64,000 bases of DNA, taken from contig MJGA01000014.1 in NCBI GenBank assembly GCA_001910725.1, forward strand, positions 124,001 to 188,000, in the 5' to 3' direction. The notes under the pieces were generated by a model. That model did not search any database. It was not told the origin of the DNA and saw nothing but the letters and a program-made list of their open reading frames with translations. This DNA is from Phanerodontia chrysosporium. Its lineage: Eukaryota > Basidiomycota > Agaricomycetes > Polyporales > Phanerochaetaceae. Shown piece after piece: positions 1 to 64,000 of this stretch (position 1 is its first letter; the number at the start of each line of letters is the position of its first letter). The translations under genes were made by a program, and so were the position numbers.

Positions 1-1389
1 ATGGTCTTATAGAATATGTTTTCGATCACGGCCTCGCCATCGGTGACAAGGCGAGCACCCTGACCAAGATAGGCAAGCACCAGCGACGGGTAAACGAAGC
101 CTGCGAAAGAGATCTGAATCGAAGCCATGTTGAACTGGCCAAGGCTGAAGCAATATAATGTCAGCGGAGTGAGCGCCATAAAGCATGAAGGAGACACTCA
201 CTTCGCAAAGAGGGCCTCACAGCCCGTAATGGCCAACAGCACACCGGCGAGTAAGTCGTAGTCTCTAGTCCTTACAAAAACTAGGAAGGGTGAGTGACAG
301 AGAGAGCGGCAACACCACGACACGTACGAAGTATCGCCCGAGAGGGATCGAAAGCACGCCAGATGCCCGGGAAGTGTGTTATGTTTACAATGCCGGTGAT
401 CGCCAGAAGAAGAAGCCAGATGAAGGTTACTAGAATAGTGATCAGCGGATCCCGTTTCGGGCATTGCAGAACCATGAACATACTCGGTGCGAAGAAATAT
501 GCCAAAAAGGACGTGCCCCAATGTTGGATGAGGAACAGAGCGACCAAGAAAGCCTATACCGGAGGTGCATCAGAAGCCTGAACAGGGTGATTATGAAGTC
601 CTTCACTTACAATCGAGATAGGCGTGACATCGTTTGCAACGGACGGCTTAGCCACGGCGATACCACTGACAGCACTCGTCACAGATACCGCCGGGGTGAA
701 GACGCCATCCGCCAACGTTAGAGAGGTACCGAACAGACTCTGCGCGGTTGATTGAGTTATGGAGTGAGATGCAATAATCGAGAAGGCGCACGATGATTAG
801 GAGCGGCCACCATAGCTTCGACGAAAGCTTCGACTGCGCGGCCTCGTGCTTGAAGCTGTCTCCCGTTAGGGTCCGATCATCATCGAGGTCGCTGCGCTTG
901 GGCGGGTACAGCCCTTGAAACAGCGCATAGGTTCCACCCTCGCCTGCGTTGCTCATGAGAAAACGCGACTGTTTCCGCCGAGAAGCACTACTCACCCTCT
1001 GTGGTGCCAAAGCGCAGACAGATGAAGACCTAATTTGATCGCTTCCAAGTGAGGCGGTTAACAGGCCTTCGAGCGAGTGGAGACACCTACGTATTTGCAG
1101 AGGGGCAAGATCGTCAAGGACCATACGATGGCACTGACTCCGCCAATGATGTCCTCCCGCGAGGGCACGGGCCCACTGGGCGGCCAGATGCCGTTCAGGA
1201 CGTACAGGGGCGACGTCCCGATGTCAGAGTAGATGATGCCTGCGGTGTGTGAGCACGGACAACTGCAAGGGAGAAGAAAGGCGGCGTACCGAGCGTCTGG
1301 AAGGAGAGCATAGCGAGAGCCCATCCGTGAACGCTGACAGCGGAGCGTTTCGCACCAAGACCTTTCTCCATTGAGGCGAGCGAAGACAT
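1..1389 (-). CDS. hak: HAK/KUP-type high-affinity potassium transporter (3' part beyond window)
   Basis: A multi-pass plasma-membrane K+ uptake system of the HAK/KUP/Kup family. Exon 1 (1389-1290) ends in LSFQTLG; a 50-bp GT-AG intron (1240-1289) joins it in frame to IIYSDIGTSPLYVLNG, the family's N-terminal hallmark. Later exons give GEGGTYALFQGLYP, then LADGVFTPAVSV, ITGIVNITHFPGIWRAFDPSRAI, YDLLAGVLLAITGCEALFA and, at the left edge, LVTDGEAVIENIF. All are conserved HAK segments in the right order. Several introns of about 50 bp interrupt the gene. The start is taken at the ATG at 1389, before SSLASMEKG; a second ATG at 1371 is possible. A TATA-like CCTATAAAG lies about 80 bp upstream. The C-terminal half lies left of the window. 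The family call is firm; exact exon ends beyond intron 1 are approximate. Confidence 0.9.
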
Positions 1390-1464
1390 GGCCGCTCGGG
1401 GGACAAAGAACAGGGGTGGTTGACGAGCAGGAGGGTAAGACGGTACGCAGCAGGGTGTCTGGCG

Positions 1465-1476
1465 CGCTTTATAGGT
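1465..1476 (-). promoter_or_regulatory. TATA-like box of the HAK gene
   Basis: CCTATAAAGC reads on the minus strand about 80 bp upstream of the HAK start codon at 1389. The position fits a fungal TATA box with a short 5' UTR. It is a sequence match only. Confidence 0.4.
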
Positions 1477-2333
1477 GTGCGGCAGCACCGACAAATTTGA
1501 CAAGATCCAGGGCGGAAAATTGGGCGGTGGGGCGTCGACCGCCGAGGCCGTATCGGGGCCCTCCAGGTGGCGGCGGGTGTCTATCACACGCCGGTACATT
1601 ACTCTAGGGCGGTTTGTTATCTTCCTGTGGAATGGCATAAATCTCGCAGGACGGGGACGCTGCGCGATTATAGCCATAGGGAGAGCCGCTTCCAAAACCG
1701 AGCCCTGCCCACCACGGCTAACCGCGCAGTTTCATGTTTCCCGCATGGTGCCTGCAGGTTCCTGTCTGAAAGGTACGGAGTCAGTGGCTCTTAGAAAATT
1801 CTGTCCGTTTGCCGTCGTTGCTCGACTTTCTTGCGTTGCCTTTCTGGTCAAGATGAAGTCACCGAGTGGGCGCACGTTTGGGCAGACGGCGCTTGGGCGC
1901 CCACGTGGAGCGGGTGCTGTGGGCGGCTTTGCATCGGTTTTCGCGCGCAGCCCGACCGCCTCTGCAGCCTCCTTGTCATTCCTGTTGAAATCATTACTGG
2001 GAAGCCGGGGAAGAAGTGAGGTCGCGAGGGATGAAAAGATATGGGAAATTGGGATGGCTTCGTGACAGATGGCAGATGGGGAAACACTTGGCCTGTTGGG
2101 CACCGCGCAGGCATGGCGAAATAGTCCAAGCTCGAGATAAGGAACGGGCTAACCGCGGGCTAGCCCCCGTGCGTGCTCGACAAATGACATGTAGATAGGC
2201 TGCTGAGTACAGTACAAATGTTCATAACAGTACAAGTGCGTAACGTACAAAACGATGGTCCAGCGGGTCATAGTGTGATGGTGTTACAGAGGTCCTTCGA
2301 TTTTGACCCAGATTCCTGCAGGGAAAAGCTGCC
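1477..2333. other. Intergenic region, no gene recognised
   Basis: This region holds the HAK upstream sequence and the 3' flank of the RING gene. A 196-codon open frame on the plus strand (1475-2065) has no recognisable domain and low-complexity composition, and was not accepted as a gene. Confidence 0.5.
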
Positions 2334-4198
2334 CTAATCGAGATTGTCGGTATCTTCGAACGGCTCGTACTCGTCAGAGTCTGTCTGCTCGTATTCCACG
2401 TCTTCATCTTCTCGAACGAGCCGCCAGGCCGTCCAGGAGCCGTCGAAGTTGTTCTCCCGGTCCCATCGCTCTGGATGGTTGTATACGTCGGCCTCGACCC
2501 ACTCCATGTAATCCTCGCCAGTCTCATCGTTTTCGTGAAGCTCGATGTTCCAGCCGAGGTAGACGACGTTGTCGCCGATCACAGCCCGCAAGCCCTCGTC
2601 GTGCGAATAGCTCATGTCGAAGAGTTCGATCATGGGCATCGTAGCGCCGCGACGGAGCATCGACAACATCTCGTCGTTGATGTCGTCGAAGGGGTAGTCA
2701 TCCGGGTGGACATCAAGGGTGGGTGGCGCCCAACGAGTGGGGACGTACTCGCCATCGTAGGGCTCGTCATCCTCGTCGGACCCGTAGTACCCCTCGAAAG
2801 GCCAGTCGTCACCGCCATCGGAGCTCCAGGCGTCGGCGTACACGTCACCGTCCGAGTCAACGCCGGGCCGTCATAGTCGTCCTCGTCCATCCACAAGTCT
2901 TCGGCTGCCGTGGTATCGGGAAGATTCCAGCCCATGGGTCGCGGTCGGGAGCCGGAGACGACCGCGGGGAAGAGTTTTCGTTTCCTTTAGCCTTCTCCAA
3001 CGCGACCGCAATGGACTTGATGAGGAACACTGGGATTGGACGACATGCGACACTGGTACGGCAGACAGGACAAGTCTTCTTGCGGTAGATGAGGGCGTCC
3101 GGATCGTCGTCGTACATGTCATCGTCTGCGGCAGGTGCGGTGCGGAACCAGTTTTGGAGACAGCCAAGGCAGAGAACGTGCCCGCATGGTGCCAGCCTGC
3201 GTACTATTGTCAGCAGAACCAGAGCAACGAAGTACTACAGTACCTACCCATACGGTTTCAGCAGCATGTCCATACAGATCTGGCAGTTCATGTTCGCCTC
3301 AATAGTAGAAATGGCCTGTCATGGGATGAGTAACCGGTATCAGGCGGCCGCAGAGGAACCATACCTCGTCATGCTTCTTGGACTTCGACTGCAGCTCTTT
3401 CACTTGCTTCTTCTCTTCTTGGTGAGACTGGACATAATTTCAGTGAGAGGGATACGCATACATGCACCGTGTTACATACCTGCTTCTCCGAAGCCAAATC
3501 CTTCTTGAGGTCATCGATAGTCTTTGCGAACCTTAATGCTAATCGACGAAATGGTGAACGAGTTGCTCACCTTCTCATGCTTATGAATCTGCTTCTTATA
3601 GGTTGACAGTTGCTAGGAGAACGTCAGCGTATGGAGAACGGAGACGTCTACCAAGCACGTACCTTGCGTGTTTTCTCCAGCTCCTCCTTCAACCTCGCGT
3701 AGTCCTCAGCACCAGAGGCCGCATGGGCGTGCCGAAGCTCGACAGGACCATCTGTCTGCTGAGAGTTGGCATTGACGACGCGAACAGAAAGCCTGTTGGC
3801 CGGATCCCGCGATTGCGACCTATCTCGACGCTTTGACTTGCCGTGTTTGCGCTGCGACCGAGGTTCCAACATCGCCTGCACCTCCACATCCGAGGAGTGC
3901 GAGACAGGACGATGCATCGACTTGCGGCTGTTCTCGCCAAGCTCGCTGACAGGTACCGAACCGCGCTGTGGTCGCCCGGGCCAGTCTGCGAGGCGGAGCC
4001 AGACGCGACGGGGTGGACAGTGCTCTTCTTCCTCCGCAGGACGTTGGCCTCCACGCGGACAGTGGCGTTATCTTCAGCAGCAGCGACTTCAGAGGATGTC
4101 GATTTGGGCCTGCGCGCGCCGGAGCTGGACCCCGCCGGTGCGTGTTGGTTCTCCCTGAGTCGTGCGGTGGTGGTGCGGCGGTGTGTGAAAGAACTCAT
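2334..4198 (-). CDS. RING-finger protein with coiled coil and acidic C-terminus (probable E3 ubiquitin ligase)
   Basis: The N-terminus (ATG at 4198) is Ser/Ala-rich and basic, followed by an SR-like segment and a coiled coil (about 3400-3750; KEELEKTRK-type heptads). Then comes a C3HC4-type RING: CQICMDMLLKPYG, an intron, CGHVLCLGCLQNWF and KKTCPVCRTSV (about 3300-3060). The tail is long and very acidic and ends DTDNLD at 2334. RING proteins of this plan usually act as E3 ubiquitin ligases; the substrate is unknown. Three joins need one extra base to stay in frame: near 3952 (run of C on the coding strand), near 2936 (C run) and near 2863 (G run). All are short homopolymers, so consensus deletions are more likely than introns. 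Exon boundaries in the coiled-coil part are unresolved. Confidence 0.7.
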
Positions 4199-5288
4199 AC
4201 TTGAAAGAGAGAGTTCAGCCCAACTCCCCGCAGCAGCTCAAATCCTCTCACTCGTATCGCTGCTGGGGTCTCGACGCCTGGTGAAAGTAGGGTGTTGGTC
4301 GTCGTTGTATGCGGTAAACGTAAGGCCACAGCCTGGACACAAGGCGGCAAGCGCCCAATCGGCAATTCGGGCGGAGCCGAAGCCCTAACCCAGAATAAAC
4401 AATCACGTGCACCGCGGGGAAGCGCGTTTCATTTGGCGGACGCGTCGCGGCGGCCAACAAAGCGCGTACTATATAGCCTTGCGTCCTGGAGCTACCCTTT
4501 TAAACATTGAGTGTGTAATGACACATTGTATGGTATATGCGAGCCTACACAACATAAGTCTAGACTGAAGAGCCCTCTAGACATGCTCTCTATAAATCTT
4601 GTGCGACTGGCTGCGCAACCGCATGTCGGGTCATGGCTGTCTTGATTTCGGATCCACTGGCGGCGCCCTGCATTGAGCGTCGTCTGGCCTCGTTCCATGG
4701 TCCGCTCGTGCGACTGGCTGCTCAAACACAAGTCGGGCGTCGCTGTCTCCACTCCGCTTTCGCCTGGGGGTTGGGCGCGGGCCTTTCCGTGGTCTCCGAG
4801 ATAAGTACCTCGATACGGGGAAACTAACACGCGCCCACTGGATCATGCAACTATTCAACCACCCTCGATAGTTCTACACTCTGAGTGTGCATCTAATACT
4901 CGGATTATCCTGGATCACGCTGGCCTACAACTTAATTTTGGACACTACAGGGCTATTAAACTATACACCTAATCTACATCCATCTTTCCACTCGATAATC
5001 TCTGTCGAACACACCAGTGCTACCCTCGTAGCTCGCCATCACTTCCATATAAGCATATGTATAATACTAATAACTCGTTGTCTTTATCACCATTAATTAT
5101 CATGAGACAAGCTTGTGAAGTGGGAGAGGACGTGCTCGAATTATAATTTGTACACGGTGAGAAGTACCTGGTAAATATTGCTCCGATGACAGGGGTAGTC
5201 AATGCCTACGAGACGCCCGATGGTCAAGGTGTCTTCACCTCCAGCTGAACCTGCTGTCATGCTCAGACAACATGATATATTGGCAATG
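4199..5288. other. Intergenic region, no gene recognised
   Basis: Upstream region of the RING gene and 3' flank of the BTB gene. An AT-rich stretch lies at about 4880-5170, and a TATATAG-like motif at about 4467. No coding pattern, tRNA or repeat was seen. Confidence 0.5.
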
Positions 5289-6182
5289 TCACTGGGGACA
5301 CACCTCTGATATCGCCCTATCTATGCTCTGTGCGTACTCCACGTTGAACTGCCCCAGGTCGAAGAGCACGCGCGTCCGCTCGTACATCGGCAACTTCGCG
5401 ACGATGTCGACGAGGAACTTGTACGACAACTCTGGTATGAGCACCGTCGAGCCACACGGACGCACAACGAGGGCCTCGCGCGCACGCTCCATGTACTCCG
5501 TCCACCACGGCTCGACGTGCACTCCAACGCCCTTGCGATTCTTCTTCGCGAAGCACAGGCGGCGCGGCGCGCCCGCATCGGCCTCGGCCACGCCGTAGTA
5601 GTGAAGGGCCGCCGCGGCCTTGCGGCACGCGCGGTGGTACGCCTGCAGGCGGAGGTACGCGCCGGCGCTGATGGCGTCGAGCTCGGGCACCGCGCGCACG
5701 TCGAGCGGCGCGGCGAGCGACGCTCGCGCCGCGACGCGCATCTCGTCCGACCAGCCCCTCGCGCACGCGAGTGCGTACATGCGCAGCGGCTCGCGCTGCG
5801 CGTGCACCGCAAAGTGCCGCTGCGCGCCGCGCAGGGCGTGGTCCATCATGTACTTGCGCGCGGCGTCGAGCACGCGCAGGGCGTCGTCCGCGGTCCCGAG
5901 CTCGGGGTCGTCCACGGGGTAGCAAAAGCGCAGGAGGGCGTCGAGCGTGCGGGCCGTCTCGGTGAGCGTGACGACAGGCGGAGAGGCCGCGTCTGAGGAT
6001 GTCGCGGGTGGTTGCGGGATGGATAGCATGTCCTCGAAGACAGGGGATGATTCGGCGAGGATGCTACGGCGGACATGGAAGTCCACGCCGTCGGCGCTTC
6101 GTAGAATGATGTCCGCCGTGGCCTTGTTGAACGGAGGGCCCGCGACACAGGTAATGGTCGGCGTTGCCTTTCGTGTCGCCAT
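5289..6182 (-). CDS. BTB/POZ domain protein
   Basis: A single open frame of about 297 residues from the ATG at 6182 (an in-frame ATG at 6221 would add 13). The N-terminal BTB fold is seen as ADIILRSADGVDFHVRRSIL, then SSPVFEDMLSIPQP, TLDALLRFCYPVDDPEL and LDAARKYMMDHAL. The C-terminal half is Ala/Arg-rich and resembles the BACK-like tail of basidiomycete BTB proteins. Such proteins form large lineage-expanded families in mushrooms; some BTB proteins are Cul3 ligase adaptors, but no role can be assigned here. The stop is at 5289-5291. A divergent paralogue starts at 6860, so the two share an upstream region of about 640 bp. Confidence 0.85.
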   Translation of the reverse strand: MATRKATPTITCVAGPPFNKATADIILRSADGVDFHVRRSILAESSPVFEDMLSIPQPPATSSDAASPPVVTLTETARTLDALLRFCYPVDDPELGTADDALRVLDAARKYMMDHALRGAQRHFAVHAQREPLRMYALACARGWSDEMRVAARASLAAPLDVRAVPELDAISAGAYLRLQAYHRACRKAAAALHYYGVAEADAGAPRRLCFAKKNRKGVGVHVEPWWTEYMERAREALVVRPCGSTVLIPELSYKFLVDIVAKLPMYERTRVLFDLGQFNVEYAQSIDRAISEVCPQ

Positions 6183-6859
6183 CTTTAACGACTTTGGCTG
6201 CGTCAGTAGCATATCACACATAGGGCAGCGTACTGTTGTTACTCACGTCGGACACGCCTGGGCTGTCTTCCGGCCGTGGATACGTGCAGCAAGGGGACAC
6301 ATCTCAACGACTGACCAAAGCTTGGGTTATAACCACGACTTGGAATTAGGGGCAGCACACGTCACAGGTTATGGTCGTGCTGACGCCAATGTCAGGCGCA
6401 TGGATACGATACTGACCAAGGGACCGCCACCGCCACCGACCCCTTAAATGTCTCGGTAGTTGACCACGCATTCCTGCTCCAATTCCGAGGACGAGCGAGC
6501 GAGCCTACTCCCAGTACAAGCTATGAAGCATCTGCTAGACTTGTTAGGCCAGCTCAGTGAGCTCTTTCCGACACCTGGTACTCAACTAGAAGTGGACAGT
6601 TCAATGAACCAGGCACCACAAGTACTCTCCCAAACGCAAGGGACGCCACTATACGCAATCCAGGGTGTCGCGAGGGCAAAGGGGATACGCAGTCGCGATG
6701 ATTCACACACACGCCTAGGTCGAGATCATATCAGTTCAGTTTCGAGGGAGGACAACGCTCCGGAAATTCGCGGCGCCACGAGGGCAGCGGCAATCAGGGG
6801 CTGCTGATGCCATTTGCCTCCTCCCACTTTCTCTTTCCTTCCCATCACAAGCCCACATC
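6183..6859. promoter_or_regulatory. Shared upstream region of two divergent BTB genes
   Basis: About 640-680 bp separate the start codons of two head-to-head BTB genes. A CT-rich tract lies just before the plus-strand ATG (about 6815-6845), as is common before fungal start codons. No defined operator was recognised. Confidence 0.4.
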
Positions 6860-7912
6860 ATGAGCAAGGAAAAACGATCCCAGCTGCTGCAAGGCGAAAA
6901 GACCACAGACTTTACGAAAAGCTTGGATATCTGGTATGCAGACGGTAGTGTCGTCCTCGTCGCGGAGACGACGGCATACCGTGTGCACACAAGTATTCTT
7001 GCATCCGCCTGCGAGGTCTTTAGAGACATGGCCGCAATCCCGCAACCAGCTGATGGGAACAGCGTAGACACGTACGACGGTTGCCCTGTCTTGCGTCTGC
7101 AGGACTCTGCCAACGAGCTCTACCATTTCCTCAAGGCTATCTACGACTTTTCGTGAGTGCTCCCGGCCCACAGCCCGGGGACCTTCGAGCTCATCACACC
7201 ATGCCTCGTGCCCAGCTACTTCCGTCCAGGCATCAAAAAGCCCTTTCCTGTCGTCGCCGCGGTACTGCGCCTGAGCACAAAGTACATCGCCCCTGTGCTT
7301 CGGCGGCAGGCGGTCGAGATGTTCACGACGGCCTACCCCTCGACGTGGGGCGCCTGGAAGGCACGCAACACCGCCCGGCTCGTCGCACCGACGGACAACG
7401 AGTTCGCGGAAGTGCTCGTGCTCGCGGAGCAGGCGGACGTGCGCGCGCTGCTGCCCGCCGCGTTCTACGCCGGCGCCGCACGCCCGCTCGCGGAGACGCT
7501 CGCGCAGCTGCGCGCGCTCCCGCTCGGCGCGGCCGCGGCGCAGGAGCTCGCGACGCGCTTCCTGCTCGGGCGCGAGCGCCTGCAGCGCACGGCCGCGCGC
7601 GACGTGCTTGCGTTCCTCCGCGCGGGCTTCGCGCTCCCCGGCTGCAAGAACAACAGCGACGCGAACGCGCTCATGCAGTTCGCGCGCGTCGCGCTCGAGC
7701 GCATGGCGCAGGACGTGCCGTACTACGAGGAGTGCATCCGCGACCCCGCCGCCGTCGGCGCAAAGATTGGCTTGTGCGACAACTGCACGAAGCTCGTCAG
7801 GGACCACATCGAGAAGGCCATAGAGGACATTTGGAAGCTGCTCCCGGAGATCTTCGACCTCCCTGGTTGGGAGGTTCTCACCGCAAATGACGACGTGCAC
7901 CAAGACTCGTAA
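6860..7912 (+). CDS. BTB/POZ domain protein
   Basis: Two exons, 6860-7152 and 7216-7912, flank a 63-bp intron (GTGAGT donor at 7153, CCCAG acceptor). The join gives YDFSYFRPGIKKPFPV in frame and a 329-residue protein. The BTB domain is seen in SLDIWYADGSVVLVAE, YRVHTSILASACEVFRDM and LYHFLKAIYD. It is followed by FPVVAAVLRLSTKYIAPVLR, a very typical mushroom BTB-family segment, and an Ala/Leu-rich C-terminal domain ending with a Cys/His-poor helix. It is head-to-head with the BTB gene at 5289-6182. The function is unknown; a Cul3-adaptor or scaffold role is inference only. The long antisense frame over this gene is a GC-rich shadow. Confidence 0.9.
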
Positions 7913-8312
7913 TCGAATGTTGGTCTGTTGTAGCTCCCTAATCCTCTGCTTCTGCTCACAGGCATTCTGGAAGATGTGGAGATGTAGCTCCCTTCTGCCC
8001 TCGGACCATGTCTCGGCACCTCCTGTAAGCGTATGAGATATATTGTGCAATGCAGATACCTCTTACAAAGTACACTTGCGTGGACGTCATCATGGTGCTG
8101 TCTCAGGGCGGAAATTAATCACATTAAACCATTCATAATGACCATATCGGAAGCCAGAGACTCCGTCACCCTTGTATTACTCGGCAGCTTGGATACACAA
8201 TTCTACGAATACAAAACGAGATGGATACAACTCGATAAGTAGACAAGTAAGTCGAGCGAACGTGGATAGTGTAGTGAGATAGAATGTCGCCAATAAGCGG
8301 TGAGACAACCCG
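7913..8312. other. Convergent intergenic region
   Basis: The 3' flanks of the BTB gene (plus) and the coiled-coil gene (minus). AT-richer than the genes on both sides. Nothing else was recognised. Confidence 0.5.
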
Positions 8313-10222
8313 CTAACAGGCGTGGATCGACGCAGCGAGAGACCTGCGGTGGTCGAGCAAGAGCGGCGCACGGTTCTGGAACAGATCCGACTCCTTGCGG
8401 GGCGACGCCGCCGGAGTGGACGGGATCGAGCGGGTCTTCTCGAGGAGTAGGTTTCGGTAGGACTGGTGCACAGCCGACAGTGCCTCGAACTTCTCCAGGA
8501 GGCGCTGCACGCGCTCCGAGAGCTCGGACCGGTCGAGATTCAGCTGCGAGGAGCCGCTGGCGAGCGAGGTGTCGGCGCCGTCGCTGGGAGGCGCAGCGCG
8601 TCCTTGCTGGAGGGAGGTGTTGATGGGTGCGAAAGCGCGGACGAGGTCTCGCTGGGGACGCAGAACATGAAGGCACTTGAGCCTGTCGAGGTGTCCTTAA
8701 GCGTGGGGGGAACTGTCACCGCAGGTGCTTGCGCTGGATCGCGTATGATGGTTCTCTCGGAGCTGCGCGACATTGGAACGCACTGCACGCCAACACTGGA
8801 AAAGAATGTAGTAGGCTGTGGGCTGGGAGAACATTGGACACCAGCGTCGGAGGGTTGCGGTTCATCAGGGATGCATTGCACAGCAGCATCTACGAATTCT
8901 ACCAGACGGTGACGACGGACAGGAGGAGCGAGCGCTTCAGCACGCCGAGTGTCTTGCGCGTAAGCCAGACGACGCGTCAAGACCAAGTTCAGCCGCCAAA
9001 GAACCAGGAGCCCCCGGAGAAGTTGACTAGTATTGTTGGCGTAGCGAGTCGTCATAGTATAATAGAACTTCTTGAATTTCTTGGCGGCTGTGTCTCGCGC
9101 TTTGACGGACTCGTTGTGGAGTGTGCGATACTGGAGTGCCTCCTTCTCGACATCTGCTACGCGAGCAGAGAGCTGGCGAAGCTCCTGCTGCAGGTCGCTG
9201 TTACAGTGGAGATAGCGAATGAGAGCACGTCGAGCCTCCACCTTTTGCGCAGAGAGGATTTGCCAGCGAGCTACGAGCGAGTCCTTGGAACGAAGAGCAG
9301 GGGCCAGCCGTTCGCCGAGATGGAGAGCAAAGCCATGAACCAGCAAGACCAAGTAGAGCAGCTTGTGGATCGTCAGCATCCGACTGTTCTCGAGCCTCTG
9401 AGCACCCAGTTTGACAAGTCGGCATTGCTCCCGAGACATCAGCAAAGAGTGCTCCAATAATCGACGTTCGCGTTCGAAGAGGTCCTTTTCGTCGTGCAGC
9501 CTAGCGTTCAGAATCCGGATCCGGGCAGCCGCTCTCTCAACATCTGACTGTAACTCGACGTTTTGGGCCTCGACGGAAGCCAGACGTTCAAGGATTCGGG
9601 ACTTCTCTTCGTTTGCCTTCTGGTCTACAGAGTCATATTCGCGACACTTCTGTTGCAGCGCATGATGATATGTCGCAAGTTCATCTTTGTAAGACCGTAA
9701 ACACATGTCAAGACGATGGTTCTCGGCGCGTGTATGACGGAGTTCAGCTTGTGTTTGTGCGTGCTGGTTTTGTAAACGAGTGTAGTAGGCGTTCCTGCGC
9801 CGTTCCTTAGCAAGCTCTTCTTCTAGCTTGCACAACGTAAGCTCCCGGGCTTGATCTTCCTCCGTCCATAGCCCAATACGCTAGACAGATCACTGAGTGT
9901 GATAGCAATATTTTGGATAATAGTACCATACCAGCGTAAGATCTTGTGCAAACGTCGCGAATTCGTGAAGGTAAACGCGCTTGCATGCACGGACGCAGAC
10001 CAGGCAGCGTATAGGTAGCCGGAGAACAGAGGCCACGAGCTCAAGGACCAGAGATGCAAAGTGGTAGAGCACATGGGATCTTCGAAACGATGCCAACTGA
10101 CAGAACGTTTCAGGACGAGACACAGCACGCTTGGTACGAAAGCCTACCTCCAATGATTCCTCTATTGCGCAGCAGAGGACCAGCAGCACTTGAAGCCATA
10201 TGACGAGGGACGCAAAGGCCAT
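8313..10222 (-). CDS. N-terminally membrane-anchored coiled-coil protein, unknown function
   Basis: The proposed start is the ATG at 10222 (MAFASLVIWLQVLLVLCC), which opens with one hydrophobic segment. A TATA motif (GCTATAAAG, about 10457-10465) lies upstream. After an optional 51-bp in-frame intron and a second intron ending TCTAG, the frame runs into WTEEDQARELT and a long heptad-rich stretch to about residue 350. Another hydrophobic patch (LLYLVLLVHGFALHL) and a QRLLEKFEAL coil near the C-terminus follow. A 68-bp intron at 8652-8719 restores the frame to the last exon, which ends SLAASIHAC at 8313. No family was recognised. The architecture suggests an organelle-tethering or scaffold protein, which is inference. 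Confidence 0.6.
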
Positions 10223-10542
10223 GCCAGCGCTGTAGGGAAGGGAAGGGTATCCAGAGAACGGGAGGACGGGAGAAGGAGAAGGGCTGGAACGAACCAAGTC
10301 CTGGACGGGAGCGCGTCGAGATTCAGGAATAAGTTCGGGGTAACCCAAATATGGGCATATCGATGCTTGTTGGAAATGATCTCGGCGCCTCTCGATCAAG
10401 AGTCGACCCGCTCGCGCACCACGGATGACATCGTTCCGTCCCACTCGAACAGCATCCTCCTTTATAGCCCAGCCCCCCGCGGCCATGGCGCAGCACTCGT
10501 CTCTTGCAAACGACCACCATCGCCCATGCTATCACTCTTTTA

Positions 10543-10831
10543 TTATTGCCGTTTGCATCCATCATGTCACAAGCGCTTTGGCGAGCCTCGTCACAAGTTT
10601 TGTCGCGCGGCTAACCCTAGACTCGTTCCACGACGACCGCGACAATGTACCCCTCATATCTCGACAACTACGCATCCCTCCTTCTCGTTCTCTTTTGTAG
10701 ATGATTCTGCTCCTCAATCGGAACCCTTTCGTGCAACAATAATCCTAATCCACCGTGGCGGCGTTGGGGGCACGGCGCGAGGGCTTCGGGAACGCGCCCC
10801 GCAGCGACGGCACCCGAAAGGTTCGTGGGGG
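10543..10831 (+). repeat. Left arm of a ~289-bp inverted repeat
   Basis: This arm is almost identical, in inverted orientation, to 11677-11964. The only difference noticed is one base in a G/C run (GTTGGGGGC versus GTTGGGGC). It starts TTATTGCCGTTTGC and ends GGTTCGTGGGGG. No target-site duplication flanks the pair, and the arms carry no recognisable ORF. It lies just upstream of the coiled-coil gene. Confidence 0.85.
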
Positions 10832-11676
10832 AGTGCCGCTGTCACACGAGAGGGAGAGATAAGTGGAGTGGGTGATATATGGGTGCGTGTGGACTCTACA
10901 GTTTCATTGTGCTGACAGCTCTGAGAGACTTGTCTACGGCGCCCTAGCACCAGGAGGTAGGACAGCGTGATTGTCCAGTCCGACAGCTCTGGATACATGT
11001 CCGTATCGTTTTAAGTCAAGAGCAGTCTCGCAGTAATGCACACGGACGAAGATTACGCTCCCCTGCACGGACGGCAGAGCAGAGTAAGGTTCCAGGTGAG
11101 CACCATAGTCGCCTCATTTTGCAAGTACCCCTCCTGCCGTGACCTTCAGAAGATTATGAAAAGAGTACAATGTTACATGAGAACTACAAGTCGTCATTGA
11201 CGAGTACGCAGATACCCCGCCAGCGCAGTCTCGCACTGTTTGTTGCCTAGACGGCAGTTCGCTGAGTTCATAACTGGAGGTTGGTGTGGATCCCCTCTAA
11301 TGAATCTTTACCGCAACCACTGCTGGTGCGAGCTTATCATGTGCGTGTTGCTTTCCAGTAAAGGGACACTGATGTGCTTTGGAGGTGCAGGGGTGGTAGC
11401 AACCCAGACGGACATGGCAAGCATGGAATCAGCAAGAGGCGAGGAGTAGGGTGTGGAATGCATTTGTATTGTATTTTCTGTATTGTACTTCACAACAGAG
11501 AATGGCATGATGATTGTGCATAGCGAGGAGTCAAGTACTGGAGTGTTGGGGTGGCCTCCGGGTCCTGTCCGCCAAACATAGCTGAGTTGTGAGGTATACG
11601 GGTGAGAACTCACAGATTTCCCGTTGCCAACCACCTACTCCCACTCCCAAGCATCTCCCCTCCGCACGGCGGGTCG
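10832..11676. other. Spacer between inverted-repeat arms, no gene recognised
   Basis: 845 bp of unique sequence between the two arms. Short open frames only, no transposase-like domain on either strand. With the arms it may be a non-autonomous foldback element or an inverted duplication. Confidence 0.4.
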
Positions 11677-11964
11677 CCCCCACGAACCTTTCGGGTGCCG
11701 TCGCTGCGGGGCGCGTTCCCGAAGCCCTCGCGCCGTGCCCCAACGCCGCCACGGTGGATTAGGATTATTGTTGCACGAAAGGGTTCCGATTGAGGAGCAG
11801 AATCATCTACAAAAGAGAACGAGAAGGAGGGATGCGTAGTTGTCGAGATATGAGGGGTACATTGTCGCGGTCGTCGTGGAACGAGTCTAGGGTTAGCCGC
11901 GCGACAAAACTTGTGACGAGGCTCGCCAAAGCGCTTGTGACATGATGGATGCAAACGGCAATAA
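11677..11964 (-). repeat. Right arm of a ~289-bp inverted repeat
   Basis: Inverted copy of 10543-10831, 288 bp, ending GGCAATAA at 11964. It abuts the leader of the Helitron, whose first recognisable sequence starts at about 12000. Confidence 0.85.
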
Positions 11965-12160
11965 GCACCTCGCACGAAAGTAAGCCGTGCGTTTCTTACT
12001 CGTCGTCTTATTCTCTTCCCGCTTCCGCTCTCCTCTTCGTCGTTATATATCGTCCTGCGCTTTCAAACCCGTACACATCCTCATGACTTCCTCTCTCATG
12101 TGATGCCCCGCATGCTCTTCGATTTATATTGCCATGCTCCGTCGCGACAAATTCTTAGTT

Positions 12161-12290
12161 TTGCCTCCATTCGAGCTCAACGCCGGGGTCTGTTTGCATC
12201 CGTCGGAGCTCGACGTTCCCGTGTTCCTTTGCCTCCTTTCAAGCTCAACATGTTGGTCTGCATCCGTCGGAGCTCGACGTCCCCGTGTCC
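12161..12290 (+). repeat. Tandem duplication (~68 + 62 bp) in the Helitron leader
   Basis: Two diverged copies, 12161-12228 and 12229-12290, each begin TTGCCTCC and contain CATCCGTCGGAGCTCGACGT. They lie between a TATATA motif (about 12043) and the accessory-ORF ATG at 12370, so they belong to the promoter or 5' UTR of the Helitron. Confidence 0.7.
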
Positions 12291-12369
12291 TCTCACATTA
12301 TCAGTGCTCGCGAGTGGGTACGTATTTTTTCTTATTCTTGACCGCTTTTCCAGTCTGCGCACTTATTCC

Positions 12370-13449
12370 ATGGCTACTTCCATCCCCCAGTCGTGCATCG
12401 TGTTCGGCAACTTCGCCCTCGCCAGCGGTCGTCGCACTCAGACTGGCTCGGCATGGTATAATCATTACCATACTTCTCTCCAGACGACAACCGATGGCGC
12501 CGCCTTGCAGGCTCAACTTCGTGTCTACAGCGGTGACAAGAGCGACCAGCCGCTTGCAGATGACACCGTCGTTTTCATCGTTGCACGCGCCTACCTTCCT
12601 CTGCGCAATAACGGTCCTGCTTTACTCGAAGCATTTCACTGCTACCCGTACCCTGGCGATGCTTCCGACTCTGCGTACGACGAACAGTTACCCGACATTC
12701 CCGTTTTCATGTCGGCGTTGGGTATTGTTCGAGACTGTCGCAACGCTGAGCCGCAAGATAACAACAAACGAATCAGCGTGGAGGTTGGAGAGTGGGTTCG
12801 TGAGGAGAGAAGGAGTTTCGTCGTCGAGTGCGTCGCTTATTTTCTTCTTTCAACCTACTTCTCACCGTGCTAGGACAGGGCTAAACTGAGCTGTAGAACG
12901 TCGCGATGGACACGCTTTCGACTGCCCGCCAAACAGTCCATCGTTTCGATGTACGGCACCTGCTGCGCACTGCGCGGGGACGGCGTTATGATTATCGACC
13001 TTGAGAACATCACTACGAACGCTCTGCCTGCCCCTCTCGCAGATTCCACCGGGACAACCATTGGTCCTGGCCCTCCGCCTGCCACTCCGACTGCGAAAAA
13101 GCGCAAGTATAACGCCTTTGCCTCTGCTTCGTATGTGCTGTTCGTTTTACTGCGCTTCGCAGTCTTCTTTTAATCTCGCTTCTTTAGGAATGTTCATGCC
13201 ACGCCCGATCCAAGCCGTTCCCCTGTGACTACTGGCTCAGGTGACCGTTTGGAGGATCCGGTTGCGTCCTCAAGCACGTCTCTCGCACGCGCCCCTGTTG
13301 CACAGCTCACAGACCAAGACCACGCCCTCGATGCCTCTTTCTCATCTCCGACCTCGATGACCGTCAGCGACGCTACTCGCGCAAATGAAGACGAACGGAT
13401 CCCTGGAGACAGTAACGGTAAAGCCGCGGGTAAGCGCAGAGCACGTTAG
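12370..13449 (+). CDS. Helitron accessory protein, 317 aa, unknown function
   Basis: Three exons (12370-12827, 12897-13130, 13188-13449) with introns of 69 and 57 bp give an uninterrupted 317-residue frame from the ATG to TAG. The first exon starts MATSIPQSCIVFGNFALASG and is a compact alpha/beta or OB-like segment with many aromatic residues. The second contains KQSIVSMYGTCC and IDLENITTNALP; the last is Ser/Thr-rich and ends with a basic GKRRAR, a likely nuclear signal. It precedes the Rep/helicase gene on the same strand. An OB-fold, RPA-like single-strand DNA role would suit a rolling-circle element but is inference; no family was recognised from the sequence. Confidence 0.6.
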
Positions 13450-13549
13450 GGTGACTTTCGTGCGCCTGGTCTTTACTTTACCTTCCGCTCATGTACCCTT
13501 TTTGTATTTGTATCCGTGAATCAATGTCGTGTGTTTACTCCCGTTTCTT

Positions 13550-14442
13550 ATGAGAGATGTCGTCGTCGTGTGGCCCTCTGCAGCCTTCCCGTCATGCCCT
13601 CCTTTGCCCATCGCTGTCTTCGATACCTGCACTCTGTGTGGTCGGTGCTCTGTTGCTATCGGTGAGCGTCCTTCTTCTAAGCTAATGCTCATTCACCCGT
13701 TCGGTGAGTTTGCTATGGTCGTGCTGACTAAAATCTCCACTGCAGCGCGGCATCGACCACTGACACCATTGTCACGATTGCGCCTGAGCCCGACAGTTCT
13801 CGACTTCCGGCCGACCATCCTGACTTCTTTCTCACGTTTACGTGCAACACTCAGTCTCGTGGCGTTCATCATGTGCACTGCACGTACGGGGCCAATCTCT
13901 CCGCTGGCTCCACAAGTTTTTGCCGTGCTGTCCGCGCTACAGACCTGTTGTCAGAAATAGTACTTACCGCTACTTCAGACCACAACCGACAGCTTTTCGA
14001 CACACAGCTCGATGCCCTCCTTGCAGAGTATTTCGTCTTAATCGCGAGAGAACGTTCCGAGCTCATCGTCGACGACAGTGCGCGCTATAGGCGCTTCCTA
14101 GCTTTGCTCTCTGTGTTCTCTCACTCATGTTCGATGCCTTTATACGTTTTCCTTTCTCAAGTAATCTCAATGGATAGTGCTCTCTTCAACATCCTCCTCA
14201 TACTGTGTGATCATGCGTTGGACTCGGTGTGCTTCAGTCTCAAACAGACCGAAAGAGGACGTGTCATCGTCTTTCATCCTGCCGTCATCCCCCACGCTGG
14301 TCGTTCTCCGTGAGTCTGCCTAGCTTGATTATTATATCTTACCAGCTAAGTGGTACAACACGTATGGAGTACTGCATCAGTGCTATGGACGACGTTGATA
14401 CTGCCGTACAGCCTGCACCGCACTGCTGGGTCGTCACACCGC
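13550..14442 (+). pseudogene. 5' coding exons of the Helitron Rep/helicase gene (exon structure unresolved)
   Basis: A coding segment runs from about 13745 (after a CTGCAG acceptor) through FFLTFTCNTQSRG, HVHCTYGANLSAGSTSFCRA and a long helical stretch to about 14105. After further small introns the frame reaches PHCWVVTP at the first retrotransposon junction (14442). Across that insertion it continues as LHPVLLTWGGRR, then a CPYC...CCG Cys pair typical of the Helitron N-terminal region. The start codon and upstream exons could not be fixed; one candidate ATG is at 13593. Confidence 0.5.
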
Positions 14443-14459
14443 TGTCACAGTTTTTCGTC

Positions 14460-14479
14460 TTAACCCTTAGGGTTAGGGG
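14460..14479 (+). promoter_or_regulatory. Telomere-like motif in the LTR U3
   Basis: TTAACCCTTAGGGTTAGGGG holds two TTAGGG units on one strand and an inverted AACCC half. The same motif is in all four LTRs. It could be bound by telomere-repeat proteins of the Rap1/Taz1/Tbf1 type; that is inference. Confidence 0.5.
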
Positions 14480-14556
14480 CAGCAGGTGACAGAAGCGATT
14501 ACTCCGAACTGTGACATGCAGAAGCGCTGGAGTGACAGCCCTAGGCTCGGGGCTGG

Positions 14557-14592
14557 TCACGTGATACGGCGGTCACGTGATGCGCACACGTG
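14557..14592 (+). promoter_or_regulatory. E-box cluster (two TCACGTGA palindromes and one CACGTG)
   Basis: TCACGTGA at 14557-14564 and 14573-14580, exactly 16 bp apart, and CACGTG at 14587-14592. Such sites bind bHLH factors, including SREBP, Cbf1 and Pho4 types. Fission-yeast Tf2 elements are known to be activated by the SREBP Sre1, so a similar stress control is a reasonable guess. The same cluster is in the 5' LTR of the minus-strand element (31586-31621). Confidence 0.6.
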
Positions 14593-14860
14593 CGGTATCC
14601 CAGGGTCACATGGTCGAAGGTCTAGAAGCAGGCAAGGGTCTGGAAGCGCCAAGACACTCCGGAATGGACTAGAAAGCCCTGGAGGTCTCTGGACAGGTCC
14701 GGACAGTGCTGGAACGTTCTGGAGGTTTCTGGGACATCGTAGGAACATTTAGGAACGTGTAGGAGAATGTAGGAATGCCTGTAGGGCACTAGCCAATAGC
14801 GTAGTAGGTATTAGATAGCTAGGACCCTGAACACCGGTCCCTGGGGACCTGGTGCACATG

Positions 14861-14868
14861 TATATAAA
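14861..14868 (+). promoter_or_regulatory. TATA box of the plus-strand chromovirus
   Basis: TATATAAA lies 33 bp before the AGCTTCAATCT at 14894, which is the sequence complementary to the primer site. That spacing supports 14894 as the RNA 5' end. Confidence 0.75.
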
Positions 14869-15044
14869 CCCTGAGGGCTGGGGGTGCCTCCCCAGCTTCA
14901 ATCTCATCGCATCTCACCTCTCTAGTCTCTATACCTCGTCTTCAAGCTTGGCTACACCCCTTGTAGTCCAAGTAAACCTTTGCCAGTGAGTATTGCTGGT
15001 TGGTTTGGTGTATAGGCGCTAGGGCAGCGCATTTTTGTGATAGA

Positions 15045-15055
15045 AGATTGAAGCT
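15045..15055 (+). other. Self-primer binding site of the chromovirus
   Basis: AGATTGAAGCT, starting 2 bases after the 5' LTR, is the exact reverse complement of 14894-14904 (AGCTTCAATCT), the predicted first 11 nt of the RNA. Tf1/sushi-type elements prime reverse transcription by folding the RNA 5' end onto this site instead of using a tRNA. No tRNA-like 18-mer site is apparent. Confidence 0.8.
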
Positions 15056-15351
15056 AGCCAACCTAATCCACCTTTGGTGGCCTAGGTTATTGCTTTGGGT
15101 TCTGGGGGCTTGTTTGAACAAGTGCTTTTGCGCTTTGTTCAGTTTTCTGCCGATCCACAGGCGTAAGTGGGCACTATAGTACCTTTTTAGGTACAGACAG
15201 GGGAACGTGGTGTAACCCACCTCAGAGGGCTTTGCCTGCGGACGAGTAACCCCTGTTGTAGTGCTGGACTAAGGGTGTAATACCCTGTCCAACCAGTTTT
15301 AGCTGCGTGGCGTGGAAACCCGCAGTAATACCCCTTTCTCTTCGTTGAGGG

Positions 15352-16164
15352 TTGGCGGGCAGGAAAGCCTTGCGCTTTGCCTGTGTGGAGAAGTTTTATG
15401 GCTTGTGTACACAGGCTGACCCGTGTTTACTAGTGCCTAAAGCTGCTAGGAACCGTTTTGTCCTTGCTAAGGACGAGAGCTCTGGCAAACCCTTGCTTGA
15501 GCGCATCAAGATCTCGAACCTTCACCGCTTCAAAGACGTTGGGAAGCCGCGCCCTGCGTACAAACCTCGCACTACACCCTACACCCCTGTCCCTGGTCGT
15601 CGTGAAAGGCTTGCTCGTGAAGCAGACTTGAACGACTTCAAGCACCAGCTTCAGCTCGAAGACTATCGCAACGAACAGCGCAAGCGCCGCCTACTCGATC
15701 GCATCGCGAACGCCCCTCCCCCTCTACCCCTCATCGAACGTATTGAACCTCCCCCTACTCCCCCTATCGAAGTCAAACCCATTCCCAAAGACCTTCGCTT
15801 TCACACCAACACTCAGGTCCATCAGCTGCGCGACTACGGACGAAAGTTCAACGGCGCCCTTAACCACTTGGGTCCGTTCTTTCAGAAGCTAGACGAGCAG
15901 CGTTTTCGAGTTGGGTTGACTGAACACGAGCTCTACACCTTGGGCTTGTTCAAGGAGAGGTTCGACAACATTCGCAAACACCTTCAGACCATCGTCGAGA
16001 CGAAGGAGTACACCACGAGGGAGTGGAAGAAGATTTCGAGGGATTTGAAGAAGGCAGGCGCACATAGCTTCGCTGAGCTTAAGCCACGCTTCGCTGAGCA
16101 TTGCAGGGAGCTGATTCAGGAGTTGGGTGAAGATTGGTTGTTTTTGGAGAAGAACCTCGATTAG
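15352..16164 (+). CDS. ORF1 of the chromovirus: 270 codons with no methionine, upstream of gag
   Basis: An open frame follows a TGA at 15346-15348 and runs to TAG at 16162-16164, 30 bp before the gag ATG. It has no ATG codon in frame, so any start must be non-AUG; the first candidate is TTG at 15352, with G at -3 and +4. The product would be basic and Pro-rich in the middle (PPPLPLIERIEPPPTP) with a helical C-terminal half (LYTLGLFKERFDNIRKHL). Codon use looks coding. The minus-strand copy has the same ORF with one base missing in a C run. The function is unknown; it may be an extra structural protein or a leader ORF governing gag translation. Confidence 0.6.
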   Translation: MAGRKALRFACVEKFYGLCTQADPCLLVPKAARNRFVLAKDESSGKPLLERIKISNLHRFKDVGKPRPAYKPRTTPYTPVPGRRERLAREADLNDFKHQLQLEDYRNEQRKRRLLDRIANAPPPLPLIERIEPPPTPPIEVKPIPKDLRFHTNTQVHQLRDYGRKFNGALNHLGPFFQKLDEQRFRVGLTEHELYTLGLFKERFDNIRKHLQTIVETKEYTTREWKKISRDLKKAGAHSFAELKPRFAEHCRELIQELGEDWLFLEKNLD

Positions 16165-16193
16165 TTTTTGTATCTGCGCGTTTTTGAATCAAG

Positions 16194-17774
16194 ATGTCGC
16201 TCAATCCAAATCCTGTTGACTTTGGTTTGCGTTCTGCTGCGAGTTCAAGTGGTACGGACCCTTGGGGAGCGTTAGAACTCGGCTCTATGGCTGAGGGAGG
16301 CCCTACCCCAGTTTTGGCCGCTGCGCCGCTTTCGACCTCTTACGAAGAGTACAGCCAGTCATGGGTACAAGCCGCTCAGGAAGGACTGACTCCTGGCGAC
16401 TTCAAGGCCCTCGTTGACAGCCTGGGTAACTGGGTAAAGGCTGAGATAGCTCAAGTAAGGTCGGAAATGGGTTCAGAAGTCCTTCGCTTGAAGGAAGCCC
16501 TTCGCAAACGCAAAACCGAGGCCAAGACACTTCAGGAGCAGATAGACACTCTTGAGCAGACTAGACAGCACTTGTCTGCGCAGATAGCAGAGGCTCAGAA
16601 CCAAAATCGCGTTTTGCAGAACGCTATGCAGGTGCTGAAGCAGGAGAACGAGAGCTTGAAAGTGTTGGTTCAGCAAGGCACTAGTGGAGGCAACATTGGG
16701 TTGTCTCAGTCTTTGTTCCCTACCATGAAGGAGCCTGACACCTTTAATGGTGATAAGGCTAGCAAGCTGGATGACTGGCTCGAGTCGATGGCACTCTGGT
16801 TGCGCCACCGTGGCGTAATGGACGACGAAAAGAAGATAGAGACGGCGATGACTTACCTGCGAGGTTCAGCAAAGAAGGTCATGCAAGAGTACTTCGACAA
16901 GGTGGCAGACTCAAAGCCCCTTGGTACTTGGACCAACTTTGTGAACGAACTCCAGAAAGGATTCCAACAGACCGACAAGAAGGACAGGGCAAGGGCAGAG
17001 TTTGAGCAGCTTGTCAGCAAGAAAGGAACGAACGAGAAGACTTTCAATGAGTTTGCTGCTCGTTTCCGTTCGCTGGCTCGCCAAACTGGCTTCTCCAACG
17101 AGGAACTGTTGGTCAAAGCCTATGCCCATACCCCTCGTGCCGCCGCCGATGTACTGGCAGCCCGTGGTCGTGCTCAGTGGGCTACGACCTGGGATGGTTG
17201 GTTGAAGGATGTTCAGGAGATTCTGCAGGATCAACGTCTCTTGACGGGCACCGTACTCTCTGGACAGCCTCAGTCGTCGAAAGACCCTGACGCTATGGAT
17301 GTCGACGCCTTGAAGAAGGGCTCAGCCCAGGGTAAAGGCAAGACAGCCAAAGTTCAGAAGGTTGCCATGTCGTTCGAGGAGGCGAAGAAGAAAGGCTGCT
17401 GCGCTCAGTGTGGAGGCAAAGGCCACATCGCCAAGGAGTGTCCATCGAAGAAGAACAACTCAGGTTCTTCGACGTCGTCGAGTAAAACCACCAATGCACC
17501 GGTGGCCAGTTCATCAAAGGCTTCGTCTTCAAAGGGAAAGGAGAAGGATAAGGGCTCTCGCCACACAAAGAACAGTGTGCGCGAGGTGTACGCCAGCGAC
17601 TCGGAGAGATTCCAGGAGGTAGCCTCTGACGAGGAGTCGAGCTCGGATAGCTCAGAAGAAGAAGATACCCCCAAGACCAAGCAAAAGAAGAAGTCGTCTT
17701 CGAAGGAGAAGGCGCAGAAGATTAACCGCGTGGTATTCTCAGACGATGAGGATTTCCTGCAGGGACCGATGTAG
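16194..17774 (+). CDS. gag: Gag (capsid/nucleocapsid) of the plus-strand chromovirus
   Basis: 526 residues from ATG at 16194. The N-terminal part is Ser/Ala-rich, followed by a coiled coil (about residues 75-160; ALRKRKTEAKTLQEQIDTLE). The central retrotransposon gag domain follows (LDDWLESMALWLRHRGV, AMTYLRGSAKKVM, EFAARFRSLARQTGF). A CCHC zinc knuckle, CAQCGGKGHIAKEC, sits at about residues 403-416, and the tail is Ser/Asp/Glu- and Lys-rich. Its ATG is the first or second in the predicted transcript. The stop overlaps the protease frame by 25 nt in the -1 frame. Nearly identical to the gag at 28405-29985. Confidence 0.95.
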   Translation: MSLNPNPVDFGLRSAASSSGTDPWGALELGSMAEGGPTPVLAAAPLSTSYEEYSQSWVQAAQEGLTPGDFKALVDSLGNWVKAEIAQVRSEMGSEVLRLKEALRKRKTEAKTLQEQIDTLEQTRQHLSAQIAEAQNQNRVLQNAMQVLKQENESLKVLVQQGTSGGNIGLSQSLFPTMKEPDTFNGDKASKLDDWLESMALWLRHRGVMDDEKKIETAMTYLRGSAKKVMQEYFDKVADSKPLGTWTNFVNELQKGFQQTDKKDRARAEFEQLVSKKGTNEKTFNEFAARFRSLARQTGFSNEELLVKAYAHTPRAAADVLAARGRAQWATTWDGWLKDVQEILQDQRLLTGTVLSGQPQSSKDPDAMDVDALKKGSAQGKGKTAKVQKVAMSFEEAKKKGCCAQCGGKGHIAKECPSKKNNSGSSTSSSKTTNAPVASSSKASSSKGKEKDKGSRHTKNSVREVYASDSERFQEVASDEESSSDSSEEEDTPKTKQKKKSSSKEKAQKINRVVFSDDEDFLQGPM

Positions 17775-18208
17775 AGTCTGCGACATCTGGTCCGTTTTTA
17801 GATTTCCTTTACCCTCCCGACTCAGTAGAATGTATTAAATCAGTTTTGGAATCGAGAAAAGTCTCTAGTTTGCCCTCTAAATCGAGCTTTATCGTTCCAG
17901 TAACTTTGAGTCAGGGTAAGGAAATCAGAGTGCAGACTACCGCGCTGGTTGATTCAGGGGCCTATGCTGTGTTCATTAGCCATCGCTTCGTCAAGAAGCA
18001 TAAGCTGAAGACGAACCAGCTGGCCAGGGAGATACGCGTTTACAACGCAGATGGCTCCAGGAACAAGTGTGGCAGTATTGAGGAATACGCTTGGCTCGAC
18101 GTAGCCGTAGGGGACCATATCTCCAGACAAGCATGCCTCATTACAGATCTGGGTGGAAAGGACGTTTCCTCGGCCTTAGCTGCTCGAAGAAGTCTAGTCA
18201 AAGAGTAG
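17750..18208 (+). CDS. pol: Retropepsin (protease) region of the plus-strand chromovirus
   Basis: The frame opens after a TGA at 17747-17749 in the -1 frame relative to gag, overlaps gag by 25 nt and has no ATG near its beginning. ALVDSGAYAVFISHRFVKK is the aspartic protease active site (DSG) and flap-proximal segment. After the shared GGKD at about 18160 the sequence leaves the intact copy: the conserved LGFSYLKKHNPR segment is replaced by a diverged stretch ending in TAG at 18206-18208. The protein is therefore a C-terminally altered protease domain only. No canonical X-XXY-YYZ slippery heptamer was found in the overlap. Confidence 0.8.
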   Translation, partial: GFPAGTDVESATSGPFLDFLYPPDSVECIKSVLESRKVSSLPSKSSFIVPVTLSQGKEIRVQTTALVDSGAYAVFISHRFVKKHKLKTNQLAREIRVYNADGSRNKCGSIEEYAWLDVAVGDHISRQACLITDLGGKDVSSALAARRSLVKE

Positions 18209-19015
18209 ACTGGGATGAGCATGGGCAGCATAAGCAGAACTCGAAGAACTAATGAACTAGGACTTCGAGGAGGAAAGAGCAGAGCTTAGGCTCTAACTGT
18301 CGCTTACACCACCCCAGATTGGCCACAGTTTTCGGCAGTTGAACTGCCAGAAGGGAGGAATCAAGGATTCCAGCGTTGTGCCCCTCAGTTTCGGCTATCT
18401 GACAGAACTTTGGAGCCTCTTAACTATTGAGGACCAAAGTAGGGCAAGTACTACTACTCAGAATGCCCAGTATTGTGCCATTCATTTGACGAGTTAGTCA
18501 GATAGTGCAGGTCCCTAGGCACCGAGGTACTGGTACCTTTGGGGAGGGCTCCACAACTTAGCTTCGGGGTACTGAAGCAGAAGTTTTCGGTTGCTTGCCG
18601 AGCAAGTGACAGGGCAGTGTCTCTCAGCCTGAAGATGTTTGCAACACCTAGTTGAAGTTAGCATTCAGGGCATAATCCCAGATACTTCAGGGTGTTGAGA
18701 GTGACTGCAGCAGTTGGGTCAAAAGGGCTTTTTACCTATATTGGCTATGCATAGACTCTTGGAGTCAGCCTACACACATTGGAATTGGACGCACTAGCCT
18801 GAGAAGGGGCTGATCCTATGTCCAGGAGGCCATATCCTGAATTGGGGGTAGATTGCCATAATCGTGGAAACTACATTGAGAAGCCAGAATCTTCCACGAT
18901 ACGAGCCCAAGGCAATCTGGCCATTCAGTGATAAGGGACACTAGCAAGAGGCTAGCAGAAGGATCAATACAAGCCCAGTTGGATGACAGAGTCATCAAGT
19001 GTTATGGACCACGAG
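18164..19015 (+). pseudogene. Decayed ~850-bp remnant replacing RT/RNase H
   Basis: The left flank (to about 18163) and right flank (from about 19016) are nearly identical to the intact element. Between them, 850 bp replace about 1860 bp. Both edges still align at low identity with the intact copy (for example GAATTGGGGGTAGATTG near 18838 matches the RNase H-integrase linker), but stops occur in all frames and the RT YLDD region is missing. It looks like a segment from an old, degenerate relative joined by template switching. Confidence 0.7.
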
Positions 19016-20899
19016 AAAGGACCAAGAGAGTTCGGGAAGGACTTAGCGGAATGGCACCTCGAGGACGGGCTACTACTGCACCGAGGCAAGGTGTATGTGC
19101 CCAAGGACGACAAGATTAGGGCGGATCTACTCAAGTTACACCACGACTTCCCTGGGGCTGGACACCCTGGACGATGGAAGACGTTGGAGTTGCTGTCGCG
19201 CAACTACTGGTGGCCTGGAATGTCAGTTTATGTCAAGAAGTACGTCGCAGGTTGCGAAGTTTGCCAGTCGCATAAAAACGTCAACCAGAAGCCTGCTGGC
19301 CTGCTACAACCGAACGAGGTTCCGTCGGAACCCTGGGAGATAATCTCATGCGATATGATCACGGACTTGCCTGAGTCGGACGGTTACAACGCTATCTTCG
19401 TAGTCGTTTGCCGCTTAACCAAGCGAGCACATTTCCTCCCCATCACCAAGGAGTTTTCAGCCAAGGATCTGGGAAATTTGCTCTATGAGCGTATTTGGCC
19501 TTTGCACGGCCTACCCAGACAGATCATTTCGGATAGAGGAACGCAGTTCGCCGCAAAACTCTTCCAGGAATGGTGCAGACTCTTGGGAATCAAGTCAGCA
19601 ATGACTACAGCGTTTCACCCTCAGGCGGACGGTCAGACGGAGCGAGTTAATCAGTCATTGGAGCAGTATCTGCGCTGCTACACAAGCTTCAGGCAGGACG
19701 ACTGGGCGTACCTTTTGCCCTCTGCCGAGTTTGCGTACAATAACCAGGCGCATGAAAGCACCAAGAACTCGCCATTCTTCGTCGAATATGGCCGTCATCC
19801 ACGCATGTTCCCAGAGCAGGACCGTGTTACAAGGTTGTCAGAACTGGACGACTGGACAAAGCTTAGACAGGAGGCCCAAGATCAGGCGAAAGCCGCGCTC
19901 GTGCTGGCTGCAGAGCGAATGAAGTGGTACTACGACCAGGGTAAATCAGAACCCTTGTTCAAGGTCGGAGACCGTGTTTGGCTTGACGCAAAGGATCTGA
20001 ACCTTCGGGTTCCCTCCAAGAAACTGGCACCAAAGCGAGTAGGCCCTTACGAGATCGTAGAACAGCTGGGACCGGTCACCTTCAAGCTGAAGTTACCAGC
20101 CCATGTGAAGATTCACCCGGTCTTCCACGCAAGCAAACTCACGAAGCACGTCGAGGATGAGGTTGCCAATCGCACGCGCAAACCCCTACCACCCATTCGT
20201 GTGGGTGATGACGAGGAGTACGAGGTCGAGCAGATCGTAGATGCACAGCCAGACTCTAAAGGCCGTGTTATGTACCGAGTACGGTGGAGAGGCTACGATG
20301 AGCATAGCGACACATGGGAATACTTGCCCAATCTCAAGCACGCTATGGCGAAGGTCAAACAATTCCACAAGAAATACCCAGATGCGCCGAGGGCAATTTC
20401 CCTTCTGCAACGCCACCACGACGAGGAGGATGAGTTTTTCGTGCGCGAACTCGCGCTACTCCAATCTTGGGGAGCAGACGACCAGTTCGAGGTCGAGCTC
20501 ATGAACAAGGATGCAAAACTTCCCTCACGTGGCTCGCCAGAAAGCGCAGGGTTGGATCTTTTCATCACGGAAGACCTTACGCTCAAGCCCCATGATCGCA
20601 AGCTAGCGCCAACTGGCCTTCGAATGTGTACTCCACCAGGTACCTACGCTCGAGTCGCACCACGGAGTGGCCTTAGCCTCAGAGGCATCGACATAGGAGC
20701 AGGCGTTATTGACCGAGATTATCGAGGAGAGCTCAAAATTCTACTCATCAACAACTCGCCCGACACCTTTACATTCCACAAGGGTGATCGTGTCGCTCAA
20801 CTCGTGCTCGAAAGAATCTCCTACGCCGAACCAACTCCGGTTTCTCGCCTCGACTCAACCATTCGCAGCAGCGATGGTTTTGGCTCCACTGGTATTTAG
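19004..20899 (+). CDS. pol: Integrase-chromodomain-dUTPase polyprotein fragment of the plus-strand chromovirus
   Basis: An open frame from the ATG at 19004 (MDHEKGPREFGKDL) to TAG at 20897-20899. It contains the integrase zinc-binding HHCC part (HHDFPGAGHPG ... CEVCQSHK), the DD35E core (SCDMITD, SDRGTQF, DGQTERVN), a GPY/F-like segment, a chromodomain (EYEVEQIVDA ... YRVRWRGYDEHSDTWEYLPN) and a C-terminal dUTPase with all five motifs. In the intact copy this is the C-terminal half of Pol. Here it lacks upstream RT and has its own possible ATG, so if expressed it would be a free integrase-dUTPase. Nearly identical to residues 573-1199 of the minus-strand Pol. Confidence 0.85.
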   Translation: MDHEKGPREFGKDLAEWHLEDGLLLHRGKVYVPKDDKIRADLLKLHHDFPGAGHPGRWKTLELLSRNYWWPGMSVYVKKYVAGCEVCQSHKNVNQKPAGLLQPNEVPSEPWEIISCDMITDLPESDGYNAIFVVVCRLTKRAHFLPITKEFSAKDLGNLLYERIWPLHGLPRQIISDRGTQFAAKLFQEWCRLLGIKSAMTTAFHPQADGQTERVNQSLEQYLRCYTSFRQDDWAYLLPSAEFAYNNQAHESTKNSPFFVEYGRHPRMFPEQDRVTRLSELDDWTKLRQEAQDQAKAALVLAAERMKWYYDQGKSEPLFKVGDRVWLDAKDLNLRVPSKKLAPKRVGPYEIVEQLGPVTFKLKLPAHVKIHPVFHASKLTKHVEDEVANRTRKPLPPIRVGDDEEYEVEQIVDAQPDSKGRVMYRVRWRGYDEHSDTWEYLPNLKHAMAKVKQFHKKYPDAPRAISLLQRHHDEEDEFFVRELALLQSWGADDQFEVELMNKDAKLPSRGSPESAGLDLFITEDLTLKPHDRKLAPTGLRMCTPPGTYARVAPRSGLSLRGIDIGAGVIDRDYRGELKILLINNSPDTFTFHKGDRVAQLVLERISYAEPTPVSRLDSTIRSSDGFGSTGI

Positions 20900-20921
20900 G
20901 CTTCACCAGGAGGTTCAGCTA

Positions 20922-20934
20922 GAATTGGGGGTAA
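20922..20934 (+). other. Polypurine tract
   Basis: GAATTGGGGGTAA directly precedes the 3' LTR, in the position of the plus-strand primer. The same sequence precedes the 3' LTR of the other copy (24238-24250, minus strand). Confidence 0.7.
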
Positions 20935-21533
20935 TGTCACAGTTTTTCGTCTTAACCCTTAGGGTTAGGGGCAGCAGGTGACAGAAGCGATTACTCCGAA
21001 CTGTGACATGCAGAAGCGCTGGAGTGACAGCCCTAGGCTCGGGGCTGGTCACGTGATACGGCGGTCACGTGATGCGCACACGTGCGGTATCCCAGGGTCA
21101 CATGGTCGAAGGTCTAGAAGCAGGCAAGGGTCTGGAAGCGCCAAGACACTCCGGAATGGACTAGAAAGCCCTGGAGGTCTCTGGACAGGTCCGGACAGTG
21201 CTGGAACGTTCTGGAGGTTTCTGGGACATCGTAGGAACATTTAGGAACGTGTAGGAGAATGTAGGAATGCCTGTAGGGCACTAGCCAATAGCGTAGTAGG
21301 TATTAGATAGCTAGGACCCTGAACACCGGTCCCTGGGGACCTGGTGCACATGTATATAAACCCTGAGGGCTGGGGTGCCTCCCCAGCTTCAATCTCATCG
21401 CATCTCACCTCTCTAGTCTCTATACCTCGTCTTCAAGCTTGGCTACACCCCTTGTAGTCCAAGTAAACCTTTGCCAGTGAGTATTGCTGGTTGGTTTGGT
21501 GTATAGGCGCTAGGGCAGCGCATTTTTGTGATA
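20935..21533 (+). repeat. 3' LTR of the plus-strand chromovirus
   Basis: 599 bp, identical to 14443-15042 except for one G fewer in the run near 21372. Followed by the target duplication ACCGC at 21534-21538. Confidence 0.95.
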
Positions 21534-21538
21534 ACCGC

Positions 21539-23637
21539 TACATCCCGTTCTGCTCACATGGGGCGGTCGTCGTACCCGCAATCATTCATGCCCATACTGC
21601 CAACTCCCTCTCCTCACCGGCGAAACACCCGGATTCTGCTGTGGTCCTCGCGGCTCGCGCCTCAATGCCGCTCCTTCTCTGCCCCCTTTACCAGTTGAGT
21701 ACAACGACTTCATTCACCACCCTCGCATCTCCGAACTCTCTCGCCACCTGAACCTCGTCTTTTCCTTCGCATCAATGGAGACCACCGCAGAGTTCCCGGA
21801 CTACGGAGGCGAACACGGTTTTATAGCCATTCAAGGCAAGGTCTATCACCGCGTGCGTCCAAGCCACGCGAACTCCTCCGTTCGATGGATACTGTACGAT
21901 GGATTCATGCCTCAGCATGCCCCTCACCAAGATCTTGCTAACGACATTCCATCTCCGTGGATTCGTGCCATGCAACTCGCACTTATCCGCGTCAATCCGT
22001 TCGCTCTCTATCTCCGTGTTCTCAGTCAGATACCTCCGACACTCTGTCCTGATGCACACATCGTCATCGAAGACACCGGTTGCACACCGGAGGTCGCTGC
22101 CTTCATGTCGTACGAGAACACGGCCATGCAAGAAGTACGTGCTCGTCGTCTCATCATTCGTCGCAACGACGATGACATCCACGCGATCCCCACTATAAGT
22201 CGCCTCTGGGAGCCTCTCGCATATCCGCTCTTCTTTCCGTCTGGTTCCCTTGGATGGGGTGTCTACGGAGATATCGCTGACATACGGCCTCATCATGATG
22301 GAGACGCCCCTTCCATGTCGCTGATCGTACCGCCACTCAAATGTGGTACTATCGCGTCCTTCTCCTTCACAACGAACGTTTTCAAATCTTCGGACGTCTC
22401 ACCAACGAGTATCTCGTGGACATGTTCACTCGTGACTTGGAGTGCCGCCTCAACTACATCCGCGAAAATCAGCACGTCATCATGCGAGAGGATGCCGAAC
22501 TCATGGGCGATGTCTCCGTAGAACCGAACGAAAACGTATACCTTCCGTCATCATTTCTAGGCTCTAATCGATGGGCTTCCGAGCAAATCTCAGACTCGCT
22601 TGCTTTGGCTGCACAGTACGGCGCTCCCACGTTCTTCATCACAGTCACCTGCAATCCCAATTGGCCTGAAATAGTCTCTCAACTACGACCCGGTCAAACC
22701 CACACACACATCCCTCTCATTGTCGTTCGAGTTTTCAAACAAAAACTTCGCCGCCTCGAGCAGCTGCTCACCTCCATGTTTCCGCATGCCGGTCGTGTCG
22801 TCTACTTCATTCACTCGATCGAGTTCCAAAAGCGAGGCTTGCCACATGCCCACATCCTCGTGAAGTATAGCGCTGATTGTACATCTCCTGCCGCTATCGA
22901 CACAGTCATCTCCGCAGAGCTGCCTGAAGATGCTGACGACCGTCGATTGGTGCAAGAACACATGATGCATAAACACCCTCCTCCGACTCCCGTACGCTTG
23001 CGCGATACTGTCAGCGCGAGATGAACGGAACTCGAACCTGCCGCTTTAACTATCCACATCCAATTCGTTCTGAGACAACCATCGATTCCGGCGTCGTGTT
23101 CTCTATCGTCGGCGTCATGCAGACGACTCCATGGTTGTACCCCACTGCCTTCCGCTGCTTAGGGCTCTTCACTGTCACATCAACTTCGAGGCAGCCAACT
23201 CCTCTCATCTTTTTCAGTACATCTTCAAGTACATTCACAAAGGTATGTTGCGCAAATTGATTTTCTGTTTAGAAATTACATTCTCACGTCGTTCAAATAG
23301 GACCTGATCGTGCTCATTACACTGTTCGAGCGCCTGGTCAACCATTTGACGAGATTGAGGAGTATTGGAGCGCACGTTACCTTTCAGCAGGAGAAGCCGC
23401 TTGGCGCATCCTAGGTTTCAATGTCACGAAGAAGCAGCCATCTGTCACTGCACTTCCCGTTCATCTTCCGCAGTCCACTGTTCACCGCCGATATGGTCAG
23501 CACTCAGACGACGCTATCACAACCTCTCTCTCTCTCTCTGAGAGATACTTCGCACGTCCTATTGGCACTTTCACCACCAGGGATGGCCAGACACGTTCGT
23601 TCGATCAACTTACCTACTCCGAATATTTCACTCTCTT
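21539..23637 (+). pseudogene. Helitron Rep domain (middle part of the Rep/helicase gene), with frameshifts
   Basis: It continues the frame broken at 14442: Cys pairs, EYNDFIHHPRISELSRHLN, SFASMETTAEFP, IQGKVYHRVRP, then YGAPTFFITVTCNPNWPEI and VYFIHSIEFQKRGLPHAHIL, the HUH (His-Ala-His) nuclease motif. The two-tyrosine motif is QYIFKYIHKG, split from GPDRAHYTVRAPGQ by a clean 56-bp intron (23245-23300). The frame runs to TYSEYFTLF at the second insertion (23637). Three one-base shifts are needed, near 22330, 22985 and 23090. They may be real decay or consensus errors. Confidence 0.8.
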
Positions 23638-24237
23638 TATCACAAAAATGCGCTGCCCTAGCGCCTATACACCAAACCAACCAGCAATACTCACTGGCAA
23701 AGGTTTACTTGGACTACAAAGGGTGTAGCCAGGCTTGAAGACGAGGTATAGAGACTAGAGAGGTGAGATGCGATGAGATTGAAGCTGGGGAGGCACCCCC
23801 AGCCCTCAGGGTTTATATACATGTGTACCAGGTCCCCAGGGACCGGTGTTCAGGGTCCTAGCTATCTAATACCTACTACGCTATTGGCTAGTGCCCTACA
23901 GGCATTCCTACATTCTCCTACACGTTCCTAAATGTTCCTACGATGTCCCAGAAACCTCCAGAACGTTCCAGCACTGTCCGGACCTGTTCAGAGACCTCCA
24001 GGACTTTCTAGTCCATTCCGGAGTGTCTCGGCGCTTCCAGACCCTTGCCTGCTTCTAGACCTTCGACCATGTGACCCTGGGATACCGCACGTGTGCGCAT
24101 CACGTGACCGCCGTATCACGTGACCAGCCCCGAGCCTAGGGCTGTCACTCCAGCGCTTCTGCATGTCACAGTTCGGAGTAATCGCTTCTGTCACCTGCTG
24201 CCCCTAACCCTAAGGGTTAAGACGAAAAACTGTGACA
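23638..24237 (-). repeat. 3' LTR of the minus-strand chromovirus
   Basis: 600 bp; identical to 31136-31735 except for one A/G change near the RNA start region (GAGACT versus GAGGCT on the plus strand). Confidence 0.95.
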
Positions 24238-24272
24238 TTACCCCCAATTCTGGCTGAACCTCCTGGTGAAGC

Positions 24273-27200
24273 CTAAATACCAGTGGAGCCAAAACCATCG
24301 CTGCTGCGAATGGTTGAGTCGAGGCGAGAAACCGGAGTTGGTTCGGCGTAGGAGATTCTTTCGAGCACGAGTTGAGCAACACGATCACCCTTGTGGAATG
24401 TAAAGGTGTCGGGCGAGTTGTTGATGAGTAGAATTTTGAGCTCTCCTCGATAATCTCGGTCAATAACGCCTGCTCCTATGTCGATGCCTCTGAGGCTAAG
24501 GCCGCTCCGTGGTGCGACTCGAGCGTAGGTACCTGGTGGAGTACACATTCGAAGGCCAGTTGGCGCTAGCTTGCGATCATGGGGCTTGAGCGTAAGGTCT
24601 TCCGTGATGAAAAGATCCAACCCTGCGCTTTCTGGCGAGCCACGTGAGGGAAGTTTTGCATCCTTGTTCATGAGCTCGACTTCGAACTGGTCGTCTGCTC
24701 CCCAAGATTGGAGTAGCGCGAGTTCGCGCACGAAAAACTCATCCTCCTCGTCGTGGTGGCGTTGCAGAAGGGAAATTGCCTTTGGCGCATCTGGGTATTT
24801 CTTGTGGAATTGTTTGACCTTCGCCATAGCGTGCTTGAGATTGGGCAAGTATTCCCATGTGTCGCTATGCTCATCGTAGCCTCTCCACCGTACTCGGTAC
24901 ATAACACGGCCTTTAGAGTCTGGCTGTGCATCTACGATCTGCTCGACCTCGTACTCCTCGTCATCACCCACACGAATGGGTGGTAGGGGTTTGCGCGTGC
25001 GATTGGCAACCTCATCCTCGACGTGCTTCGTGAGCTTGCTTGCGTGGAAGACCGGGTGAACCTTCACATGGGCTGGTAACTTCAGCTTGAAGGTGACCGG
25101 TCCCAGCTGCTCTACGATCTCGTAAGGGCCTACTCGCTTTGGTGCCAGTTTCTTGGAGGGAACCCGAAGGTTCAGATCCTTTGCGTCAAGCCAAACACGG
25201 TCTCCGACCTTGAACAAGGGTTCTGATTTACCCTGGTCGTAGTACCACTTCATTCGCTCTGCAGCCAGCATGAGCGCGGCTTTCGCCTGATCTTGGGCCT
25301 CCTGTCTAAGCTTCGTCCAGTCGTCCAGTTCTGACAACCTTGTAACACGGTCCTGCTCTGGGAACATGCGTGGATGACGGCCATATTCGACGAAGAATGG
25401 CGAGTTCTTGGTGCTTTCATGCGCCTGGTTGTTGTACGCAAACTCGGCAGAGGGCAAAAGGTACGCCCAGTCGTCCTGCCTGAAGCTTGTGTAGCAGCGC
25501 AGATATTGCTCCAATGACTGATTAACTCGCTCAGTCTGACCGTCTGCCTGAGGGTGAAACGCTGTAGTCATTGCTGACTTGATCCCCAGGAGTCTGCACC
25601 ATTCCTGGAAGAGTTTCGCGGCGAACTGCGTTCCTCTATCCGAAATGATCTGTCTGGGTAGGCCGTGCAAAGGCCAAACACGCTCATAGAGCAAATTTCC
25701 CAGATCCTTGGCTGAAAACTCCTTGGTGATGGGGAGGAAATGTGCTCGCTTGGTTAAGCGGCAAACGACTACGAAGATAGCGTTGTAACCGTCCGACTCA
25801 GGCAAGTCCGTGATCATATCGCATGAGATTATCTCCCAGGGTTCCGACGGAACCTCGTTCGGTTGTAGCAGGCCAGCAGGCTTCTGGTTGACGTTTTTAT
25901 GCGACTGGCAGACTTCGCAGCCTGCGACGTACTTCTTGACGTAAACCGACATTCCTGGCCACCAGTAGTTGCGCGACAGCAACTCCAACGTCTTCCATCG
26001 TCCAGGGTGTCCAGCCCCAGGGAAGTCGTGGTGTAACTTGAGTAGATCCGCCCTAATCTTGTCGTCCTTGGGCACATACACCTTGCCTCGGTGCAGTAGT
26101 AGCCCGTCCTCGAGGTGCCATTCCGCTAAGTCCTTCCCGAACTCTCTTGGTCCTTTCAACATCAGGTCTTTGTACGACTTGGTGACTTCGTCGTCCAGCA
26201 GGGCTTTTCTGATCCTTTCTAGCAGTTTGCTATCGTCCACTATCGATGAATGGGTTGGTTGCATGGCTCGAATCGCGAAATATTCTGGCTTCAAAAGGAC
26301 TTTTTCACGATTGTCGCAATCCACCCCCAATTCATGATCTGGCCTCCTGGACATTGGATCAGCCCGCTTCATCGTCTTTCCAGGCTTGTGCTCCAACTTG
26401 AAGTGGAAACGTGTGAGGAAAAGACTCCAACGTGCTTGGCGTCGCGTCAAGTCTTGCGCCTTGCGGAAATAGGTCAAATTCTGGTGATCTGACCATATGT
26501 CGAATGGTAGAGGGTGTCCCTCCAAGTGGTGGCGCCATTCCTTCAATGCGCGGATGATGGCTAGCATCTCCTTGTCGTATATCTCGTAGTTGCGCTCATG
26601 TACGCCTAGCGCCTTGGAGTAAAACGCGACAGGGTGCCAAAGGCCATCCTCGCCCAGTTGCTCAAGTACAGCCCCCGTAGCAAAGTCTGACGAATCGCAT
26701 TCGAGCCTAAAAGGGTGCTCGTCGTCTGGAATCTTGAGAATAGGCGCAGTAGTGAACGCTCTTTTGAGTGTATCGAAGGCATCCTGCTGCTCAGGCCCCC
26801 ATTCCCACTCTTTGCCTTTGCGGGTAAGCTCTGACAATGGGCGAACAATCTTGCCAAAGTCTCGAATAAACCGTCGGTAGAAGTTAGCAAAACCCAGGAA
26901 AGCCTGGACATCTTTGACCCTTTTGGGTATGGGCCAAGATAAAACGCCATCTACCTTCGATGGATCCATCTGAACCGACCCCTTGCTGATGATCATTCCG
27001 AGGTATTCAATGCTATCCGTCTCGAAGAAGCATTTTTCTGGCTTAGCGAACAGGTCATTGTCGCGTAGCCGCTGCAATACCTCGCGAACTAATCGCCGAT
27101 GGTGGTCCAAGTCATTCGTGAAGATGAGAATGTCGTCTAGGTAGACCATGACATGCCCTTCTCGAATCAGATCGTCGAGAATATGGTTCATCATGCGCTG

Positions 27201-27872
27201 AAAGGTTGCTGGTGCATTGCTGAGGCCGAAGAACATCACTGTAGGTTCGTATAAACCGAAAGGTGTGATGAAGGCCAGCTTCCACTCGTCTCCTTCCTTG
27301 ATTCTGACGTTGTTATACCCCCATCTAAGGTCAATCTTGGTGTATATACTAGCCTTAGATAGTCGATCTATAAGGTCTGAGATCTTGGGTATAGGGAAGC
27401 GGTCTTTCTTAACGACTTCGTTCAGCTTTCTGTAGTCCTGCACCAAGCGCAATGAACCGTCCTTCTTCTTCACGAAAAAGACTGGTGCTGCCAGCGGGGA
27501 TTTACTCGGTCTGATGTATCCCTTGGCGAGATTCTCCTGAATCCACTCGTCCAGAGAATTCCTCTCTTCTGGCGACAGCGAGTAATTACGAGCTGGTCGA
27601 GGTAGGGTAGCTCCGTCGATAAACTCGACAGCGTGGTCGTAAGGCTTTCGTACGGGTAACCGTTCGCTTGCACGCTTCGAAAACACGTCCCCATAGTCTT
27701 GATACTGTGCAGGGACAAGCTGCTCCCAGCCCTCGATTCCCTCCAGCGAACGAATACTGCACATCGCTGCGATCTTCCGGCAAGTTAATGCCAAAACGCG
27801 GCCATCTGGGGTGGAAGGGTCGACCCACTGGAGCCAAGGCTCCTCTTCTTCCTCCTCGAAGTCCTCATCCAT
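24273..27872 (-). CDS. pol: Pol polyprotein: RT, RNase H, integrase, chromodomain, dUTPase
   Basis: 1199 residues from the first ATG of the open frame at 27872 (the frame itself opens further upstream, just after the protease). RT is about residues 110-300, with YLDD at 244-247. RNase H is about 388-500. Integrase has HHCC around 613-655, D685, D745 and E781 (DD35E). The chromodomain is 972-1027 (aromatic-rich VRWRGYDEHSDTWEYLP), which in chromoviruses directs insertion to heterochromatin marks. The dUTPase is 1061-1199 with motifs SAGLDL, PRSGLS, GVIDRDYRGEL, GDRVAQLV and SDGFGSTG. Protease is normally fused upstream, but here one base is missing between HNPR and IDWDKGEW. Confidence 0.95.
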   Translation of the reverse strand: MDEDFEEEEEEPWLQWVDPSTPDGRVLALTCRKIAAMCSIRSLEGIEGWEQLVPAQYQDYGDVFSKRASERLPVRKPYDHAVEFIDGATLPRPARNYSLSPEERNSLDEWIQENLAKGYIRPSKSPLAAPVFFVKKKDGSLRLVQDYRKLNEVVKKDRFPIPKISDLIDRLSKASIYTKIDLRWGYNNVRIKEGDEWKLAFITPFGLYEPTVMFFGLSNAPATFQRMMNHILDDLIREGHVMVYLDDILIFTNDLDHHRRLVREVLQRLRDNDLFAKPEKCFFETDSIEYLGMIISKGSVQMDPSKVDGVLSWPIPKRVKDVQAFLGFANFYRRFIRDFGKIVRPLSELTRKGKEWEWGPEQQDAFDTLKRAFTTAPILKIPDDEHPFRLECDSSDFATGAVLEQLGEDGLWHPVAFYSKALGVHERNYEIYDKEMLAIIRALKEWRHHLEGHPLPFDIWSDHQNLTYFRKAQDLTRRQARWSLFLTRFHFKLEHKPGKTMKRADPMSRRPDHELGVDCDNREKVLLKPEYFAIRAMQPTHSSIVDDSKLLERIRKALLDDEVTKSYKDLMLKGPREFGKDLAEWHLEDGLLLHRGKVYVPKDDKIRADLLKLHHDFPGAGHPGRWKTLELLSRNYWWPGMSVYVKKYVAGCEVCQSHKNVNQKPAGLLQPNEVPSEPWEIISCDMITDLPESDGYNAIFVVVCRLTKRAHFLPITKEFSAKDLGNLLYERVWPLHGLPRQIISDRGTQFAAKLFQEWCRLLGIKSAMTTAFHPQADGQTERVNQSLEQYLRCYTSFRQDDWAYLLPSAEFAYNNQAHESTKNSPFFVEYGRHPRMFPEQDRVTRLSELDDWTKLRQEAQDQAKAALMLAAERMKWYYDQGKSEPLFKVGDRVWLDAKDLNLRVPSKKLAPKRVGPYEIVEQLGPVTFKLKLPAHVKVHPVFHASKLTKHVEDEVANRTRKPLPPIRVGDDEEYEVEQIVDAQPDSKGRVMYRVRWRGYDEHSDTWEYLPNLKHAMAKVKQFHKKYPDAPKAISLLQRHHDEEDEFFVRELALLQSWGADDQFEVELMNKDAKLPSRGSPESAGLDLFITEDLTLKPHDRKLAPTGLRMCTPPGTYARVAPRSGLSLRGIDIGAGVIDRDYRGELKILLINNSPDTFTFHKGDRVAQLVLERISYAEPTPVSRLDSTIRSSDGFGSTGI

Positions 27873-27970
27873 AGGTTCTTCGAGCTCTGCTTGCGCTACT
27901 TGAGCCTTGTGGCTGGTAAAGCGACAAGAATCTGGGCATCTGGAGTACTTCCACTCGCCCTTATCCCAAT

Positions 27971-28430
27971 CTATCTCGGATTATGCTTCTTCAAGTAGCT
28001 AAAGCCGAGGAACATGTCCTTTCCACCCAGATCTGTAATGAGGCATGCTTGTCTGGAGACATGGTCCCCTACGGCTACGTCGAGCCAAGCGTACTCCTCA
28101 ATACTGCCACACTTGTTCCTGGAGCCATCTGCGTTGTAAACGCGTATCTCCCTGGCCAGCTGGTTCGTCTTCAGCTTATGCTTCTTGACGAAGCGATGGC
28201 TAATGAACACAGCATAGGCCCCTGAATCAACCAGCGCGGTAGTCTGCACTCTGATTTCCTTACCCTGACTCAAAGTTACTGGAACGATAAAGCTCGATTT
28301 AGAGGGTAAACTAGAGACTTTTCTCGATTCCAAAACTGATCTAATACATTCTACTGAGTCGGGAGGGTAAAGGAAATCTAAAAACGGACCAGATGTCGCA
28401 GACTCTACATCGGTCCCTGCAGAAAATCCT
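27971..28430 (-). CDS. pol: Retropepsin region of the minus-strand chromovirus
   Basis: An open frame in the -1 frame relative to gag, overlapping the gag end and reading to HNPR at 27971. It contains ALVDSGAYAVFISHRFVKK (DSG active site) and LGFSYLKKHNPR, the usual end of the fungal Ty3 protease domain. One added base near 27974 would continue it into the RT ORF, so protease and Pol are likely one polyprotein in the active element. No ATG near the start, so frameshifting or reinitiation after gag must express it. Confidence 0.85.
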
Positions 28431-29985
28431 CATCGTCTGAGAATACCACGCGGTTAATCTTCTGCGCCTTCTCCTTCGAAGACGACTTCTTCTTGTGCTT
28501 GGTCTTGGGGGTATCTTCTTCTTCTGAGCTATCTGAGCTCGATTCCTCGTCAGAGGCTACCTCCTGGAATCTCTCCGAGTCACTGGCGTACACCTCGCGC
28601 ACGCTGTTCTTCGTGTGGCGAGAGCCCTTATCCTTCTCCTTTCCCTTTGAAGGCGAAGCCTTTGACGAACTGGCCACCGGTGCATTGGTGGTTTTACTCG
28701 ACGACGTCGAAGAACCTGAGTTGTTCTTCTTCGATGGACACTCCTTGGCGATGTGGCCTTTGCCTCCACACTGAGCGCAGCAGCCTTTCTTCTTCGCCTC
28801 CTCGAACGACATGGCAACCTTCTGAACTTTGGCTGTCTTGCCTTTACCCTGGGCTGAGCCCTTCTTCAAGGCGTCGACATCCATAGCGTCAGGGTCTTTC
28901 GACGACTGAGGCTGTCCAGAGAGTACGGTGCCCGTCAAGAGACGTTGATCCTGCAGAATCTCCTGAACATCCTTCAACCAACCATCCCAGGTCGTAGCCC
29001 ACTGAGCACGACCACGGGCTGCCAGTACATCGGCGGCGGCACGAGGGGTATGGGCATAGGCTTTGACCAACAGTTCCTCGTTGGAGAAGCCAGTTTGGCG
29101 AGCCAGCGAACGGAAACGAGCAGCAAACTCATTGAAAGTCTTCTCGTTCGTTCCTTTCTTGCTGACAAGCTGCTCAAACTCTGCCCTTGCCCTGTCCTTC
29201 TTGTCGGTCTGTTGGAATCCTTTCTGGAGTTCGTTCACAAAGTTGGTCCAAGTACCAAGGGGCTTTGAGTCTGCCACCTTGTCGAAGTACTCTTGCATGA
29301 CCTTCTTTGCTGAACCTCGCAGGTAAGTCATCGCCGTCTCTATCTTCTTTTCGTCGTCCATTACGCCACGGTGGCGCAACCAGAGTGCCATCGACTCGAG
29401 CCAGTCATCCAGCTTGCTAGCCTTATCACCATTAAAGGTGTCAGGCTCCTTCATGGTAGGGAACAAAGACTGAGACAACCCAATGTTGCCTCCACTAGTG
29501 CCTTGCTGAACCAACACTTTCAAGCTCTCGTTCTCCTGCTTCAGCACCTGCATAGCGTTCTGCAAAACGCGATTTTGGTTCTGAGCCTCTGCTATCTGCG
29601 CAGACAAGTGCTGTCTAGTCTGCTCAAGAGTGTCTATCTGCTCCTGAAGTGTCTTGGCCTCGGTTTTGCGTTTGCGAAGGGCTTCCTTCAAGCGAAGGAC
29701 TTCTGAACCCATTTCCGACCTTACTTGAGCTATCTCAGCCTTTACCCAGTTACCCAGGCTGTCAACGAGGGCCTTGAAGTCGCCAGGAGTCAGTCCTTCC
29801 TGAGCGGCTTGTACCCATGACTGGCTGTACTCTTCGTAAGAGGTCGAAAGCGGCGCAGCGGCCAAAACTGGGGTAGGGCCTCCCTCAGCCATAGAGCCGA
29901 GTTCTAACGCTCCCCAAGGGTCCGTACCACTTGAACTCGCAGCAGAACGCAAACCAAAGTCAACAGGATTTGAATTGAGCGACAT
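28405..29985 (-). CDS. gag: Gag of the minus-strand chromovirus
   Basis: 526 residues from the ATG at 29985, which is the first ATG after the predicted RNA start at 31284. Same plan as the gag at 16194-17774: coiled coil, gag domain, CCHC knuckle (CAQCGGKGHIAKEC) and acidic/basic tail. Only a few substitutions separate the two (for example one Asn/Ser near the N-terminus). Confidence 0.95.
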   Translation of the reverse strand: MSLNSNPVDFGLRSAASSSGTDPWGALELGSMAEGGPTPVLAAAPLSTSYEEYSQSWVQAAQEGLTPGDFKALVDSLGNWVKAEIAQVRSEMGSEVLRLKEALRKRKTEAKTLQEQIDTLEQTRQHLSAQIAEAQNQNRVLQNAMQVLKQENESLKVLVQQGTSGGNIGLSQSLFPTMKEPDTFNGDKASKLDDWLESMALWLRHRGVMDDEKKIETAMTYLRGSAKKVMQEYFDKVADSKPLGTWTNFVNELQKGFQQTDKKDRARAEFEQLVSKKGTNEKTFNEFAARFRSLARQTGFSNEELLVKAYAHTPRAAADVLAARGRAQWATTWDGWLKDVQEILQDQRLLTGTVLSGQPQSSKDPDAMDVDALKKGSAQGKGKTAKVQKVAMSFEEAKKKGCCAQCGGKGHIAKECPSKKNNSGSSTSSSKTTNAPVASSSKASPSKGKEKDKGSRHTKNSVREVYASDSERFQEVASDEESSSDSSEEEDTPKTKHKKKSSSKEKAQKINRVVFSDDEDFLQGPM

Positions 29986-30014
29986 CTTGATTCAAAAACG
30001 CGCAGATACAAAAA

Positions 30015-30826
30015 CTAATCGAGGTTCTTCTCCAAAAACAACCAATCTTCACCCAACTCCTGAATCAGCTCCCTGCAATGCTCAGCGAAGCGTGGCTTAA
30101 GCTCAGCGAAGCTATGTGCGCCTGCCTTCTTCAAATCCCTCGAAATCTTCTTCCACTCCCTCGTGGTGTACTCCTTCGTCTCGACGATGGTCTGAAGGTG
30201 TTTGCGAATGTTGTCGAACCTCTCCTTGAACAAGCCCAAGGTGTAGAGCTCGTGTTCAGTCAACCCAACTCGAAAACGCTGCTCGTCTAGCTTCTGAAAG
30301 AACGGACCCAAGTGGTTAAGGGCGCCGTTGAACTTTCGTCCGTAGTCGCGCAGCTGATGGACCTGAGTGTTGGTGTGAAAGCGAAGGTCTTTGGGAATGG
30401 GTTTGACTTCGATAGGGGAGTAGGGGGAGGTTCAATACGTTCGATGAGGGGTAGAGGGGGAGGGGCGTTCGCGATGCGATCGAGTAGGCGGCGCTTGCGC
30501 TGTTCGTTGCGATAGTCTTCGAGCTGAAGCTGGTGCTTGAAGTCGTTCAAGTCTGCTTCACGAGCAAGCCTTTCACGACGACCAGGGACAGGGGTGTAGG
30601 GTGTAGTGCGAGGTTTGTACGCAGGGCGCGGCTTCCCAACGTCTTTGAAGCGGTGAAGGTTCGAGATCTTGATGCGCTCAAGCAAGGGTTTGCCAGAGCT
30701 CTCGTCCTTAGCAAGGACAAAACGGTTCCTAGCAGCTTTAGGCACTAGTAAACACGGGTCAGCCTGTGTACACAAGCCAGAAAACTTCTCCACACAGGCA
30801 AAGCGCAAGGCTTTCCTGCCAGCCAA
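30015..30826 (-). CDS. ORF1 of the minus-strand chromovirus (Met-less; one-base deletion)
   Basis: The same 270-codon, methionine-free ORF as 15352-16164. It is open from about 30826 to 30420, then loses frame at a C run (four instead of five C on the coding strand, 30415-30418), and the remainder (30311-30015) is open in the shifted frame. No ATG occurs in any frame of this strand between 31284 and 29985. The deletion is in a homopolymer and may be a consensus error. The function is unknown. Confidence 0.6.
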
Positions 30827-31122
30827 CCCTCAACGAAGAGAAAGGGGTATTACTGCGGGTTTCCACGCCACGCAGCTAAAACTGGTTGGACAGGGTATTA
30901 CACCCTTAGTCCAGCACTACAACAGGGGTTACTCGTCCGCAGGCAAAGCCCTCTGAGGTGGGTTACACCACGTTCCCCTGTCTGTACCTAAAAAGGTACT
31001 ATAGTGCCCACTTACGCCTGTGGATCGGCAGAAAACTGAACAAAGCGCAAAAGCACTTGTTCAAACAAGCCCCCAGAACCCAAAGCAATAACCTAGGCCA
31101 CCAAAGGTGGAGTAGGTTGGCT

Positions 31123-31133
31123 AGCTTCAATCT
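31123..31133 (-). other. Self-primer binding site, minus-strand chromovirus
   Basis: AGATTGAAGCT on the minus strand, 2 bases inside the 5' LTR boundary, pairs exactly with 31274-31284, the predicted RNA 5' end (TATA box at 31310-31317). Same arrangement as in the other copy. Confidence 0.8.
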
Positions 31134-31135
31134 TC

Positions 31136-31735
31136 TATCACAAAAATGCGCTGCCCTAGCGCCTATACACCAAACCAACCAGCAATACTCACTGGCAAAG
31201 GTTTACTTGGACTACAAAGGGTGTAGCCAGGCTTGAAGACGAGGTATAGAGGCTAGAGAGGTGAGATGCGATGAGATTGAAGCTGGGGAGGCACCCCCAG
31301 CCCTCAGGGTTTATATACATGTGTACCAGGTCCCCAGGGACCGGTGTTCAGGGTCCTAGCTATCTAATACCTACTACGCTATTGGCTAGTGCCCTACAGG
31401 CATTCCTACATTCTCCTACACGTTCCTAAATGTTCCTACGATGTCCCAGAAACCTCCAGAACGTTCCAGCACTGTCCGGACCTGTTCAGAGACCTCCAGG
31501 ACTTTCTAGTCCATTCCGGAGTGTCTCGGCGCTTCCAGACCCTTGCCTGCTTCTAGACCTTCGACCATGTGACCCTGGGATACCGCACGTGTGCGCATCA
31601 CGTGACCGCCGTATCACGTGACCAGCCCCGAGCCTAGGGCTGTCACTCCAGCGCTTCTGCATGTCACAGTTCGGAGTAATCGCTTCTGTCACCTGCTGCC
31701 CCTAACCCTAAGGGTTAAGACGAAAAACTGTGACA
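31136..31735 (-). repeat. 5' LTR of the minus-strand chromovirus
   Basis: 600 bp. It carries the E-box cluster (CACGTG at 31586-31591; TCACGTGA at 31598-31605 and 31614-31621), the telomere-like motif and the TATA box at 31310-31317. Differs from the plus-strand element's LTRs at several positions (for example TGTACC versus TGCACC). Confidence 0.95.
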
Positions 31736-31740
31736 CTCTT

Positions 31741-33832
31741 CCGCCTCATCACGTACAACGCAACAAACATTGGACGTCCAAACTGCTTTAATGAACACTA
31801 CCCGTCTGGCACCATGGACACTGCTCGAATGCATGTCCTTCTCCGCACTGCAGCCCTCGAACACATCTGCCGCATTCAACCTGTGCGACCCTCTCAAGGT
31901 GAACGTTTCTACATTCGCTCGCTACTGCAACGTCGACCGACACGAAGCTTCATTGACTTACTCACTGTTGATGGCATCCAGCTTCCCTCCTTTCAACATG
32001 CCGCATCTGCGCTTGGCCTGTTCGCGGAAGTGAACGAAGGCGAGCTTGCAATGCGAGAGGCCATCGATTTGTTGAGCACACCGCATCAGCTACGTGTTCT
32101 CTTTGCTCATTTACTGGTCAATGATTGCATCGCAACCCCTGCGACACTCTGGGACGGCATCGTCGACTTCCTTGCCCGTGACTTCGTCATTGTCCACAAT
32201 GGTCACACTGCTCTCGGTGTTAATCATGCTCTTCAACAGATATCCCTCCTGCTCGAAGAGCATGGGAAAACTCTATCTGACTACGGCCTCCCCGAACCCA
32301 TCACCTATGCTGCCGAAGTTGAGCATGAACTACAGAGATGGTATCCGTCTCTCGACGCTATTGCCTCTCGTGCCTCGACCTCCCTGTCGTTGCTGAACAC
32401 TGAACAGCGTGCAATCTTTGACATCGTCACCACTGCTGTCGCAAACGACACGTCTCTGCTCGCCTTCGTCGATGGCAAGGCCGGTCGAGGAAAGACCTTT
32501 CTCGTCAACACAATCTGCGACTTTCTTCGTGCTCAACAGCATGTTGTTCTCACAACTGCCACATCTGCCTACGCAGCTCAATTGTATCCGGGAGGACGCA
32601 CAACACACTCCACGTTCAAGGTGCTCTTCTACAGTCTGACCCTGCTTCTAAGTCATTCGACGCTCATCGCCCTTTATTAGGTACCTGTTAACAACAACAA
32701 CGAGTTTCTCAAATCTCCGATCAGTGCACACTCCTCCCGTGCAGAGCTTCTTCGTCACGCAAAGCTTATCATTTGGGACGAAGCACCAATGGCAAACAAG
32801 GCGGTTCTCGCATGCGTCGACGCTACGCTGCGCGACGTTTGTGAAAACCAACATCTGCCTTTCGGTGGCAAGGTTGTCATCCTTCTCGGTGACTTCCGCC
32901 AGACCGCCCCCGTTATAAGAGGTGGTCGAAAGGCTGACATCATTCAGGCGTCCATCAAAACTTCTTCTCTCTGGCCTCTGTTTACTGTCTTTCAACTCAC
33001 TCTTCCCATACGAAACGCACAGGACCCCCAGTTCGCAGCGTTTGTCGACGACATTGGCGACGGTGCGGGGCCTGAGGTCTCTTTACATCACCTCGACCAC
33101 GCATCTTCCAGCCATGATCTCATCGACTTCGTCTTCCCCCTCTCGCTACTTCGGGATCCTGCGGCATGTTCAAGACGTGCCATTCTCGCACCCACCAACC
33201 GTCAGGTCGATACGTACAACGACGCGATTGTGCTGAACGTTCACGGTGATTCCCGCACATATCTCGCTGCAGACTCTCTGAAAGAGGCCGACGACGCCAA
33301 CGTTGACTCCCCAGCTGAAGCAACCGGTCTTCTCGACTACGCCGCGCGGCACACGCCCCCTGGTCTTCCCCCACACGCACTGTCTGTCAAAACAAACGCT
33401 GTTTACCGCCTTCTTCGCAACTTCTCCATTGACCGCGGCTTAGTCAAGAACGTCCGTGTCGTTGTCACCGCTATCGGAGATCGTCTTATCACCGTTAGGA
33501 TCCTACGCCAGAGCTCGTCACATCTCGCTGACACCGAGAGTCACGAAGAGTTCCTCATCCCACGCATCACGTTCACGCACGAGCTACATTCAGGATATAC
33601 TCTGCTTCGTCGACAGTACCCACTCGCCCTCGCGTACTCAACTACATTTCACAGCTGCCAAGGCCTCACGCTCGACCGCGTTGGCGTCGATCTCACACAG
33701 CCTGTGTTCTCCCACGGCCAGCTGTACACCGCGCTCTCGCGGATCCGCCACCGTTCTCATGCGAAGCTCCTCCTTCCACAGGTAGACAGTAACGTGACAA
33801 CAAATGTAACTTACTCAGAACTTCTCGTGTAA
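31741..33832 (+). CDS. Helitron Pif1-like helicase (C-terminal part of the Rep/helicase gene)
   Basis: An open reading frame continuing from TYSEYFTLF at 23637 into RLITYNATNIGRPNCF, through a linker domain to the helicase. Walker A is GKAGRGKT, Walker B is LIIWDEAPM, followed by ILLGDFRQTAPV, ILAPTNRQVDTYN and the C-terminal TTFHSCQGLTLDRVGVDL and YTALSRIRHRSH, all typical of Helitron/Pif1 helicases. One intron, 32621-32680 (60 bp), joins STFK to VPVNNN. The stop is at 33830-33832. This third is free of frameshifts and stops, so the Helitron is young. It would unwind DNA during rolling-circle transposition. Confidence 0.9.
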
Positions 33833-33891
33833 TATACCCTCTTCTCTACGCCTCAAACACGGAGCGAAGCGAAGTGACCACTTGTATCTAA

Positions 33892-34505
33892 TATCCACCG
33901 CTCTGTTCCTCTCTACTTATGTGCCCCCGGCGAGTGCATACTATCCTTACGGGTACTACGGACATGGAGGCATCGCTGGAGGCGCCATTGCGGGCATCGC
34001 TATCGGTGAGCACGCCCTTTTCATCGCGAGTCTGGCTTTGTGTCTGACGCAAATTACAGCTGCTACCGCCGGTGTCCTTCTGCTCTGTCTCATTAGCATG
34101 ATGACCGTGCGCGCACGCCGCAGGCAGCCACTGCTCCCAGGGCCCAACGGCGGCTTCATCCGCATCAATCGCCCGCCGCAAGCGACCACGGTGCCTACAG
34201 TCAACTATGACTACAACAACACCTCTGCGTACCGTACCGAAGGCCCGTACCAGCCGCCTGCAGGTGCGCCTCCCGCTGAGCAGCCGGCTCCACCGCCCTA
34301 TCCTGGAAAGGAGGCCTATCCAGGCCAGCGCGACGAAGCTGCAAATGCGCCCTGGCCAGGAGGCTTTGCGACCCCGCCGGGGCCTCCGCCGGCTGCTCAT
34401 GTCAATGATTCCGCTTATGCCAACGTATGTATTTCGGCTCAGACTTAACATCAGTCGTACTGAGTGACACTTCTTCAGCGCAATCTTTACAAGCCCGGGC
34501 AGTGA
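33892..34505 (+). pseudogene. Small single-pass membrane protein, 5' end lost at the Helitron junction
   Basis: Exons ?-34005, 34060-34424 and 34479-34505 have clean introns (54 and 54 bp) and give a Gly-rich segment (YYPYGYYGHGG), a membrane span (AGVLLLCLISMM) with a basic RARRR stop-transfer, then a Pro/Tyr-rich cytoplasmic tail (PPPYP) ending NLYKPGQ. Upstream of the Gly-rich part is ISTALFLSTYVPPASA, which looks like the end of a signal peptide, but no ATG precedes it before the Helitron end at 33891. The Helitron probably inserted in or just before the first exon. It may be a dead gene, or may start in an exon beyond the Helitron. No family was recognised. Confidence 0.6.
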
Positions 34506-34858
34506 ATTGCCCCTTATTACCTGATGTCGTATCATACCACTTGTGCTTCATAACCATGTTGCTTCGATACCCTGTAAAGTACCCATCAGACTTAATGCCG
34601 TGCTACGTGTATAATGTTATACAGAGAAACACCACAGAAGTGCGCTACAAGACAGGCTTAATTCCAGCGAACCGATTCTACCACTACAGTCTATAAAGGG
34701 GGGAGTAGCGATGCTATAAAGCGAACAAGTGCAAGACGGGGCGGAAATATATCCACAACCGCAATAGCAATAAGTAAGAGGGGACAGAAAGTCGGATACA
34801 TAACCAGGGCGAGAGCAGAAGGAACACCAAGAGGCATCGTGAGCAGCGCGAGGCAAGC
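34506..34858. other. Convergent 3' flanks, no gene recognised
   Basis: AT-richer sequence between the membrane-protein gene and the Zn2Cys6 gene; likely holds both 3' UTRs. Confidence 0.5.
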
Positions 34859-37800
34859 CTAGTACGGCGGATTGCCCGCGCCATTGCCAGGGGCCTGGCC
34901 GAGCCCATCGAGGTACCCACTCTCGCGCATGAATGCCGTCCAGCGCTCGTCGAGGCGCGACTCGCGCGACGCGAGCCCGAGGTTCACGAGCTCCTGCGGC
35001 GGGACGTACGAGCTCGGGCTCGGCGTGCCGGGCACTGCGCCGCGCGCGTGCGGCGGGAGGCCCGCGTAGCCGTCGCCTGCGTACACGAGCTGCTCCTGTG
35101 CATACTGGCCTGCCGCAGGAGGGAGCTGCTGCAGCGCGTACTGGGGCTGCCGGTGCGGTGCATGTGCCGGTGCATGTGCCTGCGACGGCGGCGGCGGTGG
35201 TGCGTGCGGGAGCGGGCTCACGTGCGGCGTGTCCTCGCCCGACCAGCCGTACGTCGAGACTGGGTACGACGCCGACGATGTGTAGTATGCGTCCTGCCGC
35301 GGCACAGCCTGGTGCTGCACGTACACCTCGGACGGGCTGTACGTCTGCGCGCTTTGTGGAGGCAGCCATTTGATGTTCGAGGGGCCGGCCTGGCCAGGAC
35401 CGGTCGTCTCGGGTACGCGCAGGGGCGGCAGCGTCGGCAGCGTCGGAGGATAGATCTGCGGCTGCTGCTGGCGCGACGAGTACTGCTGAGCGGGCGGTGG
35501 AGCGACGTAGGATTGGCTCGGACGAGTTTCCGAGTTCGGACAAATTGGTGACGGAGACGGCCGCTTGGACGACACCAAGCGGGTGCGTCCAGCAAAAATG
35601 TCGAGCTCGTCGTCGCCGTCCTCTATCTTGATATTCCACAGCGCACCGTCGCCGCGTGGGTCACTTGCAGCACTAGAGAAGGCGGCATGCGCCTTCTCCT
35701 GCAATCTGTGCAGAATGGGCTGCAGACATGATCAGCGCGACACATACAGAGACCAGATCTAAACGCACCAAAGCTTTAGCAGCTCGCCGACTGTGCACCG
35801 CAGCGCGCTCAAACAGGTCACAACCAGCATCCAGGTTCTGGATCGCCTGACTTGCCAGGGGCGAGCGCGGGCCGCGGGTGACGACAGTGCCAAAGACGAT
35901 GACCGCAGAAAACGCGTACGTCCAGATGAGCCAGAAACGCGAGCACAGCGCGGGGTACTTGTCGAACTGGTTCCTGATCGTCTTCAGGATCGTCACACTG
36001 GAACGATATGACGCCAGGAAAGACGCTGCATACGTGCTCCGCAGCGGGTTAGAGGGGCAGTCGATTATCGCCTGCGCAAAGAAGCTGCGGTGAATCCACA
36101 AAAGGACTACGAGTATTTGTCAGCAGATCGCGGTGGAGAATTACTGCGACGCCACGCACTGATTTCTCGACAATGCGACATGACCATTTTGCCCATCGAC
36201 ACCGACAGGGGCAGAGGCTCTTCGTCTTCCGGCGCCTTAATTTCCTCGACGACGGCGACGACGTCTGGTGGTACTGGAAATTCGCGCACTTTACGGTCGA
36301 GCTCCGTGATTGTCGCGTAAGATGGAGGCTCTGCTGCAAGTGCTCGCTCAGCCACCTCAGCGACGATGTGCAGTGAAAACCGTGGCGCCCAGTGGTCATC
36401 TGGCCACGACTTAGCATGTCGCCCGTACAGTGACAAAAAGAGACTTACAATCCTTCGTCTCTGCATGCTCGTCTGGTTCAACTTCAGATGAGTATGGGAA
36501 CTTGCAGTCCACATAGTCCCTCGAAAACGAGGGTGGACGACCAGTTGTCAAACTCTTACGTACTGCTGTAAGCAATTAAATACTGCGTCAGGCGTTGCCA
36601 AGACGCACCTGCCACACGTCGGTAATGAAGAGGTCCCAGAACAAGATTCGCCGTCGCTCGACAACGTAAGCGGGAAGTCCCCAACGCGCACTGTCTCTAT
36701 CTACGAGCGAAGGTCAATGGTCGTAGTGCGTCGGAAGTCTTCAGACTTACGAAGACCAATCTGCAAGAAAGTGAGACCTGCGTTGCTACTCGGGACGGGC
36801 GAGTCCACTTACACTCTGGGCTAGCTGGGCCGACAATGTCACGAGCGACCACGCGGTCTCCATGGTCGTCTCCTTGTCGCTGCCGCACATGGCTGTGTAT
36901 ACACTGAGCAGATAGAGCGCCTGGATCGCCACAAGCGACGGTTTCTCCAGCACGGGCTGCAGGCAAAGCGCCGCTTTGGCGAGGATGTGGTAGTGCTCGC
37001 CCTCTGCATTGTAGGGCTCCTGGCTAAGATCGACGAGCGCACCCACGGCAAACACCAGGAAGAGTAGTGCCAGATCGTGAGGGCCCGAATAGTCCTGGTA
37101 CGGCGCATCCTCCTCGCGAATGTCGGGCCGCGGCCGCTTGTAAATGGCTGGCAGCATCTCATCCACGACCTGCTCGCGCGTGAGGCCCTGAAAAAGCCAC
37201 GCCGCATTGGTGAGATACGAGTTTGCAAGGTGTGTTGCCCTGTCCCATGAAGGTAAATGGCTCTCGATCAAGCGGCGCACGTCGGCAGTCGAACCTATTG
37301 GTGTGAACGGGAACGAGACAGAGAACCGTGTCAGTTCGCCATGTATTGGCGGTGTCATGGAGTCCCGCTCGGAGCTCCGTCCATCGTCGGATGAGCCTGC
37401 GCCTGTGTCGTTCTGGAGGATCACTCAGCAAGCCGCTAAGGGTTCAGAGGGGCGCAACATACGTAGAGCAGATACTGCGGGTCGAGTCGGTCATAGCATA
37501 TAACATATACAATGATGAGCACGCACCTCTGCACCGCCAGTCGACCCAAAGAAGCGTGAAACGCCATGCTCTGAAACAGATAGCGTGCCAAAGGTGTCGA
37601 TGATATCTGGCGGATTAGTCGGCACTGCTTCAACTTCTGTCATTTCGTCTTCGTCATGTTCGTTATTTGCGCTGAGGAGGTCATCGCGAAGGAGGGGATG
37701 AGGCTCGTTGGAGCCCTTGGCCTGTAGGATGGCGAGCGCATCTTCGAGCTGGCGTATGCGTTCCTTCATCTTCGCTATACGCTTATGGAGGTGTTCTGTA

Positions 37801-38450
37801 GCAGCCAGGACGAATCTGACAGGGTGAACGCAATGCGACGGGGTATTTCATGGTTTGCGGCGGCATAGGGAGGGTATGGGGAGGAGAGGACGCATACGGA
37901 GGACGGAACAGAGAACGTAAGTTACGTATCGCGCATATATGTGGCGGCCGACGTACCGCGTCCCCTGACCAGTAGCAAGGCTCCCTGTTCCCTCGTTAGC
38001 ACCCTCGGTCCTGGGTCCGGTGCGAGTCATATAACGCACCGTTGGGACAAAGTGCTGCACAACCCCTGCGCTGCTCGGAGTGAGCATTTCACCAGCGAGC
38101 GGGTCCGCGCCTGCACGTACCTGGCACGACTTGCACGGAATGGTCTTGTCGCATCGAATCTGCAGCACGACCAGGGTCAACAAAACAGATTGGAAAAGTA
38201 TTTGGGCCTGGATTGGGATCACCTTGAGTCTATGCAGGGGAAAGGCAAAGGCGTCAAGAAGAGACAGCTACTATGGGTTGTGCGACTGATCGCACCTGCG
38301 GCACTCTGCGCATGATATCTCTCCTCTACTTCGCTTTAGCTCAATCTCCCTTGCGTGGGTGCTGTCCAGCCTGTCTTCATCGAGGTCCTTCTTGGACGGG
38401 CGGCGACTTTTGGACGACGAGAGAGTCGGTTTTGAGGTGTCCACAGGCAT
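34859..38450 (-). CDS. Zn(II)2Cys6 fungal-specific transcription factor
   Basis: It starts at the ATG at 38450 (MPVDTSKPTLSSSKSRRPSKKD). The binuclear zinc cluster is spread over tiny exons: CAECRR (exon 1, to 38296), IRCDKTIPCKSCQ (38160-38121), RRGCAALCPN (38070-38040, 31 nt) and GSLATGQGTR (37984-37957, 28 nt), then RFVLAATEHLHKRI with a coiled coil (MKERIRQLEDALAIL). The middle homology (fungal_trans) region follows (RRLIESHLPSWDRATHLANSYLTNAAW ... LVDLSQEPYNAEGEHYHILAKAALCL). The C-terminus is Pro/Gln-rich and ends GNGAGNPPY at 34859. A nuclear regulator; target genes unknown. The acceptor before IRCDK does not give the expected two linker residues in frame, so that boundary is uncertain. 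Confidence 0.88.
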
Positions 38451-39900
38451 GGAGTTGTGGAAAGAAAGGTGGTTGCTACCAGATGGGGGCACAGCTTGGC
38501 AGGCCGATCCTGCCTTATTTGCTGCGGAAGTAATCCTTTATCACATTCGGAGCACTCATCATCAATTGGCGTATGGGACATTTTACCCTCGAAAGGGGCC
38601 ACGGGCAGCTGTGATCTCTGTCCTCATCGCCCGCAGGGATCTGATGTCCCCACCCCTCCCTGGGCCTCCCTGGCACAGCTGATCGTGCTAACACACACCG
38701 TCTCTCCCGCCGGAGCCGAACCCTCTTTAGAGCCACCCAGAAAACAAGCGTCGTCCATCACCAATTTACCGTGCATTCCAGGCCGCACTCTGGCGAAATG
38801 AGTCAGCACCATTGAGCCCAACATCAGCCGTCTGTATTCCTACTGGCCTCGGCCGACTGCCATCACTCCTCCTCTGCCAGAAATACCGGCTCCTGGCTGC
38901 CCTGCGAGCCTCGACTTTGCGCAGGCAAGTTCCGTACGGGCACCTTCAGAGCTTTCAGGCCGCCGGGAAGTCCGAAGGTGTGCAGCTGGGCGTCCTGCGG
39001 CGGGCAGCATGGTGGGTCCTCAACCCTAAGTGCACCGCCGTCTGGCTTGCGTCGCCCCCTAGTCATCACGAAGGCACTGCACGTGCAGCGCCAGCCGTTT
39101 CATCTCGCGGTGCTGCAGCCCAGCCTGCGCAGGGTAAACGGACGGTCCGCGCCGTCCTCGCGCCTGAACAGGCTTAGCAGCGTTGGCCTCCTGCTTCGCG
39201 GGTTCGCCGCACACATGTCTCTCCAGAGCTTCTTATCGTCGAAGCGAGAGCGCACCCTGCGTTAGCTTCCTGTCCACAGGGCATTGGACCCATCCAGTGT
39301 AATGCAGCAGCGGCGCAGCCCAGTGCACCGGACGACGACTTGCTACTGCGGTTGTGGTAGATAGACTTTGCACCCATGGCCGCAAATATCTGATAAGGCA
39401 GTCCCTAAATTTGCTCCACAACCTCCGTGAGCTTAAGGCACGGGTAGCATGATAGGCGTGGTCCGAAGAGGGTCCACTTACTGGTGTCTCGGTCATGCGT
39501 CGTCTAACTGCGAAGCTAACTTGGGATCCGCTGAGAAGCTTCCCACCGGAGAAGTTCTCTAGCCGAGACGACAGCCAACGAGAAACAAGAGATATATAGC
39601 AAGCATAAGCAGATCACGTACACAATAGCAGGGAAGTCGTATAGGTACGACGTCCTGCGGGGTATCCTGCGAATCCAAGAAAATACATGGTTGGTCCCTT
39701 GCGAATATCGACACCACAAGTAGAGACGTCTTCCAAAACGCAACGAAACCTAGGTCTCAAACAACTCCCGTCTCCCAGCGGGTCGTTCATCTATGTGTGA
39801 TAGATGGCAGTTACATGGATGCGAAACCGGAGTCACTGACCCGGTCGGCTGACTTTGTTGCGGTTCCGAGGCGGACGATATCTACAGGTGAGGTAACATA
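38451..39900. other. Intergenic region, no gene recognised
   Basis: About 1.45 kb upstream of the Zn2Cys6 gene and downstream of the kinase gene. Several short overlapping open frames on both strands lack any recognisable domain or consistent splice pattern. Confidence 0.45.
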
Positions 39901-41635
39901 TCAGCTGGGCCCTCTGGCTTGGAACATGAAAATTCCGGTGCTGTGGGACGCACTGAAGTAAGCATGAGAAAGCGCCTCAGCGGCGGTAAGCCGCTCGCCG
40001 TGATCGTAGCGCAGGAGCTTGTCTAGGAGGTCGATGACCTCAGTCGTAATGTTCGATTTGTTGTCGGTGGTCATGAAGCGGGTCCAGGGCATCTTGGGGT
40101 GGCTGCGTCACGTTTCGTTATGAGGACAAATCGCGGGTAGAGGCTATATGACTTCAACATGCTGACCTCTCCAGGAGTCCGGGATTGTCCGTTCGGATAA
40201 ACAAGCCGTACTTCTCCAGGTATCGTTCAAAGGAGTCTGTACCCAGGACTTTCAAAATGCGCAGGAGCTGGTCCTCATTGTCCCGACCTCGGAAAAAATG
40301 TTCCTTGCGGAAGATCTGCGCAGGGGCATGGGACATGAGCCAAGAGCAAGCTCAGGAGGCGCTGTGGCAGCTGAGATGCTTACCATGGATGCCAGCATGC
40401 AACCAACACTCCATAGGTCCAAACTGTAGTCGTACTTCTTGTACTCAACCAGTAGTTCGGGTCCCTTGTAATACCGCGAGCCGACTCGGATGTGGTACTC
40501 CGTATCAGGGTGATAGAACTCGGCCAGACCCCAGTCGATCAGTCTGAGCTAGAGCACACGGTAAGCCGGCGGGTATCGTAGACTAGGGTTCCGGGTAATA
40601 CCTTGCGGTGTGCCCGGTCAAACATGACGTTGCCGGGCTTCACGTCTCGGTGCATGATCCCGCGAGAGTGAACGAAGTCGAGTGCCTACAAACGTCACCG
40701 ATGAATCAATAAGAGGGTTATCATGTAGCATTTGAGACATGTATGCGCACGCTAAGCAGCTGGAAGACGTAGTGTTTGATCTCGAGCTCCGTAAACGTAG
40801 GGTAGAGTTCCTTCCACTCCGTGTTTTGCACATACTCCATGATCAGGCTATTCGACCTCGAGGGTGGGTCGTGCACGACATCGAGCAGGCCCACAATGTT
40901 TGGGCCTCCGGCGAGGTTGCGTAGGATCTTGATCTCACGTCTGATCTTCCGCTTCGCGACAGGCTTCAAGACCTTGATCACGACGGTCTCTTCATTGGAC
41001 ATGTCTACGCCTTGGAATACCTTAGATGACTTTAGCTTTCGCTGTCTTACGTACAGTTGACACTCACTTCAGAGTACTTTCCGCCCCCGATGCGGGAGAT
41101 AATCTCGTAATTGTCCGGCACATTCCAGTCGATCCGTAAGCTTTCTGGAATACGAACCAGAAGATGAGCTTGTACTCTGCAACGGATGAATGGATGCAAG
41201 GCATGATGAACTTCCGATGTGGATAGGAGAGATGAGTTTGGCGACGAAATCGCCAACTGGCCCTGCGGCTGCGGTCGCCCTCGAACCCTCGAAGAACCTG
41301 GGCTTAGCAAACCCGCTGACTCGCAGACGTCCGCAAAGCGTCATATCGGGAGTTATCGTCTGTTGCGATTGGGCGCGACGCAGCTTCTGCACTATGTCTT
41401 TCAGGGTAGGAACGTGCCCGCCGGCGGGCTTCCATGGTCTCGCGATACGGAAGCGAGAACGTTCCAAGGATCGTGTCGGCTTGCGTTGCTACAGCGTCAT
41501 CTCTCGTCCGCCATACGAGCGAGAGTATCTCTGCGCAAGCACCCGACAGAGCCCGAGCAAGGGGGGTCGCCACATACCATAGTCGTACCACCCAGGTCCC
41601 AGCCGTGCGTTCACGTCCGCATACACGCGCGCCAT
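39901..41635 (-). CDS. CKA1: Casein kinase 2 catalytic subunit alpha
   Basis: A Ser/Thr kinase of the CK2 alpha type. Exon 1 (41635-41578) gives [19 protein letters not shown] and joins across a 433-bp intron to [20 protein letters not shown] (exon 2, 41144-41068; glycine loop GGGKYSE). Exon 3 (from 41020) holds [20 protein letters not shown] with the Lys-rich substrate-binding helix, and [12 protein letters not shown]. Later exons give [21 protein letters not shown] (the CK2-specific DWG in place of DFG), [40 protein letters not shown] and [20 protein letters not shown]. It ends ARGPS at 39901. Introns are typical except the first. The sequence is somewhat diverged for so conserved a kinase ([15 protein letters not shown]), so it could be a paralogue. 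Confidence 0.92.
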
Positions 41636-42446
41636 GTCGGTCGTCTCGAAGTTTCGTTACTATACAACAGGCCGATAGAGTACAAGTTCAGTAGGGGAAG
41701 GGGAGGTGCCGCGCTGGAGGGGTAGGGGCTGTTCAGCGGTGGTCGTCGGGCGTGAGCATCGTATTTGGCCACGACGCTCAGAGTCAAGCACAAAACAAGG
41801 GCCGAAACCGAGCGGCACGTCGGTAGCAGGCGCTGGCATGGAGCGCCCGGCGGGCTCCCGGACCCTAACCCCAGCACACCTCGTCCTCCTGCAGTGTCCC
41901 CGATCGCCCGGTTTAGCGCAGTACGATGCATGGCACAGCATAGCGTAAGGTCTTGAATGACACCGGAGGTTATAAAATACAGTTGCGTGATCCCGAAGAA
42001 ACGCGATCTCTCACCCTTATCTCGGTGTACCGACAATTCTCTCTGTTGTGCACGAATGTCAATCACATGAAATTCGGGGACGCAGCAACAAACGAACGAA
42101 CAAGACGACGCGGTATACGATTTTGGACCGTCTGCAGAATAAATCACGAGCGCGAGTAGAAGTACAGACAAATGCGAGTACAAGGTTATGAGGAGCTTGG
42201 CTAAGGTTACAAATTCGTGTATGTGATGTCGAAAGGTGGTGTCTACAACCAATAAAGATACCAGAAAGCAGGGGCGAGATATGATGAGAGCGACAACGAA
42301 AACAATTCAATCTATGAGCCACCATGAGATCCGAGCGAGAGGGGAAAGAGCGAGCCCGACGGCGCAGCGTAAGACGGGTGGTGCTTAGTGTCCAGAGTAT
42401 AAAATGCATCGCAAAAATGTTCGATGGAGAGAGTCCAAGGGGTTGG
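41636..42446. other. Intergenic region, no gene recognised
   Basis: Upstream of CK2 alpha and downstream of the zinc-module gene. AT-richer between 41950 and 42420. No coding pattern seen. Confidence 0.5.
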
Positions 42447-44435
42447 TCAGAGCATGCGGAGCACGTCACCCTCGAACGAGAATTCGCCTCGTTCTCGAAG
42501 GACCATCGCGGTCTTCGTGACCTCGGTCGTGTCAAAGTCTTCGTGTTTGTCAGGGGGGATGGCGGCGTTGAGGTATGTGACCAATGCGGCGATTGTGAGC
42601 TCATCCGTATGATCGTATGTCGTCCTGAACAAATATTGCACCGAGCGAGAGATGAACTCAATGCTGATCGCCGCGTGACCGTCAGCCCAATCCCACCGCA
42701 ACTGCACCGAAAACTTACCGGCCGGCGGGTGTGTCCAGATTGGCCATGCGGGCGTGAGGGGCGTCGTAATCCATGTCGGACTCGCCTTCCGCATCTTCGT
42801 CCCCGTCAGAACTGTTGAGCGCCGCCTCCTTCTGACGGAGGATCGCTCGCCGTTCCTCAATCTGACGGAGACGTTCAGCTTCGGCAAGCTGCCGCGCACG
42901 CTGTCTCTCCTGCTTCCTCTGGGCCTTGGCCTCATCGCCGGAGTCTACGCCTTCCTCCGATTCGACGTCCATGCTGTCTTCCCGCGTCCTGGAGAGCTCC
43001 TCCTGGCGGAGGGCTTCCATCTGGGCACGGTACTCCGCAAGCTCGGCCTCCTTCTGCGCACGCTTTTGCCTAGGAACACCGATAAGCCCCAGGTTCTGGC
43101 CAAATGAAACGGAAAGACACACTTCCTGTTGAGACATTTGCCCCTGTGCTGCTGCCAGGGATAGGCGCAGTACGAGCTGTCCTGCCGGAGCTGTACCCAT
43201 TTCTGACAGATGGTACAGAAGACGCGATTTGGCTCGACTTCGCCGATCAAAGGGTCAGACCGAAGCTGCGCGGCGCGCTGCTCAGCATTACGTCTTCGCG
43301 ATTCCTGCGAGGGGCAAAGTTGGACGGGTTGAGGTCTTTGAAGGAGGTGATTGAGACAGGAGATGCAAAAGTGGGAGCCTCTGACACAGGCTTAGTTGAC
43401 GTGAGCGGCGGCGTATTCAACGGTGTAGAGACGAGCGCCATGAGGTGCCTGGACGGCGGAGGTACGCTATCGGCTGTGGGAATGCTGAATGAAATAAATC
43501 GGCATGCGCGAGGGCGTGACAGCGGCAATACACCTACTTCGGATTGGCAGTCGAAACAACGGTGGAATTCACAGCGGCGGTGCTGACCGGCGTAGGACGG
43601 TTTTGGAGACAAGTCGTCCGGTGCTGAAGCCATGTCTGGACGGCCTGTGTGTCGTCGTTCGTGTTCAGCGGCACCCAGTGTTCGCAGATCTTGCAAAGCA
43701 CACGCTCGGAGTCGAACTTGCGGACTTGGGGGTCTGAGGCAAATAGCCCATTGCGGTCACCATTGGGCGGATTCTTGGAACTGCAGGACCTGAGTGACGA
43801 GTTACACGAAGCAAAGGTAGGACTCACGCCTTCTTCGTCAAGCAACTTTTGCGGTGAGCGTCCCACGGGATGGAACAGTAAGTGGAGTTTGGCCGTAACC
43901 GGATCCACTTGTCGCAGGACGCGCACAGCACTCGGTAGGCCTCGAACTGCGCGACGTACGGGTCGGAGCGCAGATAGTCAATGCGCTCCTCTTCGGTGCG
44001 TTTCGCGCGGCGGCGCTTTGGCTGTGGCACGACCGGTTCACCTTGGGACTCTGGGGTATACAGGACGGGATCGGCGACCGTGATCTGCTGCACTGCACTG
44101 GGGCTGCAGGGGTTGAGTACGCAGCGGGGCACGCGTGCGATCAGGACGCACCATTGCTGCCGGTGCAGGTCCCAGTGCTTGACGGTGAAGCCACCGGTCG
44201 CTTCATCTCTGAAGGATATGCTCGCTCTGCACGACTCGCAAGTGACGCGTCCCGTCTCGTACTCGTTCTGCGGGACCTTCCCGTCCGCGGGCTTGTCTGT
44301 GGCGCTGTCGTCTTCCGGGGGCGGCACGCCGGGGCCTTGGGGCGGGGCCTTGCGCTTCTGGGGTAGGCTAGAGGGGGGGCTCTGAGGGCGGGCCCCTGCG
44401 CTTGGGGGGCGCACGCACGTCGACTCTGAAGCCAT
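42447..44435 (-). CDS. Protein with four tandem CxxC-HxxxxC zinc-binding modules and a coiled coil, unknown function
   Basis: From the ATG at 44435 (MASESTCVRPPSAGARPQ). Four modules share the pattern RvxCxxC, W or hydrophobic residues, then W-x2-H-x4-C: at about 44249-44148 (RVTCESC), 43973-43839 (RVLCASCDKWIRLRPNSTYC), 43746-43606 (RVLCKICEHW) and 43250-43129 (RVFCTICQKWVQLRQDSSYC). Modules 2-4 are preceded by a similar leader (YLRSDPYV, LFASDPQV, LRSDPLI). A charged coiled coil follows (RKQERQRARQLAEAERLRQIEERR), then an acidic stretch, a ~54-bp intron starting GTAAGT, and a conserved-looking end (FEGDVLRML, stop at 42447). No family is known to me. The modules resemble a nucleic-acid- or protein-binding zinc finger repeated in tandem. 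Confidence 0.65.
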
Positions 44436-45955
44436 AGCACGCGACACAGACGATTGAGCGTAGATCCTGGGCACTGCACTCGGTAAGCGAGTCGCGGGAG
44501 GCGGGGGCGTACGTACTGGAACCCTATCCGCACCGTCAATACATGCCCTGGCCCTCCGTGGTGCACCCTGCGAGCGCGGTCGAGCTGGCGTACCGGGATG
44601 GGGATCCCTGGCGAGACGGGTGGCAGCAGACCAAGAGGGGTGTTCGCTCGTGGTTATAAAACAGGTTCGGGGAAGCGAAACATTTCAATGTGAGGAAATG
44701 ATTTCCAGAAATTGAAAAAACAACATGCCCCGCGAACGAAATATATCCCATGCCGAATATGGTAGCTTACTCTCCAACTGTTGATTCCCGCGTTCGCTGA
44801 CGGCAGGTCAGGGCTCGCCCCCCTTTCTCCATCGCCTCGCGAGACGTATGTCAGACATGGCGTACTCACCCCTGTTCTGTGCACACAGGCTCGCGCAGTG
44901 GCCATATTGTCGGCGAGATGCAATGTATGGACCAGAGGGCGACCAGCGCGGCGGTGTCCGTCCTGGGAACGCTCGTCTGGCGGGCTGTAATGTCGTACAT
45001 GCTGACTCCATCTTCCAAGGTTCTGTGATATGTCAAGTGCTTTGGGAAGTGCCCTGCTCCGTTCGCCCGCCCCTCATGGCTGCGTTCTCACCCTTTCGCA
45101 GCAAATCGTGGCTGTGCGACCGTGCACGGAGCAGCCATGCCTCTTTCAGCGCAGTTCTGTCGAGCATTTCCCGGAATCTCCTCTCTTGCAGTGCGCCGTC
45201 GGGTACCAGATACTCGACACGGCCGCCCTCCCTCTCTGCGAACCTGACGTGCTTCTTCTATCAGTAGCTTCCGCCGGCACCCAGATTGACGCGCTCTTTA
45301 GACGGGTCGGCCGTGCTTTCTCCATCGCACACACACACCTTCCATTCACCTCCCTTTCTTCCCTCTAGTCTGCGCTCGTTCTGCGCCCGAGACATACTGC
45401 AATGTTGCTCGGCGTTGGGGCCGCGCAGGACACACTCTTGGGCGGAGGCGCAGACACATGATATCACAAGGAGAATTCTGGATGCGTCCAGGCATGCGAC
45501 GCAGCGCATGGAACCGAGTAGGGGCCTATGCATTGCCAAACGAGTATGAACAGCTTGAGAACAAACTCAAATCAAACCCCGAGATATCATGAAGCGCATC
45601 GGAGCAGCCGTGTGTTTTCTATCTGTCATCAGCGAAGCAAGAAGGAAATAAGCATTCATTGGCCGCTGGTCATGAGACGAATATATGCGGATGTCGGCGG
45701 CGTCCTTTCGACGATATCGCAAGGACATAAGCGGCGGCGACATACTCGACATAGCGCGACAACACCCCCATCGATAAGTCGCCTCTCTCCAGCGTCTGCC
45801 CCACATGAACGACAAGGGTCCAGAGTGGTCAACATCCTGATATGTCCGCCCGTATTTCCGCCATTGCTTGAGCTTCTGTCCGAGCACGCGAAGCGGAAGA
45901 CGCCGCCGCCGCTTCATGCTCCACTGCGGGCGGTCCCACTTCTGCGGGGCGGCGT
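44436..45955. other. Intergenic region, no gene recognised
   Basis: 1.5 kb between the zinc-module gene start and the GLTP gene end. Several open frames on both strands were checked, but none shows a domain or credible splicing. Confidence 0.45.
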
Positions 45956-46908
45956 TCACACCCTCCCGTACCCTCCGCGCTCGAGGAAAGCCTTCATGCG
46001 GTTGACGATGCTCTCCAGACCCTGCAGCCACTTGTCGAGTTCTGCGTCGAATTTCTCATGAGACGTGCCCTCTGTCAGGCGGTTATAGAAGTCGCGTCGG
46101 TGTGGAACGGCTCTGATAGCGACCTGGGCGCAACGATCTCCGCATTATGCGACGGGCGAAAGATGCAGAAAGAGAACCGCCACGTACGGTGACGACCGAG
46201 CGCACGAGAAAAGTGTGGTGATGCTTCAAAACCGCATCGTAGGACCGCCGGAAACAAACATGCAATTCCGCGTTTCTGTCGGCCAGCATGTTCTGCAGTG
46301 CCTGACACGTAAACAGAAGGCCACTGTTCCAAGTTTGTCAGCAAACACAGGGGAGGGGCCTTCACACGGCGGCGGCCGCCACCTACCGTACGAGCCGCAC
46401 CAGGCAGGCCGTCGCATGGCGCTGGCCCTCTTTGGTCTCGTTCTGCACCAGGCTCTCGAGGGTGGCAGACAGCTCGGGCTTGGCCTCGTGTCGTGCCCGC
46501 ACGCCCTTCGGCGAACAGAGTTAGCCCTCTCTGATGGGCCCAATATGTTCGTGGGAGCCCGCGAACTCACAGCAATGTTGCTTCGCAGATCCGATTGCAC
46601 GAAACTGAAGACGCCTGTCCCAAGCAGGTCTGTCCGTACCGCGGTCAGATCACCGAGATGGAGGAAAGACAGTGGCTATCAGCAGCGTCGCGCACCGAAC
46701 ATGTTCATGAAATCATCCGACGCATGGAGGAAGGAGGCAGTGTCCACGCCGTCGTCGGTAATCGGCACGTCTGAGAAAGACTGGCGGGAGTGTCAGCGGT
46801 GGAAAGTTCGAAAAAAACGGGCGCAATGCAGGTCAGGGACCGGGGGATGCTATTAAGGGCACCCCCGGTCAGGCAACGTACCTTTGCAGTTTCGTAATAA
46901 GGGGCCAT
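45956..46908 (-). CDS. GLTP: Glycolipid transfer protein (GLTP family)
   Basis: A small cytosolic protein that shuttles glycosphingolipids between membranes. Six short exons: MAPYYETAK (ATG at 46908); SFSDVPITDDGVDTASFLHA; DLLGTGVFSFVQSDLRSNI; ARHEAKPELSATLESLVQNE; a central exon with GLLFTCQALQNML and the helix SYDAVLKHHHTFLVRSVV; and a last exon with VAIRAVPHRRDFYNRL and ELDKWLQGLESIVNRMKAFL, ending GGYGRV at 45956. The order matches the all-alpha GLTP fold, including the VQSDLRSNI and YDAVLKxHH segments that line the sugar-binding site. Introns are about 50-90 bp. Estimated length is about 200-210 residues, normal for the family. Confidence 0.92.
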
Positions 46909-47409
46909 TGTTGTATGGTGGTCGCTGTCGAGGGTGGGGACGGGGGCGATGGAAGTAGAGAGGAGGGCGGGCACTGGCCGATGCACGTCTGTGCGCTGGC
47001 CGCCGCGACAACGAGCAGATGGCGAACACGCCGCGCTGCCTCGAGGACGCTGTACGATAGCCGTGCCTCGCGACTTGTGGAGCAAGCTAGGTCCCAACTA
47101 TAGCAGATCCCGTTTTGGACCCAGGCTCCTTCCCAATGTTGTGGTCTGTCCATGAAAGAAGGTTCAGTGTATGCATCACACCAAGCCGGCCTTTGAGAAT
47201 ACAGGCCTTCTGGTGTTGCCCTATGGCAGTGTTTGTTGTGTTGCGCGTACGTTGTATGCGAGAGCCGCGTGCTCGGAACTTGCTCGCGATCTCTCTATGG
47301 GGTTAAGGTTCGGCTCAGGCGCTTCCCCTAACGGCGTCTATCAAAGCGCTCTCATAATCCCTGCCGGCTCGAGTCTCTCGTTCATCTCTACACTCTTGGG
47401 TCTCTCGTC
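46909..47409. promoter_or_regulatory. Divergent upstream region of GLTP and ZIM17
   Basis: 501 bp between two head-to-head start codons. No defined motif was recognised. Confidence 0.4.
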
Positions 47410-48028
47410 ATGCTTTCCAGGATTATTGTCAACGACTCGTTCACTGCACTTCGGCTTGTACGACATGCCGGTGCACGGCACCTACTGCGCAATACACGTT
47501 CGTCCTCAATGCTCCCGGTGCGCAAGGCACCCGGACTCGACAGCCGACTCTTCTCCTCGACATGTCTGCGGAGAGACGCGTCTGAAAAGCCTTCGTCGCA
47601 CACGCCTCCACCACCCTCATCTAGCTCCTCTGGGTCGCCACAATCTAGCCTCTCATTCCAAGCTCCAGAGCCCCGGCTATCCATCACGTTTACATGCACC
47701 GTGACCGATTGCGGCACGCGGTCCACGCATGAGTTCACCAGGAGGAGCTACATGAAGGGCATCGTCATCGTGCAATGTCCAGGCTGTGAGAACCGGTGAG
47801 TAATCGCACCTGCCACACCGGTGTGACAATGCGGCACACGAGTCCACGTTTCGTGTGAGTCTTTCAAGTCCGTACTGACGTGGTTTGACCTCCAGGCATC
47901 TGATTGCAGATCACTTGGGCTGGTTCAAGGAGAGCACAGAGGACGGCAAGCTGAAAACGATCGAGGACCTCATGCGGGCCAAAGGCGAGAAGGTTCGGCG
48001 AGGCAGCATAGACGGAATGGTGTCATAG
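47410..48028 (+). CDS. ZIM17: Mitochondrial DNL-type zinc finger protein (Zim17/Hep1)
   Basis: 172 residues in two exons, 47410-47795 and 47896-48028 (100-bp intron, GTGAGT donor, CTCCAG acceptor). The N-terminus is rich in Arg and Ser with few acids, a mitochondrial presequence (RLVRHAGARHLLRNTRSSS). The zinc domain reads FTCTVTDCGTRSTHEFTRR ... VIVQCPGCENRHLIADHLGW. It has two Cys pairs and the family tripeptide as DHL in place of DNL. Zim17 keeps mitochondrial Hsp70 (Ssc1) soluble in the matrix and so supports protein import. It is head-to-head with GLTP and tail-to-tail with GRX5. Confidence 0.95.
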
Positions 48029-48135
48029 AGTACACTCCGGAGGAATAGTGAGAGGTGGGCACGACCATCGGATTATATGAATACAGTACATTCCAGCGCA
48101 TGACTCGGAGTAATGAAATGAATAATTACCATCCA

Positions 48136-48764
48136 TCATGACTTTGCGGACTGGACCTTCGCTTCAACTTCCTCCAGCGGTGGCAGAACGCCCTTTTCCT
48201 CCAGCAGCTTCTCGAGCTCACCGCTTTGGTGCACTAGGGGGTCAATAATTAGCTGCGTACACAGTTCGCATGTGATAGTACAACGTACTGCTTAGGAGAA
48301 TATCGCACCCGCCGACAAATTCCCGTTAACGTACAGCTGGGGGATAGTCGGCCAGTCGCTAGAATGCCGTGAATAGGAAGATCATGAACAGCCTGATAAT
48401 CGACTCACGAGAACTCCTTGATGTCCTGCCTCAGCTGCTGATCCTCCAGCACGTTGAACGACTTGAACTTCTCCGGTGGTACGCCCTGCATCTCGAGAAT
48501 CTGGATGGCCGCTCTTGAGAAGCCGCACTGCGGCTGCTCTGGCGTGCCCTTCATGAACAGCACAACCGGTGTCGAGGTAATGGCGCGCTGGAGGTTTTGC
48601 CGTGCCTCGTCGGTGATGAACCGTCGGGCAATGGCAAACGAGCGCGGCGGAAGCACCGGTGCGACTCGGAGAGGCGAGAGCTGCGTTCAATTGTCAGCGA
48701 CGTGCGCCTCACCAAGAACGTGCACCAAACTGCTCACAGATGCGCGGAATGCTGTCCTGAACAT
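48136..48764 (-). CDS. GRX5: Mitochondrial monothiol glutaredoxin (Grx5), with an apparent one-base deletion
   Basis: Four exons: 48764-48738 (MFRTAFRAS), 48680 to about 48411 ([17 protein letters not shown] ... [20 protein letters not shown] with the CGFS active site), a third with [13 protein letters not shown], and a last with [19 protein letters not shown], ending at 48136. In the third exon the conserved GEFVGGCDI glutathione-binding segment is out of frame by one base: GGGAATTTGTCGG is read where GGGGAATTTGTCGG is needed (run at 48322-48324). The downstream exon and intron phases are intact, so a missing G in the consensus is more likely than a dead gene. Grx5 transfers Fe-S clusters in mitochondria and is normally essential or near-essential. 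Confidence 0.92.
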
Positions 48765-49036
48765 GGTGGGCAGAGGTGAAAGGTGAGGGTGGGTGGAACG
48801 CAGGAAAGGCGTTCGGTGTGCTGAGCTGAGAAATTCGGGCATGCAGGATTGGGCCATTGCTGAAGCGCTCCCGCGTGCCGCGCACGTGGCGACAGCTCTC
48901 GGCCGAATCGGGTAACGTAGAACGACCGGGGGCTTGACTACGACCTCCACCGTGAGTACCGCACCGCACCTTCCCAGGCTACTGCGTCTCAATTTTGGTG
49001 GTATGAATTGTGCAGACACTACGCCGGCGTGGCCTG
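48765..49036. promoter_or_regulatory. Divergent upstream region of GRX5 and the F-box gene
   Basis: 272 bp between head-to-head start codons. Nothing more specific was seen. Confidence 0.35.
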
Positions 49037-50894
49037 ATGGCGTCCGCTCGCACACACGACGTGTCTCAGCGTGGTGTCACCACGTTACTCGATCTCCCCA
49101 CCGAGGTCATCCTGCTCATACTGTCCGCAGTGGAAGCCGGAGACATCCTGAACATCAGAAAGGTGTGAGCCCTATCTCATGCTCTGGTACGCCAAGCCAA
49201 CTCATTGTATCTGCTCACTCCACGCCAATACAGACATGCAAAGCGCTTCGCGACATCTCTGAAGACAGGGCCCTATGGCTTGACATTTATTTCAACATGG
49301 CCCATCAGACGCGCTATGTTCTGCCCGGTGCTCCCTCGGACGAACTACTTGGGCTTCTGACGCGCCAGGAACTGGAGTCCCTGACACTCTCCCTGCAAGT
49401 CACTGAGCGACGATGGACGCTGCTCCGGGACGCCCCAACGCTTCTGGAGGCTCCTGGGTCCGTGCTATCCACAGAAGAGTCCATGCGCGCGGGTACCAGC
49501 ATTCTGAGCATGTCCATCCTGACTGATCGCTGGCTGATCGTTCTGTTTCAGGGTGACGTGCTCGAGATTTGGGACCTCTGCCCAAACTCTGGCGACAGTA
49601 GTGCTGGCATAACCAAGGGGTGGCATAGCCCTGAACCAAACGGAACGCGACAAGCCGAGTGCAAGATTGTTCATTCTGTGCAAGTGAATGGACCTTGCTC
49701 TATGTCGGCTGTCACCCTTGGAGAAGACGGTCGTAGTATTATCATGGCAGTCGGAAGGTGAGCATATGCATACCTGTCTTCTGGTCATGCTGATGCAATT
49801 TTCTGTCTTGCAAGTCAAGTGCAAACGCAAGTCCTAAGATTCAACCTTTCGAAAGGAGAAGCTGCCAGTTGTGAACATCTAGCCGCATTCGAGACTCCAT
49901 CACCTCTTTGGACGGTCCGAGCTCTTGACCCGACAACGCATACAGTTGTTTACAGCCACGCGGTGTCCATTTGCTTTGTAAATTGGAGTACGAAAAAGTA
50001 CTGCACCGTGACATCTGAAACAGAGGATGAGGAACTTGTAAGCGGTCCGTGTTCACTGCACGCTCCTGCTGAATGCATAGACAGTGGAGCAGTATCATCG
50101 GGGTCTCACTTCTGACATCGCACCACGTTTTATGCGTCAACACCAGATCTGTGGAGGTCTACACGTTAGACTTCGTTGAAGATCTACAACGGCCTCTGTC
50201 GCGCGGCACCGAACACAACCCGCTCTACCTGTACAATATAGGCCAGCGCCCTGCCGTGACCTACGAACACTCCATCCCAGGCGTGACGCTACGCGGCGTG
50301 TCCTTCAGCCAGCCCGAGACGACGCGCGACGCCGACACGCAGCGCGTCGCCGCGTCGCTCATGGCATACGACGTCCTGCGCGGGCTCTTCCACTTCTCCG
50401 TTGTGCTCACGCTGCCACCCGCGCCATGGCGCGGCGCACCCGTCCCGCTCGACGTCGCGTGCACCGTGCGCGGCGCGCACCACATGGCGCAGCTCGTCCC
50501 GCTCGCGGACCTCGTCGACGGCCGCGCGCCGCCGCGCAGCGGGTACACGCCGGGCTCGCGCGGGTTCATCTCCGCGTGCGCACTCGGCGCGCGCGGCCGC
50601 CGCGGCGTGTGGATCGAGCGCAAGCGCAACAACATGGGGCGCACCGTCTTCGGCTTCGCCGCTGCGGACGCGCGCGCGCCGCCGGGGCGCGAGGACGCGG
50701 AGCCGGAAATCGCGCCCCGGTGCATCTACGAGGTGCGCAACTCGGTCGATCTGCGAGGTGAGCGGCGTTCTCAGTGTTGGCGTGCGGTTCCCTGACGTAG
50801 CCTCCTCCAGATGATCTGACGCACTGCGCGTTCTCGGAGGTCACGGGGAAGATCGTACTGGGCACTCGGCGCGGCCAGGTCCTGCTTTTGTGAT
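49037..50894 (+). CDS. F-box domain protein
   Basis: It starts at the ATG at 49037 (MASARTHDVSQRG). The F-box is TLLDLPTEVILLILSAVEAGDILNIRK, then an intron, then TCKALRDISEDRALWLDI. The remainder of about 500 residues is a beta-rich segment with repeated hydrophobic strands (WLIVLFQGDVLEIWDL, YSHAVSICFVNW, HHVLCVNTRSVEVYTLDF) like the degenerate propeller of many mushroom F-box proteins. It ends GKIVLGTRRGQVLLL at 50894. Four or five introns. Probably a substrate receptor of an SCF ubiquitin ligase; the substrate is unknown. Such genes are highly expanded in basidiomycetes. Confidence 0.8.
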
Positions 50895-50992
50895 CTGATC
50901 CAGAACGACGAGAGAAACGTGATACAACAATGAATCTATTATACAGCAATGTTCGACAGCAAGACAGCGATGCGATTTTTGATGCGATGGAT

Positions 50993-52542
50993 CTAGACGC
51001 GGGTGCCGTAGACGTCCTTGGGCTCAGTGCCGGCTTGGCCCTTGCGGATATTGGCCTGGGCCCACTTTTTGATGCGGATCGACTCGATCTGGATGAAGCC
51101 AGTGGTGTCGGTGGGCTCGAAGCCGCCGAGCTCATCCATGGACGACTGCTTCTCGTCGTAGAGGCCCTGCAAAAGCGTTCAGTCCAATGCTCATGAACAA
51201 CACACACGACTCGTACCTCGTCGGACGAACGGCCCTCGACGACGACGTTGCCCTTGTAAAGCTTGAGGCGGACAACACCGTTGACGGTGCGCTGGCTGGC
51301 AGGGATCGAGCTGATGATGAACTCGCGCTCGGGGGTGAACCAGTGGCCGTTGTAAAGGATCTTGCTAAGTTCGATCGTGACGAACTGATCACGGAGCGCG
51401 CGGACGTTGCGGTCGAGGGTGAGGCCCTCGATGTCCATGTGCGCGACACGGAGGATGGTCGCGCCGGGGGACTCGTAGCAACCACGGGACTTGACACCAA
51501 TGAAACGGTTCTCGACGATGTCGATGCGGCCGATACCGTGCTTGCGGGCGAGAGCGTTGAGCTTCAGGAAGACCTCGACCGGGTCCGTGTACTCCTTGTT
51601 CTCGTCAGGAACGGTAACCTTGACGGGCAGGCCGCGCTGGAACTCAATGGAAATGCGCTCAGGGGTGTTGGGAGCGTTCTCGGGGGCGGTGGTCAGCTTC
51701 CACATGTCATCGGGGGGAGTGGTGTTGGGGTCCTCAAGGATGCCGGCCTCGTAGGAGATATGGAAGAGGTTCTCGTCGGTCGACCATGGCTTGGCCTGGG
51801 TCTGCTGGACGGGGATGTTCTTCTCAGCGGCATACTGAAGCAGTGCCTGGCGACCAGCGAAGCGGTTGTAGAACTCGGGAATGCGCCACGGCGCGATGAC
51901 CTTGATATCGGGCTTAAGGCCGTAGAATGCGAGCTCGAAACGGACCTGGTCGTTGCCCTTGCCGGTGCAGCCGTGCGAGACGAAGCTGAGGGCGATGATG
52001 AGTGTTACGCGTCATTCTAGTGTCGATGCCACTCACTCGCAGCCCTCGCGGTCGGCGACTGCCATCATGCCACGGGCGATAACGGGACGAGCAAGCGAGG
52101 TTCCGAGGAGGTAGACACCTTCGTAGATGCAGTTGGCCTGGACGGCGGGGTAGATGAGCTCGGTAACGAACTCGCGCTTGAGGTCCTATCAGATGAGGAG
52201 GATGTGAGCCGATGCACAGCTAGACAAAGCGTAGTGTGGCGTACCTCCAAGAAGAACTTCTTGGCACCGACAGCCAGGGCCTTCTTGCGGGCAGCCTCGA
52301 AGTCCTGAACGCGGAGTGAGCATTTGGCTCGAAGGGGGGAGAGCTTTCAAAGCGTTACCTCTTCCTGACCGACATCAGCCATGAAGGCATAGACCTCATA
52401 GCCCTGCTCGATGAGCCAGGCCAGGATACAGGAAGTATCTGCACTCGAAGAGGTCAGCAGGCGATCACGGACGCCAGAGGAAGAGGTGCTCACCGAGGCC
52501 TCCAGAGTAGGCGAGCAAGACACGGCCCTTGGACTCGGACAT
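50993..52542 (-). CDS. ARG1: Argininosuccinate synthase
   Basis: Joins citrulline and aspartate with ATP cleavage in arginine synthesis. Exon 1 (ATG at 52542) gives MSESKGRVLLAYSGGL, whose SGG loop binds ATP, and splices to DTSCILAWLIEQGYEVYAFM and ADVGQEE. Later exons carry FFLEDLKREFVTELIYPAVQ, NCIYEGVYLLGTSLARPVIA, VSHGCTGKGNDQVRFELAFY, IAPWRIPEFYNRFAGRQALL and, in the long exon, MWKLTTAPENAPNTPERISI, VENRFIGVKSRGCYESPGAT and RVAHMDIEGLTLDRNVR. It ends PKDVYGTRV at 50993. About 410 residues, the normal length. It shares a 239-bp upstream region with SDS3. Confidence 0.97.
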
Positions 52543-52781
52543 GTTTTTGGGTGGGTGAGAGATGGAGAGAAAGAGCAGAGAGTGCAGAGCGAGCTAAAAA
52601 GTTGGGAGGGATATGACTCCAGTCGAGTCTGCACGCGATCTGGGCTTGCGATCAATGGCCTTCGGAGATCGCCGCGGGCGCCTATCACCTGCGAGTCGGG
52701 GCCTCCTCGAGCGGAAGCGCCGTGCCGCCAGACCGATTGTGAGCACAAGCCCTGCCCATTTCCCCCTCGTCGCCACCCGCC
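52543..52781. promoter_or_regulatory. Divergent promoter of ARG1 and SDS3
   Basis: 239 bp separate the two start codons. No TGACTCA (Gcn4/Cpc1 type) element was found; the nearest is ATGACTCC at about 52613-52620, a weak match to a cpc1-type site. Confidence 0.4.
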
Positions 52782-53919
52782 ATGCCGCCCCAGCCAGGTG
52801 TATTCGCCCTCCCCTACGCCTCCACCCACAAGCCCCGGGCCACGAACGGCGCCATCGACCCCGTCGACCCCGGCAGCTCATACCACCCGAGCAACCTGGG
52901 CGCGGGCCCCAGTCGGGTCTACGGTCAGTTTGGCCTACTCTCTGGAAGGCCCGGCTGACCAACGATAGTGACAGGCACTCCTGTGGAGGACCCTAGCGCA
53001 AAACGAAAGCGGAAAGAACTGTTGAGTAGACCGAGCAGAGAACACCTGGAAGGGTGAGTGCGCCATGGTTGTTCTTCTCACAATTGGTCTCAACGCACCC
53101 CAGCGCCCACTACAGCCCCGGAAAACACTATAACGAAACCATCCAGGAACTAACAGCGATTGCATGCCAGCTGGCAACCCACCCGGAGCTCGTTCCCGCA
53201 TACCAGCTGCGACTATACCCACTCTCCTTGGAGCGCTCGGCCCTGCTAGCGGCCTTGCAACACGAAGAGCAGCACGCCCTCGAGTGCGTGCAGCAGGCGT
53301 ACGAAGAAGAGCGCGAACGCGTCGAAGAAGAGTGGAAACGCGGTCGGGAGCGGATCAAGGAGCGGCTGCTGGAGGGCATCGAGGAGCGGCGCAGGCGCGC
53401 CAGGGAGGACAAGGAGGGTGAAGGGACCTCCGCAGGTGCGCCACCTGCCGTTCGCACGGGCCGTGCACAAGCCCTGACTCTACCGCAGACGCCACGCTCG
53501 ACTCGCAATCGCGTCCGCACATCACGCGCAAGCTGCGGAACAAGCTGGGCGGGACGTCTCCACCGCCGACGCCGCTCGCCTCGGGCACACCAGGCGGGGG
53601 CATCTCCTCCATCGCCTCGGGGCCGATCACCTCTGGCCCATTCTTGAATCCACATTCGCTCTCAGTCGACGAGCTGCCCTCGCCATTCCCGCTCCCGCTG
53701 ACGTCGGCGCACCTCAGCACCGGGGCAGGGACCAACGGGACAAACAACAGGAGGCGAGCGAAGGGTGGCGGACGCGAAGCACAGGCTGTCGGAGGCCTGG
53801 GCAAGAGCTTGCAGCTGCTGACAGGCTGTAAGGAGTCCGAGACAGATCAGGACCTCGGAGAAATCAGGCGGACGAAGAAACGCAGGGTCGCTGCCGGTGG
53901 CGGGACTGGCAAGGTTTAA
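52782..53919 (+). CDS. SDS3: Sds3-like histone deacetylase complex subunit
   Basis: Exons 52782-52923, 52975-53053, 53104-53435 and 53489-53919 splice in frame to 327 residues. The protein opens MPPQPGVFALPYASTH and has a basic KRKRKELLS. The Sds3/BRMS1 coiled coil follows (HYNETIQELTAIACQLATHP, ERSALLAALQHEEQHALECV, EEEWKRGRERIKERLLEGIE), then SRPHITRKLRNKLGG, the family's TRKLR motif. A Pro/Ser linker and a basic KKRR tail end the protein. Sds3 scaffolds the Rpd3L/Sin3 deacetylase complex. The family call rests on the coil and the TRKLR motif and is likely, not certain. Confidence 0.82.
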
Positions 53920-55415
53920 TGCATGCTGCGGGACACTGCGATTGTGAGTGCATATTACGTCGTAGCCGAAGGTCGCTGCTGACAGGGCGCGCTGCAGTAT
54001 TTAGTGCTCAAGGGCTCTCTCATGCTGTATACCACGTCGCTGTATTCATTACATAGGAACCGGTAATTGTTCGCTTGCGAGACGAACAGCTCTGGCCCAC
54101 CTTTTCCACCAGTCACTCGCAACGATGCACGGCCGAGGCGAGACGTCGCTTCAAGGCAGCAGGGAGTGGCTCGTGCTGCACAGCTGCGCGCTGCACATTC
54201 TCGTGTGAACCGCGGAAGCTTGTCGAACGCCACACCCCGTCGTCTCGCCGGCAAGTCAGCGGCCGCGCACCCGGGGGACGCGTGCACACGGGCGCGGCCC
54301 AAGGGGCGATGATCAGGCGCGAAGGGTGTGCATTGCGCAGGCCGGCGGAGCAGCGCGTGTGTGCAGCGTTGCGGTTCCTGAGCGGGTTGTGGTGCGCGCA
54401 GCCGCCGCACGCCAGGCACACGCGCACAATATTGCTGGGCGCGTGAGAACGCACCGCACCACAACGTTGCACTAGTATTTGCGTGCCGGCGGGCGTGTGC
54501 GTGTGTGGATGTGCCCGCGCGGGGCGGGGCCCCGCAGCACCACATCTGCGAACAGCAAGCTCTGCGGGAGATGCAGTTGTGCGTGCGTGTGCAGATCCTT
54601 GGGCGCGAGATAACGGTGGGAGAAGAAGCAGATTCGACCCTCCCCGAAGCGTATCGCGCTAGTCAATCTCACGAAGCGCGTTCCCCCGCAGGGGCGGCGG
54701 CGGCCCCCGGGGATCCCCACGCGTCTGCCCGTCTGCGCGGATGTCGCCCGGGGCCCCGCGCGCGGGGCGGGGAACGCACGCCCATGCCTCTGCTGCTGCG
54801 CAGCCGGCGGCGGCGTGGGCAGTGCGTTTGGGCTGCCGGAGGAGCCGTACCGCGCAAAGGGGGCAGGAAAGAGAGGTGTGCGCGCGCCGTTCGGTTTACG
54901 TTCGCAAGACGCAATCATGACGGGGTTTTTTTCTGCGTGCGGGAAGGGGAGGGCGCGCGTGCCCCGCCTGCGGTCGTGCCGCACACGTCTGCTGTCACGG
55001 TGCTGCGGGCAGCTGAGGCAGGATCGACGTCAGCCAGTGGACGCGGTCGGCGTGCACACGTACCGTGCGTTGGGACGTGTCTGCGGCCGGGCCGGGGCTG
55101 CGAATGGTATAGATTAAGACGTAAGGACTACAGAGGGCTAACATAACACCTTGCACATGCTACAAGAACAATAGCAGAACGAAGCTTGATAACGGAGGAA
55201 ACATGCCGGGGGGGTCGTACCCGGGGCAATACAGAGGACGCGGGGGCTAGAGGCTATTAACAAGTTGAGAACGGCGAGGCGTGACAAGAGACGTTTTTAA
55301 GAAAAAAAGGGCGAACTGCGGAAACTTAACAATTACGGGAGAACAGGTGCGAGGATCGATGAGGTTTGCGCGAGAGCGCGCCAGGGCGGGAAGATGCGGG
55401 GCCAATTACAGGTGA
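53920..55415. other. Convergent intergenic region, no gene recognised
   Basis: The left part (54070-55110) is very GC-rich with overlapping open frames on both strands, as expected by composition alone. The right part (55120-55340) is AT-rich and looks like the 3' UTR of the GATA gene. Confidence 0.5.
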
Positions 55416-57101
55416 TCATCTTCGCGCAGCGTCTCCTGGGTCGCTCCGCCGTTCCTGCGAGGCGTTCGACTCGTTGTCGCTGCCGTCGTCGCCGCTGGAG
55501 AGCGCGTCCGGGTTCGGCGGCCGCGCCTGTGCGCTGCCGCGCGCGCGGCCCGGCTCGCGGTTCCGCTTTTTGATCTGCAAACGCAAGAAGACGTGTGAGC
55601 CCGCGGGTGCGTGCGCAGAGAGGAAGGGCGGGTGTGCGGTACCAGCTTGGCGTAGACGAGCCCGCAGGCGTTGCAGAGCGTGCGCGGGCCTGCGGAGGGC
55701 GCGCGTCAGCGGCAACACGGACACGCGCAGCGCGGCGCAAACGAGAGAGAGAGGACGTACCGAGGGGCCCGCGCCGCCACTCGGGCGTCGACGTTGCGTT
55801 GCAGCCCAGGCACGTCTGGCCGCCTTCCGCGGCCGGCTCGCCGCGCTGCAGGGACGTGTTCAGCACAACCGGCGCGACAGTGCAGAGAGCGCGCGCGCGT
55901 GAGGGACGCACCGAGATGCTGACCTGCCTCGTGCGCGCAGGCGCGCCGTCGCCCTCCTCCGCAGGTGCAGCCGCGCGCGCGGCGTCCGCCGCCCTGCGCT
56001 GCACCTCGGCGTCGAGGGCCGCATGGCCGTACGCGGCGGCCTGCACCATCTGCTCGAGGCTCTCCGCGGCCGCGTCGCCGCGCGGGTGCATCGCGAGCGC
56101 GTTCGTCGACTCCAGGATCGCGCGGTACGACTCGATGAGCTGCGTGTCCCCACGAGATGCGAGGAAAAAAAAGGGCACAGAGCAACGGCGGTCAGGACGC
56201 GTCCACAACGCGAGCAGCGCACGCGGGGCGCACCTTGCTGTAGTCGAGCGTGCCCGCAGGCGCGCTCGCACCCGCGGCCTCATGCTGGCCCTCCGCCCTG
56301 CTGCTCCTGCGCACGCGCGGCGGCGCATGCTCGGCCGGCGCGCGCTCGCGCTCCTCGCGGCGCGGCTCGGGGTGGTGCGGCGGCGGCGGCGCGTCGGCGT
56401 GCTGCGCGTGCGCCTCGTGCGCGGCGTGCGGGTGCGCGGGATGCAGGTGCGGCGGGTGCGGCGGGTGTGGCACGCCCGGGGCGGCGGCAGCGGCGGTGGC
56501 GAACGGCGGCGCGTACGGCGGCCAGCTCTCGGGCGCGGGCGGCGGCGGGCGGGCCCCACTGCGCTGCCCCCTGCGGCGGCACGCCGTATGGCGGCGGCGG
56601 GTAGCCTGGCGTCGGATATCCTTGCTGCTGCTGCTGCTGCTGCTGGGGCGGCGCGGAGCCGTACGGCGCGGGCGGATGGCTTGCGGAGGTGCCCGCACGG
56701 GGCGGCGCCGGAGCCGGTGCTGCTGGTGCTACGGGTGCTGCTGGCGGCGGGTGCTGCGGGTGCGGATGCGGTGCTGGGGCTGGCGGCGGTGCGCGGGACG
56801 AGCTGGGCGGAAACGGGCCTGGGTCGGCGTACGGCGGGTAGCCCTGGTAGGCGTACGGCGCGTGGACGTCGGGCGGGCCGTGGAAGAGGTAGCGGCCGTC
56901 GGAGGCCATCGCGGGGGGCGCGCGCGGGGGCTGGGCGTCGCGGGGCTGGGGGGCGGCGCGGCGGGCGGGGCTGTCGCGGGCGTGGGGCGGGACGAGGGCC
57001 TGCTGGAGGGAGGAGTAGGAGCTGGGGCGGGGCGGTGCGCTGGGCGGGTGCGACGGGTGCGACGGCCGGGGCTGCTGGCGGGCGGGCGGGTGGTCAGCCA
57101 T
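55416..57101 (-). CDS. nsdD: NsdD-like GATA-type zinc finger transcription factor
   Basis: The start is the ATG at 57101 (MADHPPARQQPRPSHPSH). The N-terminal ~280 residues are Pro/Ala/Tyr-rich with a run of eight Gln. Next comes a helical segment (LIESYRAILESTNALAMHPR, LEQMVQAAAYGHAALDAEVQ). The GATA finger is split by introns: TCLGCNATSTPEWRRGPLG, then PRTLCNACGLVYAKL, then IKKRNREPG. The spacing is C-x2-C-x18-C-x2-C. The VYAKLIKKR extension is typical of NsdD, a regulator of sexual and fruiting development in fungi. It ends GDAARR at 55416. The Pro-rich exon appears to need one base more or less at about 56536-56560, in a GC-rich run, to stay in frame. Confidence 0.85.
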
Positions 57102-58155
57102 GGCGAGGGTGCGGGAGTCAGAGCAGGGGGCAGGCGGGCGGGCACCGCACGCCCATCGTGGAGGGCGTCGCGGACAAAGAGGACTCGGCAAGGCATGGGC
57201 TGATGCACAGACGGCCGTCTCGAGGAGGTTGCCCGTCTGCGCTACCTGGCCAACGCCAACCTCGGCCAGCCCGCGCACAAACAATTCCGATTTTCTCCAA
57301 CCGACAGCCCGTCCCAGATCTGCCGATCCGGCCTCGACGAAGCACGCCCATCGAGATTCGAGTCCGAGATGCACACACTCACGCTGCGATGCACGGCTCA
57401 CCACACTGCTCGTCGTAGGTGCGGCGAGAAAGGCCCAACACGCGGCGGCCAGCAACAAAATGCCGTTACTCGCCAGCCCGCACAGTCCCAAGCCCGCTCG
57501 ACAACCTCCCCAATCCGGCTCCTATCCTGCGGCCAAATCACAGGGGCGCCCTACGCGGCTCTTTCTTTTTCGTCTTTTCTCTCTCTCTCTCTCCTTCTCT
57601 CTGTCCCGTGTGCAGGCGCCCGATCTGCCTGGCTCCCGAAGCACGAAAATCCCAACTTGCACTCACAGTCGGACGTGGGGGGAGCGGAGTTGGCGCAGAG
57701 CGGCCGGGCGGCAGGGCGGCACGCGCGTTTGTTTTCTAGTTTTTCCCAGCGGAGCGCAAACGCGAGCCAACTCCGCCGGCACCGGTGCGCTCGGAGTATG
57801 GGCGACGATCTGCATGCCGACCGTGCCGGTGTGGGCTCAATATGCCACGCCTATCATGGCGCCCACGCCCCCCGCGCGTGTAGACGCCTCCCCAGGGTCG
57901 CAGCCATACAGCGCGTCATTACCACCAGCTCGCTCATCTCGCTAGCCGACGCGCTATCGTCGTCTGCGGCGCGCATGTGTTTTTGCGTTTGCTCTTACAC
58001 CCATCCGACCAGCACCGCGGCCGAGGCACAGACACACAATAACGACCACTATCGCGCGTGTTCACGCAGGGAATGAAGCAAATGCAGACCCTTGATGCGG
58101 CGCACAGAGGTATAATACAGTGGTTTTTCCTAGCTGCCCGCGCGTGCTGGGCACT
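57102..58155. promoter_or_regulatory. Upstream region of the GATA gene
   Basis: About 1 kb with a (CT)n tract at 57571-57603 and no credible ORF. The right end holds the 3' flank of the hydrolase gene. Confidence 0.4.
57571..57603 (+). repeat. CT-rich microsatellite
   Basis: Seven or so CT units in a pyrimidine tract, about 0.5 kb upstream of the GATA gene start; GA-rich on the gene's own strand. Confidence 0.8.
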
Positions 58156-59214
58156 CTACTGCTTGCCGAGGAGGTGCTTCTGGAACCAGCCGCACGTCGC
58201 CTTGAATGCGCCCTCCTTGCCGGCCTTGACCTTCGGGTCGCTCTGCGGACGGGTGAGCACATCACATACAGCGTCACACAGGCACACGGGAAGCTCACCA
58301 GGTCGCCGCGGACAGCAAAGCCGTGCACGCAGCCCTCCCAGAACGTGCGCTCGTAGCCGGGCTTGTACTGGCCGTTGCCGAGGATCGCGTCCGTCTTCTC
58401 TGCGAGCTCGATCGGGAACTGCTGGTCGACGGGGCAGCTGTTGATGAGCAGCGGGACGTTTGACTTTTCCTTGAGCGTCTGGGGGAGCACGCGCGACGTG
58501 CGTCAGTACTGCGCGACGCGACGCGGCAGGACACGACGCACCTCAATGTCCTGGGGGACCTGGAGCAGCGACGGGTGCGACACCGCGAGGGCGGTGATCT
58601 CGTTCTCGAAGGCGAGGTTGAAGCCGGTGCGGGCGCCGTAGCAGTAGCCGGTGACGCCGATCTTGGTGACACCCTCGGCCTTGAGGGCGGCGAGGACCTT
58701 GCGGACGCGGGGCTCCGAGTAGTCGATGCCGTTGCGGGCGAACCAGGTCTGGAAGTCAAAGGTCTTGCCGGGCTCGAACGCGTCGCCGGGGAGCGCGTCC
58801 TGGAAGAGGTTCGGGGCGACGCAGCGCAGGCCGTGCCGTGCAAAGTCGTCCGCGTTGAGCTGTGTGTGGGGGGCAGGGGCGTGTCAGCGCGCGGACGCGG
58901 CGGCGGCGGGCGCGGGGAGACGCGCCTTGTTGTTCACGAGGCTGAGGCCGAAGACGTCGGAGAGGTAGAGGACGACGGCGTCCTTGGGGTAGTCGCCCTC
59001 GGGAGTCGCGACGTAGCAGTCGATGCCGCCGATGTCCTCCATCTTGCCTGTCGAGGGTCAGTGTACGCGCTTCGGGGGCCCGGGCCGAGTACGATACCTT
59101 CGGGCGTGCCCTCGTGCTTGCAGCCTGGGAAGAAGAGCGACGGTGAGCACGGCGGGAAATGCAGGGTCGGGCGGGGCGAGACGCACCCTTGAAGCAGTCG
59201 TCGCAGAAGCTCAT
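58156..59214 (-). CDS. Dienelactone hydrolase family protein
   Basis: Starts at the ATG at 59214 (MSFCDDCFKG). Five or six exons: CKHEGTPEG; MEDIGGIDCYVATPEGDYPK with YLSDVFGLSLVNNK; then DDFARHGLRCVAPNLFQDAL, FDFQTWFARNGIDYSEPRVR and GYCYGARTGFNLAF, where the Cys is the catalytic nucleophile of this alpha/beta hydrolase family. LLINSCPVDQQFP supplies the probable Asp and FWEGCVHGFAVRGDL the His. It ends KHLLGKQ at 58156. About 250 residues. Family members open lactone rings in aromatic catabolism; in wood-decay fungi many act on unknown substrates. Confidence 0.9.
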
Positions 59215-60174
59215 GGTGTGCGGTGGCTGGCTGAGAGAGGCGGTGGGTAGTGTGTGTGTGTGTGTGGGAGGAGATGGGAGCGGCCGGCGCGAGAACAGGC
59301 TCTTATATATGTCAGCAGAGCGCGAGAGCTATGTATGGCGTCGAAATTTGCAGAAGCAGAAGAGGCTGCACGCACGGGACGGGTGATATCATCGTGCAGC
59401 CCTGATCGATCGCGCCGTATGGATATCCAACTTCCCGTGGGACTCTCCCTCGCCGACTCTCCCACTGCCGTCGCGTCCCGCCGCCGCCCCAGCAGCCATC
59501 AGCGTAGTCAGCACCGCTCACGTTGCTGGCGCGACACGCGGCACCCGCCGTCGCACACCCGCGCGCCGCTCGCGCGTCGACCGGCACAGCGACAAGTCGA
59601 CGCGACCCGACTTCAGCAACACTGCTGATTCAGCCCGGCCGCGGCGCCGCGTCCGGACGGGCTATGTTGTGTGTGTGTGACGCAAAGCGTGCGGCGTCGC
59701 GTCCGAAACGCGCGCGTCCCCGCTTTGCAGTCCGCCCCCAGCGCAGCGCTGCAACGCGTCGCCCCCCAACCGTCGCTCTGCGCCGCACTGCACGCGCGGT
59801 CTGCGATAAAAGCCAGTTGGCCCCCCAAAGGCGTCGACGCAGCTTCCCTTCCCAGCCGCCCCACGCCAATAGTCCCCTTCCCGCTCCTGGGGATTGTGGC
59901 GCGAGACGCGCAGCCCATGACAGCCCCGCCGAGGCGCACCACGCAATCTGCTACACGCTATCCCCGGTGCATCCCACACCAAGCAGCTGCAGAGAGGCCG
60001 CGGCAAAGCCTGCCAATGGAATAACAAGAAACGAGCGCGCGGCGATTACACTAGACGGGGCATCGTACAATAAGACCTGAGGGCGGCGAAACTAGCGTAC
60101 GTACGGGGGTAGATAATACACTCAATAAACACACGAAAGGAAAGAAACGAAAAAAATCAGGGCCCGCGCCCGCC
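59215..60174. promoter_or_regulatory. Upstream region of the hydrolase gene
   Basis: TATATAAG on the minus strand (about 59301-59310) lies ~90 bp before the ATG, with a (TG)8 tract between (59251-59266). The remainder to 60174 is GC-rich intergenic sequence and the 3' flank of SPT20. Confidence 0.45.
59251..59266 (+). repeat. (TG)8 microsatellite
   Basis: Eight TG units in the presumed 5' UTR of the hydrolase gene (CA repeats on its own strand). Confidence 0.9.
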
Positions 60175-62626
60175 TCACGTCCCCTGCATCCCGCCCGGCA
60201 CAGGCTTCGCGCTGCCCATCTGCATCTGCTGCGCGTGCGGCTGCAGCATTCCCGCGCCGGCGGGCATCCCACGCCCGACGCCCATCGCGCCCGCCGGCCA
60301 GTACTGCGGCATGCGCCCCGCCGCCGCCGCCTGCTGCATCGTCATCCCCAGCTGCGCGTAGTTGTACATCGGGTAGTGCCCCATCGCCTGTGCCTGCGCT
60401 GCGCCTGAGCCTGAGCCTGAGCCTGAGCCTGCGCCTGCGCGACCGCCGCAGCCTGGTCTTGCCCCTGCGCTGCCTGCTGCTGTTGCTGTTGCTGCTGCAT
60501 GGCGCCCGCCTGCCCGCCCGCGCCCGCGCCCGCACCCGCGATATGCGGCACGAGCTGCGCATGTGGCGCATGTCCGGGCATCGCAGGGCGGAGCATCGCG
60601 GCGTTGTACTGCTGGTTCTGCGCCTGCGCCTGTGCGGCCAGGGCGGCGTACTGGTTGTACGCCTGCGCCTGCGCCTGCATCTGCGGGACCTGCGCGTTGT
60701 TCGCCATCGGCGAACGCGCCGCTGCTGCCGCCGCCGCCGCTGCGACGACGGCGGGCGTGAGCGGCTGGTGCGCGTGCATCGGGCTCCCCTGCGCGGGCAT
60801 CTGCTGCTGTGCGTGCTGCCGCGGCGACATCTGCGGGGGCGCCGCCGCGCCCTGCGCCCCCATGCCCTGCGCATTCGCCATCGCCGTCGGCGGGCGCGGC
60901 GACGCGGCCTGTGCAGGCGTGCCCGTGCCGTTCACCCGGTTCTGCGCCTGCTGCTGCAACATCTTGAACAGTGTCTGCCGCTGGGTCTGGATCCAGTTCT
61001 GCTGCTGCTGCACGGGCAGGTTGTTCAGGTACTGGATCATCTGCGCATTCACGGGCTGCTCGGCCACCAATGTGTATCAGCCCTTGTTGCGTCCTGTGCT
61101 CAAGTGTGTTGTAACACGTACCTTTTTCTGCATCCGGCAAAACACGGCTACGAGGTCCTGAATATTGTTTGGGAGCTGGAAATTGGACATGGCTGGATGT
61201 GCGGATGGCTGCGTTTGAGGAGGTGCCGGAGCCTGTTGCACGGTCGTAGGCTGCATAGCGGGCGACTGCATCGGCTGCACGGGATGCTGCGGTTGCTGCA
61301 CCGACGGTGGACGCATGACCGGGCTGGCTTGCGAAACAATCGGAACGGAGGATGGAGGTCGCGGCATCGGGGTCTGGGAAGGCTGTGGTGGCGTTGGAGG
61401 CGTATTGCGGACAGTGGGATACATCTGCATATGTGGCGGTATTGCAGACGGTGGCACAGTTGACGGTGGCCGCGGCGACTGGCGAACAACCTTTGGGGGT
61501 TGGCCGTTCGTCGCCGCGAGCGTGACACCGGTAGGCGGTGGTGGGACCGCGGGCATGATATTCGGCAAATGTGAAGTAGACGATGACGATGATGCTGGGG
61601 TTTGTGCTTGCGATGCTTGAGGAGCCTTGGTGAGGAAGACCGCGGGATTGATGCCATGGTTCCCTGACAGGTTCGAGGGCGGGGTCGTATGTGCAGTGGG
61701 AGGAGGTACTGGTGTCGAGGAAGTCGTGCTCGCCTTGCTTTCCCGCATCTTCTGCAAGACTTCCAAGATCCGATAGCTACTCAGACGTCAGCCGGGCACC
61801 CTACACAATAGAAACACCAAAGCGGACCTTGGCGGCGTCGACCTGTTATTACGCGGGTTCATGTATTGCGAAATCTTGATTCGACGGGCCTTCTCGCTCT
61901 CTTCTTCCTCTTGTTCCATGGCAGCAGCCTTGCGCTTGAGGGATGGAGGCGTCTTGGGAACGGAGATTCGGAGGACATGGTTTGCCATACGTGCGAGATG
62001 GGGATCGGGGTCCAGACATAGTGGAGGCGCAGTAGCGACCTGCACACGTCACCAAAGGTACGTGAGTACATACTAGGATGTCACCTTTCTCGTACACACC
62101 AATATCCGTGCCTCCACTTCAAGAGCTTCCTGGTCCGTCCAGGTATTCCCCGCCTTCTGATTCAACAAACACAAGTCTGCCCACAAGGTTTCGGGATTTG
62201 GCGTCAGGACTACGCGGGATCGTTCCGGGTTCGTGAGTATCGGATCTTTGGCCTTCGGCGGCCTGTAATCCAGGAGCTCAACAATCATGCATCCTGCGCT
62301 TCGAGGCTCCGTCAGTGACAACTGTGCAGGCCGACGGAAAGCGGACCTTCATAGAACGGTAGATTGGCAGCATCGAAAAGCTCCAGGAAATCTGCGGGTA
62401 TCCGCTGTGCGCGAATGTCATCTAATAGCGACTGCACGGAGGGGGTCAGGAACAATAGAAGCCGGAGCCGCAGACTACACACCGCCACTTGGTTATTATA
62501 CAGGAACTTGGAGCCGTTGTTCAGCGTCCAGTGTTCGGGGTATAGGTGCACGGTAAACGAAGGAGGGGACGACTCGTGTTGGGTCAGGAGCTCCTCCACG
62601 GAGCGGGAGACGTTGTAGCTCGCCAT
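60175..62626 (-). CDS. SPT20: SAGA complex subunit Spt20
   Basis: Starts at the ATG at 62626 (MASYNVSRSVEELLTQHE). The conserved Spt20 domain follows over several exons: SFTVHLYPEHWTLNNGSKFL, SLLDDIRAQRIPADFLELFD, CMIVELLDYRPPKAKDP and VVLTPNPETLWADLCLLNQ. Next are LCLDPDPHLARMANHVLRIS, a basic KRKAAAMEQEEEE coil, a long Pro/Ser/Gln region and MQLPNNIQDLV-like helices. The C-terminus is a Gln/Ala/Met-rich low-complexity domain with QA repeats, ending KPVPGGMQGT at 60175. Spt20 is needed for assembly of the SAGA coactivator. The frame switches inside the QA repeat: a single C at 60399 where CC is expected. This is either repeat slippage or a consensus error. Confidence 0.93.
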
Positions 62627-62913
62627 GGATGTCGTCCGCGAGCCGCAACGCGCCGCGGGTAGACCGCACAGACTCGGCGCGGAGTAGGCTGGGGAACGGA
62701 TGCGGACTTGTTCCCAGACGCTGCTGGAGGCGTCTGCCTCGGGGGCGTGGTCGCTGTGCCCGACGTCGTGCTGACCGCGATGGTCAACGTACAGTTATGA
62801 GTCTGGTCCTACCAAACACAGGCACCGTGATATTGAGCCTGTCTTATGTAATACACGCCATCCCTCGTCATGTCAGGCGCCCAGCACACGCTTCTTGTCT
62901 ACTAAGCAAGAAA
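62627..62913. promoter_or_regulatory. Divergent upstream region of SPT20 and HGH1
   Basis: 287 bp between the start codons of two head-to-head housekeeping genes. No motif was assigned. Confidence 0.4.
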
Positions 62914-64000
62914 ATGTCTGCAGAGCAACTGCGAGAGGTGCGAGACACTCGAGATATGCACAAGGACTGAACATCAATACTCTTCGTAGCTCCTGCCATT
63001 CTTGCGCGACAAGAACCCGCAGGTTCGCCAGATCGCGCTTCAGAACCTCTTGGGTCATACGCCCAAGGAAGCGCCGCATCGCAGCATTTTCCTCACCGGC
63101 CTCCGAGGGGGAGGTCTGGGTGAAACTCAGGACAACGATGTCCTGAGAGATCTCAAAATTCTCTGCAGAGACAACCTTGTGAGTGATTTTTATCTATTGC
63201 ATGGTGATCTCAACTTACGCTCGCGCTTCAGGCCACTGCGCATGACGCATTCCGAGCGTTGGTCAATCTGTCAGATAACTCGCTCGTTGCAGCGTCGCTG
63301 TCTGAGCCCAACTTCATCCAATTCCTCGTTGCATACATCCTGGTAATATTTAAATTCCGCCTCCCGACGTTGTTATTGCTCTGACCTGTGATGCGCGGCA
63401 TAGAACCCGAGTTCGATCCTCGCGGACCTGGCATCGATGATCCTGTCAAATATCACTTCCACAACATCGACTGCGAACGCTTTGCTTTCGCTCAAGGTCT
63501 CCATCCTTCCGGACCCCAAGGTTTCCACGGGCTATTACCCTACGCAGTCTCGTTCGGGTACCTCCCTAGTGCCCGTGCCGTATCCCTCTGGAGACCCTGA
63601 GGAGGTGCTTGCCCTGCCACTGCTCGTCGATGCCTTTGTGCAGGGAGCAACTGTGGACGAGGAGCAGGATCCTGACAAGCGCCCTCGCAAAGCAAGTCTG
63701 CACTTCCTGGCGAGTGTTTTCGCAAACATCAGCATCGTGAGTAGCAAAGCGGCATACAATGGAAAGCGGCATTGATCTGGCATTCCAGTCACCGACAGGT
63801 CGGATGTATTTCCTGACCGCGCGTCCAACGAACCCTCTCAAGCCGGAAGAGGGCCTCGAGTATCCTCTCGCCAAGCTTCAGGTCTTCACTGAGCACAAGG
63901 ACACCATTCGGAGAGGTGGTGTCGCCTCAACGATGAAGTAAGCTTGCAGTATATCGTTGTTGCTACTGTGCCGCTGATAGTCTGGTACAGAAACTGTGCC
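62914..64000 (+). CDS. HGH1: Hgh1 homologue (eEF2-folding chaperone adaptor), 3' end beyond window
   Basis: An armadillo-like protein that links the chaperonin TRiC to folding of elongation factor 2. It starts at the ATG at 62914 (MSAEQLRE) and a short intron joins it to LLPFLRDKNPQVRQIALQNL. Then come GHTPKEAPHRSIFLTGLRGG, LRDLKILCRDNL, an intron, HDAFRALVNLSDNSLVA, later LASMILSNIT and a long exon with LPLLVDAFVQGA and FLASVFANISI. Near the right edge is SPTGRMYFLTARPTNPLKPE. The order matches the family's DUF383/DUF384 layout. Introns are about 50-65 bp. Truncated by the window edge. Confidence 0.92.

Follow-up and report, generated by a model that had tools for sequence, protein, structure and literature searches.

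How is gag translated from a retrotransposon RNA whose leader runs for 1.3 kb before the gag start codon, and how is ORF1, a gene within that leader, translated if its reading frame contains no methionine codon? The question is raised by a locus of the basidiomycete Phanerodontia chrysosporium (assembly of 39.0 Mb in 145 contigs), where a window of 64,000 nucleotides, i.e., the whole stretch of DNA that was analysed, contains two copies of one LTR element, one on the plus strand and one on the minus strand. The analysis presented here points to a Tf1-like self-priming Ty3/gypsy element with an accessory ORF1 that decodes its leader in two ways, as spliced and as unspliced RNA, a reading to which we assign a probability of about 0.7.

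Materials and Methods

An ORF1 homology search of the genome yielded at least 114 matched stretches (150 of 226 candidates scored), from which 60 places, with strong as well as weak matches, were fetched; together with the two window leaders these gave 62 leaders. L050, L051, and L055, which are partial or rearranged, were excluded from the variant counts, and the remaining 59 alignable rows consisted of 54 young and 5 diverged rows (more than 3% different, gaps included). L043 was classed as diverged solely through a 40-nt deletion, and the diverged rows L054 and L057 are also partial, with a substitution divergence of 2.6% and 4.6%, respectively. L062 and L068 were kept among the 54 young rows with their inserts masked; these foreign inserts of approximately 0.6 kb hold 9-10 ATGs, which lie outside the ATG count. 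A sister family (family 2) was assigned by matched range and accounts for 38 of 107 matches; seven of its loci were read, and L104, included in the same batch, is a copy of the window family (family 1). ATGs of family 2 were counted on six of the seven loci, L102 being without the RNA-start motif.

Results

The element and its putative self-priming site

The plus-strand element begins with a 5' LTR (14443..15042, +) that is a direct repeat, 99.8% identical, with 20935-21533 and carries the 5-bp target duplication ACCGC; the LTRs are 99.8% identical inside each of the two copies, and 5-bp duplications flank both. Within the LTR, a TATA-box-like TATATAAA (14861..14868, +), the putative promoter motif, is followed by the predicted RNA 5' end, which coincides with an 11-nt self-primer, AGCTTCAATCT (14894..14904, +). 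Its reverse complement, the putative primer-binding site AGATTGAAGCT (15045..15055, +), is located just after the LTR, and the match ends at 11 nt. Complementarity between the RNA 5' end, here a predicted one, and a site adjoining the 5' LTR is what characterizes the Tf1/sushi group. The gag gene (16194..17774, +) matches Retrotrans_gag (PF03732, 4.3e-08) and, weakly and below the cut-off, the zinc-knuckle PF00098; gag, protease, and pol are each in a different frame. The pol of the minus-strand copy contains RVT_1, RT_RNaseH, H2C2, rve, and Chromo, all above their cut-offs, and this order of reverse transcriptase, RNase H, and integrase, together with the chromodomain, is that of a Ty3/gypsy chromovirus. 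The same pol also contains an SH3_Tf2-1 domain, which is suggestive of the Tf1/sushi group, and a C-terminal dUTPase.

Predicted splicing of the leader

The leader contains one A/GTRAGT donor (the slash marks the junction), at 14985/14986 in U5, and one CTRAY-YAG/TG acceptor, at 15433/15434 (CTGAC..CTAG). These unique motifs delimit a predicted exon 1 (14894..14985, +), which comprises untranslated R-U5 and has the A of a start codon as its last nucleotide, and a predicted 448-nt intron, GTGAGT ... CTGACCCGTGTTTACTAG (14986..15433, +), of which the counterpart in the minus-strand copy (30745..31192, -) has the same length and an identical donor and acceptor. The predicted join of A to TG creates GCCATGCC, an AUG in good context that would be the first of the spliced RNA and is in frame with ORF1; up to the gag start, the predicted spliced RNA would have two AUGs, that of ORF1 followed by that of gag. 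In Markov shuffles, the chance of finding a donor within the initial 160 nt combined with an acceptor at the exact position is approximately 3e-6, a figure that refers to motifs chosen after sight. The A/GTRAGT motif is kept in 59/59 rows and AG/TG in 57/59, which is weak support since these copies of one genome are nearly identical. L060, which is 17% diverged by substitution, keeps CCA/GTAAGT and CTGAC..CCTAG/TG, its donor having changed to the apparently equally good GTAAGT. One of the three host actin introns (GTGAGTATCC..CTGACATTCAATCTCAG, with the motif CTGAC...CAG) resembles the predicted intron, the other two use different donor and branch motifs, and the actin introns measure 51-59 nt (n=3) versus 448 nt for the predicted leader intron.

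The predicted donor at 14986, recognized by motif only, is located upstream of the primer-binding site at 15045 and of gag, where leader splicing of the retroviral type would require it, and judged by these coordinates the predicted intron contains the primer-binding site, so that a spliced RNA should not self-prime. A search of the host genome for copies of the spliced form found none, as would be expected if the spliced RNA cannot be reverse transcribed, and this proves nothing. A spliced transcript that removes ORF1 had been named in the preliminary description as a result that would speak against its reading; the predicted splice instead retains ORF1 and attaches it to U5.

ATG depletion of the leader

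In the plus-strand copy, the leader from A14894 to the gag ATG at 16194 measures 1,300 nt and contains a single ATG, at 15398 (given earlier as about 15397), and the leader of the minus-strand copy (29985..31284, -; from the predicted RNA start to the gag ATG), in which ORF1 is frameshifted, has none in 1,299 nt. On the opposite strand, each leader has 12 ATGs, which bears out the strand specificity noted in the preliminary description. Its estimate of some 20 ATGs by chance was too high: the first-order Markov expectation is 9.6 for the plus and 9.1 for the minus copy, and equally low counts were reached in 0.1% of the simulations for the former and in 0/5,000 for the latter. Moreover, ATG has the lowest observed/expected ratio of all 64 trinucleotides in both leaders. 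The depletion is weak when segments are tested singly, both for the predicted intron (plus copy 1 versus 4.0 expected, P 0.08; minus copy 0 versus 3.4, P 0.03) and for the ORF1 segment (P 0.016 and 0.011 on the plus and minus strand, respectively). Using synonymous shuffling, the deficit of out-of-frame ATGs in ORF1 alone was not significant (0 versus 1.8 expected, P 0.096), and out-of-frame depletion was not found in gag or pol (P 0.81 and 0.83).

Counting across the family, as the preliminary description had proposed, revealed near-zero ATG throughout: 51 of the 54 young leaders have none in the aligned columns and the other three have one each. The young copies carry 181 distinct substitutions, from which 7.6 ATG gains are expected, and only two distinct gains occur in their actual context (P 0.019). 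When scored in the majority context, the young gains number three (P 0.055), versus 18/287 for the diverged rows (Fisher P 0.02). All diverged rows except L043, which has 0, hold 3-7 ATGs (L053 7, L054 3, L057 6, L060 7), which indicates that the active lineage is clean and that decayed copies gain ATGs.

These counts bear on two alternatives. According to the first, the spliced RNA serves for both genes: ribosomes that terminate at the ORF1 stop, 29 nt ahead of gag, would reinitiate at the gag AUG. The short spacing between stop and AUG would suit this arrangement, as would a predicted spliced RNA in which the AUGs of ORF1 and gag are the first two, but it predicts no selection against AUG within the intron or ORF1, and we consider it improbable, albeit the strongest of the competing explanations. 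According to the second, selection plays no part, and the leaders are depleted through their base composition or because the family spread recently from one ATG-poor founder. The copies are indeed nearly identical and, hence, not independent; however, the expectation of 9-10 is already dinucleotide-matched, there is no depletion in the element's own gag and pol, and internal methionines number 3 in the 2,984 residues of 13 ORF1 homologs, of which 12 are more distant, versus 33 in 3,161 among 15 others, which leaves this explanation with little to recommend it.

ORF1 and its homologs

The ORF1 frame of the plus-strand copy (15349-16164, +) is open and contains no methionine codon, in agreement with the Met-free frame of 270 codons reported before; that report does not hold for the minus-strand copy, where ORF1 consists of two overlapping pieces (30829-30287 and 30431-30015) because one base is missing relative to the plus copy. 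ORF1 adjoins gag as stated, with a spacing of 29 rather than 30 nt between its stop and the gag ATG. The dN/dS analysis that had been suggested as a check revealed 62 synonymous and 46 nonsynonymous variants from 15433 on, i.e., an N/S ratio to expectation of 0.28, versus 1.18 and 2.52 in the other two frames. The upstream extension of the open frame (15352..15432, +) has a ratio of 1.42 (10 nonsynonymous, 3 synonymous; Fisher P 0.036 for the contrast with the remainder), is absent from the homologs, and is probably not translated as protein. The full 243 codons from GTG15433 are present in 42/62 sequences, the others being shorter, longer, broken, or incomplete. These variants suggest that ORF1 is a genuine gene and that purifying selection acts on it downstream of 15433 only. 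The exon 2 part (15434..16164, +), preceded by A14985, would encode a basic protein of 243 amino acids (pI 9.9) that starts with MPKAARNRF.

Three protein searches yielded 29 proteins, i.e., P0001 and 28 further homologs, and the hosts named (Obba rivulosa, Postia/Rhodonia placenta, and Phlebia brevispora) all belong to the Polyporales. P0001 is identical to the window ORF1 protein across the matched part and begins at GTG15433. Alignment A3 places an initial methionine opposite GTG15433 in 18 of 23 homologs, and four (P0001, P0003, P0008, and P0011) have valine at this junction codon, as DNA with GTG would give; by eye, an MPK start is also present in five of six further homologs. The homologs with an initial methionine could carry a genomic ATG. 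An in-frame methionine precedes the junction in P0003, and the start of P0010 is an internal methionine, which indicates that some relatives are not AUG-free; P0005, P0008, and P0011 each contain one internal methionine. The two Obba entries are 'partial' models at NCBI, as expected if the start codon is absent from the DNA. Structure prediction gave a helical model (mean pLDDT 79, pTM 0.48). At a threshold of 0.1 the window ORF1 matched no Pfam family, a Pfam scan of 20 homologs gave no family common to more than two, and comparison of sequence and structure found no convincing relative of the product in sequence or fold. A role as basic helical RNA- or chromatin-binding regulator is a guess, and a doubtful one.

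Two alternatives place the ORF1 start on unspliced RNA. In one of these GTG15433 itself is the near-cognate start, with the product MPKAARNRF and no splicing. This would give the N-terminus of the homologs and agrees with the start of P0001, but GTG is a weak start codon in eukaryotes, and such a start does not account for the unique donor or for a branch motif and an AG in front of the TG, so that it appears unlikely. In the other, which the preliminary description favoured, translation of ORF1 begins at a near-cognate codon, for instance TTG15352, and leaky scanning takes ribosomes on to gag. In its favour, the open frame extends back to 15349 and few copies have an upstream AUG; protein constraint, however, does not begin at TTG15352, since 15352-15432 is unconstrained (1.42 versus 0.28) and has no counterpart in the homologs, 18/23 of which begin with methionine at 15433, and little credence can be given to this start. 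The ATG created by splicing, which the same description had named as the main alternative, fits the junction codon, the homolog starts, and the motifs best, and splicing probably makes the ORF1 start codon.

A sister family in the same genome

Family 2, which is divergent from the window family, has the same order of self-priming match, ORF1 homolog, and gag. A GTAAG[TC] donor lies ahead of the self-priming site in 7/7 loci, and TACTAAC..GACTAAG, TACTAACATACCTTTTGACTAAG, lies directly before the gag ATG, also in 7/7; with this branch site and acceptor, gag could be reached by splicing. The ORF1 of family 2 has 5-6 internal methionines, and its leader has 13-18 ATGs, about the chance number (6/7 loci). 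A corresponding second splice in the window family, from U5 to the AAG directly before the gag ATG, would allow gag to be translated from spliced RNA as well, but despite the precedent of such an apparent acceptor in 7/7 family-2 loci it is very unlikely, as the 60 nt before the window gag show no CTRAY motif by eye and AAG only, and the AUG depletion would be left unexplained.

The leaders of both families are very different apart from an 18-nt block, ATCCACAGGCGTAAGTGG (15153..15170, +), which is exact in the family-2 leader and is the longest run in common, versus at most 13 nt in 200 shuffled pairs. Its 16-nt core is present in 48/60 family-1 and 7/7 family-2 loci. The block holds a second donor-like GTAAGT, at 15163, which the splice model neither explains nor needs; a splice from 15163 to 15434 would give no ATG and retain the primer site. 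The block may act as alternative donor, retain U1 on the unspliced RNA, or serve as packaging signal, and its presence counts against the splice model.

Discussion

In the mechanism that we propose, the U5 donor at 14986 would be joined to the acceptor at 15433, whereby A and TG would create the ORF1 start. Excision of the intron would remove the primer-binding site, and the spliced RNA would serve as mRNA only. The unspliced RNA would also be the genome, and ribosomes would scan it for 1.3 kb through intron and ORF1 to gag. Such scanning would explain why AUG has been all but eliminated from the intron and ORF1 and why the ORF1 protein lacks internal methionine; conversely, the near absence of AUG from both suggests that the unspliced RNA is scanned up to gag, since AUGs in these two segments would be of no consequence to an element that translates spliced RNA alone. 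Selection against AUG for the benefit of scanning to gag, as proposed in the preliminary description, is in line with the near-zero ATG throughout the family, the two gains versus 7.6 expected (P 0.019), the Met-poor homologs, and the lack of depletion in family 2, which has its acceptor at gag. The full set of steps, in which splicing assembles the split AUG and removes the primer site, an AUG-purged intron and 0.73-kb ORF1 keep gag translatable, and family 2 uses a gag acceptor instead, we regard as slightly better than an even bet. If true, the constraint of cap-and-scan translation would shape the amino-acid make-up of a protein, and a simple element would divide one RNA into genome and mRNA. 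ORF1 would represent an accessory protein family of fungal retrotransposons whose start codon is absent from the DNA.

Extra ORFs ahead of gag, spliced leaders, and self-priming have each been described on their own. The combination of an AUG-purged gene in a scanned leader with a splice-made start was not found in the sections of the literature consulted, a figure of PMC2864245 with an 'additional ORF' aside. Tf1 and Tj1 of fission yeasts are described as self-priming Ty3/gypsy elements in which the RNA 5' end is complementary to a site after the 5' LTR (PMC4600332), as it is here over 11 nt; downstream of the integrase, the element also shares with them an SH3 domain of the Tf2-1 type and a chromodomain. 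Unlike Tf1 and Tj1, it has a 1.3-kb AUG-poor leader with ORF1 and a predicted intron across the primer-binding site, its gag, protease, and pol are in different frames, and its pol ends in a dUTPase. The latter feature is reported for the C terminus of Pol in PosPlaTy3-4 of Postia placenta, a host in which ORF1 homologs are annotated; the relevant passages on PosPlaTy3 mention neither splicing of these elements nor AUG depletion.

Accessory ORFs between LTR and gag are also described for the Drosophila MDG1 group (sORF1/sORF2), for which the sections concerned give no splicing evidence for the long RNAs and do not describe Met-free ORFs (PMC11952523). Similarly, ORF0 of rice Retrosat2 is an extra ORF upstream of gag-pol with unclear function, in a plant element for which the relevant passages do not describe a splice-made start or Met depletion (PMC3485330). 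Drosophila gypsy is reported to produce an unspliced genomic RNA and a spliced subgenomic RNA for env (PMC4276936), which resembles the unspliced genomic and predicted spliced RNA for another gene proposed here; the extra gene of the present element lies upstream of gag, and the unspliced RNA would therefore have to be scanned through it. Finally, BARE1 is described as using splicing to separate translated from replicated RNA pools, as the present element would, but the spliced RNA of BARE1 encodes Gag (PMC3735527), whereas here it would encode ORF1.

Leader sequences in two self-priming families

An 18-nt leader block containing GTAAGT is identical between family 1, the Ty3/gypsy family of the window element (15153-15170), and family 2 (L106:982-999), while these families are otherwise divergent from each other. 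The 16-nt core of this block is present in 48 of 60 family-1 loci and in all seven family-2 loci (7/7). Family 2 (L101-L103 and L105-L108) is a second, divergent self-priming family that carries a homolog of ORF1, the accessory gene between the 5' LTR and gag, and it has distinct putative splice acceptors ahead of ORF1 and ahead of gag.

Among the diverged family-1 leaders (L043, L053, L054, L057, and L060; more than 3% different, gaps included), C-to-T and G-to-A changes make up most of the distinct substitutions (177 of 287), a pattern that resembles methylation decay or RIP. The young copies lean likewise (116/181 substitutions).

Organization of the window copies

The plus-strand copy (14443-21533) is approximately 1.0 kb shorter than the minus-strand copy (23638-31735), with a repeat spacing of 6,492 versus 7,498, and no RT-bearing ORF was found in it among the ORFs of the window. 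In the minus copy, a long frame for pol is present and ORF1 is broken. PIF1-like helicase pieces (31712-33832) adjoin this copy, on the basis of which the retroelements may lie inside a Helitron-like element. Gag, protease, and pol occupy different frames with short overlaps of approximately 25 and 10 nt (17750-17774; 27971-28429), which suggests programmed frameshifts or further splicing. Downstream of the chromodomain, the minus strand encodes a C-terminal dUTPase (24279-24662; PF00692, 3.4e-38), the same arrangement as that reported for PosPlaTy3-4 (PMC2864245).
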